The position numbers and the translations under genes were made by a program. Shown here in pieces: positions 1-64,000 of a stretch of 64,000 bases of DNA. The stretch's first letter is position 1, and each line of letters starts with the position of its first letter. Origin of the DNA: Sandaracinus amylolyticus (GTDB taxonomy: Bacteria; Myxococcota_A; Polyangia; Polyangiales; Sandaracinaceae); contig NZ_CP011125.1 of assembly GCF_000737325.1 (NCBI RefSeq), positions 3,410,001 to 3,474,000 on the forward strand. The letters are read 5' to 3'. The notes beneath the pieces are model-generated. The model did no database searches. It was not told the DNA's origin and worked only from the letters and a program-made list of their open reading frames with translations.

Positions 1-390
1 GATCCGAAGGGCGCGCCGCGCGCGCTGCACGTCGACGACGCGCTCGCGGTGACCGAGTGGAGCGCGCCGCGCGGCGATGCGTTCCTCGCGCGGGCGCGTC
101 ATCGCGCGGGCGCGCCGGATCGTGCGGGCGCAGCGCGCCTCGAAGCGCTCGCGGGCGCGCGTGACGCCGCGCTGGAGTCGGACGCGCTCGAGGTCTGGCG
201 CGCCTCGGGCACCGGCGCGCTCGCGCTGCCGCCGCACGACGCGCTGCGCTCGATCACCGTGCTCGCGGGCCGCGTCGAGATCGGTGAGCTCGAGATCGTG
301 CAGGGGCGCAGCGCCGCGCTCCCCGCGACGCGCGACGTGCAGCCCATCGTGCTCGACGGCGCGTGCGCGATCCTCGCGTCCGCGCGCTGA
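1..390 (+). CDS. manA: Mannose-6-phosphate isomerase, class I (C-terminal part)
   Basis: This is the end of a gene that starts before the window; the frame is open from base 1 to the TGA at 388-390 and gives 129 residues. The first residues read DPKGAPRALHVDDAL, which matches the conserved C-terminal stretch of type I phosphomannose isomerases (a G-x-PR-x-LH-x-x-x-AL pattern). The rest is a small beta-rich cupin-like end. The enzyme interconverts mannose-6-phosphate and fructose-6-phosphate in the cytoplasm, feeding GDP-mannose and glycan synthesis. The metal-binding half lies outside the window, so activity cannot be judged. Confidence 0.75.
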   Translation, partial: DPKGAPRALHVDDALAVTEWSAPRGDAFLARARHRAGAPDRAGAARLEALAGARDAALESDALEVWRASGTGALALPPHDALRSITVLAGRVEIGELEIVQGRSAALPATRDVQPIVLDGACAILASAR

Positions 391-436
391 GCGAGAATCT
401 CTCGACGGCGCCCCATCTGATCTAGGCTCGTCGCGG

Positions 437-1078
437 ATGCCGCGCGGGTTCTGGAAGGGGCTGCTCAAGGTGCTCGCGTTCTTCGCCGTGATCGGCGGGA
501 TCGCGATCGCGGTGCTGCGCGTGTGGTTCGTCGACGTGGTGACCGTGCGGCACAACGGGATGGCGCCCACGATGATCCTCGGCGATCGCGTGCTCGTGTG
601 GCGCGACGCGCGGCTCGAGCGCGACGACATCGCGCTCTGCCGTCACCCGCAGGATGATCCCGCGCGCTGGGTGATCGGGCGCGTCGCGGTGATGCCCGGC
701 GGCGAGATCGCGGCGGAGCGCGGACAGCTGCGGCTCGGTCGCGATCGCGTGACCCACGACGTGCGCGGTCAGGTGCGGTTCACCGACGGAGAGACGCGGC
801 ACACGTTCACGATGTCGTGGGGCACCGAGGAGTTCGACGACTACGAGGAGCACCTCTTCTTCGATCGCGCCGATCGCCCGTTCGCGCTGCGCGCGATGAC
901 GCGGATCAACGGGCTCTACCTGCTCGGCGACAACCGCGCGCACCTCGGCGAGGACAGCCGCACGTTCGGCCCGGTGCAGGCGAGCGGATGCCGCGGCGAG
1001 GTCTTCATGCGGCTCACGGCGGCGGAGGGCGGTCTGCCCGACGAGATCCCCCACGGCGCGCTCGACATCCTCGACTGA
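437..1078 (+). CDS. Signal peptidase I (S26)-like protein lacking the Ser/Lys dyad
   Basis: The 213-residue protein has an N-terminal membrane anchor (residues about 10-32), then the order of boxes found in type I signal peptidases. Box B reads HNGMAPTMILGDRVLV, so the serine of the S-M-x-P-T motif is Gly41. Box D reads IGRVAVMPGG, so the general-base lysine of the KR-V-x-G-x-PG motif is Gly81. Box E (GDNR at 164-167, then EDSRTFG) is intact. The fold is therefore expected but not the normal catalytic mechanism. The ATG at 437 is chosen because it begins the anchor; longer readings overlap manA and add only Arg-rich shadow sequence. The YbjN-like gene follows after 22 bp. It is best read as a pseudo-protease or as an enzyme with a changed mechanism. 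Confidence 0.8.
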   Translation: MPRGFWKGLLKVLAFFAVIGGIAIAVLRVWFVDVVTVRHNGMAPTMILGDRVLVWRDARLERDDIALCRHPQDDPARWVIGRVAVMPGGEIAAERGQLRLGRDRVTHDVRGQVRFTDGETRHTFTMSWGTEEFDDYEEHLFFDRADRPFALRAMTRINGLYLLGDNRAHLGEDSRTFGPVQASGCRGEVFMRLTAAEGGLPDEIPHGALDILD

Positions 1079-1100
1079 TCGTGAGATTCCAGGCCGCATC

Positions 1101-1682
1101 ATGACGATGCGGAACCGTGTGCTCGGGATCGCGATGCTCCTCCTCGGCGTCGCGGTCGGCAGGCTCGTGGACGTGGTGCCGGCGCTCGCGCAGGAGGGCA
1201 CCGAAGAGGCGCCCGCGCGCGCGACCGAGACGGTGCCCGAGGGGCAGCCGCGGTACCTCGCCGCGATGCGCACCGAGCTCGAGCACATGGGCATCGAGGG
1301 CTTCGCGTGCAACGCGACCGACGCGCAGCGCGCGACGTGCGAGCTCACCCAGCGCGGCCCGAGCTCGCAGCGCGAGTTCCGCATCCGCACGGCGTACAGC
1401 GACCGCACCGACACCGTGTACGTCTACGTCGAGCGCTTCCTCGTGGCGCCCCAGGACGCGCCGACGACCGACGCGGTGATGCGCCGGCTGATGGAGCTCA
1501 ACTGGCAGATGCTGCTCGGCAAGCTCGAGTGGGATCCCAGCGACGGCGAGGTGCGCCTCGCGATGGTGCTCAACACCGACTCGAACTTCGATCGCCGCGC
1601 GTTCCGCAGCGCGATCCGCGGGATCGTGCAGCTCGCGGATCGCTACTGGAGCGAGCTCGATCGGGTGCAGCGCGGCTCGTGA
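1101..1682 (+). CDS. Secreted YbjN-like domain protein
   Basis: The product has 193 residues. An N-terminal hydrophobic segment (about 7-24) ends in VVPALAQEG, a plausible signal peptide with an A-x-A cleavage site. The mature part resembles the YbjN/type III chaperone-like fold: an acidic helix (LAAMRTELEHMG), a short beta pair, then MRRLMELNWQMLLGKLEW, which is the typical helix and WQMLLGKLxxD motif of that family. The molecular role of YbjN proteins is poorly known. The gene is probably co-transcribed with the signal-peptidase-like gene upstream. A second ATG at 1107 is an equally possible start. Confidence 0.65.
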   Translation: MTMRNRVLGIAMLLLGVAVGRLVDVVPALAQEGTEEAPARATETVPEGQPRYLAAMRTELEHMGIEGFACNATDAQRATCELTQRGPSSQREFRIRTAYSDRTDTVYVYVERFLVAPQDAPTTDAVMRRLMELNWQMLLGKLEWDPSDGEVRLAMVLNTDSNFDRRAFRSAIRGIVQLADRYWSELDRVQRGS

Positions 1683-2487
1683 GAGGTCTCGGCGTGAGGC
1701 GGGGGGCGGTGGCTCCGACGCCCGGTGTGCTCGCGGGCTGCTCGACGCGCGCGTGAGAGCGTCGGGACGCGGTGGTCGCATCGCGGCGCGCGCGTTGCGC
1801 GTTGCCGCGATGCTCACGACCGTCCGTGGTCGGCCTCTGCGAGCCCCCCGCCCGGTACCGCGGTTCTGCCGCCTCGCTGGGAGGGGCTGGGATGGCTCGC
1901 GACGGGTCCGCGCTTCGCCGCGGCCCCGACGCTCGCGATTCGGGCTCTGCTGTCGCATTCGCCCGGACTGAACGGGCTCTGCCGTCGCATTCGCCTGGTG
2001 GCGGCAACGGCGCGCGCGAAGCGCGGGACGGCGCCGCTTGCTGCGTCCCTCGCTTCGGCGAGGGGCTCTCGCGCGTTCGGCACGGGTGTCGGGCGGTCGA
2101 TCGCCCGCGTCGGGCTCGCCGCGACCCGCGCGCGGTCGCGATGATTGCGCCTCGCGTGGGGCGCGCCGCGCGACGATCGCTGCGCGCCGCGGCTCGGAGA
2201 TCGGCGCGACCACCCTCGGGCGTTCGGTGCCCCGCATCGAGGGCTCGTGGTCCCCGCGGGACCGAGAGGGATCGAGCCGGGGGGTGAGCCCGAGGAGGCG
2301 GGGGATCATCGGGTCGATCGCGGGGGGTGTCATCGCGAGACCCGGGGGGTGCATCGCGCGACCCGGGGGGGCCGGTCGTCCGAGCCGGGGCCGCGGATGC
2401 GCGAGGGTGGGCGGGCCATCCCGCGATGCGGGGGCCATCTCGCCCGACCCGAATTCCGGGCGCTCCCGCTCGACGAGCGCGGCTCGA
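1683..2487. other. 805-bp intergenic region with degenerate repeats, no gene seen
   Basis: Several frames are open here because of the base composition, but none has a recognisable domain or consistent codon pattern. The stretch 1845-1937 is a diverged copy of a sequence at 51371-51471. A 22-bp direct repeat beginning GGGCTCTGC lies at 1942-1963 and 1974-1995. A second direct repeat built on CGGGGGGTG-ATCGCG lies at about 2321-2364. It separates a plus-strand and a minus-strand transcription unit that converge. Confidence 0.5.
1845..1937 (+). repeat. Dispersed intergenic repeat, copy A
   Basis: This stretch shares about 75-80% of positions by eye with 51371-51471. Common blocks are CGCCCGGTAC, CTGCCG-CTCGCT, GGCTCGCGA, CCGCGCTTCGCCGCGG and GACGCTCGCG. 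Both copies sit in long non-coding gaps and neither keeps a reading frame. Followed here by the 22-bp direct repeat at 1942-1995. Confidence 0.5.
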
Positions 2488-3384
2488 TCAGTCGGCGACG
2501 ACGCGCACTGGCACGTCGAGGTCGAACGTCCGCGCGTCGCTGGTCACCGGCGGGAGCGTGATCGCGCGCAGCGCGCCCGCGACGCACTCGGCCTCGGCGC
2601 TGTCGCCGACGTCGGAGATCGCAGGGCGGCTCTCGACCACGCGGCCGGTGCGCCCGTCGACGCGCACCCGCACCACGATGCGGCCCGTCGTCTCCGCGCC
2701 GCGCGCGATGCCGTCGCGATGACAGACCGCGAGCGCGCGCGCGACCTCGCCCGTGCCCGCGGCAACGACGCCCGTCTGCCACGGCTCGGGCACCGCGCCG
2801 CTCGGCGTGCTCGGCGTCCCGAGCGCGGCGCGCGGACCTTCGCCCGGCACGGCCTGGCGCTCGGCGTCGTCGCGCCACGCGCGATACCGCTCGGTGTCCT
2901 CGCGCGCGAGCACCGCGCCGTCCTCCGCGAGCAGCTCGACGTACCCGACGTCCATGCGGACCGTGCTCACCGCGTGTCGCGAGCGCAGCACGCACGAGGT
3001 GCGCTCCGGCTCGTCGAAGCCGAGGAAGAACCCGATGCGCAGCCGCGCCCCGCGCTGGCGCGCGGCCTCGAGCTCGTCGGCGCGCTCCGCCGTCGCGACC
3101 AGGCCGAGCGGCTCGAGGCGCGCCGGGTAGAGCTCCACGCGACCACCGAGCGCGCGGAAGTTGCGGCGCGACTCGATCGCGAGGAACCCGTCCTCGCTCA
3201 GCGTCCCGAACGTCCAGCCCGGCTCGACGTCGACCACGAGCAGCTCGCGCGCCGGGCGCGCCTGCGCGATGCGACAGGCGTCCTGCAGCGACTCGAGCGT
3301 CGCGACCGCGCGCTCCTGATCGGCGTGCGCGAGCGCGGGAGCGACCAACAAAGCGATGGTCCCGAGGGCGAGGGCGGAACGCAT
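2488..3384 (-). CDS. Secreted protein with AgmX/PglI-type (TonB-like) C-terminal domain
   Basis: The 298-residue product begins MRSALALGTIALLVAPALAHADQ, a signal peptide with an AHA cleavage site. Residues of the last third (from about 205) read ALAVCHRDG...GRIVVRVRVDGRTGRVVESRPAI...CVAGALRAI, the pattern of the AgmX/PglI C-terminal family of Myxococcota: a Cys near the start, a G-x-V-x-V-x-x-x-x-dG-x-V strand and a second Cys before the last helix. That domain was first described in gliding-motility proteins and is related to TonB C-terminal domains. The middle part has no known domain. The start is the first ATG that gives the signal peptide; sequence upstream is the hairpin repeat array. 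Confidence 0.65.
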   Translation of the reverse strand: MRSALALGTIALLVAPALAHADQERAVATLESLQDACRIAQARPARELLVVDVEPGWTFGTLSEDGFLAIESRRNFRALGGRVELYPARLEPLGLVATAERADELEAARQRGARLRIGFFLGFDEPERTSCVLRSRHAVSTVRMDVGYVELLAEDGAVLAREDTERYRAWRDDAERQAVPGEGPRAALGTPSTPSGAVPEPWQTGVVAAGTGEVARALAVCHRDGIARGAETTGRIVVRVRVDGRTGRVVESRPAISDVGDSAEAECVAGALRAITLPPVTSDARTFDLDVPVRVVAD

Positions 3385-3884
3385 GCGAGCCAAGCTGCCG
3401 TGCACGCGGAGGGGGGTCAACTCTTTGCGGGGAGTGCTCGTCCGCCGGTCCCGGACGGGAGCGCGCGGAGCGCGCGGACGGTAGGGACGGGCGGTCGAGC
3501 CGATGTTGGGCTCTGCGGGGAGTGCTCGTCCGCCGGTCCCGGACGGGAGCGCGCGAAGCGCGCGGACGGTAGGGACGGGCGGTCGAGCCGATGTTGAGCT
3601 CTGCGGGGAGTGCTCGTCCGCCGGTCCCGGACGGGAGCGCGCGGAGCGCGCGGACGGTAGGGACGGGCGGTCGAGCCGATGTTGAGCTCTGCGGGGAGTG
3701 CTCGTCCGCCGGTCCCGGACGGGAGCGCGCGGAGCGCGCGGACGGTAGGGACGGGCGGTCGAGCCGATGTGTTGCCTTTGCTGGAGTGCTCGTCCCGCGT
3801 CCCCATGTGCGGGAGGAGAGCCTACGCACGCACCCACCCGGAGCGCGCTTGGCGCACAAAACCGTCCGCGGTACACCCGCGGCC
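3385..3884. other. Divergent 500-bp intergenic region holding a repeat array
   Basis: This gap lies between the 5' ends of two divergent genes for exported proteins. About 350 bp of it is the four-unit 88-bp array (3423-3774). Promoters for both genes must lie in or next to the array, but none is recognisable in this GC-rich sequence. Open frames across the array are by-products of the repeat and are not genes. Confidence 0.6.
3423..3774 (+). repeat. Tandem long-hairpin repeat array, 4 x 88 bp
   Basis: Four units begin at 3423, 3511, 3599 and 3687, exactly 88 bp apart and nearly identical (for example GGAGCG versus GAAGCG in unit 2). Each contains GAGTGCTCG near its start and a core GACGGGAGCGCGCG-gag-CGCGCGGACGG. 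Each unit can fold into one long hairpin: GCTCG pairs with CGAGC, CCGCC with GGCGG, GTCCC with GGGAC, with GCGCGC/GCGCGC at the tip. The end degenerates at GTGTTGCCTTTG. Related single or multiple units occur at 15508, 20181, 24089 and 54124. Confidence 0.9.
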
Positions 3885-4757
3885 ATGCGCTGCCGTACCG
3901 CTCTTCTCGTGCTCTCCGTCCTGTCCGCGCTCGCAGGCTGCACCGACCGTGGTGGTGGTGACCCACTGTCGCCCTTCGACGCGGGCTCGTTCGACGCCGG
4001 GAGCACGACCACGCCGGACAGCGGTCCGCGCCCCGACGGCGGTCCGCGCCTCGACGACGTGCTCGTCTACGCGCACTCGGCGGACACGCTCTTCACGTTC
4101 TCGCCGTACACCGAGACCGTCGAGACGGTGGGCCGCTTCACGCTCGCGGGCGGGGGCAACGCGCCCGACATGATCGACCTCGCGGTGAACGCCGACGGCG
4201 ACGTGTACACGGCGGGCTACGACACGCTGTTCCAGATCGACCCCGAGACCGCGGTGGCGACGCCGGTGGGCGACTTCGACGTCGACGGCGAGCGCTTCTT
4301 CGCGCTCACGTTCGTCGCGGCGGGCACGCTCGGCGCGGCGGAGACGATGATCGGCGCGACGAACGCCGGCGCGTACTACGAGATCGACGTGCGCGACGCG
4401 AGCGCGGAGCTGCTCGGCACGTACCCGGACGAGTGGCTGTCGAGCGGCGACCTCGTCTCGATCGAGGGCCTCGGCACGTACGCGACGCTGAAGCGCGAGG
4501 ACGAGCCGACCGACGTGCTCGCGCGCATCGACTTCCTGCCGAGCGGCGAGAGCCGCGTGACGGTGCTCGGCTCGACGGGCTACACGCAGCTCTTCGGGCT
4601 CGGGTACTGGGGCCGCGTGCTCTACGGCTTCTCGAACGACGGCGAGCTCGTCGAGATCGATCGCACGACCGGCGAGGGCCACATCGCGACGGCCGCGACC
4701 GGCACCGACGAGTTCTGGGGCGCGGGCGTCACGACGAAGGTGCCGTTCCTCGAGTGA
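3885..4757 (+). CDS. Lipoprotein, beta-propeller-like, unknown function
   Basis: The 290-residue product has a lipoprotein signal peptide ending SALAGC (Cys19), then an Asp/Ser/Thr/Pro-rich linker (about 20-50). The rest repeats a pattern such as DVLVYAHSADTLFTFSP, ADGDVYTAGYDTLFQIDPET and GELVEIDRTTGEGH, meaning 'label, value, time' blades typical of quinoprotein/SMP-30-like beta-propellers. No catalytic motif is visible. It is probably an outer-membrane-anchored surface protein. Its 3' end overlaps the convergent thiE by 29 bp. The start at 3885 is fixed by the lipobox. Confidence 0.6.
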   Translation: MRCRTALLVLSVLSALAGCTDRGGGDPLSPFDAGSFDAGSTTTPDSGPRPDGGPRLDDVLVYAHSADTLFTFSPYTETVETVGRFTLAGGGNAPDMIDLAVNADGDVYTAGYDTLFQIDPETAVATPVGDFDVDGERFFALTFVAAGTLGAAETMIGATNAGAYYEIDVRDASAELLGTYPDEWLSSGDLVSIEGLGTYATLKREDEPTDVLARIDFLPSGESRVTVLGSTGYTQLFGLGYWGRVLYGFSNDGELVEIDRTTGEGHIATAATGTDEFWGAGVTTKVPFLE

Positions 4758-5364
4758 TCCGCGCGGCGTCGATCGCGCCGAGCATCGCGCGCATCGCGCC
4801 GACGGGATCGGGCGCGGCGAGCACGGCGCGGATCACGGCGACGCCGTGCGCACCGGCGAGCACGGCGTCGGCGGCGCGCGCGGCGTCGATGCCGCCGAGC
4901 GCGAGCACCGGGACGCGGGTGGTGCGCACCATCGACGCGAAGCGCTGCGCGCCGAGCGCGTCGCCCTTGCCCGGCACGTCGGCGAAGGGCCCGAGCACGA
5001 CGTAGTCGGCGCCGGCGCGCCGCGCGAGGCCGGCCTCGTCGTGGCACGACGCGCCGATGATCGCGCGCTCGCCGAGCACGACGCGCGCGTCGTGGACCTC
5101 GAGCCCGCGCTCCTTGAGGTGCGCTCCGTCGGCATCGACCGCGCGCGCGACGTCGGCGCGATCGTTGACGAGGAGCGGCACGCCGTGGGCGCGCGTGACG
5201 TCGCGCAGCGAGCGCGCGAGCATCGCGAGCTCGGCCGCGCCGGCGCGCACGTCGCGCACCTGCAGCGCGACGCGGCCGCGCGGTGCGTGCTCGATCACCG
5301 CGACCGCCGCGTCGCGCCAGCCTGCGATCGACGGGTCGGTGATCAGCAGGAGATCGAACGTCAC
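4729..5364 (-). CDS. thiE: Thiamine-phosphate synthase
   Basis: The 211-residue protein matches ThiE. It begins TFDLLLITDP, has VNDRADVARAVDADGAHL (the family's NDR..A..v.AdGvHL motif), GASCHDEAGLARRAGADYVVLGPF, and the phosphate-binding end LALGGIDAARAADAVLAGAHGVAVIRAV. It joins HMP-pyrophosphate and thiazole phosphate to make thiamine phosphate. The start is GTG at 5364, whose bases overlap the stop of the upstream lipoprotein gene (GTGA). Longer readings add only Arg-rich shadow sequence. It is last in the thiS-thiG-lipoprotein-thiE run. Confidence 0.85.
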   Translation of the reverse strand: MTFDLLLITDPSIAGWRDAAVAVIEHAPRGRVALQVRDVRAGAAELAMLARSLRDVTRAHGVPLLVNDRADVARAVDADGAHLKERGLEVHDARVVLGERAIIGASCHDEAGLARRAGADYVVLGPFADVPGKGDALGAQRFASMVRTTRVPVLALGGIDAARAADAVLAGAHGVAVIRAVLAAPDPVGAMRAMLGAIDAARITRGTAPSS

Positions 5365-5624
5365 GGCGCGCCCGTGCTCGCTTCGTCCTGCTCGAGCCAC
5401 ATCCGGGCGCGCCCGGCCTCGCGCGAGTCGGGGTAGCGCTCGACCAGGTGACGAAGCGTGGTGCGGCGCGCGCCCTCGTCGCCCTCTTCGCCGAAGCGCT
5501 CGGCGAGCCCGAGCAGCGCCTCTTCGGGCGAGTCCTCGCGGCGGCGATCGGGATCGGGCGCCGAGCCGCACTGCAGCGGCGCGAACGCGAACGACGCCGC
5601 GAGCACGACCGCGAGCGCGCGCAT
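5361..5624 (-). CDS. Small lipoprotein inside the thiamine operon
   Basis: The 87-residue product starts with a short signal sequence ending in PLQC (Cys19), so it may be lipidated. The mature part is charged and helical (SPEEALLGLAERFGEEGDEG...LRHLVERYPDSREAGRARMWLEQ), with the look of one TPR-like helical repeat (tol-pal YbgF style). Its ATG overlaps the thiG stop (ATGA) and its TGA overlaps the thiE GTG, so it is translationally tied to both. I do not recognise a family; no link to thiamine chemistry is visible in the sequence. Confidence 0.65.
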   Translation of the reverse strand: MRALAVVLAASFAFAPLQCGSAPDPDRRREDSPEEALLGLAERFGEEGDEGARRTTLRHLVERYPDSREAGRARMWLEQDEASTGAP

Positions 5625-6442
5625 CAGCTCTTGGTGCTGCCGATCACGCCCTCGAGCGGGCTCGACGCCGTCGCGTAGAGGCGCTTGGGGATGCGGCCCG
5701 CGAGGTACGCGTCGCGCCCCGCCTCGACCGCGAGCTTCATCGCGCGCGCCATGCGCACCGGCTCGCGCGCGCCGGCGATCGCGGTGTTCATGAGCACGCC
5801 GTGGCAGCCCATCTCCATCGCGATCGCGGCGTCGGACGCGGTGCCGACGCCGGCGTCGACGATCACCGGCACCTTCGCGTGCTCGAGGATGATCTCGAGG
5901 TTGTACGGGTTGCGGATGCCCAGCCCGCTGCCGATCGGCGCGGCGAGCGGCATCACCGCGGCGCACCCGATGTCCTCGAGCTTCTTGCACGAGATCGGGT
6001 CGTCCGTGATGTACGGCAGCACCGTGAAGCCTTCCTTCACGAGCACGCGCGCCGCCTCGAGCGTCGCGACCACGTCGGGGAAGAGCGTCTTGGGGTCGCC
6101 GATCACCTCGAGCTTCACGAGGTCGGTGCCGAGCATCTCGCGCGCGAGGCGCGCCGTGCGCAGCGCGTCCTCGGTGCTGTAGCAGCCCGCGGTGTTCGGC
6201 AGGATCGCGTAGCCGCTCGAGACGAGGTGCCCGACGATCGAACCCTCACCTGCAGCCCCAGGACGCAGCGCGCCGAGATCGACGCGGCGCACCGCGAGGG
6301 TCACGACCTCCGCGCCCGACGCGGCGAGCGCCTCGCGCGTCTCCTGCGCGTCGCGGTACTTGCCCGTCCCGACGAAGAGCCGCGAGCGGAACGAGTAGCG
6401 TCCGACGGCGATCCGATCTTCCTGCGGCGCTTCCACGATCAT
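5624..6442 (-). CDS. thiG: Thiazole synthase
   Basis: The 272-residue protein matches ThiG along its whole length. It has GTGKYRD near residue 25, [34 protein letters not shown], the Schiff-base lysine region [16 protein letters not shown] (Lys110), and the phosphate-binding [30 protein letters not shown]. It condenses deoxyxylulose phosphate, dehydroglycine and ThiS-thiocarboxylate to the thiazole. The ATG at 6442 overlaps the thiS stop. No thiO, thiH or thiF is in the window, so the glycine-oxidising and ThiS-adenylating partners must be elsewhere. Confidence 0.93.
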
Positions 6443-6639
6443 CCTCCACCGACGAAGTGGACGATCTCGAGCCGATCGCCCTCCGAGAGCCGCGCGCTGC
6501 CGTGCTCGGCGCGCGGCACGATCTCCTCGTTGCGCTCGACCGCGACCAGCTGATCTCCGAGCGCGAGCAGCACCAGCAGCTCGCGCACCGTGAGCCCGTC
6601 CGTGACGTCGCGCGGCTCGCCGTTCACCTCGATGCGCAT
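6439..6639 (-). CDS. thiS: Sulfur carrier protein ThiS
   Basis: The 66-residue protein is a small ubiquitin-fold sulfur carrier. It begins with the beta strand [11 protein letters not shown], followed by LTVRELL, and ends HFVGGG. The C-terminal glycine is the site adenylated and thiocarboxylated to supply sulfur to ThiG. Its stop overlaps the thiG start (ATGA). The upstream gap to the histidine kinase is only 46 bp and holds no TPP riboswitch that I can recognise. Confidence 0.88.
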
Positions 6640-6662
6640 CGCGCGGCGAATCTAGCACCAAC

Positions 6663-6681
6663 TCCCGGATCGAGACCGGGA
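6663..6681 (-). terminator. Short hairpin between histidine kinase and thiS
   Basis: TCCCGG and CCGGGA pair across a 7-nt loop just after the stop of the histidine kinase gene. There is no T-tract on the minus strand, so it may only weaken read-through from the kinase gene into the thiamine genes. Confidence 0.3.
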
Positions 6682-6685
6682 TCGC

Positions 6686-8659
6686 TCACGGTGCGCGCGG
6701 GGCTTCGTTCGCCGCCTCGGAGGGCCCGATCTCCACGCCGAGGCGCGTGAGCGCGTCGCGCAGCTGCTCCATCGAGAACGGCTTCTGGAGCGCGATGGTG
6801 CGCGCGTCGCTCATCGGCACGAGCTTGTGGAAGCCGCTCATCATCACGACGCGCAGCTCGGGCCGGCGCTCGCGGATGCGCATCAGCACGTCGTGCCCGT
6901 CGTAGCCGCCGGGCATGCGCAGATCGAGCAGCACGACGGCGAGCTCGCCGGCCTCGTCGAGCACGTCGAGCGCGGCCCCCGCGCTGCCCACCGCGCGCGG
7001 CTCGAGCCCGAGCAGCTCCGTCATCCGGCTCACCGCGGTGCGCACGTTCTCGTCGTCGTCGACGATCAGCGCGCAGCGACTGCGGCGCGCGCGCAGCTCG
7101 CGCGGAGGGCGTGCCTCGGCGCTCGTGCGCTCGCTCGCGGGGAAGAGCACGGTGAACGTGGTGCCCTCGCCGGGCGCGCTGCGCAATCGGAGGCCCGCGC
7201 GGTGCGCGCGTAGCGTGCTCAGCATCGCCGCGAGGCCGAGCCCGCGTCCCTCGGGCTTCGTGGTGAAGAACGGCTCGAACATCTGCGCGCGCACCGCGTC
7301 GCTCATGCCGACGCCGTCGTCCGCGACCTCGAGCGCGACGTAGCGTCCGGGCGGCAGCGCGGAGTCCTCGGCGACCACGGCGGGCACCGGCTCGCGCACG
7401 TCCTCGACGCGCACGCTCACGCGCACCGAGCCGCGCTGGGGATCGACGGCCTCGATCGCGTTGGTCACGAGGTTCATCACGACCTGCTGCACCTGCGCCG
7501 CGTCGGCCTCGACCGGCGGCACCGGGCGCGCGACGTCGGTCTCGATGTGCACCGCCTCGGGCGCCGACCTCGAGAGCAGTCGCGTCATGTCCTGCGCGAG
7601 CGCGCCGACGTCGACGTCGGTGACCGCGAAGCGACCGCGCCCCGTCGACGCGAGCAGCCGCGACGTGAGCGTGGCGCCGCGCGTGACCGCGTCGTCGATG
7701 TCCGCGAGCGCCGCCGCCGCGCGCGAGTCGCTCGCGGTGGTCGCGCGCGCGAGCTCCACGTTCGCGCGCACGACCGCGAGCAGGTTGTTCACGTCGTGCG
7801 CGACGCCGCTCGCGACGAGGCCCAGGCGCTCGATGCTCCGGCGCCGCGCGAGCGACGCCTCGGCAAGACGTTGCTCGGTGATGTCGGCGAGCGATCCCAC
7901 GACGCGCAGCGCGTGACCGTCGGGACCGCGCTGGGCCGCGGCGCGCGCGCGGAACGTGCGGTAGTGGCCGGCCTTGCAGCGCAGCCGGACCTCGACGTCG
8001 AAGTCGCGCGTGGTGCCGCGCAGGTACGCGGTGCTCGCGGTCGCGACCGCGCGGGCGTCTTCTTCGTGGACGAGCTGCTGCCAGAGCTCGGGCGTGATGT
8101 GTGGTGCGAGCTCGCCGGGCACGTATCCGAGCTGCTCCTCGAGCCGCGGCGAGATCCAGACGCGCTGCGTCGTGAGATCCCAGTCCCAGATGCCGTCCTG
8201 GTTGGCGCGGATCGCGAGCTCCCAGCGCTCCTCGGCTGCGCGCACGTCGGCGAGCGACGACTCGAGCTCGCGCCGCAGCCGCGCGTCGGACTCGACGCGC
8301 TCGCGTCGCTCGCGGAGCTCGCGCGGGATCCAGCGCCTGACGATCACCGCGAGCACCGCGACGGCGGTGACGAGGTTGAGGATCTTCGGCGCGATCAGCA
8401 TCTCGGGGCGCGCGAGGAACGCGCCGAGCGAGGGGAGCGCGATCTCGTACTCCGAGGCCCAGACCACGCCGAAGTACGCGCTCTCGATCGCGCTCTTCGT
8501 CGCGTCGAGCGCGAGCACCGCGGCGAGCGTCGCGACCAGCGGATCGACCTTCCGCGCGAGCCGCCGCGATCGCAGGTAGAGGACCACGATCGTCGACCAG
8601 AGCAGCGTGAGCAGCAGGTAGTTGCCGACGGTGAGGTACGCGACGAACGTCGATCTCAC
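6686..8659 (-). CDS. Hybrid sensor histidine kinase (PAS, HisKA, HATPase, REC)
   Basis: The 657-residue protein has three N-terminal membrane segments (about 5-28, 42-70 and 88-108) and a short helical linker. A PAS domain follows (about 145-265, NQDGIWDWDLTT...). The H-box is VASGVAHDVNNLLAVV with His288, and the ATPase motifs are NLVTNAIEAV, VADDGVGMS and FEPFFTTKPEGRGLGL. A C-terminal receiver domain (about 530-645) has acidic VDDDE, phospho-acceptor Asp579 in LLDLRMPGG and Lys in ALQKPFS. The GTG at 8659 is preferred because it begins just before the first membrane segment; an ATG at 8710 would add 17 residues. No cognate regulator is adjacent; phosphate probably passes to the fused receiver first. 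Confidence 0.85.
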   Translation of the reverse strand: MRSTFVAYLTVGNYLLLTLLWSTIVVLYLRSRRLARKVDPLVATLAAVLALDATKSAIESAYFGVVWASEYEIALPSLGAFLARPEMLIAPKILNLVTAVAVLAVIVRRWIPRELRERRERVESDARLRRELESSLADVRAAEERWELAIRANQDGIWDWDLTTQRVWISPRLEEQLGYVPGELAPHITPELWQQLVHEEDARAVATASTAYLRGTTRDFDVEVRLRCKAGHYRTFRARAAAQRGPDGHALRVVGSLADITEQRLAEASLARRRSIERLGLVASGVAHDVNNLLAVVRANVELARATTASDSRAAAALADIDDAVTRGATLTSRLLASTGRGRFAVTDVDVGALAQDMTRLLSRSAPEAVHIETDVARPVPPVEADAAQVQQVVMNLVTNAIEAVDPQRGSVRVSVRVEDVREPVPAVVAEDSALPPGRYVALEVADDGVGMSDAVRAQMFEPFFTTKPEGRGLGLAAMLSTLRAHRAGLRLRSAPGEGTTFTVLFPASERTSAEARPPRELRARRSRCALIVDDDENVRTAVSRMTELLGLEPRAVGSAGAALDVLDEAGELAVVLLDLRMPGGYDGHDVLMRIRERRPELRVVMMSGFHKLVPMSDARTIALQKPFSMEQLRDALTRLGVEIGPSEAANEAPRAP

Positions 8660-8812
8660 GAGACCCGGAGCATAGCCCTCCGAAGCGGGACGAGAGCACG
8701 TTCGGAGCACGCGGCGACGCCGTGCGGGGTGATCGCTCGGGACGGACCTCCGCGTTCGGGGAGATCCGCGCGAGATACCGGGCCTCCTCGGGAGGCGTGG
8801 TAAGAGTCCGAT

Positions 8813-9670
8813 GTGGCGTCGAACACGCCGGAGGCCGGCACGAAGACGAGCGCGGTGGAGGTCGCGGAGCCGACCGGACCGAAGCTGTGGGAGCGCGCGG
8901 CCGACGCGCTCCTCGCGATCCCGATCGCGCTCCTCGCGGAGATCGGCACGATGGCGCGGCTCGCGTACGAGACGCTGCGCTGGATGGTGCGCCCGCCGTA
9001 TCGCGCCCGTCAGCTCGTCGACGCGATGGAGTTCATCGGCGTGCAGTCGATCTTCATCGTCGGGCTCACCGGCACCTTCGTGGGCGCGGTGTTCGGGCTG
9101 CAGCTCGTGGACTCGCTGCGCGACTTCGGCGCGGAGAGCCAGACCGGATCGATCGTGAGCGTCGCGCTCGCCCGCGAGCTCGGCCCGGTGTTCGCGGCGC
9201 TCATGGTGTCGAGCCGCGCGGGCAGCGCGATCGCGACCGAGCTCGGATCGATGCGCGTGACGAGCCAGATCGACGCGCTCACGACGATGTCGGTGAGCCC
9301 GGTGCAGTACCTGATCGTGCCGCGCGTGATCGCGGGGTTCACGATGGTGCCCGCGCTCGCGCTGGTCTTCGATCTCGTGGGCTACGGCGGCGCGTACTTC
9401 GTCGCGGTGAAGCTCTTCGGGCTCGACGGCGGCGTGTTCGAGGAGCGCGCGCGCTGGTTCGTCGAGGGCAGCGATCTCGCGCAGGGCCTCGTGAAGGCGG
9501 CGGTGTTCGGCATGGCGGTGACGATGATCGCGTGCCGTCAGGGCTACTACGCGACGGGCGGTGCGGCGGGGGTCGGGCAGGCGACGAACCGCGCGGTCGT
9601 GCAGAGCGCGGTCGCGGTGTTGGTGCTCGACTACGTGGTGACCGCGATCTTCCTGGGCCAGGGCGGATGA
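8813..9670 (+). CDS. mlaE: MlaE/YrbE-family permease of a lipid ABC transporter
   Basis: The 285-residue protein has an N-terminal tail, an amphipathic segment (about 25-55), and then the MlaE core. It shows FIGVQSIFIVGLTGTFVGAVFGLQ, then ALARELGPVFAALMVSSRAGSAIATELGSMRVTSQIDAL (the family's RElgPvltallvagRvGsaiaAElGtM motif), and later hydrophobic helices. It should form the inner-membrane channel of an Mla-type phospholipid or sterol transporter. The start is GTG at 8813, directly after an in-frame TAA. The stop overlaps the mlaF start. Confidence 0.88.
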   Translation: MASNTPEAGTKTSAVEVAEPTGPKLWERAADALLAIPIALLAEIGTMARLAYETLRWMVRPPYRARQLVDAMEFIGVQSIFIVGLTGTFVGAVFGLQLVDSLRDFGAESQTGSIVSVALARELGPVFAALMVSSRAGSAIATELGSMRVTSQIDALTTMSVSPVQYLIVPRVIAGFTMVPALALVFDLVGYGGAYFVAVKLFGLDGGVFEERARWFVEGSDLAQGLVKAAVFGMAVTMIACRQGYYATGGAAGVGQATNRAVVQSAVAVLVLDYVVTAIFLGQGG

Positions 9671-10440
9671 GCGACGAGAAGCCGGCGGAGAAGGACCCGA
9701 TCCAGGTCCGCATCGTCGATCTCAAGAAGAGCTACGAGGGCGTCGAGGTCCTGCGCGGCGTCACGTTCGACGTGCACCGCGGGAAGATCAACGTCGTCAT
9801 CGGCGGCTCGGGCGCCGGCAAGAGCGTGTTCACGCGGCAGCTCCTGCGCCTCGAGCAGCCGGACTCCGGGCGCATCGAGGTCGACGGAGTCGACATCGTG
9901 CCGCTCGACGACTGGCAGCTCGTGCCCATCCGCAAGAAGTTCGGGATGGTCTTCCAGTTCGGCGCGCTCTTCGACTCGATGACGTGCTTCGAGAACGTCG
10001 CGTTCCCGCTGCGCGAGCACACGAAGATGAAGCGCAAGGAGATCGAGGAGCGCGTGATGCAGCGACTCGGCGATCTCAACGTCGCGCACGCCGCGAAGAA
10101 GCTCCCCGGGCAGATCTCGGGCGGCATGGCGAAGCGCGTCGCGCTCGCGCGCGCGCTGGTTCTCGAGCCCGAGATCCTCGTCTACGACGAGCCGACGAGC
10201 GGCCTCGATCCGGTGAGCTCGCGCCTGGTCGACGATCTGATCGCGGAGACGAGCTCGAAGTACGGCGTGAGCTCGGTCGTGATCACCCACGACATGGCGT
10301 CGGTGTTCAAGATCGGGCACCGCGTGAACATGCTGTACCAGGGTCGCATCGAGGAGTCGTGCACGCCCGACGAGATCCTGCGCACCGACAAACAAGTGGT
10401 GCGCGACTTCCTCGTCGCGTCGGGCGTGAAGATGCAGTGA
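9667..10440 (+). CDS. mlaF: MlaF-type ABC transporter ATPase
   Basis: The 257-residue ATPase has Walker A GGSGAGKS, Q-loop FQFGALFDSMTCFENV, signature LPGQISGGMAKRVALARAL, Walker B LVYDEPTSGLDP and the switch His in VVITHDM. The GALFDSMT Q-loop and 'SGGMAKR' signature are typical of MlaF rather than of generic importers. It powers lipid movement with MlaE in the cell envelope. It overlaps mlaE by ATGA. No MlaD (MCE-domain) gene follows, so the substrate-binding partner must be encoded elsewhere or be replaced by the next lipoprotein. Confidence 0.9.
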   Translation: MSDEKPAEKDPIQVRIVDLKKSYEGVEVLRGVTFDVHRGKINVVIGGSGAGKSVFTRQLLRLEQPDSGRIEVDGVDIVPLDDWQLVPIRKKFGMVFQFGALFDSMTCFENVAFPLREHTKMKRKEIEERVMQRLGDLNVAHAAKKLPGQISGGMAKRVALARALVLEPEILVYDEPTSGLDPVSSRLVDDLIAETSSKYGVSSVVITHDMASVFKIGHRVNMLYQGRIEESCTPDEILRTDKQVVRDFLVASGVKMQ

Positions 10441-10485
10441 GCGCCGGCGGAGCGTCCCCGGATCGGGTGATATCCTCCGCGCGAC

Positions 10486-11046
10486 ATGACCTCACGATTC
10501 CGCTTCGCGTTCCTCGCGTTCTCGCTCCTCCTGCTCGCGGGCTGTGGTCCACCGTGGCGCGTGATCCGCGCGTCGGGACCGCCGTCGGCGCTCGCTTCGG
10601 CATCGGTGGTCGGCGTGTCGTTCGACTGGTCGCGCGCGCTCGTGGGCGGCGTGCCCGAGCAGCAGTACCTCGCGGGCCTGCCTCCGGACGAGCAGGCGAA
10701 TTACGTCGAGGTGCACACCGCGATCGAGGCGACGTACCTGCTCGAGCTGCAGCGACAGGCGCCCGGTGTGCAGGTCGTCGCCTCGACGGGCGCGGAGCCG
10801 ATCCAGCTCGTCGTGATGCCGGGCTTCCTCGAGCTCGGCTACTACCGCGTGCTCGTCGCGCGCGACTCGAGGCTCGACATGCACCTCGTGTTCGCGATGG
10901 GCGGCGTCGCAGTGGACGAGATCGAGATCCGCGCGACGCGCGGGGCGGACCTGCGCAACCCCACGGTGCTCAACCGCATGAGCGACTGCGCCGCGCGCAA
11001 CGCGCAGCTGACCGCGCAGTTCATCCGCCGAGCGCGAGAGAGCTGA
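10486..11046 (+). CDS. Lipoprotein of unknown function after mlaEF
   Basis: The 186-residue product has a clear lipobox, LLLLAGC (Cys20). The mature domain (about 35-186) alternates beta strands and helices, for example ASVVGVSFDWSRALV, IQLVVMPGFLELGYYRVLVARDSRLDMHLVFA and VDEIEIRATRGA, as in small envelope lipoproteins of the DUF4410 or LptE type, but I do not recognise a named family. It lies 45 bp after mlaF and is followed by a strong terminator, so it is probably the last gene of the mla unit and may have an accessory role in lipid transport. Confidence 0.6.
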   Translation: MTSRFRFAFLAFSLLLLAGCGPPWRVIRASGPPSALASASVVGVSFDWSRALVGGVPEQQYLAGLPPDEQANYVEVHTAIEATYLLELQRQAPGVQVVASTGAEPIQLVVMPGFLELGYYRVLVARDSRLDMHLVFAMGGVAVDEIEIRATRGADLRNPTVLNRMSDCAARNAQLTAQFIRRARES

Positions 11047-11057
11047 GACCACCGCGA

Positions 11058-11144
11058 TCAGGAGAGCGAGACAAGGAAGACCCATCGCCGTGGTCTTCCT
11101 TCTCCTCCTGCCTTCCTCAAAAAACTCTCTTCCTGCTCTCCTGA
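11058..11144. terminator. Nested bidirectional terminator
   Basis: An inner perfect 10-bp stem, AAGGAAGACC (11073-11082) with GGTCTTCCTT (11092-11101), sits inside an outer perfect 10-bp repeat, TCAGGAGAGC (11058-11067) with GCTCTCCTGA (11135-11144). The inner stem is followed by a pyrimidine tract on the plus strand, and CAAAAAACT gives a T-run on the minus strand. It separates the convergent lipoprotein and dam genes. Confidence 0.75.
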
Positions 11145-11153
11145 GCGGCTCGA

Positions 11154-12122
11154 TCAGTAGTTCCGCACCACGACTTCGCTGACGAGCCCGCGCCCGCGCG
11201 CATCACAGCTCACCGCGCGAGGCGCGGCCACGAGGTCGATGCGCCACTTCGCGTAGAGGCCACGGATGAACGGCACGTCGCTGTTGCTCAGCATCAGCTT
11301 GCAGCCGCGGCGATCGAGCTCCGCGTACACGTCGCGCAGGCGCTCCTGATCGCGCTGCGCGAAGCCTTCCTCCGCGTAGCTCGTGAAGTTGCTCGTGCGC
11401 GACACCGGCTCGTACGGCGGGTCGAGGTACACGAAGTCGCCGGGCTTCGCCGTGCCGAGCAGCTGCTCGAACCCCTGGTTCACGATCTCGCAGCCCTGCA
11501 GCGCCGCCGACGCCGCGCGCAGCGTGTCGTGATCGAGGATGCGCGGGTTCTTGTAGCGGCCCTCGGGCACGTTGAACTCGCCCTTGCGGTTCACGCGGTG
11601 CAGGCCGTTGAAGCACGTCTTGTTGAGGTAGACGAACATCGCCGCGCGCTGCGCGCGCGTGAGCCCACGCCGCGCGTTGTAGCGCTCGCGGACCTCGTAG
11701 TACGTGCCGTTCGCGGCCTCGTGCTTCTGCGCGAGCGGCTCGAGCGCCGCGATCACCTCGCCGACCTCGTCGCGCACCGCGAGGTACGTGTCGACGAGCG
11801 CGGGGTTCACGTCGCAGAGCATCGCGCGCGAAGGGCGACGCGCGAAGAACATCGCCGCACCACCGGCGAACGGCTCGACGTGGCGCATCAGCTCCGCGCC
11901 CGGCGGCAGCAGCGGGAGCAGCTGCGCCAGCAACTTGCCCTTTCCGCCGACCCACTTGATGAAGGGCGACGCCTCGCGGGTCGCGGGGACGCTCACGCGC
12001 GCCTTGGCCGGGCGCGCGCTCCGCGATCCCGCGATGTGCGGGGCATTCGAGAGCGAGGGACGAACGAGCGAGACCCGGGCGACGGCGGCGGATGTCGGCA
12101 TGCGTGGGACGCTATCCGACAT
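11154..12122 (-). CDS. dam: DNA adenine methylase, Dam family (GATC)
   Basis: The 322-residue protein has a Ser/Arg-rich N-terminal tail of about 50 residues and then a complete Dam-type methylase. SAM-binding motif I is PFIKWVGGKGKLL (53-65), HVEPFAGGAAMFF follows, the catalytic motif IV is DPPY (234-237), and SNSDVPFIRGLY comes near the end. It transfers methyl groups to adenine N6, most likely in GATC. No restriction endonuclease gene is adjacent, so it is an orphan methylase. Two starts are possible, ATG at 12122 (used) and ATG at 12101; the methylase domain is unaffected. Confidence 0.88.
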   Translation of the reverse strand: MSDSVPRMPTSAAVARVSLVRPSLSNAPHIAGSRSARPAKARVSVPATREASPFIKWVGGKGKLLAQLLPLLPPGAELMRHVEPFAGGAAMFFARRPSRAMLCDVNPALVDTYLAVRDEVGEVIAALEPLAQKHEAANGTYYEVRERYNARRGLTRAQRAAMFVYLNKTCFNGLHRVNRKGEFNVPEGRYKNPRILDHDTLRAASAALQGCEIVNQGFEQLLGTAKPGDFVYLDPPYEPVSRTSNFTSYAEEGFAQRDQERLRDVYAELDRRGCKLMLSNSDVPFIRGLYAKWRIDLVAAPRAVSCDARGRGLVSEVVVRNY

Positions 12123-12205
12123 CACCCGACGTGCGAAAAAAGCGACAGGCCGAGGTCGCCGGCCTCGTTCGATCAGGCGTCCGCGAGCGGGATCATCGGT
12201 GCGTC

Positions 12206-12245
12206 CTGCCTCGCCCGAGGCAGCGATGAGGCAGCGACGAGGCAC
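12206..12245. promoter_or_regulatory. Palindrome plus 11-bp direct repeats between dam and carbamoyltransferase genes
   Basis: CTGCCTCG and CGAGGCAG (12206-12213, 12216-12223) form a palindrome with a 2-bp spacer. It merges into direct repeats GAGGCAGCGAT / GAGGCAGCGAC / GAGGCAC, spaced 11 bp apart (12217-12245), about one helical turn. The block lies in the 260-bp divergent promoter region, so it is a plausible operator. Confidence 0.35.
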
Positions 12246-12382
12246 GCACGACGCGCGAATCCAGCGCGATTCCGCGCGCGCCGCAGGAGGGCACGTGCGC
12301 TGCACACGGAGATACGCGCGGGATGCCACGGGGTGGAGGTGCGCCGTCGCGCATCGCCTCCGCGGTACGCGCGAGGTCTTCG

Positions 12383-14233
12383 ATGAAGGTGCTGGGGTAC
12401 AACGGCGGGCTCGACGGATACGTCGCGCGATTCGGATCGAGCCACGACTCCGCGGCCGCGCTGGTGATCGACGGAGAGCTCGTCGCAGCGGCCGAAGAAG
12501 AGCGCTTCAATCGCGACAAGCACTCGGGCGCGTTCCCGATCCGCGCGATGGAGCACTGCCTGAAAGAAGCAGGGCTCCGCGGCTTCGAGGAGCTCGATCT
12601 CGTCTGCTACTACCACTCGCACGATCGGATGTGGCAGCCCGGGATGATCCGGGAGAACGCGCCGCGCATGAGCCCGCTCGGTCGCGCGCTGCTCACCGGT
12701 GCCGTCAGCGGACTGCGCGCGGTGCATCGCGCGTCGAAGCTCGACGACGCGCGCACGGCGCGCACGTTCGTGGAGCGCACCGGATGGGCGCCGCCGCCGG
12801 GCAAGTACCGCGTGCTCTGGCACCACCTCGCGCACGCCGCGAGCGCGTTCTACGAGTCGCCGTTCGAGCGCGCGGTCTGCGTCGCGCTCGACGCGCAGGG
12901 CGAGAGCCACTCGAGCACCGCGTTCGTCGGCGACGCGCGCGGGCTGCACCTCGTCGACGAGACGTACGCGCCGAACAGCGTCGGCTACCTGTACCAGTCG
13001 ATCACGTACTTCCTCGGGTTCGAGACGGGCGACGAGTACAAGGTGATGGGGCTCGCGCCGTACGGTGATCCCGCGCGCTATCGCCGCTTCTTCGAGCGCG
13101 TCGTGCGCACCGGCGCGGGTGGTCGCTTCGTGATCGACCCCGAGTGGCTCGGATGGCTCGTGGTGCGCGACGGACTGATGCGCGCCGGCAGCGGCTATCC
13201 GTCGTCGATGCTGCGCGAGCTCGGGATGCCGCGCCGGGACGACGAGCCGATCGAGCAGCGGCACATGGACCTCGCGGCGGCGCTGCAGGAGGCGCTCGAG
13301 CGCGCGGTGATGCGCTGGCTCGCAACCCTCCGTGATCGCACCGGCGAGAAGCACCTCTGCCTCGCGGGCGGCGTCGCGCTGAACTGCACGATGAACGGCA
13401 AGATCGCGCGCTCGGGCATGTTCGACGGCGTGCACGTCGCGCCGGCCTCGCACGACGCGGGCACCGCCGCGGGCGCGGCGCTCTACGGCTATCACGCGAT
13501 CCTCGGCGGCGCGCCGAAGATGCCGGTCAGCGAGCGTCGCGCGAAGGTCTATCTCGGACCTTCGTACACGACGATGGAGGCGCGCTCGGCGGTGCGCGAG
13601 ATGCGGCACGCGGTGCGCGCGAGCCGTCCGGGCGATCTCGCGCGCGCCATCGCGGAGGCGGTCGCCGACGGCAAGGTCGTCGGCTTCTACCAGGGCCGCA
13701 TGGAGTGGGGCCCGCGCGCGCTCGGCAACCGCAGCATCCTCGCCGATCCGCGCCGCGCGGACATGAAGGACATCGTCAACCACGCGGTGAAGCTGCGCGA
13801 GGGGTTCCGCCCGTTCGCGCCCGCGGTGTTGATCGAAGAGGCGAACGACTGGTTCGACCTCACCGGTCTCGGCGGCGAGAGCCCGTACATGCTCTTCACG
13901 GTGCCGGTGCACGAGCACCGTCGTGATCGCATCCCCGCGGTCACCCACGTCGACGGCAGCGCGCGCGTCCAGACCGTGCGGCGCGAGGACAACCCGCGCT
14001 TCCACGAGATCCTGCGCGCGTTCTTCGACATCACCGGGGTGCCGGTGATCATGAACACGTCGTTCAACGTGAAGGGCGAGCCGATCGTGAACACGCCGAT
14101 GGACGCGATCCGCTGCTTCCTCGGCACGCAGATCGATCTGCTCGTGCTCGACGATCTGATCCTCGACAAGCGCGCGGTGGTGGTCGATCGCCCGTCGCGC
14201 ACGCGCGATCAGAGCGTCGCGCAGACCGCGTGA
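12383..14233 (+). CDS. Carbamoyltransferase, NodU/CmcH/TobZ family
   Basis: The 616-residue protein has the N-terminal Kae1-like domain: GYNGG...SSHDSAAALVIDGELVAAAEEERFNRDKH at the start, and the metal-binding HHLAHAASAFYESPF near residue 150. The C-terminal carbamoyltransferase domain contains MEWGPRALGNRSILADP and LREGFRPFAPAV, the family hallmark, and ends with NTSFNVKGEPIVNTPMDAI. Such enzymes move a carbamoyl group from carbamoyl phosphate to hydroxyls of Nod factors, antibiotics or polysaccharides. No biosynthetic cluster is adjacent, so the acceptor is unknown. The ATG at 12383 starts the conserved domain. The stop abuts the stop of the convergent XRE gene. Confidence 0.88.
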   Translation: MKVLGYNGGLDGYVARFGSSHDSAAALVIDGELVAAAEEERFNRDKHSGAFPIRAMEHCLKEAGLRGFEELDLVCYYHSHDRMWQPGMIRENAPRMSPLGRALLTGAVSGLRAVHRASKLDDARTARTFVERTGWAPPPGKYRVLWHHLAHAASAFYESPFERAVCVALDAQGESHSSTAFVGDARGLHLVDETYAPNSVGYLYQSITYFLGFETGDEYKVMGLAPYGDPARYRRFFERVVRTGAGGRFVIDPEWLGWLVVRDGLMRAGSGYPSSMLRELGMPRRDDEPIEQRHMDLAAALQEALERAVMRWLATLRDRTGEKHLCLAGGVALNCTMNGKIARSGMFDGVHVAPASHDAGTAAGAALYGYHAILGGAPKMPVSERRAKVYLGPSYTTMEARSAVREMRHAVRASRPGDLARAIAEAVADGKVVGFYQGRMEWGPRALGNRSILADPRRADMKDIVNHAVKLREGFRPFAPAVLIEEANDWFDLTGLGGESPYMLFTVPVHEHRRDRIPAVTHVDGSARVQTVRREDNPRFHEILRAFFDITGVPVIMNTSFNVKGEPIVNTPMDAIRCFLGTQIDLLVLDDLILDKRAVVVDRPSRTRDQSVAQTA

Positions 14234-15049
14234 TCACGCGCTGAACGTCTCGCCCGCGAGATCGCGCAGGGCGCGCTCGGTGTCGGCGTCCGCCGGGAAG
14301 TACGACTCGATGCGCAGCTCCTGCGCGGTCACGTCGAGCGGCGTGCCCAGCGTCGTGAGCGTGGTGAACAGGCGCAGCTCGCGATCGCCGCGGCGCAGGC
14401 GCACCGGGAGGAAGGGAAGGGCAGGGCCCGCGCTCGGCGCGCTCCCGCGCGGCGCGTCGTGCAGCGAGCCGAGCAGCGACGTCATCCGCGCGCGGCGCGC
14501 GTCGTCGGTCTCGAGCTGGAGCTCGTGCTCGACGCGCTCGATCATCGCGCTCGCGATCTCCTCGAAGTTCGCGATGCGCGGGCGCAGCGCTTCGGGATGG
14601 AAGATCGCGACCAGCAGGTTGGCCAGCGCCTCCGGCGGCGGGGTCAGCCCCTCGAGCGCCCAGCCGAGCAGGCGCGTCGCGCCCGCGTTCATGCGCACGA
14701 CGTTCCAGTCGCGATCCACCACGAGCGCGCCGAACGGCTCGTGCGCGCGCAGCAGGTGATCGAGCGCGCGGCGCACCGGCTCGAGCGTCGCGCTCTCGAT
14801 CGGCGAGCTCGCGTACACCGGCGCGAAGCCCGCGGCGACGAGCAGCGTGTTGCGCTCGCGCAGCGGGAGATCGAGCGCGCTCGCGAGCACGAGCACCATC
14901 TCCCGGCTCGGCGCCGCGCGGCCGTTCTCGAGGAAGCTCACGTGGCGCGGCGAGACCTCCGCGTGCTCGGCGAGGCGCTCCTGGCTGAGCCCGCGCGAGC
15001 CGCGGAAGCGCTTGAGCATCGGGCCGAATCGAGCGTGCGCGAGGTCCAT
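14234..15049 (-). CDS. XRE-family regulator with MmyB-like ligand domain
   Basis: The 271-residue protein begins with a helix-turn-helix of the XRE type (LKRFRGSRGLSQERLAEHAEVSPRHVSFLENGRAAPSREMV, about 12-52). The C-terminal part has the MmyB-like PAS-related domain (HEPFGALVVDRDWNVVRMNAGATRLLGW, about 105-135). This architecture is common in actinobacterial and proteobacterial regulators thought to bind a fatty acid or other small ligand. It is divergent from the small membrane-protein gene at 15152 with 102 bp between them, and so is likely to control it. Confidence 0.85.
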   Translation of the reverse strand: MDLAHARFGPMLKRFRGSRGLSQERLAEHAEVSPRHVSFLENGRAAPSREMVLVLASALDLPLRERNTLLVAAGFAPVYASSPIESATLEPVRRALDHLLRAHEPFGALVVDRDWNVVRMNAGATRLLGWALEGLTPPPEALANLLVAIFHPEALRPRIANFEEIASAMIERVEHELQLETDDARRARMTSLLGSLHDAPRGSAPSAGPALPFLPVRLRRGDRELRLFTTLTTLGTPLDVTAQELRIESYFPADADTERALRDLAGETFSA

Positions 15050-15151
15050 GTCGAGGAGACTAGAACGTCGTGCGTCCGGGCGTCCTTACCTCGCACGTCA
15101 TGGTTCGGATCGCGCGACGACGACAGCTTCGGAGCATCGGAGGTGCTCGTC

Positions 15152-15478
15152 ATGAACGTCCGGATGATCGTGCCGCTGCTCGTGCTGGTTCCCTTCGCGC
15201 TCTTCAGCGGGATGGTGGTGCTCGAGGAGGGCTACCTCGGGTTCTTCTCGGTCGCGCGCGAGGAGCCGTGGGGCATGCAGATGCTGATCGACCTCGCGAT
15301 CTGCTTCGTGCTCGTCCTGCGGGGGCTCGCGAAGGACGCGCGCGAGCGCGGGCTCGCGCTCTGGCCGTGGGTGATCGGGACCGTGCTGTTCGGGTCGATC
15401 GCGCCCCTCGGGTACCTCGTGTACCGCGAGCTCGTCGCGCGCCCCGCGCCGCTCGCGCATGCCGTCGCGCAGAAGTGA
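15152..15478 (+). CDS. Small membrane protein (DUF2834-like)
   Basis: The 108-residue protein has three hydrophobic segments (about 4-22, 42-60 and 70-92) and ends with a cytoplasmic tail. The pattern VLEEGYLGFF...MLIDLAICFVLVLRGLAKDARERGLALWPWVIGTVLFGSIAPLGYLVYRE resembles the DUF2834 family of small inner-membrane proteins of unknown role. A strong Shine-Dalgarno sequence (GGAGGTG) lies 8 nt before the ATG. The divergent MmyB-type regulator is its probable controller. Confidence 0.65.
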   Translation: MNVRMIVPLLVLVPFALFSGMVVLEEGYLGFFSVAREEPWGMQMLIDLAICFVLVLRGLAKDARERGLALWPWVIGTVLFGSIAPLGYLVYRELVARPAPLAHAVAQK

Positions 15479-15492
15479 GTCGGGCTCACTTC
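15472..15492 (+). terminator. Hairpin containing the stop codon of the DUF2834-like gene
   Basis: GAAGTGAG (15472-15479) and CTCACTTC (15485-15492) form a perfect 8-bp stem with a 5-nt loop. The TGA stop codon lies within the left arm. It lacks a T-run, and is followed within 20 bp by a long-hairpin repeat unit; together they fill the convergent gap. Confidence 0.4.
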
Positions 15493-15507
15493 CTGAGACG
15501 AGGAATC

Positions 15508-15578
15508 GGCTCGCCGCTCCGGTCCCTTCCGTCCGCGCGCCTCCGCGCGCTCCCGTCCCGGCCCTCCGGGACGAGCAC
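15508..15578 (-). repeat. Single long-hairpin repeat unit (reverse orientation)
   Basis: Read on the minus strand this has GTGCTCGTCCCGGAGGG, GACGGGAGCGCGCG and GGACCGGAGCGGCGAGC, the same plan as the arrays at 3423, 20181 and 24089. GCTCG pairs with CGAGC, with a GCGCGC/GCGCGC tip. It fills the convergent gap between two genes. Confidence 0.75.
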
Positions 15579-15587
15579 GCAGGCGAT

Positions 15588-16967
15588 TCACTCGCAGACG
15601 CAGCCGCGATCAGCGTCGTCGCACGGCGTGTCGTCATCGGCGCGGCACGTCGTGCCCGAGCGGCAGTCCTCGTCGACCGTGCAGCCCGGGAAGCACGCGC
15701 GATCGCCTCCGGGGAGCGCGACGCAGGCCCAGCCCGGCAAGCAGTCGCTCGCGCTCGCGCACGTCACCGCGCAGAGCGTGCGCGAGCGCGTCGCGGTGAT
15801 CGGAAGGCACGTCGCCGCGGTCTGATCGCAGATCGTCGGCGACGGCACGGTCACGCCGGGCCAGAGCTGATCCGCCTGGCCCGCGATGCAGTCCTCGACC
15901 ACGCACGTGCCCTCGCCCTCGTCGGGGCGCGCGCGCAGGCAGCGGCCGCGACCGTACGGCGAGTAGCACTCCCAGTCGGCGGAGCAGCGCTCGCCGACGT
16001 TGGGCTCGAGCACGTCGTCGTACGTACCGGGGAGGCACGCGCCATCCGTCGCTGCCGGGCCGTGGTGCAAGCACGCGAAGCGCTCGGCGCATCCGGCGCC
16101 GCGGCCGGTGCCGCCGATGCGGTCCTCGGGGCGCTCGGCGCCGACCGTGCACGCCTGGGTGCAGATCGTCGTGCCGTCCTCGCGCTCGACGCACGCCGCG
16201 TCGGGGCCGCAGCTCTCGTCCGTCGAGCAGCCGACGCGCCCGCACATCCCGGTGCGCATGCGCTCGGGGTCGCGCAGGCACTCGAACCCCGCGGGACACT
16301 CGATGCCCTCGAAGCACGCGGGACCGATCGAGACCGCGTCCGCGGTGCACACGCCGCTCGCGCACACGAGCGTGCTCTCGGCGTCGTACGCGAGCGCGTC
16401 GTCGTCGCCGTCGCCGTCGGTGTCGACCGTCGAGAAGCGACACTGCTCGTCGGTCGTGCAGGCCTCGAGGCACGCGCCGACGAGCGGATCACACGCGTAG
16501 CCGGCGCCGCACTCGAGCCCGAAGCAACGCGGGCGGCACACGCCGGTGCCGCCGACGATCCCTTGCAAGCGCGCGCGTCCCGCGAGCGCGTACGGCACGC
16601 ACTGCCCGCAGTCGCCGCACTCGGCGTCGACGGAGCACGCCGTGCTGCACAGGCCGTTCGGGAAGGCGACCACCTCGAGCGTCGCGGTGCCGCCCTCGTG
16701 CTCGACGTCGGTCGTCGTGCGGCGCTCGCGGAAGCACGTCAGCTGGGAGTGCGCGCACTCGCGCTCGCAGGGCTGGGCGAAGCCCGGGATGAAGCACGCG
16801 CCGGGGAACGTCTCGCCGCCGTCGCGGAAGACGGGCCCGCCGGCATCGAGGCATGGGCGAGCGCCGCATGGCCCCGTGGGCGGCGGCACCGGCGATGGGT
16901 CCACCGGGTTCACGCAGCACGCGGTGCAGAGCACCACGGCGGCAGCGAGCGCGAAGCGAAGGGCCAT
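15588..16967 (-). CDS. Cysteine-rich probable lipoprotein
   Basis: The 459-residue product has a hydrophobic N-terminus ending CTACC, probably an export or lipoprotein signal, then a Pro-rich linker. The rest contains more than 40 cysteines in repeats such as CSTDESCGPDAACV, CTTDEQC, CTVDEDCRSGTTC and CSADWECYSPYGRGRC. This 'C-xx-D-xx-C' style is frequent in myxobacterial surface lipoproteins and presumably forms many disulfides. An Asp-rich DTDGDGDDD stretch may bind calcium. No enzyme domain is seen. It lies 36 bp downstream of the aminotransferase gene on the same strand. Confidence 0.65.
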   Translation of the reverse strand: MALRFALAAAVVLCTACCVNPVDPSPVPPPTGPCGARPCLDAGGPVFRDGGETFPGACFIPGFAQPCERECAHSQLTCFRERRTTTDVEHEGGTATLEVVAFPNGLCSTACSVDAECGDCGQCVPYALAGRARLQGIVGGTGVCRPRCFGLECGAGYACDPLVGACLEACTTDEQCRFSTVDTDGDGDDDALAYDAESTLVCASGVCTADAVSIGPACFEGIECPAGFECLRDPERMRTGMCGRVGCSTDESCGPDAACVEREDGTTICTQACTVGAERPEDRIGGTGRGAGCAERFACLHHGPAATDGACLPGTYDDVLEPNVGERCSADWECYSPYGRGRCLRARPDEGEGTCVVEDCIAGQADQLWPGVTVPSPTICDQTAATCLPITATRSRTLCAVTCASASDCLPGWACVALPGGDRACFPGCTVDEDCRSGTTCRADDDTPCDDADRGCVCE

Positions 16968-17003
16968 GCGCCGAGCGTAGCGCCCTTCGCGCGCGCGACG
17001 CGA

Positions 17004-18269
17004 TCAGGTCGCCTCGGCGATCATCTCGCCGAGGCGCACCAGCGCGCGCTCGAGGGTCGGCATCGAAGGCCCGAACGAGAAGCGCACGTGGTGCTGGAAG
17101 CGGCTCGGACGTCCGCCGCGACGCTTGCCGGGATCGACGTCGAAGAACACGCCGGGCACGGTGATGATCCGTCGCTCGAGCGCGGCCTGGAAGAACTGCT
17201 CGCCGGTGCGCAGCGACGCAGGCAGACCGCTCACGTCGCCCCAGCAGTAGAACGTGCCCTCGGGCTCGAGGTCGAAGCGCACGCCGAGGCGGCGCAGGCC
17301 CTGGAGCAGCACCTTGCGCTTCGCGAGGAACGACGTGTGGATCGCGTCGGTCTCGGCGCGCGTGCCCTCTTCGTCGAGCAGCGCGATCGCCGCGCGCTGC
17401 ATCGGGCGCGAGGGACCTCCGTCGAGGAACGATCCCGCGCTCGACATCGCCTGGATCACGCTCTTGGGGCCGACGGTCCAGCAGATGCGCCAGCCCGGAT
17501 AGCGCCAGTTCTTCGTGAGCCCGTCGAAGAGCACGATCGGATCGTGATCGACGTCCTCCACGTACTGCGCGGCGGACGACATCGTGACGCCGTCCTTCCA
17601 CACGTAGTGCGAGTAGAACTCGTCCATCAGCATCGCGCAGTCGAGCTCGCGCGCGAGCGTGACCCACGCGCGCAGCTCCTCGCCCGCGATCACCTTGCCC
17701 GTCGGGTTGCACGGGTTGCTGAGCAGCAGCGCGCCGAGGCCGCGACCGAGGATCTCGCGGCGCAGCTGGCGCACGCTGAAGTCGTAGCCGGTCTCGGGAT
17801 CGAGCAGGATCGGGATCGGCGTGAAGCGCCGGAAGACGTCGAGCAGCTCTTCGTACGCGGTGTAGTCCGGCAGGAAGTGCCCCATGTGCACGCCGCCGAC
17901 CGCCGCGCACGCGCGCATGACCGACACGCGACCGCCGCCGCCGATCGCGACGTTCTCCGCGCTGTACTGCGAGGGCAGGCCGCGCCGGTAGAGCTTGTTG
18001 TAGAGCGACGCGACCGTCTCGCGGAGCTCCCACAGGCCGGGCACCGGCGAGTACTCCTGATCGGCCGGATCGATGTCGACGTGCGTGACGCGCGCGGGCG
18101 CGCCCGGGAGCGGGCCGGTCTCGGGCTGGCCCTGCCCGAGGTTGCACCAGTCGGGATCGTCCTGGCGGTAGCCGCGGCGCGTGGCCTCGGCCGTGACGTA
18201 GATGACGCCGGTGCGCGGGACGGGGCGGAAGGCGTTGAGACGCGGCGACCCGTCGTGGGTGCTCGACAT
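17004..18269 (-). CDS. PLP-dependent aminotransferase, class I/II
   Basis: The 421-residue protein is a fold-type I aminotransferase. Seen are YSPVPGLWELRETVASLYN (the PxG-x-x-LR-x-A motif), LLSNPCNPTGKV (substrate/cofactor Asn), MDEFYSHYVW (the Asp-x-x-Tyr pair), the PLP lysine in FDGLTKNWRYPGWR, and VRFSFG (substrate-carboxylate Arg). The substrate cannot be told from sequence. It is third in a minus-strand run after folB-cupin and the SDR gene, with a 27-bp gap to the SDR stop, so co-expression is likely. Confidence 0.85.
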   Translation of the reverse strand: MSSTHDGSPRLNAFRPVPRTGVIYVTAEATRRGYRQDDPDWCNLGQGQPETGPLPGAPARVTHVDIDPADQEYSPVPGLWELRETVASLYNKLYRRGLPSQYSAENVAIGGGGRVSVMRACAAVGGVHMGHFLPDYTAYEELLDVFRRFTPIPILLDPETGYDFSVRQLRREILGRGLGALLLSNPCNPTGKVIAGEELRAWVTLARELDCAMLMDEFYSHYVWKDGVTMSSAAQYVEDVDHDPIVLFDGLTKNWRYPGWRICWTVGPKSVIQAMSSAGSFLDGGPSRPMQRAAIALLDEEGTRAETDAIHTSFLAKRKVLLQGLRRLGVRFDLEPEGTFYCWGDVSGLPASLRTGEQFFQAALERRIITVPGVFFDVDPGKRRGGRPSRFQHHVRFSFGPSMPTLERALVRLGEMIAEAT

Positions 18270-18296
18270 GCGCGGACGGTAGCAGAACGCCGGAGA

Positions 18297-19025
18297 TCAG
18301 GCGGCCGTCAGGCCGCCGTCGAGCACGAGCAGCGTGCCGGTCGCGAAGCGTGCCTCGAGCAGGTACTCGGCGGCTTCGGCGATCTCGTCGGCGGTCCCGA
18401 TGCGCCCGACCGGGTGCAGCGCGGCGAGCTCGCGCAGGCTCTCCTCGCTGCGGGGCGCGCGGATCATCTCGGTGTCGACCGCGCCGGGCGCGATGCACGA
18501 CACGCGCACCCGCGGCGCGAGCTCGATCGCGAGGGTGCGCGCGAGCGCGACGATCGCGCCCTTCGTCGCGGCGTACACGCTCGTGCCCGCGACGCCCTGC
18601 AGCGCGAGCGTCGACGCGAGGTGCACGATCGCGCCGCTCGCATCGCGCGCGTCGAGGTGGCGCGCGAGATCACGCGAGAGGAAGAGCGGCGCGCGCACGT
18701 TGAGCGCGACGTGCTCGTCGAACAGCGCCTCGTCGATCGCGGCGAGCGGGCGATGCTTCGCGATGCCCGCGCACGAGACGAGCGCGTCGACGTCTCCGAG
18801 CGCCTCGATCGCGCGCGGCACGACGGTGCGCAGCGCGTCCGGCGACGCGAGGTCCGCGTCGATCGCGACCGCACGCCCGCCGCTGCCCGCGACCAGCGCG
18901 TCGAGCGCACGCGCGTCGCGCGCCACCGCCGCGACCCGACGACCGCTCGCGATCAGTCGCTCCGCCGTCGCGCGACCGATCCCCCGGCTCGCGCCGGTGA
19001 CGATCACGCTCTCGACCGCCCTCAC
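18297..19025 (-). CDS. Short-chain dehydrogenase/reductase
   Basis: The 242-residue protein is a classical SDR. It has the nucleotide motif TGASRGIGRATAERL at the N-terminus, CAGI (the NAG-like strand), the catalytic Ser in HLASTLAL, and YAATK (Tyr-x-x-x-Lys). The start is GTG at 19025, overlapping the TGA of the folB-cupin gene (GTGA), so the two are translationally coupled. Because of this link a role in pterin reduction (as in FolM or pteridine reductases) is a reasonable guess, but SDR specificity cannot be read from sequence. Confidence 0.85.
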   Translation of the reverse strand: MRAVESVIVTGASRGIGRATAERLIASGRRVAAVARDARALDALVAGSGGRAVAIDADLASPDALRTVVPRAIEALGDVDALVSCAGIAKHRPLAAIDEALFDEHVALNVRAPLFLSRDLARHLDARDASGAIVHLASTLALQGVAGTSVYAATKGAIVALARTLAIELAPRVRVSCIAPGAVDTEMIRAPRSEESLRELAALHPVGRIGTADEIAEAAEYLLEARFATGTLLVLDGGLTAA

Positions 19026-19858
19026 GTCGGCACCACACCGCTCGGCGCTTCGACACCGCTCGGCGCTTCGACACCGCTCGGCGCCTCGACGGAGTGCAGC
19101 GGCAAGAAAGGCGGCTCGGGCGCGACCTCGTCGGGCGTGCCCTCCGCGAGCTGCTCGTCGTGCGGCAGGAAGGGCGGCGAGTCGACGCACAGGATCGACT
19201 GCCAGCGATCGCTCGGGTTCTCCCAGAGGTGCTTCTTGCCGTGCGGCCAGCGGTGCACCTGGCCCGCGGGGATGCGCTTGCCGCTGAGCACCAGCCCGTC
19301 GCCGAGCGCCATCTCGGACTCCTGCATCACGTGGTGCGCGTGCAGCGGGATGTGCTGCCCGGGCGCGACGTTGAGGCGGTAGATGCCCTCGGTCTTCGTC
19401 TCGTGCACCACGTCGACGGTGCCCCACGGCTTCGTCTCGTGGCGCAGCCGCACGTCGGCGGGCACGCGGTGCACCTCGAGCGACGGGATGCCGTGGCCGC
19501 CGAGCGCGTTCGGCTTGGTGAGGCGGAGCGTGACGCCCTGGACGCGCGGTCGATCCTCGCCCAGCGCGGGCGGCGCGAGCAGGTAGCGCGTGAGCGCGTG
19601 CGCCGCGGTCTCGAGCAGGTGGAAGCGACAGCTCTGGAGCAGGAACGCGAGCTGCGACGCGATCATCGCGTAGTCGACGGTCATGCGCAGGCGCTGGGTC
19701 TCGCCCGCGACCGCGGTGTCGAGCATCAGCTTGAGATCGACGCGCAGCGGCTGCGGCTCGTGCCGCTCGTGCGGGTAGACGCCGACGACGCAGTTCACCT
19801 GCAGGCCGTCGATCGCGATGACGTCGGGCGGCGCGGAGCGAGCGCGGAAGCGGGGCAT
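19022..19858 (-). CDS. folB: Dihydroneopterin aldolase (FolB) fused to a cupin domain
   Basis: The 278-residue protein has an N-terminal FolB-like domain (about 12-122). IDGLQVNCVVGVYPHERHEPQPLRVDL matches the family's GvyphEr...Q movement, VDYAMIASQL follows, and LRLTKPNAL carries the catalytic-type lysine. A second, C-terminal domain (about 145-238) reads like a cupin: GIYRLNVAPGQHIPLHAHHVMQESEMALGDGLVLSGKRIPAGQVHRWPHG, with several metal-ligand-type histidines. The last residues are three VEAPSG repeats encoded by an 18-bp tandem repeat. FolB makes hydroxymethyl-dihydropterin for folate or related pterins; the cupin may act on a pathway product or be regulatory. Confidence 0.8.
   Translation of the reverse strand: MPRFRARSAPPDVIAIDGLQVNCVVGVYPHERHEPQPLRVDLKLMLDTAVAGETQRLRMTVDYAMIASQLAFLLQSCRFHLLETAAHALTRYLLAPPALGEDRPRVQGVTLRLTKPNALGGHGIPSLEVHRVPADVRLRHETKPWGTVDVVHETKTEGIYRLNVAPGQHIPLHAHHVMQESEMALGDGLVLSGKRIPAGQVHRWPHGKKHLWENPSDRWQSILCVDSPPFLPHDEQLAEGTPDEVAPEPPFLPLHSVEAPSGVEAPSGVEAPSGVVPT
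19031..19085 (-). repeat. 18-bp coding tandem repeat, about 3 copies
   Basis: ACACCGCTCGGCGCTTCG is repeated three times (last copy one base changed) and encodes the C-terminal VEAPSG repeats of the FolB-cupin protein. Confidence 0.85.
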
Positions 19859-19959
19859 CGCGGGATCTCTAGTACACCGGCTCGGAAGCGGAAAAGGCGA
19901 GCGCGCGCGTCCGCGGGCGCCGTCGGGCCCCCGGAGGAGCCGCCGCGGGCGCCCGGGAG

Positions 19960-20175
19960 GCGCGATCCGGCGCTCGCGAGGGCCTCCGCGGGCGCTCGGG
20001 GCGCGCGATCGGGCGGCCGGAAGGGGCTCCGCGACCGTCCGAGAGCGCGATCCGGCGCCCGGAAACGGCTCCGCGCGCGCCCCGAGCGCGCCATCCGGCG
20101 GCTGGAACGGGCTCTCGGACGGTCGCGGAGGGCGATTCCGAGGTCCGGATCGCGCTCTCGGACGCTCGCGGGCGG
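19960..20175. repeat. Degenerate 42-43-bp tandem repeat, about 5 copies
   Basis: The motif GCGCGATCCGGCG-CCGGAA-CGGCTCCGCG recurs with its GATCC (or CATCC/GATTC) at 19964, 20007, 20049, 20092 and 20134, spacings of 43, 42, 43 and 42 bp. Copies differ at many bases, so this array is older or less homogenised than the adjoining 85-bp array. Confidence 0.6.
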
Positions 20176-20180
20176 GAATT

Positions 20181-20640
20181 CTCTGCAGGAGTGCTCGTCC
20201 CGCAGGGCCCGGACGGGAGCGCGCGCAGCGCGCGTACGGCAGGGGACTGCGGGCGAGCCGAGATTCTGTGCAGGAGTGCTCGTCCCGCAGGGCCCGGACG
20301 GGAGCGCGCGCAGCGCGCGTACGGCAGGGGACTGCGGGCGAGCCGAGATTCTGTGCAGGAGTGCTCGTCCCGCAGGGCCCGGACGGGAGCGCGCGCAGCG
20401 CGCGTACGGCAGGGGACTGCGGGCGAGCCGAGATTCTGTGCAGGAGTGCTCGTCCCGCAGGGCCCGGACGGGAGCGCGCGCAGCGCGCGTACGGCAGGGG
20501 ACTGCGGGCGAGCCGAGATTCTGTGCAGGAGTGCTCGTCCCGCAGGGCCCGGACGGGAGCGCGCGCAGCGCGCGTACGGCAGGGGACTGCGGGCGAGCCG
20601 AGATTCTGTGCAGGAGTGCTCGTCCCGCAGGGCCCGGGCG
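20181..20640 (+). repeat. Tandem long-hairpin repeat array, 5.4 x 85 bp
   Basis: Units begin at 20181, 20266, 20351, 20436, 20521 and 20606, exactly 85 bp apart; the last is cut off at 20640. Apart from the first two bases all are essentially identical. Each has GAGTGCTCGTCCCGCAGGG, the core GACGGGAGCGCGCG-CAGCGCGCGTACGG, and GGGGACTGCGGGCGAGC. The stem pairs GCTCG with CGAGC and CCCGCAG with CTGCGGG. The array ends 8 bp from the stop codon of the ABC ATPase gene. Confidence 0.92.
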
Positions 20641-20647
20641 GGCTCGG

Positions 20648-21475
20648 TCACCCGCTGGGGCCGAGGATCGTGATCGCGATGCCGGCCTCTTCGCGCTGCA
20701 CCCGCGCGCGCATGCCGAACGTCTCGGCGATCACCGCCGCGTCGAGCGCGTCCTCGGGGCGCCCGTCGCGCGCCACGCGCCCTGCGGCGATCACGATCAC
20801 GCGATCACAGGTGCGCGCCGCCAGCGCGAGATCGTGGATCGCCGCGAGCACCGCGATGCCCGCGCTCGCGCGCTCGCGCACCACGCGCATCAGCGACCAC
20901 GCGTGCCGCACGTCGAGCGCCGCGGTGGGCTCGTCGAGGAGCAGCACGCCCGGCTCCTGAGCGAGGCAGCGCGCGAGCAGCACGCGCTGCTTCTCGCCCT
21001 CGCTGAGCGTCGGAAAGCTGCGCTCCGCGAGCGGCTCGATCCCCGTCGCCGCGATCGCCGCGTCGACCGCCGCGCGATCGTGCGCGCCCGCCGGTGCATA
21101 GGGCCCGAGGTGCGGCAGCCGGCCCATCGCGACGACCTCGCGTGCCCGGAACGCGAGGTCCGTGCTCTGCGCCTGGGGGAGCCACGCGAGACGTCGCGCC
21201 ACGTCGCGCCGCGACATCGCCGCCATCGACGCCCCCTCGAGCCGCACCGCCCCCGCGCGCGGCGCGAGCGCGCCCGACGCCACCCGCAGGAGCGTGCTCT
21301 TGCCCGCGCCGTTCGGCCCGACGAGCCCGACGACCTCGCCCGGCGAGAGCGCGAGCGACACCTCGCGCAGCACCGCGCGGCCGCGATAACCCGCCTCGAC
21401 GTGATCGAGCTCGAGCCGCGCGCTCACGCCAGCGGGAGTGCTCGCCGGGCGCGGGGCCGGCACGGACTCCTTCAC
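20648..21475 (-). CDS. ABC transporter ATPase, FecE/BtuD/HmuV family
   Basis: The 275-residue ATPase has Walker A GPNGAGKST, a Q-loop LPQAQ, signature LSEGEKQRVLLARCLAQ, Walker B LLLDEPTAALD and switch His in AIHDL. LAWLPQAQSTDLAFRAREVVAMGRLPHLG is typical of ATPases for iron-siderophore, heme and vitamin B12 import. The start is GTG at 21475, overlapping the permease stop (GTGA). It is last of a four-gene operon with the methyltransferase, binding protein and permease. Confidence 0.87.
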   Translation of the reverse strand: MKESVPAPRPASTPAGVSARLELDHVEAGYRGRAVLREVSLALSPGEVVGLVGPNGAGKSTLLRVASGALAPRAGAVRLEGASMAAMSRRDVARRLAWLPQAQSTDLAFRAREVVAMGRLPHLGPYAPAGAHDRAAVDAAIAATGIEPLAERSFPTLSEGEKQRVLLARCLAQEPGVLLLDEPTAALDVRHAWSLMRVVRERASAGIAVLAAIHDLALAARTCDRVIVIAAGRVARDGRPEDALDAAVIAETFGMRARVQREEAGIAITILGPSG

Positions 21476-22485
21476 GCCTCGCCTCCCGCCGCGCGATCAC
21501 GCACCAGGAGCCACAAGAAGAAGGGCCCCCCGAGGATCGCGGTGACCACACCGGGCCGCAGATCGACGCTCCCCGCGACCGCGCGACAGAGCGCGTCCGC
21601 CGCGACGAGCCCGAGCCCGCCCGCGACCGCCGAGCCCACCAGCACGCGTCGATGCGCGGGCCCGACGATCAACCGCACGACGTGGGGCGCCATCAGCCCG
21701 AGGAACGCGATCGCGCCCATCACCGCCACGGTGGCGCCGGTCGCGAGCGCGACGAGCATCAGCACCGCGCGCCGCAGCGCGGGCACGTCGACGCCGAGCC
21801 CCGCGGCGCTCTCCTCGCCGAGCGCGAGCGCGTCGAGCTCGCGCGCCCGCGCGAAGAGCAGCCCACCGCCGACGACGATGGGCGGCGCGACGATCGCCGC
21901 GTGCGTCCAGCTGCGCCCCTCGAGCCCGCCCATCATCCACGAGAGCATCTGACGTCCGAGCTCCCAGTCCGCGACCGCGATGGAGAGCACCATCGACGCG
22001 AGCGCGGTCGCGACGCCGCTCACCGCGACGCCCGCCAGCAAGAGCGACGCGGTGCGCGCGCGACCGCCCGCGCTCGCGAGCCGGTACACCACGAGCGCGC
22101 ACCCCAGCGCGCCCGCGAACGCCGCGCCCGGCACCACGACGAGCGGCAGCGCTGCGCCCGCGTAGAGCGCGACGATCGCGCCCAGCGTCGCGCCGCCCGA
22201 CACCCCGAGCACGCCGGGCTCGGCGAGCGAGTTGCGGAAGAGCCCCTGCATCGCCGCGCCCGAGATCCCGAGCGCCGCGCCGCCGAGCAGCGCGACCACC
22301 ACGCGCGGCAGCCGCACGTCGAGGACCACCGCGCGCTCCCACGGCGCGACGTCGCGCGCCATCCCGAGCAGCACCGCGAGCACCCGATCGACCGCGAGCG
22401 TGCTCGGCCCGATCGCGGTGGCGAGCGGGATCGCGAGCGCGATCAGCGCCAGCGCGACGATCGATGCGGGGAGCACACGCCTCAT
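21472..22485 (-). CDS. ABC transporter permease, FecCD/BtuC family
   Basis: The 337-residue protein has about ten membrane helices and the family's motifs: VVLDVRLPRVVVALLGGAALGISGAAMQGLFRNSLAEPGVLGVSGGATLGAI near residues 50-105 (the RlPRvl.a.l.GaaLa.sG...Q...rNPLa.P.iLG motif) and AIAFLGLMAPHVVRLIVGPAHRRVL (the EAA-like coupling loop). It forms the inner-membrane channel for a chelated metal or corrin. Its ATG overlaps the stop of the binding protein gene (ATGA). Confidence 0.87.
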   Translation of the reverse strand: MRRVLPASIVALALIALAIPLATAIGPSTLAVDRVLAVLLGMARDVAPWERAVVLDVRLPRVVVALLGGAALGISGAAMQGLFRNSLAEPGVLGVSGGATLGAIVALYAGAALPLVVVPGAAFAGALGCALVVYRLASAGGRARTASLLLAGVAVSGVATALASMVLSIAVADWELGRQMLSWMMGGLEGRSWTHAAIVAPPIVVGGGLLFARARELDALALGEESAAGLGVDVPALRRAVLMLVALATGATVAVMGAIAFLGLMAPHVVRLIVGPAHRRVLVGSAVAGGLGLVAADALCRAVAGSVDLRPGVVTAILGGPFFLWLLVRDRAAGGEA

Positions 22486-23402
22486 CGCGCGGGCTCGAGC
22501 GCGTCGAGCGCGCGGGAGAGATCCTCCGCGAGCGACGCGACGTGGTGGCTCGTCGCGAGCAGGTGCGCGCTCGGCAGCGCGACGACGCGATCCTCGCGCA
22601 CCGCGCGCAGCGTGCGCAGCCGCGGATCGTCCTCGAGCGCCGGCTCGGGCACCACGGCGCGCGCACGTCCGTCGGCGCGGTAGCGGTTGGTCACGATCAC
22701 GTCGGGATCGAGCTCGAGCAGGTGCTCGATCGTGAGCGGCGCGTACCCGCTGAGCCCGGCCTCGGTGCTCGCGCAGCTTCCGCCCGCGAGGTCCACCAGC
22801 TCGCAGAACAGCGTGCCCTCCGCGGGCGTGTGCCCGCTCCACGAGAAGAGCAGCACCCGCGGTCGCCACGTGCGCGCTGCGCCGCGCGCGCGCACCGCGT
22901 CGATGCGCGCGTCCATCGCCGCGATCACCTCGCGCGCTCGCTGCCGCTCGTCGAGCAGCTCGCCGATGCGCGTGATCTGCGCGCGCGTGCCCTCGAGCGA
23001 CTGCGCCGAGAGCACGCGCTCGACGGGCACGCCCTGCACGCCCAGCAGCGCCTCGAGCTGCGGATCGGACCAGCCCGACAAGAGCACGAGATCGGGGCGC
23101 GCCGCGATCACCGCCTCCGCGGTGATCGGCTGGTGCATGCGACCGCGCACCGCGCGCGCCTCGTCGACGACGTTCGAGGCCTGCGCGTCGTCGACGTACG
23201 CCTCGAGCGCGAGCACGCGCTCGGGCGACACCAGCGCGAGCACGATCTCGTCGGCCGGCAGCGTCAGCGACACGATCCGCGCAGGACGCGCCGGAGGCGC
23301 GACCGGCTGCGGCGCCCACGTCGACTCCGGCGCGAGCGCTCCGAGCGTCGCCGACGCGGCCAGCGCGAGCGCGCACGCGATCGGCGTGGCGAAGTCGCGC
23401 AT
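22482..23402 (-). CDS. Periplasmic substrate-binding protein, BtuF/FepB type
   Basis: The 306-residue protein starts with a signal peptide (about 1-22) and then RIVSLTLPADEIVLALVSPERVLALEAYVDD, the N-lobe start of helical-backbone metal/corrin binding proteins. ITAEAVIAARPDLVLLSGW, the long central helix, and LTIEHLLELDPDVIVTNRYRADGR follow. The fold points to import of a siderophore, heme or cobalamin; no TonB-dependent receptor is nearby to narrow this. It shares one base with the stop of the upstream methyltransferase gene. Confidence 0.83.
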   Translation of the reverse strand: MRDFATPIACALALAASATLGALAPESTWAPQPVAPPARPARIVSLTLPADEIVLALVSPERVLALEAYVDDAQASNVVDEARAVRGRMHQPITAEAVIAARPDLVLLSGWSDPQLEALLGVQGVPVERVLSAQSLEGTRAQITRIGELLDERQRAREVIAAMDARIDAVRARGAARTWRPRVLLFSWSGHTPAEGTLFCELVDLAGGSCASTEAGLSGYAPLTIEHLLELDPDVIVTNRYRADGRARAVVPEPALEDDPRLRTLRAVREDRVVALPSAHLLATSHHVASLAEDLSRALDALEPAR

Positions 23403-24034
23403 CAGATCTCGATCTCGTACGCGACCTCGCGCGCCCCGCGCGCGGCGAGCGCCGCCGACGTCTCGGTCTCGATCGCGCCGAGCCGCGTCACCTTCGCCCC
23501 CGCGTAGAGCGCGCGCACCTCGTCCTCGCGCAGCGAGAAGGGCGGTCCGTCGGGCGCGTCGTGCTCGAGCGCGACGAGCAGCACGCGCGCGCCCGGCTCC
23601 AGCAGCGAGCGCAGCTGCGCCACGTACGCGCCGCGCATCGAGGGCGGCATCGCGACCATCGCGGCGCGATCGAAGCACGCCTCGAAGCGCCCGATCTCCG
23701 CCGTGGTGATCTCGAAGATGTCGCCGACGACGATCTCGATCGTGCTGCCCTCGTAGCGCACGAAGGGACCGTCGTGGGTGCGGTGCACCGGGATCGACTG
23801 CTCCTCGAAGAACGCGCGCGCGGCCTCCTCGACGAGCTCCACGCCGACCACCGAGGGCCCGCCGGGCCGCGCCGCGATCCACGCGAGATCGACCGACTTC
23901 CCGCAGAGCGGGACCAGCACGCGCCCCGCGCCCTCGAGCACGCGCGCGTGGCTGACCAGGTGCGGGCTCGGCGCGCCCTGGTGCCAGCCGATGCGTCCTT
24001 CGGCCCAGCGCGTGCGCCAGAAGTCGGGGTCCAT
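23402..24034 (-). CDS. Thiopurine S-methyltransferase family protein
   Basis: The 210-residue protein matches bacterial TPMT from its first residues: FWRTRWAEGRIGWHQGAPSPHL (typical 'W..rW.eg.igfH...vnp.L'), VLVPLCGKSVDLAWIA (SAM motif I), VVGVELVEEAARAFFEE, and FDRAAMVAMPPSMRGAYVAQL. Bacterial members methylate sulfur, selenium or tellurium compounds and some confer tellurite resistance. It is first in an operon whose other genes overlap one another and encode a FecCD-type importer, so the methyltransferase and the transported chelate may be functionally linked. Confidence 0.83.
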   Translation of the reverse strand: MDPDFWRTRWAEGRIGWHQGAPSPHLVSHARVLEGAGRVLVPLCGKSVDLAWIAARPGGPSVVGVELVEEAARAFFEEQSIPVHRTHDGPFVRYEGSTIEIVVGDIFEITTAEIGRFEACFDRAAMVAMPPSMRGAYVAQLRSLLEPGARVLLVALEHDAPDGPPFSLREDEVRALYAGAKVTRLGAIETETSAALAARGAREVAYEIEI

Positions 24035-24088
24035 GCCGAGCCTGGATATCGCGGGCGCCCCGGAGCGGCGAGCCGATTTCGCCGACAG

Positions 24089-24295
24089 GAGTGCTCGCCC
24101 CGGAGGGCCCGGACGGGAGCGCGCGGCGCGCGCGTACGGGAGGGTCCGGAGCGGCGAGCCGATGGCCACCATGAGTGCTCGCCCCGGAGGGCCCGGACGG
24201 GAGCGCGCGGCGCGCGCGTACGGGAGGGTCCGGAGCGGCGAGCCGATGGCCACCATGAGTGCTCGCCCCGTACGGGAGCGCGCGGGCGGGAGGCC
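24089..24295 (+). repeat. Tandem long-hairpin repeat array, 2.5 x 84 bp
   Basis: GAGTGCTCG begins at 24089, 24173 and 24257, exactly 84 bp apart; the third unit is truncated and a partial tail of another unit lies at about 24060-24088. Units read GCTCGCCCCGGAGGGCCC, the GACGGGAGCGCGCG core, then GGGTCCGGAGCGGCGAGC. The stem pairs GCTCGCC with GGCGAGC and CCGGA with TCCGG. The array fills the 308-bp gap between two divergent genes. Confidence 0.9.
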
Positions 24296-24342
24296 CCGGC
24301 GATTTCTTGACTCCGCCCCGCGCGCCCGATCTCCTCCGGGTC

Positions 24343-25635
24343 ATGCGCCAGCGCCGCGTCGTCCTCGTCGCCACGATCAGCACCGCGCTCGTCACCGCGG
24401 GCGCGCTCGCCCTCGGCGCCGATCGCGACGCGACCGCCGATCAGCTCGTCGCCGAGGCGCGCGCGCGCCTCGACGCCCCGTTCGTCGAGGCGCCCACCCT
24501 CGATCGCATCCAGGCCTCGACCGCGATCTCGCTGCTCGAGCGCGCGCGCGATCTCGGGCGCGACGACGCCGAGCTCCGCGGCCTCACCCACTACGCCGAG
24601 GCGATCGAGGATCTCCAGCGCGGCGATCTCATCCTCGCCGAGGGCGAGCTCGCGACGGCGCTCACGCACCTCGGCGAGACGCCCGAGCTCCACGTGCTCG
24701 CCGCCGCGCTCTCGCGCGGACGCATGCTCGACGCCGACGCGCGCCGCGAGGTCGAGGCCGCGCTCGAGCGTGCCCCCGATCACGCGCGCGGACGCATGCT
24801 CGCCGCCGATCTCGCGCTCGACGCGAGCGACGGCGCCGCCGCGCGCGCCCATCTCGACGTGCTCGCGGTGCAGGAGCCGCGCTGCGCGCCGGTGTGGAAC
24901 CGCCTCGGGCTCGCCCGCGAGCAGCTCGGCGACGTCGAGGGCGCCGAGCGCGCGTACCGCCGCGCGACCGAGCTCGATCCGCTCGGCCAGGACCCGTGGA
25001 TCAACCTCGGTCGCCTGCTGCGCGTCGCGCGCCGCCACGACGAGGCCCGCGACGCGTTCGGCGAGGCGATCACCCGCGCCCCCGCCGACGCGGGCGCGCA
25101 CCTCGGGCGCGGCCTCGCGCGCGCCGCGACCGGCGATCTCGACGCCGCCGTCGCCGACTTCGAGCGCGCGTCGGAGCTCGCCCCGAACGACGCCGAGCCG
25201 CTCCTCGCGCTCGGCGATCTGCTGCGCGACGTCGGCCGGGTGAGCGAGTCGGTCGACGTCTACCGCCGCGCGATCGAGCGCGAGGACGCCGACGCGGCCT
25301 CGTGGCTCAAGCTCGGCAACGCGCTCGTGCTGCTCGAGCAGTACGACGCCGGCGCGACCGCGTTCCGCGAGGCGATCACCCGCGCGCCCCAGCTCGCGGC
25401 GGCGCACAACGGCCTCGGCGCGTGCCTCGTCCACCTCGACCGCGCCGCCGACGCGGAGACCACGCTCGAGCACGCCGCGCAGCTCGATCCCGTCGATCCC
25501 AACCCGCTCATGAACCTCGCGCTGCTCCGCGAGCGCCAGGGCGATCGCGACGCCGCGCGCGCCGCGTGGCGCCGCGTCCTCGAGCGCGCGCCCGGCCTCG
25601 CGATCGCCGAAGCGCGCCTCGCCCGGCTGAGCTGA
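24343..25635 (+). CDS. TPR-repeat protein with N-terminal membrane/export signal
   Basis: The 430-residue protein begins RQRRVVLVATISTALVTAGALALGA, a signal peptide or anchor. The rest is about nine helical tetratricopeptide repeats, clear from residue 170 on: PVWNRLGLAREQLGDVEGAERAYRRATELDP, DPWINLGRLLRVARRHDEARDAFGEAI, and SWLKLGNALVLLEQYDAGATAFREAI. TPR arrays mediate protein contacts; no further domain is present. The ATG at 24343 is chosen because upstream sequence is repeat-derived. It converges with the Gly-rich lipoprotein gene, leaving 3 bp between stops. Confidence 0.82.
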   Translation: MRQRRVVLVATISTALVTAGALALGADRDATADQLVAEARARLDAPFVEAPTLDRIQASTAISLLERARDLGRDDAELRGLTHYAEAIEDLQRGDLILAEGELATALTHLGETPELHVLAAALSRGRMLDADARREVEAALERAPDHARGRMLAADLALDASDGAAARAHLDVLAVQEPRCAPVWNRLGLAREQLGDVEGAERAYRRATELDPLGQDPWINLGRLLRVARRHDEARDAFGEAITRAPADAGAHLGRGLARAATGDLDAAVADFERASELAPNDAEPLLALGDLLRDVGRVSESVDVYRRAIEREDADAASWLKLGNALVLLEQYDAGATAFREAITRAPQLAAAHNGLGACLVHLDRAADAETTLEHAAQLDPVDPNPLMNLALLRERQGDRDAARAAWRRVLERAPGLAIAEARLARLS

Positions 25636-25638
25636 GCG

Positions 25639-27060
25639 TCAGCGCACCAGCACCGGCGCGACGAACACGCCGCCCGCGCCGCCCGGGCTCCATCCGTCCT
25701 CGACGCCCGGCGGCAGCGTCCCGTCCGCGGTGCGCACCACGATGCAGCCCGCGCCGCCGCCGCCTCCGCCGCCGTTCGCGCTCCGCGCCTCGTTCGCCTC
25801 GCCCGCGCGCCCCGCGAGCACCTCGCCGCCGCCCGAGTCGCCGCCGCTCGCGCCGTACTCCGGGCCGCCGCTCGCGCCGCCGCTCGCCGAGGTCAGCGAC
25901 ACGCGCCCGTCCTCGCCGTCGCCGCCGCTCGTCCCGGCGCTCGCGCTCCCGCCGCCGCCTCCTCCGGTCGCGCCCAGCGTCCCGCTGCCCTCGAACGCCA
26001 CCTCCGGCGCCTCGAGCAGGATGCCGCCGCCGCTCCCGCCGCCGCCGCCCGCGCCCCAGTTGCCGGCCTCCACGCTGCGCCCCGCGCGCCCGCCGCCGCC
26101 GCCGACCAGGATCGCGCCCTCGACCCGGATGCGCCCCAGCGCGCTGATCTGAACGCCGCCGCCTCCCCCGCCGCCCAGCCCGAACGTGCCCGTCGCGCCG
26201 GGGCCGCCGCCGGTCGCGCCGAGCCCGAGCCCGCCGCCGCTCCCGCCCCGCAGCGGCACGAGCAGCTGCGCGTCGGTCGCCGGTCCTGCCGCGCCGCCCG
26301 CCGCGTCGCCGCCCGCGCCGCCGGCGCCGCCGCTCCCGCAGAGCCCGCCGCCGCCGCCCCCGCCGTCGTCGAAGCTGCCCATCCGCGTGCCGCCGCGTCC
26401 CGGGCCCCACCCGCTGCCGTCGATCGCGCCCGGGCGCCCGCCCGCGCCACCGCCCGGCCCCGGCCGCTCCAGCGCCGCGCTCGCGTCGAGCGTCCCGCGG
26501 ATCTCCACGTCCCCGGTCGCCAGGATCGCCAGCGGCAGGTTCCCCACCACGCTCAGCGTCGCGCCGCTCTCGACGCGCAGGTTGCGCACCTGCAGCACGC
26601 ACACCGAGGGCCCCGCGCTCTGCGGCACCACCCGCGCCAGCGACATCGTCGAGGTGCACGCGCTCGTGTCGAAGCGCGCGGTCCCCGCGACCACCACGTC
26701 GCGCGCCTCGGTCGTCCACAGCTCCGCGCCGACGTTCGACGGGATCATCTCGCCGCACCGCACGCCCTCGGTCGCGCACGGCAGCGCGCACGCCTCGACC
26801 ACCGGCCTGCCGCCCTCGCAGCGCGTCAGCGTCGACCCCACGCAGCTCGGGACGCACTCGCCGCCGCCTCCGTCGATCGGCGGAGGCCCGGCGTCGACCC
26901 CCGGCTCGTCGCCCGCGTCGACCCCGCCCGCGTCGAGCACACCGCCGCCGCCGTCGCTCCCCGCCGGGGGATCGAGGCGACCCTCGTCGGGGTCCACGAT
27001 CGTGCTGCACCCCGACACCAGCACCGAGACGATCAGAAGACGTGCGAAGCGACCGCGCAT
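25639..27060 (-). CDS. Glycine-rich lipoprotein
   Basis: The 473-residue product has a lipobox (VLVSGC, Cys18) and an Asp/Gly/Pro linker to about residue 65. A Cys-containing segment (CVPSCVGSTLTRCEGG) follows, then a small beta domain (about 115-190), then a very Gly-rich region (about 195-460) with runs such as GGGGGGG, GGSGGGLGLG and ATGGGGGGS between short hydrophobic strands. The strands (VQISALGRIRVEGAILVGGGGG) look like a right-handed beta structure with glycine turns. The C-terminus GGAGGVFVAPVLVR recurs in similar myxobacterial surface proteins. It may be a surface or matrix component. Function unknown. Confidence 0.65.
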   Translation of the reverse strand: MRGRFARLLIVSVLVSGCSTIVDPDEGRLDPPAGSDGGGGVLDAGGVDAGDEPGVDAGPPPIDGGGGECVPSCVGSTLTRCEGGRPVVEACALPCATEGVRCGEMIPSNVGAELWTTEARDVVVAGTARFDTSACTSTMSLARVVPQSAGPSVCVLQVRNLRVESGATLSVVGNLPLAILATGDVEIRGTLDASAALERPGPGGGAGGRPGAIDGSGWGPGRGGTRMGSFDDGGGGGGGLCGSGGAGGAGGDAAGGAAGPATDAQLLVPLRGGSGGGLGLGATGGGPGATGTFGLGGGGGGGVQISALGRIRVEGAILVGGGGGRAGRSVEAGNWGAGGGGGSGGGILLEAPEVAFEGSGTLGATGGGGGGSASAGTSGGDGEDGRVSLTSASGGASGGPEYGASGGDSGGGEVLAGRAGEANEARSANGGGGGGGAGCIVVRTADGTLPPGVEDGWSPGGAGGVFVAPVLVR

Positions 27061-27108
27061 GGGGGTGATCGTCTCAGAGTCCCGCGATCGCGAGCAAGCG
27101 GCCTCCGA

Positions 27109-27135
27109 TGTCACGTCCCGCCGGCCTGCCTCGTC
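27109..27135 (+). promoter_or_regulatory. Candidate ECF41-type promoter
   Basis: TGTCACG at 27109-27115 and CGTC at 27132-27135 are 16 bp apart. ECF41 sigma factors are known to recognise a -35 TGTCACA and a -10 CGTC upstream of their own operon. The element lies 32 bp before the ATG of the oxidoreductase gene, which is followed by an ECF41 gene. Only the last -35 base differs from the consensus. Confidence 0.7.
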
Positions 27136-27166
27136 CTGGGGGCGAACGACGAAGGAGAAGGCGAGC

Positions 27167-28372
27167 ATGGAGACCAAGCCCCGGGTGATCGTGGTCGGTG
27201 GTGGGTACGCCGGTGTGATGGCGGCGCTGCGCGCGTCGCGTCGCCTCCGCCATCGCGGCGAGGTCGTGCTGATCTCGGATCGCGACGCGATGATCGAGCG
27301 CGTCCGGCTCCACGAGGCGGCGTCGGGCACCGTCGACCCCGCGCGTCCCCTCGCGACGCTGCTGCGCGGCACGCGGGTGCGGATCGTCCGCGGGCGCGTC
27401 GAGTCGGTCGATCGCGCCGGCCACGAGGTGACGCTCTCGAGCGGCGAGCGGATGCGCTTCGATCGCCTGATCGTCGCGATCGGAAGCCGCGTCGACGCGA
27501 GCGCGATCCCCGGCGCCGCGGAGCACGCGTTCACGCTCGAGCCCGACGCGGTCGCGGAGCTCGAGGTCGCCGCGCGCGACGCCGCGCAGCGCGAGGGGCA
27601 CCTCGTCGTGATCGGCGGCGGCCTCACCGGCATCGAGGGCGCGACCGAGCTCGCCGAGCGCCACCGCGGCCTCCGCGTGACGCTCGTGACGTCGGGCGAG
27701 GTCGGCCCCGGCCTCCACCCGCGCGCCGTCGAGCACCTGCGCCGCGTCTTCGCGCGCCTCGGCGTCACGCTGCGCGAGCACGCGCGGGTCGAGCGCGTCG
27801 AGGCGGGCGCGGTGGTGATCGCGGGCGAGCGCCTGCCCTTCGACGTGTGCGTCGGCGCGGTCGGCTTCGCGATCCCCGGGTCGCTGCGCGCCTGGGGCTT
27901 CCCGGTCGACGCGCGCGGCCGCGCCCGCGTCGACGCGATGCTGCGCCTCGAGGGCGCGCCCGACGTCTACGTCGCGGGCGACTGCGCCGCGCCGAGCGGC
28001 GTGCTCGGCTCCGCGGTCCCGTTCGGGTGCAAGAGCGCGATGCCGATGGGCGTGCACGCCGCCGAGAACGCGGTGCGCTCGCTCGGCGGCGAGCCCGAGC
28101 ACGCGCTCGACTGGTCCGACGCGACCTACTGCATCAGCCTCGGCCGCCGCGAGGGCCTGGTGCAGCTGATGGATCCGCGCGGCACCCCGCGCACGACCTT
28201 CCTGTCGGGCCGCCTCGGTGCGATCGTGAAGGAGATGATCTGCCGCTACACGGTGCGCAGCGTCGAGCTCGAGCGCGACGGCTGGTGGGAGTTCCGCTTC
28301 CCGCGCGTCCGCCTGCACGCGCTCCCGGCGCGCGATCCCGAGCGCCTCGCCGCGCCGCCGGAGGCCGCATGA
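27167..28372 (+). CDS. FAD-dependent NDH-2-like pyridine nucleotide oxidoreductase
   Basis: The 401-residue protein has the FAD-binding motif VIVVGGGYAGVMAAL, an NAD(P)H-binding motif LVVIGGGLTGIEGATELAER (about 145-165), and VYVAGDCAAP (the second FAD contact) near residue 270. The order and size fit type II NADH dehydrogenases and related quinone reductases, but there is no obvious C-terminal amphipathic membrane anchor beyond a hydrophobic patch. A good Shine-Dalgarno (AAGGAG) lies 10 nt before the ATG. It overlaps the ECF41 gene by ATGA; ECF41 genes are typically linked to oxidoreductase-type partner genes. Confidence 0.82.
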   Translation: METKPRVIVVGGGYAGVMAALRASRRLRHRGEVVLISDRDAMIERVRLHEAASGTVDPARPLATLLRGTRVRIVRGRVESVDRAGHEVTLSSGERMRFDRLIVAIGSRVDASAIPGAAEHAFTLEPDAVAELEVAARDAAQREGHLVVIGGGLTGIEGATELAERHRGLRVTLVTSGEVGPGLHPRAVEHLRRVFARLGVTLREHARVERVEAGAVVIAGERLPFDVCVGAVGFAIPGSLRAWGFPVDARGRARVDAMLRLEGAPDVYVAGDCAAPSGVLGSAVPFGCKSAMPMGVHAAENAVRSLGGEPEHALDWSDATYCISLGRREGLVQLMDPRGTPRTTFLSGRLGAIVKEMICRYTVRSVELERDGWWEFRFPRVRLHALPARDPERLAAPPEAA

Positions 28373-29361
28373 AGAACGACCCCGCCGCGCTCTACAGCGA
28401 GCACCGCTCGTTCCTGATCGGGCTCGCGTACCGGATGCTCGGCAGCGTCGCCGAGGCCGAGGACGCGGTGCAGGAGGCGTTCGTGCGCGCGCAGGGTGCC
28501 CCGAGCAGCCCGTTCAACGATGCCGCGAACGCAGCCGAGTCGGCATCGGCAGATGCCGAGCGCGGCGGAGATCGTGGCGGCGTCGGACGGGCTGCGACGA
28601 ACGATCGAGCAAGCAGAGCCGACGTGGCGTCGCCGCGCGCGTGGCTCGCGACGGTGGTCACGCGCATCTGCCTCGATCAGCTGCGCTCGGCGCGCGCGCG
28701 GCGCGAGCAGTACACCGGCGAGTGGCTGCCCGAGCCGGTGCGCACCGACGTCGCGGGCGCGGTGGTGCAGCCGCGCGATCCCGAGGACGCCGAGTCGCTC
28801 TCGCTCGCGTTCCTGCTCTTGCTGGAGCGCCTCTCGCCGCTCGAGCGCGCGGTGTTCCTGCTGCACGAGGTGTTCGACTACTCGCACGCCGAGGTCGCGG
28901 CGATCCTCGAGCGCGACGAGGTCGCGGTGCGGCAGCTGATGTCGCGCGCGAGGGCGCACGTGAAGGAAGGGCGCCCGCGCTTCCCCGCGGATCCCGACCG
29001 GCACCGCGAGCTCGTGATGCGCTTCGCGATGGCGATCGGGGAGGGCGATCTCGGCGGGCTGCAGGCGATGCTCGCGAAGGACGTGGTCGCGCGCTCCGAC
29101 GGCGGCGGTCGCGCGAAGGCGGCGCGCCGTGCGGTGCAGGGCGACGATCGTGTCGCGCGCTTCGTGGTCGGGCTGGCGCGCAAGGCGTCCGCGGACGTGC
29201 GCTTCGAGCTGATGGAGATCAACGGGCGCACCGGGATCGCGTGGAGCATCGCGGGGCGGCCGCTCGGGGTGATGGCGGTGACGATCGATGGGGATCGGAT
29301 CGTGGAGATCGATCTGGTGATCAACCCGGAGAAGCTCTCGGGGATCTCCGCGCGGGAGTAG
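28369..29361 (+). CDS. ECF41-family RNA polymerase sigma factor
   Basis: The 330-residue protein has sigma region 2 (EHRSFLIGLAYRMLGSVAEAEDAVQEAFVR, then SPRAWLATVVTRICLDQLRSARARRE) and region 4 (LSPLERAVFLLHEVFDYSHAEVAAILERDEVAVRQLMSRARAHV). A C-terminal SnoaL-like domain (about 212-330) follows. The ECF41 hallmarks are visible: WLPEP at 119-123, DGGGR at 244-248 and NPEKL at 319-323. In this group the C-terminal extension regulates the sigma factor in place of an anti-sigma factor. An extra segment of about 44 residues (43-86, Ala/Ser/Gly/Arg-rich) interrupts region 2. It is co-transcribed with the oxidoreductase gene. Confidence 0.9.
   Translation: MKNDPAALYSEHRSFLIGLAYRMLGSVAEAEDAVQEAFVRAQGAPSSPFNDAANAAESASADAERGGDRGGVGRAATNDRASRADVASPRAWLATVVTRICLDQLRSARARREQYTGEWLPEPVRTDVAGAVVQPRDPEDAESLSLAFLLLLERLSPLERAVFLLHEVFDYSHAEVAAILERDEVAVRQLMSRARAHVKEGRPRFPADPDRHRELVMRFAMAIGEGDLGGLQAMLAKDVVARSDGGGRAKAARRAVQGDDRVARFVVGLARKASADVRFELMEINGRTGIAWSIAGRPLGVMAVTIDGDRIVEIDLVINPEKLSGISARE
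28540..28559. repeat. Palindrome inside the ECF41 region-2 insertion
   Basis: TCGGCATC and GATGCCGA face each other across GGCA, within the codons of residues 58-64 of the sigma factor. The same TCGGCATC/GATGCCGA arms form the centre of the larger palindrome at 29447-29478. Confidence 0.6.
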
Positions 29362-29446
29362 GTCTCGGCGGGGGCGCGTGGCAAGGGGCCCTCGCTAAGC
29401 CTCGCGACCGGCTTGCAGTGACGGTGGGGCGTCGGGGGGCGGGATC

Positions 29447-29478
29447 GTTCTCGGCATCGCGTCCGCGATGCCGAGAAC
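29447..29478. terminator. 32-bp near-perfect palindrome downstream of the ECF41 gene
   Basis: GTTCTCGGCATCGCG (29447-29461) and CGCGATGCCGAGAAC (29464-29478) are perfectly complementary around a central TC. It lies 86 bp after the sigma factor stop. It could end transcription or be a protein-binding site; no T-run follows. Confidence 0.5.
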
Positions 29479-29667
29479 CAGGCGGGGACGTGGCTGCCGT
29501 CGGGTGGGTCGCTGCGGAAGCGCTCGGGCCCCCTGCCACGCGCCCTGCTGGTGAGGTCTCGGCCGCGCGCGGAGGGGAACGGCGCGCGGTGTGGTGGACC
29601 GACTCGCCCTTCGGGCATCGTGAGCCGATTCGCCGGGCTCGCCCTTCGGGCCTCGCCCCGATGTTGC

Positions 29668-30120
29668 GTCGTGCTCGAGGCGCGCGCGCTGCGCTCGACG
29701 ACGCTGTGCTGTGCTCGACGGGTCGCGCGCTGTGCTCGACGACGCTGTGTTGTGCGCGACGCGCCGCGCGCTGTGCTCGACGACGCTGTGTTGTGCTCGA
29801 CGGGTCGCGCGTTGTGCTCGACGACGCTCTGCTGTGCTCGACGCGTCGCGCGCTGTGCTCGACGTCGTTCTGCTGTGCTCGACGCGCTGCGCGCTGTGCT
29901 CGACGTCGCTCTGCTGTGCTCGACGCGCCGCGCGCTGTGCTCGACGTCGCTCTGCTGTGCTCGACGGGTCGCGCGCTGTGCTCGACGTCGTTCTGCTGTG
30001 CGCGACGGGTCGCGCGCTGTGCTCGACGGCGTTCTGCTGTCCTCGACGCGCCGCGCGTTGTGCTCGACGGGGGTTTTCCTGTGCTCGACGGGGGTTTTCC
30101 TGTGCTCGACGCGCGCTTTC
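29668..30120 (+). repeat. 41-bp tandem repeat (minisatellite), nine units plus edges
   Basis: Clear units start at 29709, 29750, 29791, 29832, 29873, 29914, 29955, 29996 and 30037, always 41 bp apart. A diverged unit precedes at 29668 and shortened copies follow to about 30120. Each unit is two half-units of 21 and 20 bp, both beginning CTGTGCTCGACG; the first continues in GGGTCGCGCG-like and the second in TCGTTCTG-like sequence. The last units carry GGGGGTTTTC instead. Confidence 0.9.
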
Positions 30121-30194
30121 CTGCGGCGGGCGGGCCGGGGGTCCGCGTTCGCGGGCCTCGCGCTCTGCGCGGGAGGTCGCCTACGTTCGCGCGC

Positions 30195-31151
30195 ATGGCT
30201 GCTGCGAAGAAGCGATCCAAGAAGGCAACCCCCATCAAGAAGGCGGCGACGACGCGGCGGACAGCCGCGAAGGGCCGCGTTGGCCTCGATACGAGCCGCG
30301 CGTGGTCGCTCGACGAGATCGAGCGCGAGCTGACGCCGGTGAGTGCGGCGCGCGTCGCCGCGGTGCGCGACGCGATCGTGCGTGCCTACGGCGACGACAA
30401 GCTCGTGGAGCTCGGCACCGGCTTCCGCACCGAGGAGATCGTCGCGGTCGCGCCGAACGTGGTCGCCGCCGCGCTCCTCGCGGTGCGCAAGCTGGGCCGG
30501 GCGCCGCAGGGGCTCGCGCTCGAGCTCCTGACGCTCGCGGTGTCCGAGGCGCGCGAGCTCGCGCGGCTCGATCTCGCGCACGAGCAGCAGCTGCGCGACG
30601 TCGCGAGCGAGATCGCCGGACGGCGGGAGGCGCTCAAGACGTCGCGCGCGACGGCGCTGCGCGAGCGCCGCGCGGTCGCGACGCACCTCCTGCGCAACGT
30701 GCTGCCGCGCGATGCACCGCAGCGCGCGGAGCTCGAGCGCGCGGCGGGGAAGGCTGCGACGGCGTCGTCCGTCGTGGCGAGCGTCCGCACGGTCGCGCGC
30801 ATCCTCGCCGACGCGCGCCGCGACGAGTCGCTGGTCGTCGTGCTCGACAGCTACGGCTACGACGACGCGCTCGTCGCACGGCTCGAGGCGCTCGCCGCGG
30901 AGACCGAGCGCCTCTCGGGGACGAGCGCGACGCTCACGCCGCCCCAGGCCGTCGATCAGCGAACCCTCGATCGGCACGACGGGCTCGTGCTGGCGATCCT
31001 CCGGGCGATCGTCTCGGCGCTCCGTGACGCGCAGCGAGCCGGCGCGCCGATCTCGCTCCCGCCGCTCGCAGGGCTCGAGCGGCTCCTGGTGCCCTCGCGC
31101 GACGACGAGCAGGACGACGAGGAGCCCGAGCCGGTCGCCCCCGCGTCGTGA
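30195..31151 (+). CDS. Hypothetical protein with basic N-terminal tail
   Basis: The 318-residue product begins with a Lys/Ala/Arg-rich tail (AAAKKRSKKATPIKKAATTRRTAAKGR, about 1-28) like those of histone-H1-like or AlgP-like DNA-binding proteins. A mostly helical body (about 35-295) follows, including a coiled-coil-prone stretch LAHEQQLRDVASEIAGRREALKTSRATALRERR near the middle. The tail is acidic (DDEQDDEEPEP). I do not recognise a family. The ATG at 30195 is chosen because upstream sequence is the minisatellite. A strong convergent terminator follows the stop. Confidence 0.65.
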   Translation: MAAAKKRSKKATPIKKAATTRRTAAKGRVGLDTSRAWSLDEIERELTPVSAARVAAVRDAIVRAYGDDKLVELGTGFRTEEIVAVAPNVVAAALLAVRKLGRAPQGLALELLTLAVSEARELARLDLAHEQQLRDVASEIAGRREALKTSRATALRERRAVATHLLRNVLPRDAPQRAELERAAGKAATASSVVASVRTVARILADARRDESLVVVLDSYGYDDALVARLEALAAETERLSGTSATLTPPQAVDQRTLDRHDGLVLAILRAIVSALRDAQRAGAPISLPPLAGLERLLVPSRDDEQDDEEPEPVAPAS

Positions 31152-31214
31152 TCGCGCTCGCGCACACGCTCGTCGCCGGGCTGACCGTCGCAGCCCGGCG
31201 ACGAGGCGCGATCA
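31149..31214. terminator. Bidirectional terminator including both stop codons
   Basis: CTCGTCGCCGGGCTG (31169-31183) and CAGCCCGGCGACGAG (31191-31205) form a perfect 15-bp stem with a 7-nt loop. Outside it, TGATCGCGC (31149-31157) pairs with GCGCGATCA (31206-31214); these arms contain the TGA stops of the two convergent genes. No T-run is present. Confidence 0.7.
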
Positions 31215-32258
31215 GCGCGCGGCGGGCATGCGGAGGACGAGGTGGGGCGGCGTCGCGCCGTTCGGGAACGCGGCGCCGAGCAGCGAGACGACGCGCATCA
31301 CCGGCGTCTCCTCGTCGGCCTCGACGACGGTCGGGCACGCGGCGGCGCCGCACACCGGGCGCGTCACGCCGGAGATCGCGGAGTCGGCGGCGGTCGCGAC
31401 CTCGGCGCGGAACGCGAAGGCGCCGGTCGTCGACGGGTCGGGCGGGATCTCCTCGCCCTCGCCGGTCGGCGCGGCGCGCACGCCCTCGATGAGCGCGGGG
31501 CCGCTCGGCGCCTTGCTCGGCTCGGGCGGGGGCGCGCCGACGCGGTTGAAGCGCACCTGCATGCCGCGGCCGCGCGCCCAGAGCACGACCTGCATCTGCC
31601 CGTCCTCGGGCGTGACGCTCGCTTTGGGATCGCAGTCGACGTACTGGCCGGGGCCGGCGGCGCGGCACGCGTCGTACGACTCCTCCCAGCGCGAGGTGAA
31701 GTCGCCCCAGCCGCGCGCCGGGCCGCCGTAGGTCGCGGGATCGACGGGCTCGGGGCCGAAGGGCGCGATCTGCGGCGAGGAGAGCGGCATCCAGCTCGGC
31801 GCGGTGGGCGCGGCGCCGGTGGTCGAGACCGGGCGCACCGCGAGGAGGATGTCGCGATAGCCGGCGGCCGTGAGCGTCTGGATGGTGCGCACGAGCGTGC
31901 CGTACGGGACCATGCCGTGCGCGGTGAGCGCGACGCGCGGTCGGGCGGGCGCGGCCTGGAGCGCGGTGCGGAGCTGGGTGAGCCCGTCGGGCGTGACCTC
32001 GGCGGCGGGCACGCGCCCGCGCTCGAGCGTGTAGACGGGACGGCTCTCGAGGCGCAGCTCGGTCGGGCTGATCTCGACGCGGAGCGCATCGCTCGGCGCG
32101 GTCGGATCGCCGCGGAGCGAGATGGGGAGCTCCATGACGCCGACGATCGGCGTGGTGTCGACGGTCTCCTCGGACGAGTCGGAGCCCCCGCAGGCGGTCG
32201 AGAGGGCGAGAGCGAGGATCAGAGCGCGAGCGGCTGGAACCGAGCGGTGGCCATGCAT
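31212..32258 (-). CDS. Lipoprotein with an ExbD/TolR-like periplasmic domain
   Basis: The 348-residue product has a lipoprotein signal ending ALSTAC (Cys23). The segment of about 40-145 reads MELPISLRG...LRVEISPTELRLESRPVYTL...LTQLRTALQAAPARPRVALTAHGMVPYGTLVRTIQTLTAAGYRDILLAVRPV, which follows the periplasmic domain of ExbD/TolR proteins (vtIs..g.iyv...v....l...L........v.i.aD..v.Yg.vv.vm..a..aGf..v.l). ExbD's membrane helix with its essential Asp is replaced by the lipid anchor. The C-terminal half has a second beta-rich region with two Cys pairs. It is downstream of a Ser/Thr kinase gene (107-bp gap). Confidence 0.6.
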   Translation of the reverse strand: MHGHRSVPAARALILALALSTACGGSDSSEETVDTTPIVGVMELPISLRGDPTAPSDALRVEISPTELRLESRPVYTLERGRVPAAEVTPDGLTQLRTALQAAPARPRVALTAHGMVPYGTLVRTIQTLTAAGYRDILLAVRPVSTTGAAPTAPSWMPLSSPQIAPFGPEPVDPATYGGPARGWGDFTSRWEESYDACRAAGPGQYVDCDPKASVTPEDGQMQVVLWARGRGMQVRFNRVGAPPPEPSKAPSGPALIEGVRAAPTGEGEEIPPDPSTTGAFAFRAEVATAADSAISGVTRPVCGAAACPTVVEADEETPVMRVVSLLGAAFPNGATPPHLVLRMPAAR

Positions 32259-32365
32259 GGCGCGGGAGAGTAGCGGAAGTGCAAGCGCGGACGCACGGGG
32301 GCCGCGGGGGCGAGGACGAGGGCGGGTGCGAGCGAGATCGATGGGACCCGCGCGGAGTCGACGAG

Positions 32366-34168
32366 CTACCGGAGCCGAGCAGAGAGCGCTTCGAGCCGCC
32401 CGCGCTCCCCGGGATCACGCACTCGAGAGATCGCTCGTCGCACGCCCGCTTGCGCCTCGGCGCCGAAGATCCGCACCACGAGCTCGCTCGCCCGCGCGTT
32501 GAGCGACTCCGTGCGCACCGCGCGCAGCAGGTTCTCGAGGATCGCCGGATCGCCGCGCACGCTCTCGTCGACGCCCACCGCGCGCTCGTACTGGTCCATC
32601 GCAGGCGAGAGCCAGCCGCGCGCCGCGTACGCGTGACCGAGCACCAAGCGGCCCCGCACGTCGCCCGGGCGGTCGTTGCGATAACGCTGGAGCGCGCGGA
32701 TGTCGCCCGCGCCGATCGGACGGCCCCGCTCGATGCGCGCGTCGACGCGCGAGAGCACGCCCGGCAAGCGACCTCGCAGCGGGTTGCGCGCCGGCGGTCG
32801 CGGTCCGACCCGCACCGGCGCGACGAACGGCGCCTCGACCTCGGGCGCGACCTCGCCCTCGTCCTCCTCGCCGACCAGCGCCTCGGTGTCCTCGGCGCCC
32901 GCAGCGACGGGATCGTGATCGCGCGGCGTGACCTCCGCCGCCGCGACCGGCGCGGTCGGCTGGGTCGCGATCGTGCCCGGGCCCTCGCTGCGCGCGAGCG
33001 GGGCTGCCGGGGGCGCCGGCTCGGTCGTCGGCGCGTCCGCGACGGGCTCCGTCGTCGCGCGCCGCGCCGTCCACGCGATGCCCGCGATCGTCATCAGGAA
33101 CACGATCGCCGCGATCCCCGCGCGCATGCCCATCGAGCGCGCGCGCTCCGCGGCGGTCGGAGTCGGCGCCGGGCGCTCGCTCGCCGCGGCGGCCGCGGAG
33201 ATCGGCGTCGGCCGCGCGGGGCGCGTCGTGTCGCGCCGCGCGTCGTGGCCACCGACGCCTCCGCGCACCAGCGGCTCGTACGGCAGCGCGTCCATCGCGT
33301 CGATCATCGCGCGCGCATCGGGGAAGCGATCGTCGGGCGACTTCGCGAGCGCGCGCGCGACGAGCTCCTCGAGCTCGGGCCGCACGACCGATCCCGGCAG
33401 CGCCTCGGCGAGCGTCGGCGGCTGCATCACGAGGTGCGCACGCAAGAGCTCGGCAGGCTCTTCGAACGTGAAGGGACGACGCCCCGCGATCAGCTCGAAC
33501 AGGATCAGCCCGGCCGCGTAGAGATCCGAGCGCGCGTCGGCGCGGCGCGCGCCCGCGGCCATCTGCTCGGGCGGCATGTACGCGGGCGTGCCGACGACGA
33601 GCCCGCTGCGCGTGAGGTCGCCGCCGGGATCGTCGCCGACGAACTTCGCGAGCCCGAAGTCGAGCACCGTGACGTGATCGCGCCCGTCGGGCAGCTGCCG
33701 CACGATCACGTTCGCGGGCTTCAGGTCGCGGTGCACCACGTCGCGCTCGTGCGCGTAGGCGAGGCTCGCGAGGATCTGGCGCACGATCATGAGCGCGCGC
33801 TCGGGCGGCAGCGGCTCGCCGACGATCTTCGCGAGCTCGACGCCCTCCACGAGCTCCATCACGAGGAAGGGCATGCCGCCCTCGACGCCGTAGTCCGTGA
33901 TCGTGACGACGTTCGGGTGCGAGAGCGACGAGAGCGCCTTCACCTCGCGCTCGAAGCGCGCGCGCAGCTGCGGGATGCCGCGCAGATCGTCGCGCAGCAC
34001 CTTCACCGCGACGTTGCGCGCGAGCTTCAGGTGCTGCGCTCGGTACACGGTGCCCAGCCCGCCCTCGCCGAGACGCTGCTCGACGCGGTACCGCTGCTCG
34101 AGCACCCGACCGACGAACGAGTCGGCGGCGGACACGAGCGGAGCTTCGGACGGGGCGGGGCGCGACAT
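32366..34168 (-). CDS. Ser/Thr protein kinase with one membrane segment
   Basis: The 600-residue protein has a complete Hanks-type kinase domain (about 20-275): GEGGLGTVY (Gly loop), AVKVL (Lys), VVHRDLKPANV (catalytic loop), LDFGLAKFV (Mg-binding Asp), GTPAYMPPEQ (activation segment) and SDLYAAGLILFELIAGRRPF. A Pro/Thr/Ala linker leads to one membrane helix (MRAGIAAIVFLMTIAGIAWTA, about 340-360). A C-terminal acidic and then TPR-like helical region (about 455-600) would be outside. This layout is typical of myxobacterial kinases. ATG at 34168 is used; a TTG four codons earlier is possible. Confidence 0.9.
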   Translation of the reverse strand: MSRPAPSEAPLVSAADSFVGRVLEQRYRVEQRLGEGGLGTVYRAQHLKLARNVAVKVLRDDLRGIPQLRARFEREVKALSSLSHPNVVTITDYGVEGGMPFLVMELVEGVELAKIVGEPLPPERALMIVRQILASLAYAHERDVVHRDLKPANVIVRQLPDGRDHVTVLDFGLAKFVGDDPGGDLTRSGLVVGTPAYMPPEQMAAGARRADARSDLYAAGLILFELIAGRRPFTFEEPAELLRAHLVMQPPTLAEALPGSVVRPELEELVARALAKSPDDRFPDARAMIDAMDALPYEPLVRGGVGGHDARRDTTRPARPTPISAAAAASERPAPTPTAAERARSMGMRAGIAAIVFLMTIAGIAWTARRATTEPVADAPTTEPAPPAAPLARSEGPGTIATQPTAPVAAAEVTPRDHDPVAAGAEDTEALVGEEDEGEVAPEVEAPFVAPVRVGPRPPARNPLRGRLPGVLSRVDARIERGRPIGAGDIRALQRYRNDRPGDVRGRLVLGHAYAARGWLSPAMDQYERAVGVDESVRGDPAILENLLRAVRTESLNARASELVVRIFGAEAQAGVRRAISRVRDPGERGRLEALSARLR

Positions 34169-34248
34169 CGAGCACCCCAATCATCGGAAAGGCTGGGCGC
34201 GCGCGCAACGCGAACCTGCTTGCGCGCCCTCCACGGCCCCACACGGGC

Positions 34249-35868
34249 TCAGGGCATCGCGATCGACCGCACCCGCGCGACCACCGCGTCGAGGGCCGTG
34301 GTGAGGGTGTCCGCGGCGATGCGATCCGACGCGGGCTGCCCGAGATCCCGCAGCATCTCGTCGTACTGCCCGGGCGCGTCGCCGTCGCTGTTCGAGCGGT
34401 AGAGGACCAGCAGCAAGGTGCCGTCCGTCATGAGCCGCGAGCGCACCGCGGGCCACGTCGCCGCCGTCGGGATCGTGGTGTAGGGCGAGTGCAGCGCGGT
34501 CGACGTGGGGCTCGGTCCGTTGTGGCTCGAGGCGTCGGTGTAGACGACGATCACGCGACGCACGCCGCTGCGCCAACAGCCTCCGGCGGTGCGGCCGGTC
34601 GAGCACGCGAGGGGGATCGCCGACGCGGGCGGGGTGCCGCCCGCGAGGATCGAGAGCGCCTCCACGGCGCTCTCCGGCAGGTCGTTGCCGTTGCGCTGCG
34701 GGGCCGCGGCGAACGCCGCGTCGATCTCGGCGCGCGTGCGCGTCGGCTGCACACCGCCTTCGAAGGGACGATCCCCGGTGACGCCGAACGGATCGATCGG
34801 GAAGTCCGCGTACCACGCGACGCCCACCGCGACGTCGTCGATCGCGAGCAGCGGCGCGACGAGGCGCGTGCCGAAGTTCGCGACGTTGTCGCGCACGTAG
34901 GTCGCGTGCGAGCCGGTCACGTCGAGCAGCACCATGACGTCGACCGGCACCGTGCCGCGGCACGCGTCGAGCGGCGTGTACGTGCACGAGTCGGTGCACT
35001 GCACGCGCTGCGTCTGCATGGGCGGGCAGAGCGCGCCGCTCCGGGTGACGGTGCCGGGCGCGCAGACGCCCTCGCCGGTGCACGTGCCGCTGCCGTCCCA
35101 CTCGCACGACGTGTTGCAGCGCGCGGTGCGCGTGCCGCAGTTGCCGCACGCGACGGGACCGGTGGTGCCGGGCATGCAGACGCCTTCGCCCCCGCACGGG
35201 CCGTACTCCCAGACGCGCGCCGACGTGCAGAAGCGCTCGCGGGTGCCGCACATGCCGCAGGGCACCTCCTGGAGCATGCCGGGGGTCGGGCACGCGTCGG
35301 CCGAGCACTCGCTGGCGGGCTCGAACGTGCACGCGTCGTTGCACAGGAATTCGCGGGTCTGCGGAGCGGTGCAGGTCTCGCTGCTGCGGGTGCGCGTGCC
35401 GGGCGCGCACTCGCCCTCGGCGGTGCAGCCACCGGTGCGCTCCCAGACGCACGCCGTGGTGCAGCGCGCCGTCTGGGTGCCGCAGTTGCCGCACTCGACC
35501 GCGTCGATGGTGCCGGGCGCGCAGACGCCCTCGCCCTCGCACTCCGCGTACTCCCAGACGCGCGAGGCGGTGCAGAAGCGCGAGACGGTGCCGCAGTTGC
35601 CGCAGGGCACGTCCTCCACGACGCCCGGCGAGTCGCAGCTCTCGGGCGGTCCCGCGTCGAGGTCGGGCGGCGATGCGTCGTCGCCCGGCGCGCCCGCGTC
35701 GTCGTCGGGGATCGTTCCGGCGTCCTGCCCGGGGACGGTCGAGGCGTCGTGCTCGCCCGCGTCGAAGTCGTCAGCCCCGCCGTCGTCGCCGGGTGGGTGC
35801 GACTCGCCGCACCCCACCGCGATCGTCGCGACCACCACCGCGATCCCCCACCACACGCCCCGTCGCAT
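34249..35868 (-). CDS. Cys-rich lipoprotein with a von Willebrand A domain
   Basis: The 539-residue product has a lipobox (ATIAVGC, Cys20) and an Asp-rich linker (about 21-85). Repeats with CGNCGT and CGMCGT motifs follow (PCGNCGTVSRFCTASRVWEY, ECGNCGTQTARCTTACVWER and similar, about 90-300), then a VWA-like domain from about 310. The MIDAS motif is VLLDVTGSHATYV, an unusual D-x-T-G-S form, with later VYTDAS. Many disulfides are expected. It is probably a surface adhesion or sensing lipoprotein. A good Shine-Dalgarno (GGAGGTG) precedes the ATG. The kinase gene follows 80 bp downstream. Confidence 0.7.
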   Translation of the reverse strand: MRRGVWWGIAVVVATIAVGCGESHPPGDDGGADDFDAGEHDASTVPGQDAGTIPDDDAGAPGDDASPPDLDAGPPESCDSPGVVEDVPCGNCGTVSRFCTASRVWEYAECEGEGVCAPGTIDAVECGNCGTQTARCTTACVWERTGGCTAEGECAPGTRTRSSETCTAPQTREFLCNDACTFEPASECSADACPTPGMLQEVPCGMCGTRERFCTSARVWEYGPCGGEGVCMPGTTGPVACGNCGTRTARCNTSCEWDGSGTCTGEGVCAPGTVTRSGALCPPMQTQRVQCTDSCTYTPLDACRGTVPVDVMVLLDVTGSHATYVRDNVANFGTRLVAPLLAIDDVAVGVAWYADFPIDPFGVTGDRPFEGGVQPTRTRAEIDAAFAAAPQRNGNDLPESAVEALSILAGGTPPASAIPLACSTGRTAGGCWRSGVRRVIVVYTDASSHNGPSPTSTALHSPYTTIPTAATWPAVRSRLMTDGTLLLVLYRSNSDGDAPGQYDEMLRDLGQPASDRIAADTLTTALDAVVARVRSIAMP

Positions 35869-36110
35869 CCGCACCTCCGCCCGCGTACCGCCGTCGGCGG
35901 AGGATTCTACCCCACCGGACGCCGACCCTTCCTCCTCCCGAGACGCGGCGGGGGGAACGGGTGTAGACATGGCCGGCGTCCGTTGCTATGAGGCGGCCCC
36001 GCCGAGGGTGGGCGCGCGGGAATAGGGAAGGCGCTCGACCCCGACACCCCGCCCAGCGGTGCCATTGACCGTCCGGAGCTTCCGGTCGTTCGGAGACCCC
36101 AGGAGTCCTC

Positions 36111-38672
36111 ATGTCCAGCCGTCTGTCCTCGCTTCTTGCTCGCGTGGCAGCCGCCGCTGCCGCGCTCGCGGCGTTCGCGGCGCCAAGCCTCGCGCTCGCT
36201 CAGGAGACCGGCCACGCCGCAGGCGGCGAGGCCAACCTCCGCCTGCCCGACTTCTCGACCGTGACGATGCTCGGCATCGACGGCCGCACGCTCTTGATGA
36301 GCGGCCTCGCGGTGTGCGCGCTCGGTCTCGCGTTCGGCTTCGTGATCTTCAACCAGCTGAAGGCGATGCCGGTCCACAAGACCATGCTCGACATCAGCGA
36401 GCTGATCTACGAGACGTGCAAGACGTACCTGATCACCCAGGGCCGCTTCATCATGATCCTGTTCGCCTTCATCGGGGCGATCATGGTCGTGTACTACGGC
36501 GTGTTCGCGTTCGCGCACCTGCCCGCGGGCGAGCGCTGGATGCGCGTCGGGATGATCCTCGTGTTCGCGCTGATCGGCGTGGCCGGCAGCTACGGCGTCG
36601 CGTGGTACGGCATCCGCGTCAACACGTTCGCGAACTCGCGCACCGCGTTCGCGTCGCTCCAGGGCAAGGGACACCCGGTCTACGCGATCCCGCTCAAGGC
36701 CGGCATGAGCATCGGCATGATGCTCATCTCGGTCGAGCTGATGATGATGCTCCTCATCCTGGTCTTCGTGCCGGGTGAGTTCGCGGGCCCGTGCTTCGTC
36801 GGCTTCGCGATCGGCGAGTCGCTCGGCGCGTCGGCGCTGCGCATCGCGGGCGGCATCTTCACGAAGATCGCCGACATCGGCTCGGACCTCATGAAGATCG
36901 TCTTCAAGATCAAGGAAGACGACGCGCGCAACCCCGGCGTCATCGCGGACTGCACGGGCGACAACGCGGGTGACTCGGTCGGTCCCAGCGCCGACGGTTT
37001 CGAGACCTACGGCGTGACCGGCGTCGCGCTCATCTCGTTCATCCTCCTCGTGCTCACGAGCCCGGAGGCCGCCGAGGCGCAGAAGATGCTGCTCGTGTGG
37101 CTCTTCATGATCCGCGTCGTGATGGTCGTGGCGAGCGCCGCCTCGTACCTCGTGAACGAGGCGATCGCGAAGAGCCGCTACGGCAACCTCGGCAAGTTCA
37201 ATTTCGAGCACCCGCTCACGGTGCTCGTGTGGCTCACGTCGATCGTGTCGATCCTCGCGACGTTCGGCGTCAGCGCGGCGCTGATCCCCGAGCTCGGCGG
37301 CGCGTCGAGCGCGTGGTGGAAGCTCTCGGTGATCGTCAGCTGCGGCACGCTCGCGGGCGCGATCATCCCCGAGCTCATCAAGGTCTTCACGTCGGTCGAG
37401 TCGGGCCACGTGCGCGAGGTCGTGACCGCGTCGAAGGAAGGCGGCGCGTCGCTGAACGTCCTCGCCGGCCTCACCGCGGGCAACTTCAGCGCGTACTGGA
37501 TGGGCATCGTGTTCGTCGTGCTGATGGGCGTCGCCTACGGCGTGACGATGATGGACGCCGGCACGAGCGAGGCGCTCGGCGCGATCATCCGCTTCCAGAC
37601 CGAGGGCGGCTGGGTCGACGTCTCGCCGATCTTCGCGTTCGGCCTCGTCGCGTTCGGCTTCCTGGGCATGGGCCCGGTGACGATCGCGGTCGACAGCTAC
37701 GGCCCGGTCACGGACAACGCGCAGTCGGTATACGAGCTCTCGCTCATCGAGAACGTCCCGAACGTCAAGGAAGAGATCAAGAAGGACTTCAAGTTCGACG
37801 CGAACTTCGAGGTCGCGAAGGAGCTCCTCGAGGAGAACGACGGCGCGGGCAACACGTTCAAGGCGACCGCGAAGCCGGTGCTCATCGGCACCGCGGTGGT
37901 CGGCGCGACGACGATGATCTTCTCGATCATCGTGCTGCTCACGGGCCTGCGCCCCGAGCTGCTCACCCACCTCTCGCTGATGCACCCGCCCTTCCTGCTC
38001 GGCATGCTCGCGGGCGGCTCGGTGATCTTCTGGTTCACCGGCGCGTCGACGCAGGCGGTCTCGACGGGCGCGTACCGCGCGGTCGAGTTCATCAAGGCGA
38101 ACATCAAGCTCGAGGGCGTCGAGAAGGCGTCGATCGAGGACTCGAAGAAGGTCGTCGAGATCTGCACGGTCTACGCGCAGAAGGGGATGTTCAACATCTT
38201 CCTCACGGTCTTCTTCTCGACGCTCGCGTTCGCGTTCCTCGAGTCGTACTTCTTCATCGGGTACCTCGTCGCGATCGCGCTGTTCGGTCTGTTCCAGGCG
38301 CTCTTCCTCGCGAACGCGGGTGGCGCGTGGGACAACGCGAAGAAGGTCGTCGAGACCGAGCTCAAGGCGAAGGGCACGGACCTCCACGCGGCGTGCGTCG
38401 TCGGCGACACCGTGGGTGATCCCTTCAAGGACACCTCGTCGGTCGCGATGAACCCGGTGATCAAGTTCACCACGCTGTTCGGCCTGCTCGCGGTCGAGCT
38501 CGCGGAGATCCTCCAGGGCAGCGTCGACAACGGCGCGACGATGCGCGTGGTGATCGCGGCGGTGCTCTTCGCGATCAGCGCGTTCTTCGTCTACCGCTCG
38601 TTCTACGGCATGCGCATCGCAGCGCTCGAGGGCGAGAGCCACGCGAAGACCGCGGCCGCGCCGGCCGAGTGA
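36111..38672 (+). CDS. hppA: Membrane-bound proton-translocating pyrophosphatase, divergent type
   Basis: The 853-residue protein has an N-terminal signal-like segment (to about residue 31) and some 16 membrane helices. Family motifs are present: D255IGSD, EDDARNPGVIADCTGDNAGD, VDSYGPVTDNAQ, and VVGDTVGDPFKDTS near the C-terminus. However, the usual DVGADLVGKVE is DIGSDLMKIVF, lacking the conserved Lys and Glu, and GDNVGDCAGMAAD is GDNAGDSVGPSAD. In GNTFKATAK, Lys584 occupies the position that makes these enzymes potassium-independent. It couples pyrophosphate hydrolysis to ion pumping across the membrane. A Shine-Dalgarno (AGGAG) lies before the ATG and a T-rich terminator follows. Confidence 0.88.
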   Translation: MSSRLSSLLARVAAAAAALAAFAAPSLALAQETGHAAGGEANLRLPDFSTVTMLGIDGRTLLMSGLAVCALGLAFGFVIFNQLKAMPVHKTMLDISELIYETCKTYLITQGRFIMILFAFIGAIMVVYYGVFAFAHLPAGERWMRVGMILVFALIGVAGSYGVAWYGIRVNTFANSRTAFASLQGKGHPVYAIPLKAGMSIGMMLISVELMMMLLILVFVPGEFAGPCFVGFAIGESLGASALRIAGGIFTKIADIGSDLMKIVFKIKEDDARNPGVIADCTGDNAGDSVGPSADGFETYGVTGVALISFILLVLTSPEAAEAQKMLLVWLFMIRVVMVVASAASYLVNEAIAKSRYGNLGKFNFEHPLTVLVWLTSIVSILATFGVSAALIPELGGASSAWWKLSVIVSCGTLAGAIIPELIKVFTSVESGHVREVVTASKEGGASLNVLAGLTAGNFSAYWMGIVFVVLMGVAYGVTMMDAGTSEALGAIIRFQTEGGWVDVSPIFAFGLVAFGFLGMGPVTIAVDSYGPVTDNAQSVYELSLIENVPNVKEEIKKDFKFDANFEVAKELLEENDGAGNTFKATAKPVLIGTAVVGATTMIFSIIVLLTGLRPELLTHLSLMHPPFLLGMLAGGSVIFWFTGASTQAVSTGAYRAVEFIKANIKLEGVEKASIEDSKKVVEICTVYAQKGMFNIFLTVFFSTLAFAFLESYFFIGYLVAIALFGLFQALFLANAGGAWDNAKKVVETELKAKGTDLHAACVVGDTVGDPFKDTSSVAMNPVIKFTTLFGLLAVELAEILQGSVDNGATMRVVIAAVLFAISAFFVYRSFYGMRIAALEGESHAKTAAAPAE

Positions 38673-38696
38673 GCTGAGCGAAAGACACGATGGAGC

Positions 38697-38734
38697 GGGC
38701 GTCGAGCGATGAGCTCGGCGCCCGTTTCGCTTTC
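38697..38734 (+). terminator. Rho-independent terminator of hppA
   Basis: GGGCGTCGAGC (38697-38707) pairs with GCTCGGCGCCC (38713-38723) with one G-T pair and a 5-nt loop, followed by GTTTCGCTTTC. Outer AGCGAAA and TTTCGCT extend the stem. It starts 24 bp after the hppA stop. Confidence 0.75.
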
Positions 38735-38863
38735 AGCGCGACCAGGCGTCGAGGAGCGGACGTCGAGAGCGCGACGACCGCGATCAGCGGGACGCGTGGT
38801 GGACGAGACGCTCGCACTCGACGAGGACACGCGAGCGCCCGCCCGAGTTTCCGCGTCCCTACG

Positions 38864-39226
38864 TCACACGCCGCTCATCCGCGGATCGCCGAGCACGAGC
38901 ACCTGCTCGCGCACCGGTAGGTAGCCGCACCCGCAGCAGCTGCCGCCGCCCTCGCCGGGCACGTGGACGCGGATCGGGATCGACCGCTCGCCGACGTGCA
39001 CCACGAGCCCGTGGGTGCCGCCGCCGATCTGCGGCGAGGTGCACGTCACGGTCTGTGGCGCGTCGGCCGCGACGCACGCGAAGCCGGCGACCGAGACGCT
39101 CGACGCGTCGTGGGTGTCGTCGAGGTGGACGTCGATCGTGATCGGCGGCGGGCACGGGAGGCAGGCGCAGGCGCCACAAGCGGAGAGCCCGAGCGCCGCT
39201 GGGATCGCGACGAGAACGAAGCGCAT
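38864..39226 (-). CDS. Small Cys-rich lipoprotein
   Basis: The 120-residue product has a lipobox, LGLSAC (Cys17), closely followed by GACACLPCPP. A short beta-rich domain (ITIDVHLDDTHDASSVSVAGFACVAA...VTCTSPQIGGGTHGLVVHVGERSIPIRVHVPG) ends in a second Cys cluster SCCGCGYLP. It has four or more Cys pairs and no known domain. It lies 17 bp downstream of the REC-REC-PRC gene and is probably in the same operon. Confidence 0.6.
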   Translation of the reverse strand: MRFVLVAIPAALGLSACGACACLPCPPPITIDVHLDDTHDASSVSVAGFACVAADAPQTVTCTSPQIGGGTHGLVVHVGERSIPIRVHVPGEGGGSCCGCGYLPVREQVLVLGDPRMSGV

Positions 39227-39243
39227 CCCGCGAGGCTACTCCA

Positions 39244-40278
39244 TCACTCGCGATTCGCGCCGATCGCCTCGCGCAGATCGTCGTCGAGCGCGTCGGGCTC
39301 GACCTCGATGCGGCCGTGCTCGATCGAGCTCACCGCCGTCGCGGGCACCACGAACGCGCCCGCGCCCGGCACGTCGATCACGAGCAGCTCGCGTCGCACG
39401 TCGAGCACCGTGCCGAGCGGCTCGGCGCGACCGCGCGCGTGGATCGCCTGACCGACCTCGACCGTGACCTCCGCGGCCGGGCCGCGGATGGCGTCGCGCT
39501 CCTTCAGCGCCTTCTGGAGCAGCTTCGGGAGCTTCACGACCTCGTCGTTCTTCCCGACCCGCGCGTCGAAGAGCGGGCGCACCTCGTCGGGCGCGCCGTC
39601 CTCCGGCTCGAGCGCGATCAGCACGAGCTCCTCGAGCTCGGGCCGGCTGCGCATCGCGAGCGCGAGCTCGACCGCGTCCTCTTGCTCGAGATCGATCACC
39701 ACCGCGTCGGGATCGCTCGCATCGTCGAGCGCGTCCATCGCCGATCCGAACGCGCGCACGTCCAGGCCCGCGCGCTCGATCAGCATCGCGATCGCGCTGC
39801 GCACGCGCTCCGGGCCCGCGATGAGCCACACCACCGAGCGCTTGCGCTCTCGGCTCTCGCGCTCGCGCTTCTTCGAGCTCTTCGCCGCGCGCGCCGCGCT
39901 CAGCGCGGTCGCGGGCGAGCTCTTCTCCGCGAGCACGCGACGCACCTCGGCCTCGACGCGCACCGGGTCGACCGGCTTCGCGAGCACCGCGTCGCACGGC
40001 GGGACGACCTCGAGCCCGTCGTGCGCCTGACCGGTCACCGCGATCACCGGCACGTGCGCGGTGCGCGGATTCGCCTTGATGCGCAGCGTCGCCTCGATGC
40101 CGTCCATCTTCGGCATCCCGATGTCCATCAGGATCACGTCGGGCGGGCGCTCGGCCGCGCGCGCGACGGCGTCTTCTCCGTCGACCGCTTCCTCGGTCTC
40201 GAAGCCGCGCGCGGCGAGGTGGCCGGAGAGGAGGTCGCGGGCATCCGCGAAGTCGTCGACGACGAGGACTCGGGTCAT
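39244..40278 (-). CDS. Response regulator with two receiver-like domains and a PRC-barrel-like end
   Basis: The 344-residue protein begins with an intact receiver: RVLVVDDFADARDLL, phospho-acceptor Asp in VILMDIGMPKMDG (about 53), and Lys in AVLAKPVDP. A charged linker (KSSKKRERESRERKRS, about 130-145) leads to a second receiver-like region (VVWLIAGPERVRSAIAMLIERAGLDVRAFGSAMDALDD) that lacks the acidic pocket, with Asp-x-Glu in VVIDLEQED at the acceptor position. The C-terminal 75 residues read like a PRC-barrel (VEVGQAIHARGRAEPLGTVLDV...LLVIDVPGAGAFVVPATAV). There is no DNA-binding domain, so output is likely by protein contact. It is divergent from the DUF4388 gene. Confidence 0.75.
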   Translation of the reverse strand: MTRVLVVDDFADARDLLSGHLAARGFETEEAVDGEDAVARAAERPPDVILMDIGMPKMDGIEATLRIKANPRTAHVPVIAVTGQAHDGLEVVPPCDAVLAKPVDPVRVEAEVRRVLAEKSSPATALSAARAAKSSKKRERESRERKRSVVWLIAGPERVRSAIAMLIERAGLDVRAFGSAMDALDDASDPDAVVIDLEQEDAVELALAMRSRPELEELVLIALEPEDGAPDEVRPLFDARVGKNDEVVKLPKLLQKALKERDAIRGPAAEVTVEVGQAIHARGRAEPLGTVLDVRRELLVIDVPGAGAFVVPATAVSSIEHGRIEVEPDALDDDLREAIGANRE

Positions 40279-40453
40279 GAGCGAGCGGAGCGAATCGCAG
40301 CCAGAGGAGGAGGAGAGAGCGCGATCCACGTCGAGGGAATCGCACCCTGTGACGCGCCACCAACTAGCCCCCGGGGCGGTCTGCCACAACCGGTCGTGGT
40401 GGCGGCCATCTGCGTTCTTCACGCTGTGACGCGTGCTGCGGTACGCTCCGGTC

Positions 40454-41698
40454 GTGGCGGAGCCCAACGATCTCGTGATCGTCGAGGCCGATGGCTCGGT
40501 GCGCGTCCCCGGGCGCGGTGCGGATCGGCGGTTGCGTGACCGCGCCGGACGTTATCGGCTGGTGGTCGACGCGACGGGGCTGATCGTCCTTCGCGCCGAG
40601 AAGAGCGACGGTGCAGCGCAGCCGCGCGTGCTGATGGCGGGCGAGATCGTGTCGCGCACGTCGATCCTCGAGCTCGTGAACATCATCGCGAGCGCGAGCT
40701 GGCGCGGCGACATGCACATCTTCGGTCCCGACGCGCACCGCGTGCTCTCGATCGATCAGGCCGCGCTCAAGAGCGCGACGAGCACGCACCCCGACGATCG
40801 CCTCGGGCAGGTGCTCTATCGCAACGGGATCCTGAGCAAGCAGCAGCTCGACGAGATCCTCGCGGAGGTCGATCCCGAGCGTCGCTTCGGGCAGATCGTC
40901 GTCGACAAGGGCTCGATCTCGCAGGAGCAGCTCTTCGAGCAGCTGCAGAAGCAGGTCGAGCAGATCTTCTTCGCGTCGCTCCTGATCCGCGAAGGGCACT
41001 ACGTGTTCGTGCAGCCCGACGAGGGCGCGGAGGCGCCGGTGCACCCGGTGCACCTTCCGGTGCAGGCGCTGCTCATGGAGGGCGTGCAGCGCATCGACGA
41101 GATGGCGCTCTTCCGCGAGCGCATCCCGCACGACGAGCTCGTGCCCGAGGTGCAGCCGCGCGTGAGCGTGCACTCGCTCGAGGAGACCGCGCAGACCGTG
41201 CTCGCATGGGCCGACGGGAACCGCACGATCGAGGACATCGCGCGCGAGACCGGGCTCGGGCAGTTCATGACGGTGAAGGCCCTCTACGGGCTCCTGCAGC
41301 AGAACCTCGTCGTGCTGCGGCCGAAGAAGTCGGTCGACTCCACCGCGGTGCGCAAGGTCGTGTCGCAGTTCAACGACGTGCTCCGCGACATCTTCATGGC
41401 GGTCGCGACGTACGGCGGGGTGGATCAGACGCGCAGCACGCTCGAGGCGTGGATCGTCGGCAGCGGCTACGGGCCGATCTTCGGCGAGCACGTCGAGGAG
41501 GACGGCAGCATCGATCCGGCCGTGGTCGCGCGCGCGCTCGCCGACATCAAGGTGGACAACCCGATGGAGGGGCTCCACCAGGCGCTGCACGAGCTCGCCG
41601 CGTTCGCGCTCTTCGCGGCGACCACCTCGCTGCCGCGCGATCAGGAGCTGATGCTCTCGCGCGACGTCACGACGCGGCTCAAGCGCATCCGGATGTGA
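40454..41698 (+). CDS. DUF4388 (PATAN-type) signalling protein
   Basis: The 414-residue protein contains a DUF4388-like N-terminal part: LMAGEIVSRTSILELVNIIASASWRGDMHIFG (about 65-95). Helical segments of the GspE-N type follow, DDRLGQVLYRNGILSKQQLDEILAE and RRFGQIVVDKGSISQEQLFEQLQKQVEQIFFASLLIREGHYVF, typical of the family's C-terminal repeats. Next is a winged-helix-like piece (AWADGNRTIEDIARETGLGQFMTVKALYGLLQQNLVVL, about 245-285). DUF4388 proteins are common in delta-proteobacterial signalling, often with receivers. The GTG at 40454 is the likely start; a GTG at 40433 is possible. Confidence 0.72.
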   Translation: MAEPNDLVIVEADGSVRVPGRGADRRLRDRAGRYRLVVDATGLIVLRAEKSDGAAQPRVLMAGEIVSRTSILELVNIIASASWRGDMHIFGPDAHRVLSIDQAALKSATSTHPDDRLGQVLYRNGILSKQQLDEILAEVDPERRFGQIVVDKGSISQEQLFEQLQKQVEQIFFASLLIREGHYVFVQPDEGAEAPVHPVHLPVQALLMEGVQRIDEMALFRERIPHDELVPEVQPRVSVHSLEETAQTVLAWADGNRTIEDIARETGLGQFMTVKALYGLLQQNLVVLRPKKSVDSTAVRKVVSQFNDVLRDIFMAVATYGGVDQTRSTLEAWIVGSGYGPIFGEHVEEDGSIDPAVVARALADIKVDNPMEGLHQALHELAAFALFAATTSLPRDQELMLSRDVTTRLKRIRM

Positions 41699-41705
41699 CC
41701 CGGAG

Positions 41706-41724
41706 CGTATACCGGGGGTATACG
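41706..41724. promoter_or_regulatory. Perfect inverted repeat CGTATACC-GGG-GGTATACG
   Basis: Two 8-bp arms are separated by three bases, lying 7 bp after the DUF4388 stop and about 75 bp before the next start codon. The AT-rich arms stand out in this GC-rich DNA. It looks like an operator for a dimeric repressor; a terminator role is less likely because no T-run follows. Confidence 0.4.
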
Positions 41725-41772
41725 AAATCACGGCCCGACAGCTAGCGGCGTGAGCCGTCGGGAATGCACGCT

Positions 41773-41796
41773 GAGGACCTCGAAGGAGACGTCCTC
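41773..41796 (+). promoter_or_regulatory. Ribosome binding site in a hairpin loop
   Basis: GAGGAC (41773-41778) and GTCCTC (41791-41796) can pair around a loop that contains the Shine-Dalgarno sequence AAGGAG (41783-41788). The ATG is at 41799, just past the stem. Confidence 0.35.
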
Positions 41797-41798
41797 GC

Positions 41799-42371
41799 AT
41801 GCGTCACGCGATCTCGATCTCGGTGCTCGCCTCGGTGTTGCTCGCGCTCTCGGGCTGTGGTGGTGACGAAGGCGCGGGCGGCGACACCGACGCCGGCGGA
41901 GGCGCCGACGCGGGCGCGCAGGACTCCGGCGCGACCGAGGAGAACACGGACGCGGGCAGCGACGCCGGCCCGCCGCCGGTCGACGCGGGCCCCGCGGCCG
42001 ACGTCGAGTGGCAGATCGAGCCGGAGCCGCTGACCATCGATCGCGACATCAGCTTGAGCTACGGCTACTCGTACACGCTCGCGGTCACGGGGGACCCGTT
42101 CGTATACTCGGTGCGGCTCTATCGCTGCATGAACATCGCCACGCGCGAGCCGGTCTGCTGGGACGAGGAGATGCCGAACCTCCCCGACACGTACGGCGTG
42201 CGCTGGGGCATCGACCCGACGCAGTACGGGATCGGCGAGAACAGCTACACGTTCCGCGTCGTGGTCCGGCGCGGCGAAGAGATCGTCGACGAGGACTCGA
42301 TCGAGCTCACCGCGACGGTCACCGCGTGCTCGACGTGCGTCGGCTCGGGCAACGAGCCCGAAGAGGAGTGA
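41799..42371 (+). CDS. Lipoprotein with Asp/Ala/Gly linker, unknown function
   Basis: The 190-residue product has a lipobox (LLALSGC, Cys20), a 45-residue linker of Asp, Ala, Gly and Glu (TDAGGGADAGAQDSG...), and a single beta-sandwich-like domain (about 68-175) with aromatic strands: ISLSYGYSYTLAVTGDPFVYSVRLYRC and NSYTFRVVVRRGEEIVDEDSIELTATV. It ends CSTCVGSGNEPEEE. No family is recognised; an outer-membrane-anchored surface protein is likely. Seven bases separate its stop from that of the convergent gene. Confidence 0.6.
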   Translation: MRHAISISVLASVLLALSGCGGDEGAGGDTDAGGGADAGAQDSGATEENTDAGSDAGPPPVDAGPAADVEWQIEPEPLTIDRDISLSYGYSYTLAVTGDPFVYSVRLYRCMNIATREPVCWDEEMPNLPDTYGVRWGIDPTQYGIGENSYTFRVVVRRGEEIVDEDSIELTATVTACSTCVGSGNEPEEE

Positions 42372-42378
42372 TCGCGCC

Positions 42379-43104
42379 TCACGCGTCGTCGCGCGGCGCG
42401 GCCGCGCGACGGGCGAGCACGAGGTCGAGCACGGCGTCGAACCCGTCGACGACACGGATGCACGCGATGGCGCGACCCGCGCGCGCCGCGAGCTCCGCGA
42501 CGCGCTCGCCGTAGACGAGATCGCTGCCCCACACGATCGCGGTCACGCTCGAGGGCAGGCGCGAGAGGCGCCAGAAGAGCTCCTCGGGCTCGACCGCGGG
42601 CACGTCGGAGGCGTCGGTGATCACGACGACCGGCGGGCCCGCGAGCGCACGATCGATCGCGGCTGCGCTCGCCGCGGCGCGCGCGTGGATGCGCTCGGGG
42701 CCGAGCGCGGCGGCGAGGCGCATCGCGAGACCGCCGCGGCCCGCGAGCACGAGCACGGGCACCGGCGCGTCGAGCACCGGCAGATCGTGGGTCTCTTCGT
42801 CCACCCACACGTCGGGGATCTCGGAGAGATCGACCGGGATCGTGTGCTCCTCGGTCGGCGCGGACGCGGTCGCGAGCACGTCCTCGACGGCGTGCATGAC
42901 GCGCTTGGTGTGCGCGTCTCCGAGCCGCGCGCGCAGCGCGTCGCGCAGCGAGACCGCGACGAACGACTCGATCTCCTCGATCTCCGAGGGGACGCGGGCG
43001 CCCCACTGCGCGAGCGCGTCGAGGAGCACGTGCGCAGCGTCGCGAGGCGCGAGGGTCGCCTCCAGCGTCTCGCGGATCTTTCCGAGGATCGCGGGCTCGC
43101 TCAC
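42379..43104 (-). CDS. Degenerate receiver-like protein
   Basis: The 241-residue product has a helical N-terminal half (EPAILGKIRETLEATLAPRDAAHVLLDALAQWG..., about 1-85). The C-terminal alpha/beta half (about 108-241) follows receiver topology: VPVLVLAGRGGLAMRLAAAL, PPVVVITDASDVPAVEPEELFWRL, VTAIVWGSDL and IRVVDGFDAVLDLVL. The acidic pocket and acceptor Asp are not in canonical places, so phosphorylation is doubtful. The start is GTG at 43104. It is 53 bp downstream of the YihY/BrkB gene. Confidence 0.55.
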   Translation of the reverse strand: MSEPAILGKIRETLEATLAPRDAAHVLLDALAQWGARVPSEIEEIESFVAVSLRDALRARLGDAHTKRVMHAVEDVLATASAPTEEHTIPVDLSEIPDVWVDEETHDLPVLDAPVPVLVLAGRGGLAMRLAAALGPERIHARAAASAAAIDRALAGPPVVVITDASDVPAVEPEELFWRLSRLPSSVTAIVWGSDLVYGERVAELAARAGRAIACIRVVDGFDAVLDLVLARRAAAPRDDA

Positions 43105-43157
43105 GGAGGGATCTGTCTCACGGGAGGGACGCCGCGGCAACGATACGATCCGACGGG

Positions 43158-44585
43158 TCAGGCGCGCGTGTCGCTCACGTTCGTCTCGGCGAGCTCGGAG
43201 ATCGTGCGATCGGCGCTCGAGGTCGACGCAGCCGCGCGGCGCGCGACGAGCAGCGCGTGGATGGGCGCGTCGCCGTCCTCCCACGGCAGATCGGGCGTGC
43301 CGGGCGCGCGCTCGAGCGCGTCGAGGACCGTCGATGCGCGCAGCGTCGCGGGATCCGGCACGAGCGCGTAGCGACGATCGGTGCGCTCCACGCTCGTGCG
43401 CACGAGGCCGTGCGCGGCGAGCTCGTCGAGCACCCCGCGCAGCGGTCGGATGCCGACGCCGAGCTCGCCCGCGAGCACACGGAGCGCGACGCCTCCGCTG
43501 CGCGCACCGGCGCCGCGCTGGGCGAGGGCGATCACGGCGCGCACCGCGAGCGCTTGTCGCTCCGCGTGATCGCGCAGCGTGCCGCGCGCGAGCTGCCGCA
43601 ACGTCGGCGCGTCCTGGTGCGCGGCGACGACCTGCGCGCCGAGCAGGACGATCACCCACGACACCTGGATCGAGAAGAGCAGGATCGGGAGCGCGCCGAA
43701 CCCGGAGTAGATCGCGTTGTAGCGCGCGAGGCCGACCTGGAAGCGGATGTGCGCGAGCTGGATGCCGTACCAGCCGATCGCGGCGAGCGCGGCGCCGAGC
43801 AGCGCGGAGCCACGTCGCACCGAGGCGTCGGGGAGCTCGAGGTACAGCACGAAGAGCGCGAGCATCACCGCGAGCGGTGGGAGCACGGAGAGCAAGACCT
43901 CGCGCACGAACGGGAACGGGATCACGTGCACCACGACGCGGCTCGCGAGGGTCTGGTGCGAGAGCACCGCGCTCGTCATCGCGTAGGTGAGCCCGATGGG
44001 CGCGGTGATCGCGACGACGATCATCGCGCGCACGCGGCGGAGGAACGGACGCGGCGGGCCGCGGTGCTGGAACACGTGCTCGAACGCTTCTTCGACGCCG
44101 AGCAGCACGCGCACGAGGGCCCACACGAGCACCACGAGACCGGCGATCCCGAGGCCCGCGACGTGCGTCGATCGCACGAGCACGAAGAGCCCGTCGAGCG
44201 TGGAGCGCAGGCCGCGCACGCCCTGGGGGAGCGTGGGATCGTCGGCGTCGCCGAGCGTCTCGCCGAGGAAGGGCTCGAGCGTGTCGTGGATCAGGAGATC
44301 GGTCGCGCCGAGGACGTCGGCGATCGCGAACGCGAGCGCCGCGGCGGGGACGATCGCGAGGATGGTCGCGAACGCGAGCGAGGCGGCGCGGATCTGGAGG
44401 CGCTCGCGGAAGAAGCCGCGCGTCGTGAGCCACACGAGGCGCAGCACGAGGACGAGCGCGCGGCGCGGTGGGGAGAGCGTGGTCTCGTCGACCTCGAAGA
44501 GCGCGCGGCTCAGGTACGCGGCGCCGCGCTCGAGCGGCGCGGGCAGCGGGGCTCCCGTGAGCCATGACCGCCGGTCTTCGGGCAT
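43158..44585 (-). CDS. YihY/BrkB family membrane protein with winged-helix end
   Basis: The 475-residue protein has the YihY core with six membrane helices (about 60-345), recognisable by FFRERLQIRAASLAFATILAIVPAAALAFAI, VWALVRVLLGVEEAFEHVFQHRGPPRPFLRRVRAM, and FGALPILLFSIQVSWVIVLLGAQVVAA. The C-terminal region (about 355-440) is a soluble winged-helix-like domain (GVALRVLAGELGVGIRPLRGVLDELAAHGLVR). The family was once called 'ribonuclease BN' in error; its real function is unknown, perhaps transport. It is divergent from the bolA-grx4 unit. Confidence 0.82.
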   Translation of the reverse strand: MPEDRRSWLTGAPLPAPLERGAAYLSRALFEVDETTLSPPRRALVLVLRLVWLTTRGFFRERLQIRAASLAFATILAIVPAAALAFAIADVLGATDLLIHDTLEPFLGETLGDADDPTLPQGVRGLRSTLDGLFVLVRSTHVAGLGIAGLVVLVWALVRVLLGVEEAFEHVFQHRGPPRPFLRRVRAMIVVAITAPIGLTYAMTSAVLSHQTLASRVVVHVIPFPFVREVLLSVLPPLAVMLALFVLYLELPDASVRRGSALLGAALAAIGWYGIQLAHIRFQVGLARYNAIYSGFGALPILLFSIQVSWVIVLLGAQVVAAHQDAPTLRQLARGTLRDHAERQALAVRAVIALAQRGAGARSGGVALRVLAGELGVGIRPLRGVLDELAAHGLVRTSVERTDRRYALVPDPATLRASTVLDALERAPGTPDLPWEDGDAPIHALLVARRAAASTSSADRTISELAETNVSDTRA

Positions 44586-44680
44586 GCGCGAGCGGGCAGG
44601 GTAACGCGGCGGACAGCCTTGACGGAGGAGAGAACGCGCCGCACGACTGTCCGCCGCCAGCGCGGCGTGGAGGAGAGCGA

Positions 44681-44935
44681 ATGGTCGAGCCCGAGACCCT
44701 CGAGCAGCGGATCCGATCGGCGATGCCCGACGTCGAGCTCGTGCGCATCGAGGACCTCACGGGCACCAAGGACCACTACCAGGCCGTCGTCGTCTCGCCG
44801 TCGTTCGCGGGGATGACGCGCGTCGAGCAGCACCAGTCGGTCTATCGCGCGCTGGGTGAGCTCATGGCGGGCCCGGTGCACGCGCTCGCGCTCCAGACGT
44901 ACACGCCCGAGGCGTGGAAGAAGAAGAACGGCTGA
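44681..44935 (+). CDS. bolA: BolA family protein
   Basis: The 84-residue protein has the BolA fold pattern: TLEQRIRSAMPDVELVRIEDLTG, then KDHYQAVVVSPSFAGMTRVEQHQSVYRALGELM, and ends VHALALQTYTPEAW. The His in the HYQ motif is a likely iron-sulfur ligand shared with a monothiol glutaredoxin. The strong ribosome site GGAGGAG precedes the ATG. The Grx4-type glutaredoxin gene follows 19 bp downstream, a conserved pairing for Fe-S cluster trafficking. Confidence 0.9.
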   Translation: MVEPETLEQRIRSAMPDVELVRIEDLTGTKDHYQAVVVSPSFAGMTRVEQHQSVYRALGELMAGPVHALALQTYTPEAWKKKNG

Positions 44936-44954
44936 AGGCCGAGAGGTGGGTCAG

Positions 44955-45281
44955 ATGGACGATCAGCTCCGCCAGCGCATCGAGGAGATCCTGGGCTCGC
45001 ACAAGATCGTGCTCTTCATGAAGGGCACGAAGAGCTTCCCGCAGTGCGGGTTCTCGGCGACGGTCGTCGAGGTGCTCAAGCGGGTGAACGCCGACTTCCA
45101 CACGGTGAACATCCTGCAGGACGCGGATCTGCGTCAGGGCATGAAGGACTACGCGAGCTGGCCGACGTTCCCGCAGCTCTACGTGGACGGTCGCTTCGTC
45201 GGCGGCTGCGACATCGTCCGCGACATGTACGAGGGCGGCGAGCTGCAGCCGATCGTCGACAAGGCGCTCGGTCGCGCCTGA
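44955..45281 (+). CDS. grxD: Monothiol glutaredoxin, Grx4 type
   Basis: The 108-residue protein carries the CGFS active site (Cys31) in KGTKSFPQCGFSATVVEVL, then YASWPTFPQLYVDGRFVGGCDIVRDMYEGGELQPIV. Lys23 in MKGT and the WPTFPQL cis-Pro region are glutathione contacts. Such proteins bind a [2Fe-2S] cluster with glutathione and deliver it with BolA. It is in one unit with bolA. A hairpin follows 19 bp after its stop. Confidence 0.93.
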   Translation: MDDQLRQRIEEILGSHKIVLFMKGTKSFPQCGFSATVVEVLKRVNADFHTVNILQDADLRQGMKDYASWPTFPQLYVDGRFVGGCDIVRDMYEGGELQPIVDKALGRA

Positions 45282-45299
45282 CGCTGGACGGATGTTCAG

Positions 45300-45323
45300 C
45301 ACGCCCTCAGGATCGAGGGCGTG
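45300..45323 (+). promoter_or_regulatory. Hairpin covering the start codon of the radical SAM gene
   Basis: CACGCCCTC (45300-45308) and GAGGGCGTG (45315-45323) are perfect 9-bp arms. The GTG start codon (45321-45323) is in the right arm and a short AGGA Shine-Dalgarno is in the loop. It can act as a terminator after grxD and as a translation block for the next gene. Confidence 0.5.
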
Positions 45324-46541
45324 GAGACTCGTCGGAAGCTCGCGATCCTCGCCGACGCCGCGAAGTACGACGCGTCGTGTGCGAGCAGCGGCGCGAGCGG
45401 GACGCGCGAAGGGAAGGTCGGGGGCGTCGCGCCGAGCGGCATCTGTCACTCGCGCACGCCCGACGGACGCTGCGTCTCGCTGCTGCGCGTCCTGCTGACG
45501 AACCACTGCATCTGGGACTGTCGCTACTGCGTGAACCGCGCGTCGAGCGACGTGCCGCGCGCGACGTTCGAGATCGACGAGGTGGTCGCGCTGACGCTCG
45601 ACTTCCATCGCCGCAACCTCGTCGAGGGGCTCTTCCTCTCGAGCGGCGTGCTGAAGAGCGCGGACCACACGATGGAGCGCATGGTCGAGGTCGCGCGGAG
45701 GCTGCGCGAGGACCACGGCTTCCGCGGGTACGTGCACCTAAAGGTCGTGCCCGGCGCGTCGGAGGCGCTCCTGCTGCGCGCGGGCGCGTACGCGGATCGC
45801 GTGAGCTGCAACGTCGAGCTGCCGACCGAGGGCGACCTCGCGAAGCTCGCGCCCGAGAAGCGACACGACGTGATCGAGACCGCGATGTCGACGGTGCGCG
45901 ATCACGTCGACGCGGCGAAGGACGACGCGCGCGCGCCCGCGTTCGCGCCGGCCGGACAGAGCACGCAGATGATCGTGGGCGCGACGCCCGCGCCGGATCG
46001 CGCGGTGCTGGTGACGGCGGATCGGCTCTATCGCGAGCAGCGCCTCCGGCGCGTCTACTACACGGCGTACAGCCCGATCCCGCACCCCGACGCGCGCTTG
46101 CCCTCGCGCGCGGCGCCGCGGATGCGCGAGCACCGGCTCTACCAAGCGGACTGGCTGCTGCGCTTCTACGGGTTCGCGCTCGACGAGATCGTGCCTCCGG
46201 AGCAGGCGGATCTCGAGCTCGCGATCGATCCCAAGCTCGCGTGGGCGCTGCGTCATCGGGAGGTGTTCCCGATCGACGTGAACGTCGCGCCGCGCGAGTT
46301 GCTGCTGCGCGTGCCGGGGCTCGGTCGGCGCGTCGTCGATCGGATGATCGGCGCGCGGCGGCATCGCACGTTGCGATGGGAGGATCTCGGCGCGCTGAAG
46401 GTGCCCGCGAGGGCGCGTCCGTTCGTGCGCACGGCGGAGGGCGCGGACGTCGCGTCGCGCTGGCTCGATCGTGTCGATCTGCGCGCGCGGATCGCGAAGG
46501 ACGAGCCCGAGCAGCTCTCGCTCTTCGAGGGGCGCGCGTGA
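45321..46541 (+). CDS. Radical SAM protein, putative DNA modification/repair (UdgX-linked type)
   Basis: The 406-residue protein begins KLAILADAAKYDASC, has HSRTPDGRCVSLLRVLLTNHCIWDCRYCVNR with the radical SAM CxxxCxxC motif, and later GLFLSSGVLKSADHTMERM. The C-terminal part has a helix-hairpin-helix-like region (LLRVPGLGRRVVDRMIGARRHRTLRWEDL, about 325-355) seen in DNA-binding proteins, and ends EQLSLFEGRA. This matches the family always found next to a DUF4130/UdgX gene, as here (GTGA overlap). The reaction is unknown; a role in DNA modification or repair is inferred from the linkage and the HhH. Confidence 0.87.
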   Translation: METRRKLAILADAAKYDASCASSGASGTREGKVGGVAPSGICHSRTPDGRCVSLLRVLLTNHCIWDCRYCVNRASSDVPRATFEIDEVVALTLDFHRRNLVEGLFLSSGVLKSADHTMERMVEVARRLREDHGFRGYVHLKVVPGASEALLLRAGAYADRVSCNVELPTEGDLAKLAPEKRHDVIETAMSTVRDHVDAAKDDARAPAFAPAGQSTQMIVGATPAPDRAVLVTADRLYREQRLRRVYYTAYSPIPHPDARLPSRAAPRMREHRLYQADWLLRFYGFALDEIVPPEQADLELAIDPKLAWALRHREVFPIDVNVAPRELLLRVPGLGRRVVDRMIGARRHRTLRWEDLGALKVPARARPFVRTAEGADVASRWLDRVDLRARIAKDEPEQLSLFEGRA

Positions 46542-47938
46542 GCGTCGAGGTGCGGATCGATCGTCGTCCCGAGGGCGAGCTCGACGTCTGGCGCGATCGC
46601 GCGCGCGCGCTGCTCGTCGAGGGCGTCGCACCGGATGACGTCGTGTGGATCGACGGTGACGCGCCGCGCGATCTGTTCGCGGGCGCGCGCGACGCGCTGC
46701 CGTGTCGTCCCGTGCGTGCGCCGCGCGTGCCGCGCGCGTTCGTGGAGCTCGCCGAGAGGGTCGCGTGTCATCGTGATCCGTCGCGCTGGGATCGGCTCTA
46801 TCGCGTGCTGTTCCGCGTCGCGCAGGGCGAGCGCGCATTGCTGGAGGACGCGCTCGATCACGACGTCGCGGCGCTGCGCGTGATGCGTGATCACGTCGCG
46901 CGCGACGAGCACCATGCGCAGGCGTACGTGCGCTTCCGACCGATCGCGGATGCGAGCACGCGCGTCGAGACGTGGATCGCGTGGCATCGACCCGATCACC
47001 GGGTGCTGCCGCTGGTCGCTCCGTTCTTCGCCGCGCGCTTCTCCGACGTCGCGTGGCGGCTCGAGACGCCCGACGCGTGCGTGTCGTTCGCGCCCGGCGC
47101 GGGGCTCTCGTGGTCGAAGGGCGCGCCGCGCGACGTCGGCATCGCGGAGGACGCCGGCGACGAGACGTGGCGCACGTACTGGCGCGCGACGTTCGATCCC
47201 GCGCGGACGAACCTGTCGGCGATGGCGCGCGAGATGCCGAAGAAGCACTGGGCCACGCTGCCCGAGACGCGCGCGATGCGCGCGACGATCGCCGAGGCGC
47301 CGCGACGGCTCGCCGAGATGGAGGCGCGCGCGGGCGTGTTGCCGCGCCTCGAGGTCGCGCCCGGGGACGTCGATGTGCTGCGTGAGGCGGCGAGGACGTG
47401 CACCGCGTGCCCGCTGCACGGACCGGCGACGCAGGTCGTGTTCGGCGAAGGTCCGCGCGACGCGCGCATCGTGCTGATCGGCGAGCAGCCGGGCGACGAG
47501 GAGGACCGCGCGGGGCGCCCGTTCGTCGGCCCTGCGGGCGCGGTGCTCGACGAGGCGCTGCGCGAGGCCGGTGTCGATCGCGCGAGCGTGTACGTCACCA
47601 ACGCGGTGAAGCACTTCCGGTTCGAGCCGCGCGGGAAGGTGCGGCTGCACCAGACGCCGCGCGCGCGAGACGTCGCGGCGTGCCGGCCGTGGGTCGAGGC
47701 CGAGCTCGCCGCGCTGGAGCCCGAGTGGATCGTGTGCCTCGGGGCGACGGCCGCGAAGGCGCTGCTCGGAGCGACGTTCCGGGTGACGCAGGAGCGCGGC
47801 GTGGTGCGCGCGACCGCGTGGGCGCCGCGCACGTTCGCGACGTGGCATCCCTCGGCGGTGTTGCGCGCCGCGAGCGAGGAGGACGCACGGGCGATGCGCT
47901 CCGAGCTGGTGCGGGATCTCGCGATGATCACGGAGTGA
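46538..47938 (+). CDS. udgX: DUF4130 domain fused to UdgX-type uracil-DNA glycosylase
   Basis: The 466-residue protein has an N-terminal DUF4130 region (about 60-265, including VACHRDPSRWDRLYRVLFRVAQGER and ARDEHHAQAYVRFRP). From about 285 a family 4-like/UdgX domain follows: CTACPLHGPATQVVFGEGPRDARIVLIGEQPGDEEDRAGRPFVGPAGAVLD, with Cys residues for the Fe-S cluster. The UdgX loop is KVRLH with His371, the residue that becomes covalently linked to DNA in UdgX; it reads KRRIH in the best-studied enzyme. ATWHPSAVLR is the last motif. The protein probably captures uracil-containing DNA by a covalent bond. It is coupled to the radical SAM gene. Confidence 0.9.
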   Translation: MSVEVRIDRRPEGELDVWRDRARALLVEGVAPDDVVWIDGDAPRDLFAGARDALPCRPVRAPRVPRAFVELAERVACHRDPSRWDRLYRVLFRVAQGERALLEDALDHDVAALRVMRDHVARDEHHAQAYVRFRPIADASTRVETWIAWHRPDHRVLPLVAPFFAARFSDVAWRLETPDACVSFAPGAGLSWSKGAPRDVGIAEDAGDETWRTYWRATFDPARTNLSAMAREMPKKHWATLPETRAMRATIAEAPRRLAEMEARAGVLPRLEVAPGDVDVLREAARTCTACPLHGPATQVVFGEGPRDARIVLIGEQPGDEEDRAGRPFVGPAGAVLDEALREAGVDRASVYVTNAVKHFRFEPRGKVRLHQTPRARDVAACRPWVEAELAALEPEWIVCLGATAAKALLGATFRVTQERGVVRATAWAPRTFATWHPSAVLRAASEEDARAMRSELVRDLAMITE

Positions 47939-47971
47939 TCGCGAGGACGGCGCGGGTGTACGATCGGCGTC

Positions 47972-49879
47972 GTGAGCGCTCGGTACCAGGTCGAGCAGAC
48001 GCGCACCTTCCGCGCTCCGCGCGCGCTCGTGTGGGCGATCGTCTGCGACACGAACCGCGTCGATCGCGCTGCGGGCCTCGCGGTCCCTCGCTACAAGTGG
48101 GTGCGCGAGGAGGATCGCCTGATCCGCCATGCGAGCGCGACCGAGCTCGGCATCGAGCTCGAGTGGCTCGAGCCGCCGTATCGGTGGATCGAAGGGCGCT
48201 TCATCGAGACGAACCGCTTCTTCCGGAAGGGCCCGCCGAAGGAAGGTGGGCTCGTCGTCACGCTGCGTGACGCGCCCGAGGGCACCGAGGTGCACGCGAC
48301 GCTGTACGTCGACGGGCCGTTCTGGGTGGGCTGGATCCAGAAGCCGAAGTTCTCGCGCGGCCTCGCGCGCTACTTCGACGCGATCCAGACGGTGCTCGAT
48401 CGCGGCGCTGCCGACGTGCGGGACAGCGACGAGCCCGCCGTGGTGCGCGCGCGACGTCTTCTCGCGACGACGCACGACGCCGTCGCGGTCGGGCCGCGCA
48501 CGCCGGTCGACGAGGACATCCTCGCGGTGCGTCGCGAGTCGCTCGCGCGCACGCCGGTCGACCCCGCGATCGCCGAGCGCCTGGTCGCGTGGATTCGCGA
48601 GCGCCCCGACGACGACGTCGCGCAGCTGCGCCCCTTCGAGCTCGCGCGCCAGTGGGACGTCGATCGACGCGAGGTGCTGCGCGCGTTCCTGCACGCGACG
48701 CAGGTCGGGCTCGTCGATCTCAGCTGGCAGATCAACTGTCCGATCTGTCGCGTGGGCGCGCGATTGGTCGACGATCTCGGCGCGCTCGACGGCAAGTCGC
48801 ACTGCGGCGCGTGCGAGATCGACTACGAGATCGACTTCGCGCGGCACGTCGAGGCGGTGTTCCCGGTGAGCCCCTCGGTGCGGCGCGTCGTGCCGCAGCT
48901 CTACTGCGCGTCGAGCCCCGCGTTCCTGCCGCACGTGCTCGCGCAGCTGCGCCTCGTGCCCGGCGAGGTGCGCGAGGACGAGATGGATCTCCCGCGCGGC
49001 GCGCTGCACCTGCGCACGATGTGGCAGCGACGGACCGCGGACCTCGAGAACGAGCGCGCGCCCGCGTCGATGACGGTGCGCGTCGGCGACGAGCACATCC
49101 ACGTGGACGTCGAGGGCGAGGCCGCGCGTGGTGCGCCGACGAAGGTGCGCTGCGAGAACGCGTCGTCGCGCGAGATCGTGCTGCTCTTCGAGCGCAACGC
49201 GTGGTCGGCGGACGCGGTGCTCGGCACCGTGATCGCGTCGATGCCGGAGTTCACGAGCCTCTTCGCGACCGAGGCGCCGGCCGCGGGCGTCGAGCTCACG
49301 GTCGGGCACATCGCGCTGCTCTTCAGCGATCTCACCGGGAGCACCGCGCTCTACGAGAAGGTCGGCGACGCGCGCGCGTTCGCGATCGTCGAGGATCACT
49401 TCCGCCTGATGGAGCGCGCGATCGCCGAGCAGGGCGGGGCGATCGTGAAGACGATGGGCGACGCGGTGATGGCGAGCTTCGCGAGCGCGCGCGAGGCGAT
49501 CGCCGCGTCGTTCGCGATGATCGCGGCGCACGACGCGAAGTACGCGGCGATGGGCCTCGGCGTGAAGATCGGCGTGCACGCCGGGCCGTGCCTCGCGGTG
49601 CGCGCGAACGATCGGCTCGACTACTTCGGGACGACGGTGAACGTCGCGGCGCGTCTCCAGGCACAGGCGAAGGCGAGCGAGGTCGTGATGACCGAGTCGC
49701 TCTCTCGACAGCCTCCGGTGCGCGCGCTCCTCGAGGGCATGCCGCGCCGCGAGTTCGAAGCGGCCCTCAAGGGGATCCGCGAGGAGCAGAAGCTCGTCGG
49801 CATCGACGCCTCGAGCCTCGGCGCGCCGAGCGAGCCGACGGGCGCGCGTGACCCCGCTCACGAGGCCGCGCGCGCCTGA
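47972..49879 (+). CDS. Class III adenylate/guanylate cyclase with SRPBCC and zinc-ribbon-like regions
   Basis: The 635-residue protein has three parts. The first (about 1-150) reads like a SRPBCC fold (RTFRAPRALVWAIVCDTNRVDRAAG...). The middle (about 190-430) is like DUF5939: it has two C-x-x-C pairs, CPICRVGARLV and CGACEIDYE, which may bind zinc. The last (about 440-610) is a class III cyclase domain: LLFSDLTGSTALYEKVGDARAF, GAIVKTMGDAVMASF, the two metal Asps, and DYFGTTVNVAARLQAQ with the transition-state Asn/Arg. It probably makes cAMP in response to a ligand bound by the SRPBCC domain. GTG start at 47972. Confidence 0.82.
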   Translation: MSARYQVEQTRTFRAPRALVWAIVCDTNRVDRAAGLAVPRYKWVREEDRLIRHASATELGIELEWLEPPYRWIEGRFIETNRFFRKGPPKEGGLVVTLRDAPEGTEVHATLYVDGPFWVGWIQKPKFSRGLARYFDAIQTVLDRGAADVRDSDEPAVVRARRLLATTHDAVAVGPRTPVDEDILAVRRESLARTPVDPAIAERLVAWIRERPDDDVAQLRPFELARQWDVDRREVLRAFLHATQVGLVDLSWQINCPICRVGARLVDDLGALDGKSHCGACEIDYEIDFARHVEAVFPVSPSVRRVVPQLYCASSPAFLPHVLAQLRLVPGEVREDEMDLPRGALHLRTMWQRRTADLENERAPASMTVRVGDEHIHVDVEGEAARGAPTKVRCENASSREIVLLFERNAWSADAVLGTVIASMPEFTSLFATEAPAAGVELTVGHIALLFSDLTGSTALYEKVGDARAFAIVEDHFRLMERAIAEQGGAIVKTMGDAVMASFASAREAIAASFAMIAAHDAKYAAMGLGVKIGVHAGPCLAVRANDRLDYFGTTVNVAARLQAQAKASEVVMTESLSRQPPVRALLEGMPRREFEAALKGIREEQKLVGIDASSLGAPSEPTGARDPAHEAARA

Positions 49880-49882
49880 TCG

Positions 49883-50332
49883 TCAACGCAGGGTCGCGAT
49901 GGGGCGCAGCGCCCCACGCACCGCGGCCTGCAGTGCGGCGCGCGCGAGGCGCTCGGGATCGTCGACCCCACGTGCGCCCGCGCGCCCCTGGAGCATCGCG
50001 CGCACCGAGCCGCCGCGCGCATCCGCGACGATCAGCGACACCTCGCAGCGCACCTCGAGCCCGTCCGCCACCTCGTGCTCGTCGAGCTGCACCACCGAGC
50101 CACGCACGACCCAGCGCGCGCGCCGCGCGTCCTCGGCGAGGCGCACGTCGCGGCGCGCCGCGAGCTCTTCCGACAACGTCTCGCCGAGCGCGCCCGCGAT
50201 CGCCGGGCCTCCTTCACGCGCGGCGGTCTCGCCCACTGCGATCATCGGCGGTGCATCGCCCGCGGCATGCGCCGCGACGAAGACGGACCACGAGATCACG
50301 AGCGCGATCGCGCCCGACCAGCTTCGACGCAT
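49883..50332 (-). CDS. Exported protein of unknown function
   Basis: The 149-residue product has a signal peptide (RRSWSGAIALVISWSVFVAAHAAGD) and then a single alpha/beta domain: IAGALGETLSEELAARRDVRLAEDARRARWVVRGSVVQLDEHEVADGLEVRCEVSLIVADARGGSVRAML. The pattern resembles the LpoB/CsgG-type or 'DUF4136-like' periplasmic fold, where a protein detects its own variance, but the match is too weak to name. A Shine-Dalgarno (GGAGG) precedes the ATG. It converges with the cyclase gene, 3 bp between stops. Confidence 0.6.
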   Translation of the reverse strand: MRRSWSGAIALVISWSVFVAAHAAGDAPPMIAVGETAAREGGPAIAGALGETLSEELAARRDVRLAEDARRARWVVRGSVVQLDEHEVADGLEVRCEVSLIVADARGGSVRAMLQGRAGARGVDDPERLARAALQAAVRGALRPIATLR

Positions 50333-50461
50333 GGGGCCTCCAGTGCGGCGCTCTCCGACGTGCTCTCGCGCCTCGCTCCCGTTCGCCCCGGGACGTGCGC
50401 GCTCTCGTGCGCCGATTGCTCGCTGGTATCCGAGCCGCGCTCGGACCGTCAACAAAACGGC

Positions 50462-50481
50462 TTTGTCGTCCTCGCGACAAA
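50462..50481. promoter_or_regulatory. Inverted repeat upstream of the 50.5-kb gene
   Basis: TTTGTCG (50462-50468) and CGACAAA (50475-50481) face each other over 6 bp, in the AT-richest stretch of the region and about 50 bp before the start codon. It could be an operator or part of the promoter for the gene at 50533 or for the divergent gene at 50332. Confidence 0.4.
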
Positions 50482-50532
50482 CACTGCAGAGCGCGTGCCC
50501 GCGGCCCTTCGCAAATGCTTGCAGCGACGACT

Positions 50533-51165
50533 ATGATCGCGCTCGCCGTGGCCGACCTTCATCAACTTCTCTCGGAAAAAGCGGGCATCCACGCGATCGC
50601 CGCCCACCTCGACGCGCTCGACCACGAGGAGCGAGAGCGACAGGCGAACGATCTCTCGGGGCGCGAGCAAGCGCTCCTCTGGGAGATGGCCGCGGACGGG
50701 CCGCGCATCGATCTCGCGCACTTCGTCCCGCGACAGCGCGCGGAGCTCGAGCCGGTGCACCACCCGGGGCGCAACACGATCCCGACGTTCCGCTACTTCC
50801 AGCACTTCGAGAAGCGCTTCTGCAAGCCGCGCGGCGAGACGGGGCGTCTCTTCGGCTACAACGCGTCGAACGCGTCGTTCGTGCACCCGGGCTACTTCGT
50901 CGCGTACGACACCGCGGGCCACGACGAGTGGGCCGATCGCGGGCCCGTGGTGATCGACTATCACCTCGTGCCCGACGAGGACGTGCCGAGCGCGTGGCCG
51001 AAGGTCGTGCCGAACTCGGTGGGCCTGCAGCGGCTCGTCTACTTCCGCACGCGCGACTTCATGCGTCGCGTGTCGCAGCACGTGTCGATCGGGCGCGCGT
51101 CGAAGGAAGACGAGCACGGCGATCGCGAGCTCGACTTCTGGTTCACGTTGTGTCGCCGAGACTGA
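50533..51165 (+). CDS. Conserved hypothetical protein
   Basis: The 210-residue protein has a helical N-terminus (DLHQLLSEKAGIHAIAAHLDALDHEERERQANDLSGREQALLWEMA) and a beta-rich core with many aromatic residues (IPTFRYFQHFEKRFCKPRG, FGYNASNASFVHPGYFVAYDTAGH, VVIDYHLVPDEDVPSAWPKVVPNSVGLQRLVYFRTRDFMRRVSQHVSIGRA). Such a pattern suggests an enzyme or binding domain but I do not recognise it. Start codon is uncertain: ATG at 50533 (used) or GTG at 50548. Confidence 0.55.
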   Translation: MIALAVADLHQLLSEKAGIHAIAAHLDALDHEERERQANDLSGREQALLWEMAADGPRIDLAHFVPRQRAELEPVHHPGRNTIPTFRYFQHFEKRFCKPRGETGRLFGYNASNASFVHPGYFVAYDTAGHDEWADRGPVVIDYHLVPDEDVPSAWPKVVPNSVGLQRLVYFRTRDFMRRVSQHVSIGRASKEDEHGDRELDFWFTLCRRD

Positions 51166-51669
51166 TCTCGGGTCGGTAGCGCTACGGTGGATGGCGCGGG
51201 GAGGAGGGCCCGCCGCTCCGGTACTCGCAGCTGCCGCCCAGAAGCCGTGTGAGCGTCGGGAAGCGGAGGGTCGTTCGCGTCACGCACTCCGTGCTGTGCC
51301 GCGAAGCGACCGCGTCAGTCTCTTCGGGGTGTCTGCGAGCCCTGCTGCGTGGGAGCGTCGGACCCTCCTCCCCGCGCCCGGTACGCGGTGTCTGCCGTCT
51401 CGCTAGAACGGTGGCGGAGGCTCGCGATCGACCCGCGCTTCGCCGCGGTCCGGACGCTCGCGGGTAGCACCGCGCTTCGCGCGTGTGCGCTGCGCGGGAA
51501 TTGGGGGGCACTGCGCTGCGCCGGATCGGATGGCGGCGCGCGCGACGTGTCGGGCGCGCGGAGCACGTCAGCTTCCGCGGCCCCGATTCGCGCGAGCCGT
51601 AGCCCACGACGCGCGAGAGTTCTCTCGCTGGCGCGCGAATGGGAGCGCCGGCAGTCTCTCGCGACGACG
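51166..51669. other. 504-bp intergenic region with a dispersed repeat
   Basis: No gene is supported here. Positions 51371-51471 are a diverged copy of 1845-1937. The rest is GC-rich with short degenerate direct repeats. It precedes the M20 peptidase gene, so a promoter is expected near its 3' end but is not recognisable. Confidence 0.55.
51371..51471 (+). repeat. Dispersed intergenic repeat, copy B
   Basis: This matches 1845-1937 (copy A) in blocks CGCCCGGTAC, CTGCCG-CTCGCT, GGCTCGCGA, CCGCGCTTCGCCGCGG and GACGCTCGCG. Indels break any common reading frame, so the similarity is at DNA level. Confidence 0.5.
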
Positions 51670-53079
51670 ATGACGATCCATCCGAAGACCCACGACGTCG
51701 CGAAGCACGCGGACGCGCGCTTCGACGCGACCCTCGAGCGCCTCGCGCAGTACCTCCGCTTCCCCGCGATCTCGTGCGACCGCTCGCGCGCCGGCGACGT
51801 GCGCGCGCTCGCGACGCGCATCAAGGACGACCTCGCTGCGCTCGGCTTCACCAGTGCGCGCGTGCTCGAGCTCGACGACGCGCTGCCGTGCGTCGCGGCG
51901 GAGCGCATCGCGTCGCCGAGCGCGCCCACCGTGCTCGTCTACGGTCACCTCGATCTGCAGCCGATCGCCGGCGAGGACTGGTCGAGCCCGCCGCACGAGA
52001 TGGAGCGTCGCGGGGATCGCGTCTATGCGCGCGGCGCCGCCGACGACATGGGCGGATGGGTCTCGCACCTCGCGGCGCTCGAGAGCTGGCTCGCGGTGAA
52101 CGGCGAGCTGCCGTGCAACGTGAAGCTGCTCATCGAGGGCGAGGAGGAGATCGGCTCGCCGAACCTCGAGCGCTTCATGGACGCGTACCCCGAGGCGTTC
52201 GAGAGCGACGTGATGGTGCTGACCGACTGCGAGAATCCGTCGGTCGACATCCCCGGTCTCACCGTCTCGCTGCGCGGCCTCGTCGAGGTCGAGCTCGTGT
52301 GCGAGGCGCTCGCGTCGGACGTGCACTCGGGGCTCTGGGGCAACCTGATCCCCGATCCCGCGATCATCATGATGCAGCTCGTCGCGCGCCTCGTGGACGA
52401 AGACGGGCGGCTGCGGATCGGTCGGCAGGACGTGCCCGAGGCGTGGCGCGACGCCGCGTGGGACGTGCCGCTCGGGCCCGACGTCGTGAAGAAGGGCGCG
52501 CGCTTGCTCCCCGGCGTCGAGCCGCTGCCCGATCGTGGTCATCCGCCGGCCGAGTGGGTGTGGAGACAGCCCGCGGTGACCGTGCTCTCGACCACGCTGC
52601 CGGCTGCGGGATCCGAGAAGAACGCGGTGCGCCGTCGCGCGTCGTGCGTGCTCTCGTTCCGCGTCGCGCCGGGGCAGGAGGCGAAGGACCTGCTCGCGCT
52701 CGTCGAGCGGGAGCTCACGCATCACGTGCCGGGCGGGCTGCGCGTGTCGCTCACGCCGCGCGGCAAGCCGGGCATGAGCTGGCTCTATCAGCCGAAGGGC
52801 CCCGCGTTCGACGCGGCGGATCGCGCGTACAACGCCGCGTGGGGACGCTCGCTCCTGCAGATCGGCGTCGGCGGATCGATCCCGTTCGTCGCGCTCTTCG
52901 GTCGTCGCTTCGGCGATCGACCGCTCATCCTGAACGGCGTGATGGATCCCGAGACCGGCGCGCACGGACCGAACGAGTCGATGCACGTCGAGGTCTTCCG
53001 CAAGGCCATCCGTGCGAACGTCCACCTCTACGCCGAGCTCGCCGCGGTGCCCGAGCTCGCACCGAAGACGCGCACGTGA
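51670..53079 (+). CDS. M20-family metallopeptidase
   Basis: The 469-residue protein follows the M20 dipeptidase layout. It has LVYGHLDLQPI (first metal His and Asp), ARGAADDMGGW (bridging Asp), LLIEGEEEIGSPN (catalytic Glu pair), a dimerisation insert with DVHSGLWGNLIPDP, and GAHGPNESMHVEVFRKAI (last His). It should remove amino acids from di- or tripeptides or hydrolyse an acylated amino acid in the cytoplasm using two zinc ions. Its TGA overlaps the GTG of the following tandem GNAT gene. Confidence 0.87.
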   Translation: MTIHPKTHDVAKHADARFDATLERLAQYLRFPAISCDRSRAGDVRALATRIKDDLAALGFTSARVLELDDALPCVAAERIASPSAPTVLVYGHLDLQPIAGEDWSSPPHEMERRGDRVYARGAADDMGGWVSHLAALESWLAVNGELPCNVKLLIEGEEEIGSPNLERFMDAYPEAFESDVMVLTDCENPSVDIPGLTVSLRGLVEVELVCEALASDVHSGLWGNLIPDPAIIMMQLVARLVDEDGRLRIGRQDVPEAWRDAAWDVPLGPDVVKKGARLLPGVEPLPDRGHPPAEWVWRQPAVTVLSTTLPAAGSEKNAVRRRASCVLSFRVAPGQEAKDLLALVERELTHHVPGGLRVSLTPRGKPGMSWLYQPKGPAFDAADRAYNAAWGRSLLQIGVGGSIPFVALFGRRFGDRPLILNGVMDPETGAHGPNESMHVEVFRKAIRANVHLYAELAAVPELAPKTRT

Positions 53080-54125
53080 TCACGCTGCGCGCGATCACGA
53101 TCGACGACGCGACCGACGTGCACCGCCTCTGCGCGCACGCGGAGGTCGCGCGCTTCCTCGGCGGGCTTCCGACCGACGGTCTCGACGGATGGAAGAAGCG
53201 CATCCTCGAGCTGCCGCACGATCGCGCGAGCCTGATCGGCGCCTTCGAGGACGGCACGCTGATCGGCGTCGCGATGCTCGACGGACAGCTGCGCGCGCGG
53301 CGCAAGCACATCGCGCGGATGTGGGTGGCCGTCGATCCCGCGCGGTGGGGGCGCGGCGTCGCGAAGCAGATGATGGGCGCGCTCGTCGACGCGGCGGATC
53401 GCTGGTGGGCGTTCGTGCGGCTCGAGCTCGACGTGCACGCGGATCACGCGCGCGCGGTCGCGCTCTATCGATCGCTCGGGTTCGAGGTCGAGGCGGAGAA
53501 GCGCTGCGACATGCTGCGCGACGGTCGGCTGGTCGACGGGCTGCACATGGCGCGCATCCGTCCGGGCTTCACGCCGCCCGAGGAGCTCGTCGGGCCGCCG
53601 GTGATCGCGCGGCGCGGACCGAAACTGAGCCCGACTCGAATTCGTGTGCGCCCGCATCGCCCCGACGACGCCGCGGAGATGGCGGCGATGCAGGGCACGG
53701 ATTCGGTCATGGAGGGCACGTTCGCGACGCCGTTCCAGAGCGAGCGCGAGTGGCGCGCGCGGCTCACCGGCATGGACGCGAGCGTGCGCGGGCTCGTCGC
53801 GATCGTCGACGGCAAGCTCGCGGGCTCCGCGGCGCTCTTCGCGCACGCATCGCCGCGCCTCTCGCACGCGTGCGGGTTCGGCATCTCGGTGCACCCGGAC
53901 TTCCAGGGGTGCGGCGTCGGCGACGCGCTCACGGCCGCGACGTGCGAGCTCGCGGATCGCTGGATCGGCGCCAAGCGCATCCAGCTCGAGGTCTATGCGG
54001 ACAACGAGCGCGCGCAGGCGCTCTACCGCAAGCACGGCTTCGAGCTCGAGGGCACGCAGCGCTACGCCGCGTTCCGCCGCGGCACGTACTGCGACGCGCG
54101 CATGATGAGCCGCATACGTGAGTGA
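53076..54125 (+). CDS. Tandem GNAT acetyltransferase
   Basis: The 349-residue protein consists of two GNAT domains. The first (about 1-165) has MWVAVDPARWGRGVAKQMMGALVD (acetyl-CoA loop), then ELDVHADHARAVALYRSLGFEVEAEKR. The second (about 187-349) has GFGISVHPDFQGCGVGDALTAATCELA, then QLEVYADNERAQALYRKHGFELEGTQRYA. Acceptors are unknown. The start is GTG at 53076, overlapping the M20 stop. The stop codon TGA is at the beginning of the hairpin repeat that follows. Confidence 0.85.
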   Translation: MITLRAITIDDATDVHRLCAHAEVARFLGGLPTDGLDGWKKRILELPHDRASLIGAFEDGTLIGVAMLDGQLRARRKHIARMWVAVDPARWGRGVAKQMMGALVDAADRWWAFVRLELDVHADHARAVALYRSLGFEVEAEKRCDMLRDGRLVDGLHMARIRPGFTPPEELVGPPVIARRGPKLSPTRIRVRPHRPDDAAEMAAMQGTDSVMEGTFATPFQSEREWRARLTGMDASVRGLVAIVDGKLAGSAALFAHASPRLSHACGFGISVHPDFQGCGVGDALTAATCELADRWIGAKRIQLEVYADNERAQALYRKHGFELEGTQRYAAFRRGTYCDARMMSRIRE

Positions 54126-54206
54126 GTGCTCGTCCCGCCGGTCCCGGACGGGAGCGCGCGAGCGCGCGGACGGTAGGGCCGACGGGCGAGCCGAGTTTCG
54201 CTCGAG
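54124..54206 (+). repeat. Single long-hairpin repeat unit between convergent genes
   Basis: GAGTGCTCG begins at 54124, inside the GNAT stop codon, and the unit ends a few bases before the glutathione reductase stop. It reads GCTCGTCCCGCCGGTCCC, the GACGGGAGCGCGCG core, then GGGCCGACGGGCGAGC, so GCTCG pairs with CGAGC, CCCG with CGGG and CGG with CCG. As the only sequence between two converging genes, it probably acts as their terminator. Confidence 0.85.
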
Positions 54207-54209
54207 TGA

Positions 54210-55586
<1,377 letters not shown>

Positions 55587-55648
55587 CGAATCCGCCTCCT
55601 CGGTGCGACCACGTGGCGCGCCCCTACCGAGCGCCCGGGCGGGGCACC

Positions 55649-55924
55649 ATGGTACCGAGCAAGCGCATGCACAACCCCGACGACCTCGCGCTCTACTACT
55701 ACGACGGCTGCTTCTTCTGCTCGCGCGTGCGGCAGGCGCTCCACGATCTCGGCGTGCGCGTGGAGATGCGCAACATCGTCGAGAGCCCGCAGCACCTGCA
55801 GGATCTCGTCGCGGCGCGCGGCCGTCGCACGGTGCCCGTCCTGCGCATCCGCAAGGAGGGCGGCGACGAGTGGATGCCGGAGTCGGCGGACATCGTCGCG
55901 TACCTGCGACGTCGCTTCGGCTGA
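55649..55924 (+). CDS. Glutaredoxin-like protein (CFFC)
   Basis: The 91-residue protein has a thioredoxin-fold glutaredoxin pattern: LALYYYDGCFFCSRVRQALHDLGVRVEMRNI with active site CFFC, then RRTVPVLRI (cis-Pro) and MPESADIVAYLRRRFG. It probably reduces disulfides with glutathione. ATG at 55649 is used; an ATG at 55667 is possible and would start at the strand. It is paired back to back with glutathione reductase. Confidence 0.82.
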   Translation: MVPSKRMHNPDDLALYYYDGCFFCSRVRQALHDLGVRVEMRNIVESPQHLQDLVAARGRRTVPVLRIRKEGGDEWMPESADIVAYLRRRFG

Positions 55925-55984
55925 TCCGCTCCGACGTCCGAAAGCGGCCAGACGCCGCGCCCGAGGCGCGATAGGGATCGCGTC

Positions 55985-57415
55985 GTGACGCTCGACGCCG
56001 ACACTTGCTATCGCGCGCTCGTCGCGCGCGACGCGCGCTTCGACGGCGTGTTCTTCGTCGGCGTCGCGACGACCGGCATCTACTGCCGTCCCGTCTGTCG
56101 CGCGCGCACGCCGGGGCGCGACCGCTGCACGTTCCATCGCAGCGCCGCGGCCGCCGAGCGCGCCGGGTTCCGCGCGTGCTTGCGATGTCGTCCCGAGCTC
56201 GCACCGGGCGATGCGCCGATCGACTCGGTGCCGCGGCTCGTCGCGCGCGCGGTCGCGCGCCTCGACGAGGCAGCGCGCGGCGAGGTGAGCGTCGCCGCCA
56301 TCGCGCACGATCTCGGCGTCTCCGATCGTCACCTGCGCCGCGCGATCGAGGCCGAGCTCGGCGTCTCGCCGCGCGAGCTCGTCGCGTCGCGGCGGCTCGC
56401 GATCGCGAAGCAGCTCGTGGTGGGCTCGTCGCTCTCGCTCGCGCAGGTCGCGTTCGCGAGCGGGTACGGCAGCGTGCGCCGCTTCAACGACGCGTTCCGC
56501 GCGCGCTTCGCGCGCACGCCGACATCGCTGCGAGCGGGCCGCGCGCGAGAGGACGAAGGGGTGATCACGCTGCACCTCGGCGTGCGCGCGCCGTTCGCGT
56601 GGAGCGACCTGCTCGTGTTCCTCACGTCGCGCGCGCTGCCCGGGCTCGAGTGGGTCGACGGCGGCGCGTGGCATCGCGCGGTGCGCATCGAGGATCGCGC
56701 GGGCGTGATCCGCGCGTCGAGCGAGCCCGCACGCGCGATGGTGCGCGTCGAGATCCCGACCGCGCTCGCGCCGTACGCGATGATGATCGCCGCGAGGGTC
56801 CGCGCGGTGCTCGATCTCGACGCCGCACCGGCGCGCATCGACGAGACACTCGCGGCCGATCCCGCGCTCCGTCGCTCGGTCGCGCGTCGCCCCGGGCTGC
56901 GCGTGCCGGGCGCGTGGGACGGCTTCGAGCTCGCGGTCCGCGCGATCCTGGGACAGCAGGTGTCGGTCGCGGCGGCGCGCACGCTCGCGGCGCGGATCGT
57001 CGCGGCGCTCGGCCCGACACCGATCGACGGCGCGCTCGCGTTCCCCGATGCGGCAGCGATCGTGCGCGCCGGGCCCGAGGCGTTGAGCGCGCTCGGTGTG
57101 CTGCCGGCGCGGGCGCGATCGATCGTCGCGCTCGCGCGCATGGTCGACGAGGGCGCGCTGCGGCTCGATCGCGGCGCGGATCCCGACGCGACGATGAGCG
57201 CGCTGCAGACGATCGAGGGCGTGGGCCCGTGGACCGCGTCGTACGTGGCGATGCGCGCGCTGCGCTGGCCCGACGCCCTGCCGGCGAGCGATCTCGTGCT
57301 CAAGAAGCGGCTCGGCGCGAAGAGCGAGGGCGCGGTGCGCGCGCACGCGGAGCGATGGCGACCGTGGCGCGCGTACGGCGTGATGCACGTGTGGGCGCGC
57401 GGCGAGGAGGAGTGA
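55985..57415 (+). CDS. Ada-type regulator fused to AlkA-type 3-methyladenine DNA glycosylase
   Basis: The 476-residue protein has an Ada zinc-binding domain (GIYCRPVCRARTPG...GFRACLRCRPE) whose Cys34 is in the place of Ada's phosphotriester methyl acceptor. An AraC-type HTH domain (VSVAAIAHDLGVSDRHLRRAIEAELGVSPRELV...FASGYGSVRRFNDAFRARF) follows. The AlkA-like C-terminal half ends in a helix-hairpin-helix glycosylase (ELAVRAILGQQVSVAAARTLAARIV...LQTIEGVGPWTASYVAMRAL, DALPASDLVLKK). It should sense methylated phosphate, control transcription and excise alkylated bases. It is followed 1 bp later by ogt. Start GTG at 55985. Confidence 0.9.
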   Translation: MTLDADTCYRALVARDARFDGVFFVGVATTGIYCRPVCRARTPGRDRCTFHRSAAAAERAGFRACLRCRPELAPGDAPIDSVPRLVARAVARLDEAARGEVSVAAIAHDLGVSDRHLRRAIEAELGVSPRELVASRRLAIAKQLVVGSSLSLAQVAFASGYGSVRRFNDAFRARFARTPTSLRAGRAREDEGVITLHLGVRAPFAWSDLLVFLTSRALPGLEWVDGGAWHRAVRIEDRAGVIRASSEPARAMVRVEIPTALAPYAMMIAARVRAVLDLDAAPARIDETLAADPALRRSVARRPGLRVPGAWDGFELAVRAILGQQVSVAAARTLAARIVAALGPTPIDGALAFPDAAAIVRAGPEALSALGVLPARARSIVALARMVDEGALRLDRGADPDATMSALQTIEGVGPWTASYVAMRALRWPDALPASDLVLKKRLGAKSEGAVRAHAERWRPWRAYGVMHVWARGEEE

Positions 57416-57416
57416 C

Positions 57417-57905
57417 GTGGAGACGGTGACGACGACGTTCGACGCGCCCTTCGGCGCGCTGCGCCTCTACGCGCGCGACGGTGCGCTGATCGGCGTGTAC
57501 TTCGACGGGCATCGGCCGGCGCCGGTGCTGCCGCACGACGTGATCGCGCGCGACGACGAGCGCGTGCTGCGCGTCGCGAGCGAGCAGCTCGCGGAGTACT
57601 TCGCGGGGGCGCGCGTGCGCTTCGAGGTGCCGATCGCGCCGGTGGGCACGGCGTTCTCGCGCGACGTGTGGCGCGCCCTGGCCGAGCTGCCGTTCGGCGC
57701 GCGCGTGTCGTACGCGGAGCTCGCGCGGCGTGTCGGACGGCCGCGTGCGATCCGCGCGGTGGGCGCGGCGAACGCGCGCAATCCGCTGTCGATCGTCGTG
57801 CCGTGTCATCGCGTGATCGGCGCGGACGGATCGCTGACGGGCTACGCCGGAGGGCTCGCGCGCAAGGAGTGGCTGCTCGCGCACGAAGCGCGGCGTGCCG
57901 CGTGA
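57417..57905 (+). CDS. ogt: O6-methylguanine-DNA methyltransferase
   Basis: The 162-residue protein has the methyltransferase motif IVVPCHRVIG with acceptor Cys130, preceded by SYAELARRVGRPRAIRAVGAANARNPL (DNA-binding helix and Asn hinge) and followed by GYAGGLARKEWLLAHE. It removes alkyl groups from O6-guanine in a suicide reaction. The upstream Ada-AlkA fusion lacks this domain, so the classic Ada function is split between the two genes. Start GTG at 57417, one base after the upstream stop. Confidence 0.93.
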   Translation: METVTTTFDAPFGALRLYARDGALIGVYFDGHRPAPVLPHDVIARDDERVLRVASEQLAEYFAGARVRFEVPIAPVGTAFSRDVWRALAELPFGARVSYAELARRVGRPRAIRAVGAANARNPLSIVVPCHRVIGADGSLTGYAGGLARKEWLLAHEARRAA

Positions 57906-57951
57906 GCGATGTACATCGGATGTACGCGCGCATGCATCCGATGTACATCGC
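57906..57951. promoter_or_regulatory. 46-bp inverted repeat built from two CGATGTACATCG palindromes
   Basis: GCGATGTACATCGGATG (57906-57922) and CATCCGATGTACATCGC (57935-57951) are perfect 17-bp arms around a 12-bp spacer. Each arm contains CGATGTACATCG, itself a 12-bp palindrome (57907-57918 and 57939-57950), 32 bp apart centre to centre, about three helical turns. It begins directly after the ogt stop codon and lies 95 bp upstream of the DUF2339 gene. Confidence 0.65.
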
Positions 57952-58046
57952 GCTCGGCCAGCTCCGACGCGCCGCGTCGAAACGCACGACGACCGCGTCG
58001 CGCTCCGTGGCACGACCGCTGCTGAGCCCCGCGCCGTGGGAGGCGC

Positions 58047-61040
58047 ATGGACGAGCTCGAGACTCTGTTCGCGATGGCGTTGTGCTTCGGAGGGCCGATG
58101 GCCCTCGTGCTCGCAGCCATCGCTGGGATCGTCGCGATCGCACGACCGAAACAGGACCACGAGCTCGCACGGCGCGTCGCCGAGCTCGAAGCCGAAGTGG
58201 TCCGACTGCGTGGTGAACACACCACGCTGCTGACTCGAATGTCGCGGTGGGAGGGCGCGACGGCGGAAGTGACGCCGCGCGTCGAAGCCGTCGCGGAGCC
58301 CGCGACGGTGATCGCGGCCGAGACCGCGTCCGAGCCCCAGCCCGAGCTCGAAACGAAGGCCGCCGAGACCGCCCCCGAGGCCGTTGCACCGCCTTCGACC
58401 GCCTCCGCGCCGCGTGAGGCCGACGCGACGTCCGCCGCGAGCCCGCCGTCGCCGGCGAGTGAGCCGACCGGATCGTGGGAGCGCTGGATCGGCGTGCGAG
58501 GCGCCGCCGCCGCGGGCGCAATCGTGCTGGTCATCGCGGGGCTCTCGCTGTTCCAGTACTCGATCGAGCACGGGTGGATCACGCCCGCGCTCCGCGTCGC
58601 GCTCGCGGGGCTCGTCGGGCTCGGGTGCGTCGTCGCGTCGGAGTGGCCGCTGCGCGTGCGCTTCCCCGCGCTCTCCGGATGGATCGCGGGCGCAGGCGTC
58701 GCGATCCTGTATCTCGCGTCGTGGGCGGCGAGCGCGCTCTACGGGCTCGTGCCGCTCGGCATCTCGGGCGCGCTCATGGTCGTGGTCACCGTCGCGTGCG
58801 TGGTGCTCTCCGCACGCCGCAGCTCGCTGCCGATCGCGCTGCTGGGCCTCTCGGGCGGCTTCCTCACGCCGCTCGCGCTCTCGACCGGCGCCGACCGCCC
58901 GATCCCGCTCTTCGCGTACCTGCTGGTGCTCGACGCGGGGCTCCTGGTGCTCGCGTATCGAAAGCGCTGGCCGGGCCTCGCGTTGCTCTCGTTCGTCGCG
59001 ACCGCGCTGTACCAGCTGCTCTGGTTCTTCGCGTCGATGGGTGACGCGACGGTGCTCGTCGGCGTGACGGTGGTGGTCGCGTTCACCGCGCTCTTCGTGC
59101 TCGCGCCGACCGCGCGCGACGAAGGAGAGACGAAGCGCGACGGATGGACGGTGCTCCTCCGCGCGTGCGCCGTGCTCCATCCGTTCCTGCTCGTGCTCGC
59201 GTTCGCGCGCCTCACGAGCGAGCCGCTGGCGCTCGGCGCCACCGCGGCGCTGCTCGTCGTGTTGGCGATCGGAAGCGCGTTCGTCGCGCGCCGCGACGGG
59301 CTGCCGTGGGTCGCGCTCTTCGCGTCCGCGGCGGCCGTGGGTGTGTGGTCGATCGGGATGCTCTCGTGGCCCCTCGAGTCGATCGGTGCCGCGTCGGCGC
59401 CGCTCGCGATCGCGATCGTCGTCGCGCTCGTGTTCCACGTCTCGGCGGAGCTCGATCGCGTTGCGCGCTTCGAGCTGAGCGCGGCATCGTCGCTGGCCTC
59501 GACGGCGCCGCTCGCGACGCTCGCGATGATCGCGTTCGTGCGAGAGTCCGCGTGGGCGCCGCTCGCGCTCGCCGCGCTCGTCTTGCTCGCGCTCGCGCTG
59601 CGCGTGGCGTGTCTCCCCGCGCGTGCCGCGCTCGCGCTGCCCGCGGCCGTGCTCGCGCCGATCGTCACGTACGCCCTCGCGCACGCGGCGCGGGATGCGG
59701 CCTCGCCCGCGCTCGTGGTCGCGCTGATTCCGCTGCAGGCGGTGCCGTTCCAGATCGCCGCCTCGCTCGCGCCGCGCGGCTCGCGCCACGTGCTCGACGA
59801 CGCGGCTGCCATCGCTGCGCTCTTCGGCGCGGTGCTGCTCGCGTTCGCGCCGGGGGCTCCGCCCGTCGCGGGGCTCGGGGCGTCGCTCGTGTGCGCGCTG
59901 CTCGCGCTCTTCGCGGCGTCGCGCGAGGGCGCGCCGTCGATCGCGGTCGCGACCATCGTGGTCACCGCGCTCGTGCAGGCGGGCTTCGCGTTCCCCGGTG
60001 CGCCCGCCGAGATCGACGCGCAGCGGCTCGCGGTGCTCGCGGGTTCGACGCTCGTGCTCGCTGCGTGGCCCGCGCTCGCGCCGCGCCTCGCGCGCACCGA
60101 GTGGGGCTGGCGCGCGGCCGCGCTCGTCACGCCGCTCTCGTTCCTCTCGCTGCGCCACCTCTGGCTCGCGGTGCTCGGCGATCGCTTCGTCGGCGCGCTC
60201 GCGATCCTCTGCGCGCTGCTCGCGCTCGCCGTCGCGCTGATCGCGCGCTCGCGCAGCCTCGACGGATCGGTGCGGCGCGTCGCGCTCGTGTGGCCGGTCG
60301 TGGTCGCGGCGGGGTTCGTGACGCTCGCGATCCCGCTCCAGCTCGAGCGCGAGTGGTGGACGATCGGCTGGGCGCTCGAGGCCGCGGCGCTCCTCGTGCT
60401 CGACCGACGCTTCGATCACGCGGGCGTGCGCTACCTCGCGATGGCGCTCTTCGCGGCGGTGACGGTGCGTCTCGTGCTGAACCCCGACGTGCTCCTCTAC
60501 TACCCGCGCGGCGAGCTGCGCATCGTCAACTGGCTCTCGTACACGTACCTCGTGCCCGCGCTCGCGCTCGTCGTGGGCAGCCGCGCGCTCGCCGATCTCG
60601 AGGTCGCACGCCGGCGCGCCTGGGAGCGCGGGCTCTATCCGGAGGGCGCGCTCCTCGCGCCGGTGCTCTTCGCGTCCGCGCTCGTCGTGGTGTTCGTGTG
60701 GATCAACCTCACGATCATCGACTGGTTCGCGACCGGCCCCGCGCTGACGATCCCGATGGACCGCATGCCCGCGCGCGACCTCGCGATGTCGATCGCGTGG
60801 GCCGTGTACGCCCTCGCGCTGCTCGCGCTCGGCATGGCGCGCGGCAGCACCGGGCTGCGCGTCACGAGCCTCGGCCTGCTCGTGATCACGTGCGCGAAGG
60901 TCTTCCTCTACGACCTCGCGCACCTGCGCGATCTGTATCGCGTCGCCGCGCTCTCGGGCCTCGCGGTGTCGCTGATCCTCGTGTCGCTCGCGTACCAGCG
61001 GTTCGTGTTCCGCAAGCCCACCGCATCGGAGGCCGCATGA
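58047..61040 (+). CDS. DUF2339 polytopic membrane protein
   Basis: The 997-residue protein begins with a membrane segment (about 8-32), then a coiled-coil (DHELARRVAELEAEVVRLRGEHTTLLTRM) and an Ala/Glu/Pro linker to about 145. The rest is a run of more than 20 hydrophobic helices characteristic of DUF2339 (RWIGVRGAAAAGAIVLVIAGLSLFQYSIEHGWITPALRVALAGLVGL, LSGGFLTPLALSTG, WLSYTYLVPALAL). Its function is unknown. It overlaps the following DUF3999-type gene by ATGA, a common pairing. Confidence 0.83.
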   Translation: MDELETLFAMALCFGGPMALVLAAIAGIVAIARPKQDHELARRVAELEAEVVRLRGEHTTLLTRMSRWEGATAEVTPRVEAVAEPATVIAAETASEPQPELETKAAETAPEAVAPPSTASAPREADATSAASPPSPASEPTGSWERWIGVRGAAAAGAIVLVIAGLSLFQYSIEHGWITPALRVALAGLVGLGCVVASEWPLRVRFPALSGWIAGAGVAILYLASWAASALYGLVPLGISGALMVVVTVACVVLSARRSSLPIALLGLSGGFLTPLALSTGADRPIPLFAYLLVLDAGLLVLAYRKRWPGLALLSFVATALYQLLWFFASMGDATVLVGVTVVVAFTALFVLAPTARDEGETKRDGWTVLLRACAVLHPFLLVLAFARLTSEPLALGATAALLVVLAIGSAFVARRDGLPWVALFASAAAVGVWSIGMLSWPLESIGAASAPLAIAIVVALVFHVSAELDRVARFELSAASSLASTAPLATLAMIAFVRESAWAPLALAALVLLALALRVACLPARAALALPAAVLAPIVTYALAHAARDAASPALVVALIPLQAVPFQIAASLAPRGSRHVLDDAAAIAALFGAVLLAFAPGAPPVAGLGASLVCALLALFAASREGAPSIAVATIVVTALVQAGFAFPGAPAEIDAQRLAVLAGSTLVLAAWPALAPRLARTEWGWRAAALVTPLSFLSLRHLWLAVLGDRFVGALAILCALLALAVALIARSRSLDGSVRRVALVWPVVVAAGFVTLAIPLQLEREWWTIGWALEAAALLVLDRRFDHAGVRYLAMALFAAVTVRLVLNPDVLLYYPRGELRIVNWLSYTYLVPALALVVGSRALADLEVARRRAWERGLYPEGALLAPVLFASALVVVFVWINLTIIDWFATGPALTIPMDRMPARDLAMSIAWAVYALALLALGMARGSTGLRVTSLGLLVITCAKVFLYDLAHLRDLYRVAALSGLAVSLILVSLAYQRFVFRKPTASEAA

Positions 61041-63067
61041 GCTCGCTCCGCTTCCTCGTGATCGCGCTGGCCGCGCTCGTGATCGCGCCGAGCTCGGGCT
61101 CTGCGCAGGCCACGCCGCCGCTCGCGCGGCTCTTCCCGCACCGCGCGACGATCGACGCGCCGCCCGGGCTCGTGCGGCTCTCGCCGCCCGCCGAGGTGCT
61201 CCTCGAGGCCCGCGCCGATCTGTCCGACGTGCGCGTCCTCGACCGTGACGATCGCGAGGTGCCCTTCCTCGTCGATCGCGGCGAGCGCCCGGTGCCCCAG
61301 GACGCGCCGCGCGAGGCGCTCGCGCCCGTGCTCGACGCGACGCGCGAGGCGATGCGCGTGCGCGGCGTGACGCAGGTGCGCGAGGTGCTGACGATCGAGA
61401 CGCCGAGCGCGCCGCCGGTCGGTGCGACGTGGGTGCTCCGCGTCTCGACCGCGCGATCGCGCTTCGTCACGCGCGCGCGCCTCGTGTGGACCCAGGCGCC
61501 CGAGGGCGAGCGCGACGTCGCGCGCGGCGCGCTCTTCCGGATCGGTGCGCCGGCGCGCGAGAAGCTCGAGATCGCGACGTCGGGGCTCGGTCGTGGTCGT
61601 GTGCGCGTGGAGCTGGAGGGAGAGGACGGCTACCTCGAGCCCACGTTCGTGTGGCTCGCGGTGCGCGACGAGCCGCGCGCGTCGACGCTCGACGTGCCGC
61701 TCGCGATCACCGGCACGCGGCACGAGCGCGGTCGCACGATCGTGATCGCGGCGCGTCCGGCCGGCGTCACGCCGGAGCGCATCGTGATCGGTACGCGCAC
61801 CGCGAGCTTCGTGCGTCGCGTCGACGTCACCGCGATCGACGCGGCGCACGGAAGGCTCGCGATCGCGAGCGGCACGGCGCTCCGCGTGCCCGGCGTGCCC
61901 GGCGCGGACGAGCGATCGCTCGACGTCGCAGCGGCGCGTGGCGATCGCCTCGAGATCACGATCGACGACGGCGACAGCCCGCCGCTCGACGCGCTCGAGA
62001 TCACGGCGGTCGTGCGCGCGCCGTCGCTCGTGTTCGAGGGCGATCGCGCGGCGATGCTGCGCTTCGGCGGCGGGCGGGTGCGCGCACCGAGCTACGACCT
62101 GCAGCGGCTCTTCGGGACGACGTTCGGCGAGGAGCTGCTCGATCGCCGCCTCACGGGCACGGCGACGCTGGGCACGATCGAGCGCGAGCCCGGCTTCGTC
62201 GCGGGCCCTGCGCTCGAGGTGGCGATGCGCGCGGGCGCGCGGATCGACGATCGCACGTACGAGCACGTCGCGACGCTCACGATCCCCGAGACGCGCGACG
62301 GGCTCGCGCATGTCGTGCTGCCCGCCGACGTGCTCTCCGCGGCGCGCACCGATCTCGCGGATCTGCGCATCGTCGACGGCGACGGAGCGCAGCGTGGGTA
62401 CCTCCTCGGCGACACGGCCGCGCCGCTCGACGTCGCGCTCACGGCGCGCGCGCTCGATCGCGGCGAGCTCGAGGAGGGGTGGAGCCGCGTCGCGCTCGAC
62501 GCGCCGGTGGAGCGGATCGCCGCGAGCGCGATCGAGCTCGTCACGAGCGCCGGCTTCGTGGAGCGCGAGGTCGTGATCGTCGGCCGCGGCGAGGACGACA
62601 CCGAGATCGAGCTCGCGCGCACGTGGGTGTCGCGGACGCCGGGCGAGGATGCGCGGCCGCTGGTGGTCACGACGCGCGCGACGCGCGTGCGCTCGCTCGA
62701 GCTCCGCGTGCACGACGGCGACGAGGCACCGCTCGCGATCGAGTCGGCGATCGCGCGCGTACACACGTTCGATCTTTTCGTCACCGCGCCTGCGGGCGAG
62801 TACCGCGTGCTCGCGGGCGCGCCCGATGCGTCGGCGCCGCGTTACGAGATCCAGCGCGCGCGCGAGCTCGTGCTCGCGGTGCGAGCAGGCGACGCGAGCA
62901 TCGGCGCGGTGACGCGCAACCCCGCGTGGCGCGGGCCCGGGCTCTTCGATCGCGCGGGCGGCGAGACGTTCGTCGTGTGGGCGGTGCTGATCCTCGCGGT
63001 GATCGTGCTCGCGGCGGTCACGCTGCGTGTTGCGCGCAGCGCGCCCGAGCCCGAGCGCGAGGGCTGA
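61037..63067 (+). CDS. DUF3999-like exported membrane-anchored protein
   Basis: The 676-residue protein has a signal peptide (SLRFLVIALAALVIAPSSGSAQA) and a large beta-rich exported part (LVRLSPPAEVLLEARADLSDVRVLDRDDREVPFLVDRG and the repeated LADLRIVDGDGAQRGYLLGD). One C-terminal membrane helix (FVVWAVLILAVIVLAAVTLRVA, about 645-666) ends it. This matches the DUF3999 plan, two similar beta-sandwich halves facing outside and a C-terminal anchor. It is translationally coupled to DUF2339 (ATGA), so they probably form a complex in the cell envelope. Function unknown. Confidence 0.75.
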   Translation: MSSLRFLVIALAALVIAPSSGSAQATPPLARLFPHRATIDAPPGLVRLSPPAEVLLEARADLSDVRVLDRDDREVPFLVDRGERPVPQDAPREALAPVLDATREAMRVRGVTQVREVLTIETPSAPPVGATWVLRVSTARSRFVTRARLVWTQAPEGERDVARGALFRIGAPAREKLEIATSGLGRGRVRVELEGEDGYLEPTFVWLAVRDEPRASTLDVPLAITGTRHERGRTIVIAARPAGVTPERIVIGTRTASFVRRVDVTAIDAAHGRLAIASGTALRVPGVPGADERSLDVAAARGDRLEITIDDGDSPPLDALEITAVVRAPSLVFEGDRAAMLRFGGGRVRAPSYDLQRLFGTTFGEELLDRRLTGTATLGTIEREPGFVAGPALEVAMRAGARIDDRTYEHVATLTIPETRDGLAHVVLPADVLSAARTDLADLRIVDGDGAQRGYLLGDTAAPLDVALTARALDRGELEEGWSRVALDAPVERIAASAIELVTSAGFVEREVVIVGRGEDDTEIELARTWVSRTPGEDARPLVVTTRATRVRSLELRVHDGDEAPLAIESAIARVHTFDLFVTAPAGEYRVLAGAPDASAPRYEIQRARELVLAVRAGDASIGAVTRNPAWRGPGLFDRAGGETFVVWAVLILAVIVLAAVTLRVARSAPEPEREG

Positions 63068-63138
63068 GCGCGAGAATGCGCGGGCGGCCCGCCGCGTCGA
63101 ACCGCGCATGGCCCGGACGAGGGCCGAGGAGGCCGATC

Positions 63139-64000
63139 ATGAGCGACGTACGTGTTCCTTCGCGGGAGCGCGACGTTCCCGACGACGAGGTCCCGACTTC
63201 GAGCGAGCTGTGCGCGATGCTCGCGCCCGCACGGCTCGCGCCCGCAGGGCGCGATGACGACGCGCGCGATTCGTTGATCGACATCGTGACCACGCGGCAC
63301 GCACTGGTCCCGACCGAGCCGATCCCGCTGGCCGAGCTCGAGCGTGCGCCGCGCCGGTGGGTGCTCGCGGGCGCGTCGATGCTCGCGGTGCTCACGCTCT
63401 CGATGATCGCGTTCGCCGCAGTGCCTCGCCTGCTCGCGCCCGATGCGCAGCGCGAGCGCAGCATCACGTCGCAGGCGAGCACGACACCGCGCGCGCGTCC
63501 GCCGGAGGTCGTCGCGCCCGCCCCGATCGCGGTGGAGCCCGTGACGCCGAGCGCGACGCTCGCGCCGACGGCGGAGCGTGTGCCGGCGGTGCGCGTCAGG
63601 CCGCACGTCGCGGTCGTGCCCGATGCGGCGCGCACGCGCCCTTCGGCGTCGAGCACGAGCCCGATGCGCACGAGCGATGCGCCGCAGCGCGCGCTCGATC
63701 CCGCGGTCGCGAGCGCGCTCGAGAGCGCCCTCTCGGGTGGCGTGGACGGCGAGGCACGCGAGGCGCTCCCGCTGCTCCCTGCGCAGCGTGACGTGAGCAC
63801 GACGCTGCGCGCGCTCGAGCGTCGCATCGCGGCGTGTCGCGACGGCGAGGGTGGCATCGCCACCGCGCACCTCGTGATCGAAGGGGCGACCGGGCGCGTG
63901 TCGCGCGTCGACGTGCGCGGGGACGGAGCCGACGCGGCGTGCGTCGCTACGATCGTCGAGAGCGCGACCTTCCCGCGGTTCTCGCGCGACGAGCTGCCCG
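63139..64000 (+). CDS. AgmX/PglI-type C-terminal domain protein (N-terminal part, runs off the end)
   Basis: The frame is open from the ATG at 63139 to the window's end (287 codons). It has an acidic soluble start (SDVRVPSRERDVPDDEVPTSSE), one membrane helix (WVLAGASMLAVLTLSMIAFAAVPRLL, about 75-98) and a Pro/Ala/Thr linker. It then begins a domain like that at 2488-3384: RALERRIAACRDGEGGIATAHLVIEGATGRVSRVDVRGDGADAACVATIVESATFPRF, with the paired Cys of AgmX/PglI domains. It is TonB-like in layout: inner-membrane helix, spacer, periplasmic C-terminus. A good ribosome site (GAGGAGG) precedes it. Confidence 0.75.
   Translation, partial: MSDVRVPSRERDVPDDEVPTSSELCAMLAPARLAPAGRDDDARDSLIDIVTTRHALVPTEPIPLAELERAPRRWVLAGASMLAVLTLSMIAFAAVPRLLAPDAQRERSITSQASTTPRARPPEVVAPAPIAVEPVTPSATLAPTAERVPAVRVRPHVAVVPDAARTRPSASSTSPMRTSDAPQRALDPAVASALESALSGGVDGEAREALPLLPAQRDVSTTLRALERRIAACRDGEGGIATAHLVIEGATGRVSRVDVRGDGADAACVATIVESATFPRFSRDELP

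Follow-up and report, generated by a model that had tools for sequence, protein, structure and literature searches.

Most known cases of palindromic elements that lie in frame within protein-coding genes come from Rickettsia and Wolbachia, which raises the question of how often they shape proteins elsewhere. Rickettsia palindromic elements (RPEs) and the protein-coding palindromes of Wolbachia are non-autonomous, long stem-loops of about 105 to 146 bp that sit in frame in protein genes and are predicted to be compatible with the protein fold (PMC2229807, PMC10969869). REP elements are palindromes of 20 to 40 bp (PMC3733652). The locus described here resembles the “protein-coding palindromes” of Rickettsia yet belongs to an unrelated soil bacterium, Sandaracinus amylolyticus. 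It lies in a window of 64,000 nt (the whole stretch of DNA that was analysed; contig NZ_CP011125.1, positions 3,410,001 to 3,474,000) and involves two overlapping genes:

27167..28372, plus strand: FAD-type oxidoreductase gene, a typical ECF41 partner (open reading frame starting at ATGGAGACCAAGCC)
28369..29361, plus strand: ECF41/SigJ-type sigma factor gene, 330 aa, holding the insertion (NCBIfam and Pfam profiles, motifs, 5xe7)

Judged by its sequence features, the open reading frame at 28369 to 29361 encodes an ECF41 sigma factor of the SigJ type, as the preliminary description had proposed. TIGR02957 and PRK09636 (SigJ) both score above cut-off in profile searches with the 330-aa protein; Pfam recognizes Sigma70_r2 and Sigma70_r4_2, together with a weak SnoaL_2 match below its gathering score; a DGGG motif is present; and the nearest solved structure is that of M. 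tuberculosis SigJ (5xe7; E = 2e-46). WLPEP, a linker motif characteristic of ECF41 factors (Wecke et al., PMC3426412), occurs at residues 119 to 123, between sigma2 and sigma4. ECF41 genes are accompanied by a gene for a carboxymuconolactone decarboxylase, an oxidoreductase, or an epimerase (PMC3426412), and here a gene upstream on the same strand, whose oxidoreductase family was assigned by reading rather than by profile search, overlaps the start of the sigma gene by 4 nt. The locus is therefore like other ECF41 loci in its sigma2 and sigma4 domains, WLPEP linker, SnoaL-like C-terminal domain, and co-directional oxidoreductase gene; it differs in that helices 2.2 and 2.3 are separated by 37 additional residues, which none of the relatives examined possesses.

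These residues are the product of the following features:

28506..28616, plus strand: inserted palindromic element, 111 nt or 37 codons, residues 46 to 82 (empty site, match to a repeat family)
28505..28595, no strand assigned: long imperfect stem, 33-nt arms around the core (inverted repeat and RNA fold)
28540..28559, no strand assigned: core hairpin TCGGCATC-GGCA-GATGCCGA (the palindrome first reported, located in the sequence)

An insertion of 44 residues had originally been placed at residues 43 to 86; the insertion stands, whereas its size and limits do not. In a second genome of the genus (G002), the neighbourhood has the same order and the sigma gene lacks 111 nt at a single site, giving an orthologue of 293 residues versus 330 here. 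This orthologue is 91% identical: 45 aligned residues precede the gap, and residues 1 to 45 and 83 to 330 match at 91 to 96% identity. Residues 46 to 82 were set by this protein alignment, the DNA limits of the element being uncertain by 2 to 4 nt, and the window flanks, when joined without the element, equal the G002 site in length. Comparison with more orthologues, a check suggested at the outset, gave the same result: none of the 21 additional aligned relatives carries the insertion; they come from several phyla (including Myxococcota, Acidobacteria, Chloroflexi, Actinobacteria, Gammaproteobacteria, and Bacillota) and have a loop of about 10 to 15 residues after helix 2.2, compared with 48 here. 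The insertion is real and recent. With a net length divisible by three and no stop in frame, it leaves the reading frame intact and adds 37 codons; very G+C-rich hairpins are mostly free of stop codons. That a palindromic element was inserted in frame in the ECF41 gene, as had been claimed, is supported by the empty site in G002 and by related hairpins elsewhere in the genome.

The palindrome originally recognized within the insertion is indeed present, but it extends much farther than its 20-nt core, with the arms of the long stem occupying 28505 to 28537 and 28563 to 28595. Its RNA fold reaches −72.6 kcal/mol (z = −5.9). By self-palindrome score the element ranks 5th among 1,727 windows of the 64 kb, versus only 153rd by plain folding energy, a measure in which it is unexceptional because the DNA is very G+C-rich. 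The arm pair TCGGCATC/GATGCCGA occurs at two places in the 64-kb window (in the gene and downstream of it) when none is expected, and a genome-wide search for TCGGCATC N0-20 GATGCCGA found five places in 10,327,335 bp against none for the reversed control. With five genome places, the 8-nt arm pair does not mark a large family. We rejected the pair as a family signature, since cores vary among copies.

The family emerges instead from the whole element. When compared with its own genome by plain BLAST, the inserted stretch matches positions 6400289 to 6400387 (81% over 99 nt; E = 8e-19) and has a further partial match at 83%; this second copy, used as query, gives four good matches in G002. The copies served to build covariance models, which recover the BLAST loci and add a four-unit array and one more G002 locus, for about four to six loci in this genome and about five in G002; the window copy matches at E = 2e-20, with models that include the window copy itself. 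No convincing match was found with these models in other genera of the family. An exact degenerate pattern had no match in a species-level genome collection from which the records nearest the window's genome may have been excluded; with three mismatches allowed, the order gave no more than scattered matches, and exact matches were confined to the two genomes of the genus. Searches of Rfam gave no meaningful match, and those of phages and plasmids gave none. An integron attC site was also considered and set aside by eye, its end motifs being unfitting.

All copies are hairpins, 86 to 110 nt long compared with 111 nt in the window, and the best of them folds to −83 kcal/mol (z = −8.0). Other copies carry CCGGCATC or unrelated cores in place of the TCGGCATC core, and TAG precedes the first arm in most (as CTAG or ATAG). 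Across seven copies, 88% of cells in the stem pair and 16 of 34 pairs have changed on both sides; none of 500 shuffles reaches any of these values, and sliding the partner by one base abolishes the signal. The paired percentage leans towards the structure because the structure was derived from the same seven sequences, an explanation that does not extend to the two-sided changes. The two arms have therefore changed in concert, through selection on the hairpin or through self-correction of palindromes at replication. The array consists of four head-to-tail hairpin units of 107 bp that are 98% alike (genome 5153951 to 5154378; locus L155, 1387 to 1822); it has a hemL-like gene on one side and a Ser/Thr kinase gene on the other and is absent from G002. 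Of about 10 loci in the two genomes, the window copy is the sole one recognized inside a gene; the rest are intergenic, several of them occupying precisely the gap between the two stop codons of a convergent gene pair. At one convergent pair, a CAG hairpin in one species (L057, 1499 to 1616) is replaced by an unrelated hairpin in the other (L115; G002 1114239 to 1114363), each lying exactly between the two TAG stops.

An orthologous site is filled in one genome and empty in the other in three cases (the window; L111/L178; L155/L210), so that two copies besides that of the window are insertions relative to a clean empty site. Between convergent genes at G002 position 1426336, the element is flanked as CTAG–element–CTAG, versus a single CTAG in the window's genome; both genes take their stop codons from this CTAG, and an insertion of this kind need not be harmful. 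The target duplication of the 107-bp array is imperfect at best, and none is clearly visible at the window copy. Whole-genome searches with the element return short copies only, and no parent insertion sequence or transposase came out of them. A Y1 (IS200-like) transposase (PF01797) is missing from all three genomes of the genus searched, while the same search was positive in five control genomes; this makes the REP/RAYT route unlikely, and we set RAYT mobilization of the element aside on this ground. In 729 kb aligned between this genome and G002, there are 39 indels of 40 to 450 nt, many of which are hairpin-rich repeats of other families, which makes elements of this sort common to the genus at large. 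Polymorphic palindromic insertions of those other families include GGAGTGCTCGCC...GGCGAGCCGAT and GGGAGGGGTCTTGGAAGACCCCTCCC. When hairpin indels of the two genomes are set against gene frames, the spurious long frames that are plentiful at this G+C content obscure in-frame calls.

Downstream of the sigma gene and at the base of its promoter-reading loop, three more features bear on how the insertion is to be explained:

28618..28644, plus strand: codons inferred for the −10 specificity loop, residues ~84 to 92, ADVASPRAW (alignment on the conserved W with sigma-H)
29365..29560, no strand assigned: intergenic repeat of about 195 nt, distinct from the inserted element (other copies; kept in G002)
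29447..29478, no strand assigned: 32-bp palindrome at the centre of the intergenic repeat, a hairpin that varies among copies (inverted repeat and comparison of copies)

The preliminary description took the 32-bp palindrome for an intergenic sibling of the insertion. The same arms are indeed found in this palindrome, which lies 85 nt past the sigma stop codon, and having TCGGCATC...GATGCCGA twice within 1 kb, with no further pair in the window, is what would be seen if insertion and palindrome were two copies of one element. We nevertheless regard this as very unlikely: the downstream palindrome sits in the middle of another repeat, 195 nt long, of which the genome has about 10 other copies (e.g., at 10046222, 8054297, 1042953, and 4283884), whose central arms differ from copy to copy; that repeat sits at the same place in G002, whose sigma gene has no insertion; and the other copies of the inserted family have different cores. 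Most simply, the likeness of the two palindromes would be a coincidence between two hairpin-rich repeats. In the 195-nt repeat, the paired ends GGGCGCGTGGCA / TGCCACGCGCCC enclose a central hairpin whose arms vary among copies while staying complementary, and the predicted folds of full-length copies are extremely stable, at −127 to −142 kcal/mol. Directly after it (window 29671 to 30123) comes a 41-bp tandem array of 10.3 copies with TGTGCTCGACG motifs, followed by a 21-bp array. That the insertion is an assembly or sequencing artefact of a hairpin-rich region would fit its being carried by one genome only, but the chance of this is negligible, as the length difference is exactly in frame and the element is a recognized family member identical to no other copy, and hence not a mis-joined duplicate.

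What the 37 residues do to the protein is a separate question. In ECF factors, the flipped −10 base is held by the loop before the conserved region 2 tryptophan (W81 in sigma-H, the loop being residues 72 to 79), a loop that is disordered when no DNA is bound (PMC6411747). Region 2 was where the insertion had first been placed, and alignment on the conserved tryptophan (W92 here, W81 in sigma-H) locates it at the −10 specificity loop, with its end directly before the loop or within the loop's start. An altered promoter preference is possible, and if the segment changed how the −10 element is recognized or how the SnoaL domain regulates the factor, it might have been selected; its position beside the base-reading loop (PMC6411747) and an intact gene with a dN/dS relative to G002 of 0.29 outside the insertion agree with this. 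Selection is nonetheless improbable, the segment being low-complexity, conserved in no relative, and probably disordered: in a structure model, confidence is high for the two sigma domains and for the SnoaL domain, while the insertion has a pLDDT of 39 to 60, so low that a predicted partial helix at residues 48 to 64 was left uninterpreted. We similarly doubt that the gene is decaying and the insertion a neutral scar, even though 37 residues beside a functional loop could, going by PMC6411747, inactivate promoter opening. The frame is open over 330 codons, the other defining motifs are retained, and the dN/dS, which averages over the time before and after the insertion, is close to that of the upstream gene (0.39), which gives the sigma gene no look of a dead one. 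The insertion is most likely a tolerated, disordered or flexible segment, and the modelled sigma factor is probably folded and working despite it.

We consider it highly probable, then, that a MITE-like element specific to the genus inserted into the ECF41 gene and was kept as 37 codons of a folded, probably working sigma factor. A non-autonomous palindromic DNA element of about 110 bp would have entered the gene in this lineage, presumably moved by a transposase supplied in trans; as a very G+C-rich hairpin with a length divisible by three and no stop in frame, it could be retained in the coding sequence, where its residues would make up a flexible loop that links sigma helices 2.2 and 2.3 and adjoins the base of the −10 specificity loop. 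Such retention would reflect tolerance rather than benefit. It seems a long shot that a mobile hairpin has been domesticated here as a segment of the −10 loop, changing promoter choice, and that coding palindromes extend to very G+C-rich myxobacteria in this sense.

Compared with known systems, the repeats are best called a MITE-like palindromic family found only in this genus and, as far as the literature searched goes (most subscription papers lying outside it), new to it. Like bacterial MITEs, they are short, lack a transposase, pair at their termini, include one copy with a 4-bp CTAG duplication, and have the filled and empty orthologous sites described above; unlike them, each element folds over its entire length into a single hairpin whose arms covary. 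REP elements are likewise palindromic, and the TAG before the first arm recalls their tag tetranucleotide, but the elements here measure 86 to 111 bp and no Y1 transposase accompanies them. The likeness to the palindromes of Rickettsia and Wolbachia lies in size, a single long stem-loop, an in-frame position in a protein gene, and non-autonomy: 111 nt, the fold, and the covariation agree with an RPE, as do the 37 codons in the ECF41 gene. RPEs recur in many unrelated genes, as opposed to one in-gene copy among about 10 loci here, and the present family belongs to another phylum, is very G+C-rich, and also forms a tandem array; the likeness is one of form and position, and we do not class the family as an RPE. 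To the in-frame palindromes already described, the locus adds a new hairpin repeat family with covarying arms, from a genus in which two related genomes differ by many hairpin-rich insertions, and a bounded case, present in one species and absent from its sister at a defined empty site, in a host protein that is easy to assay and has the insertion beside its promoter-reading loop.
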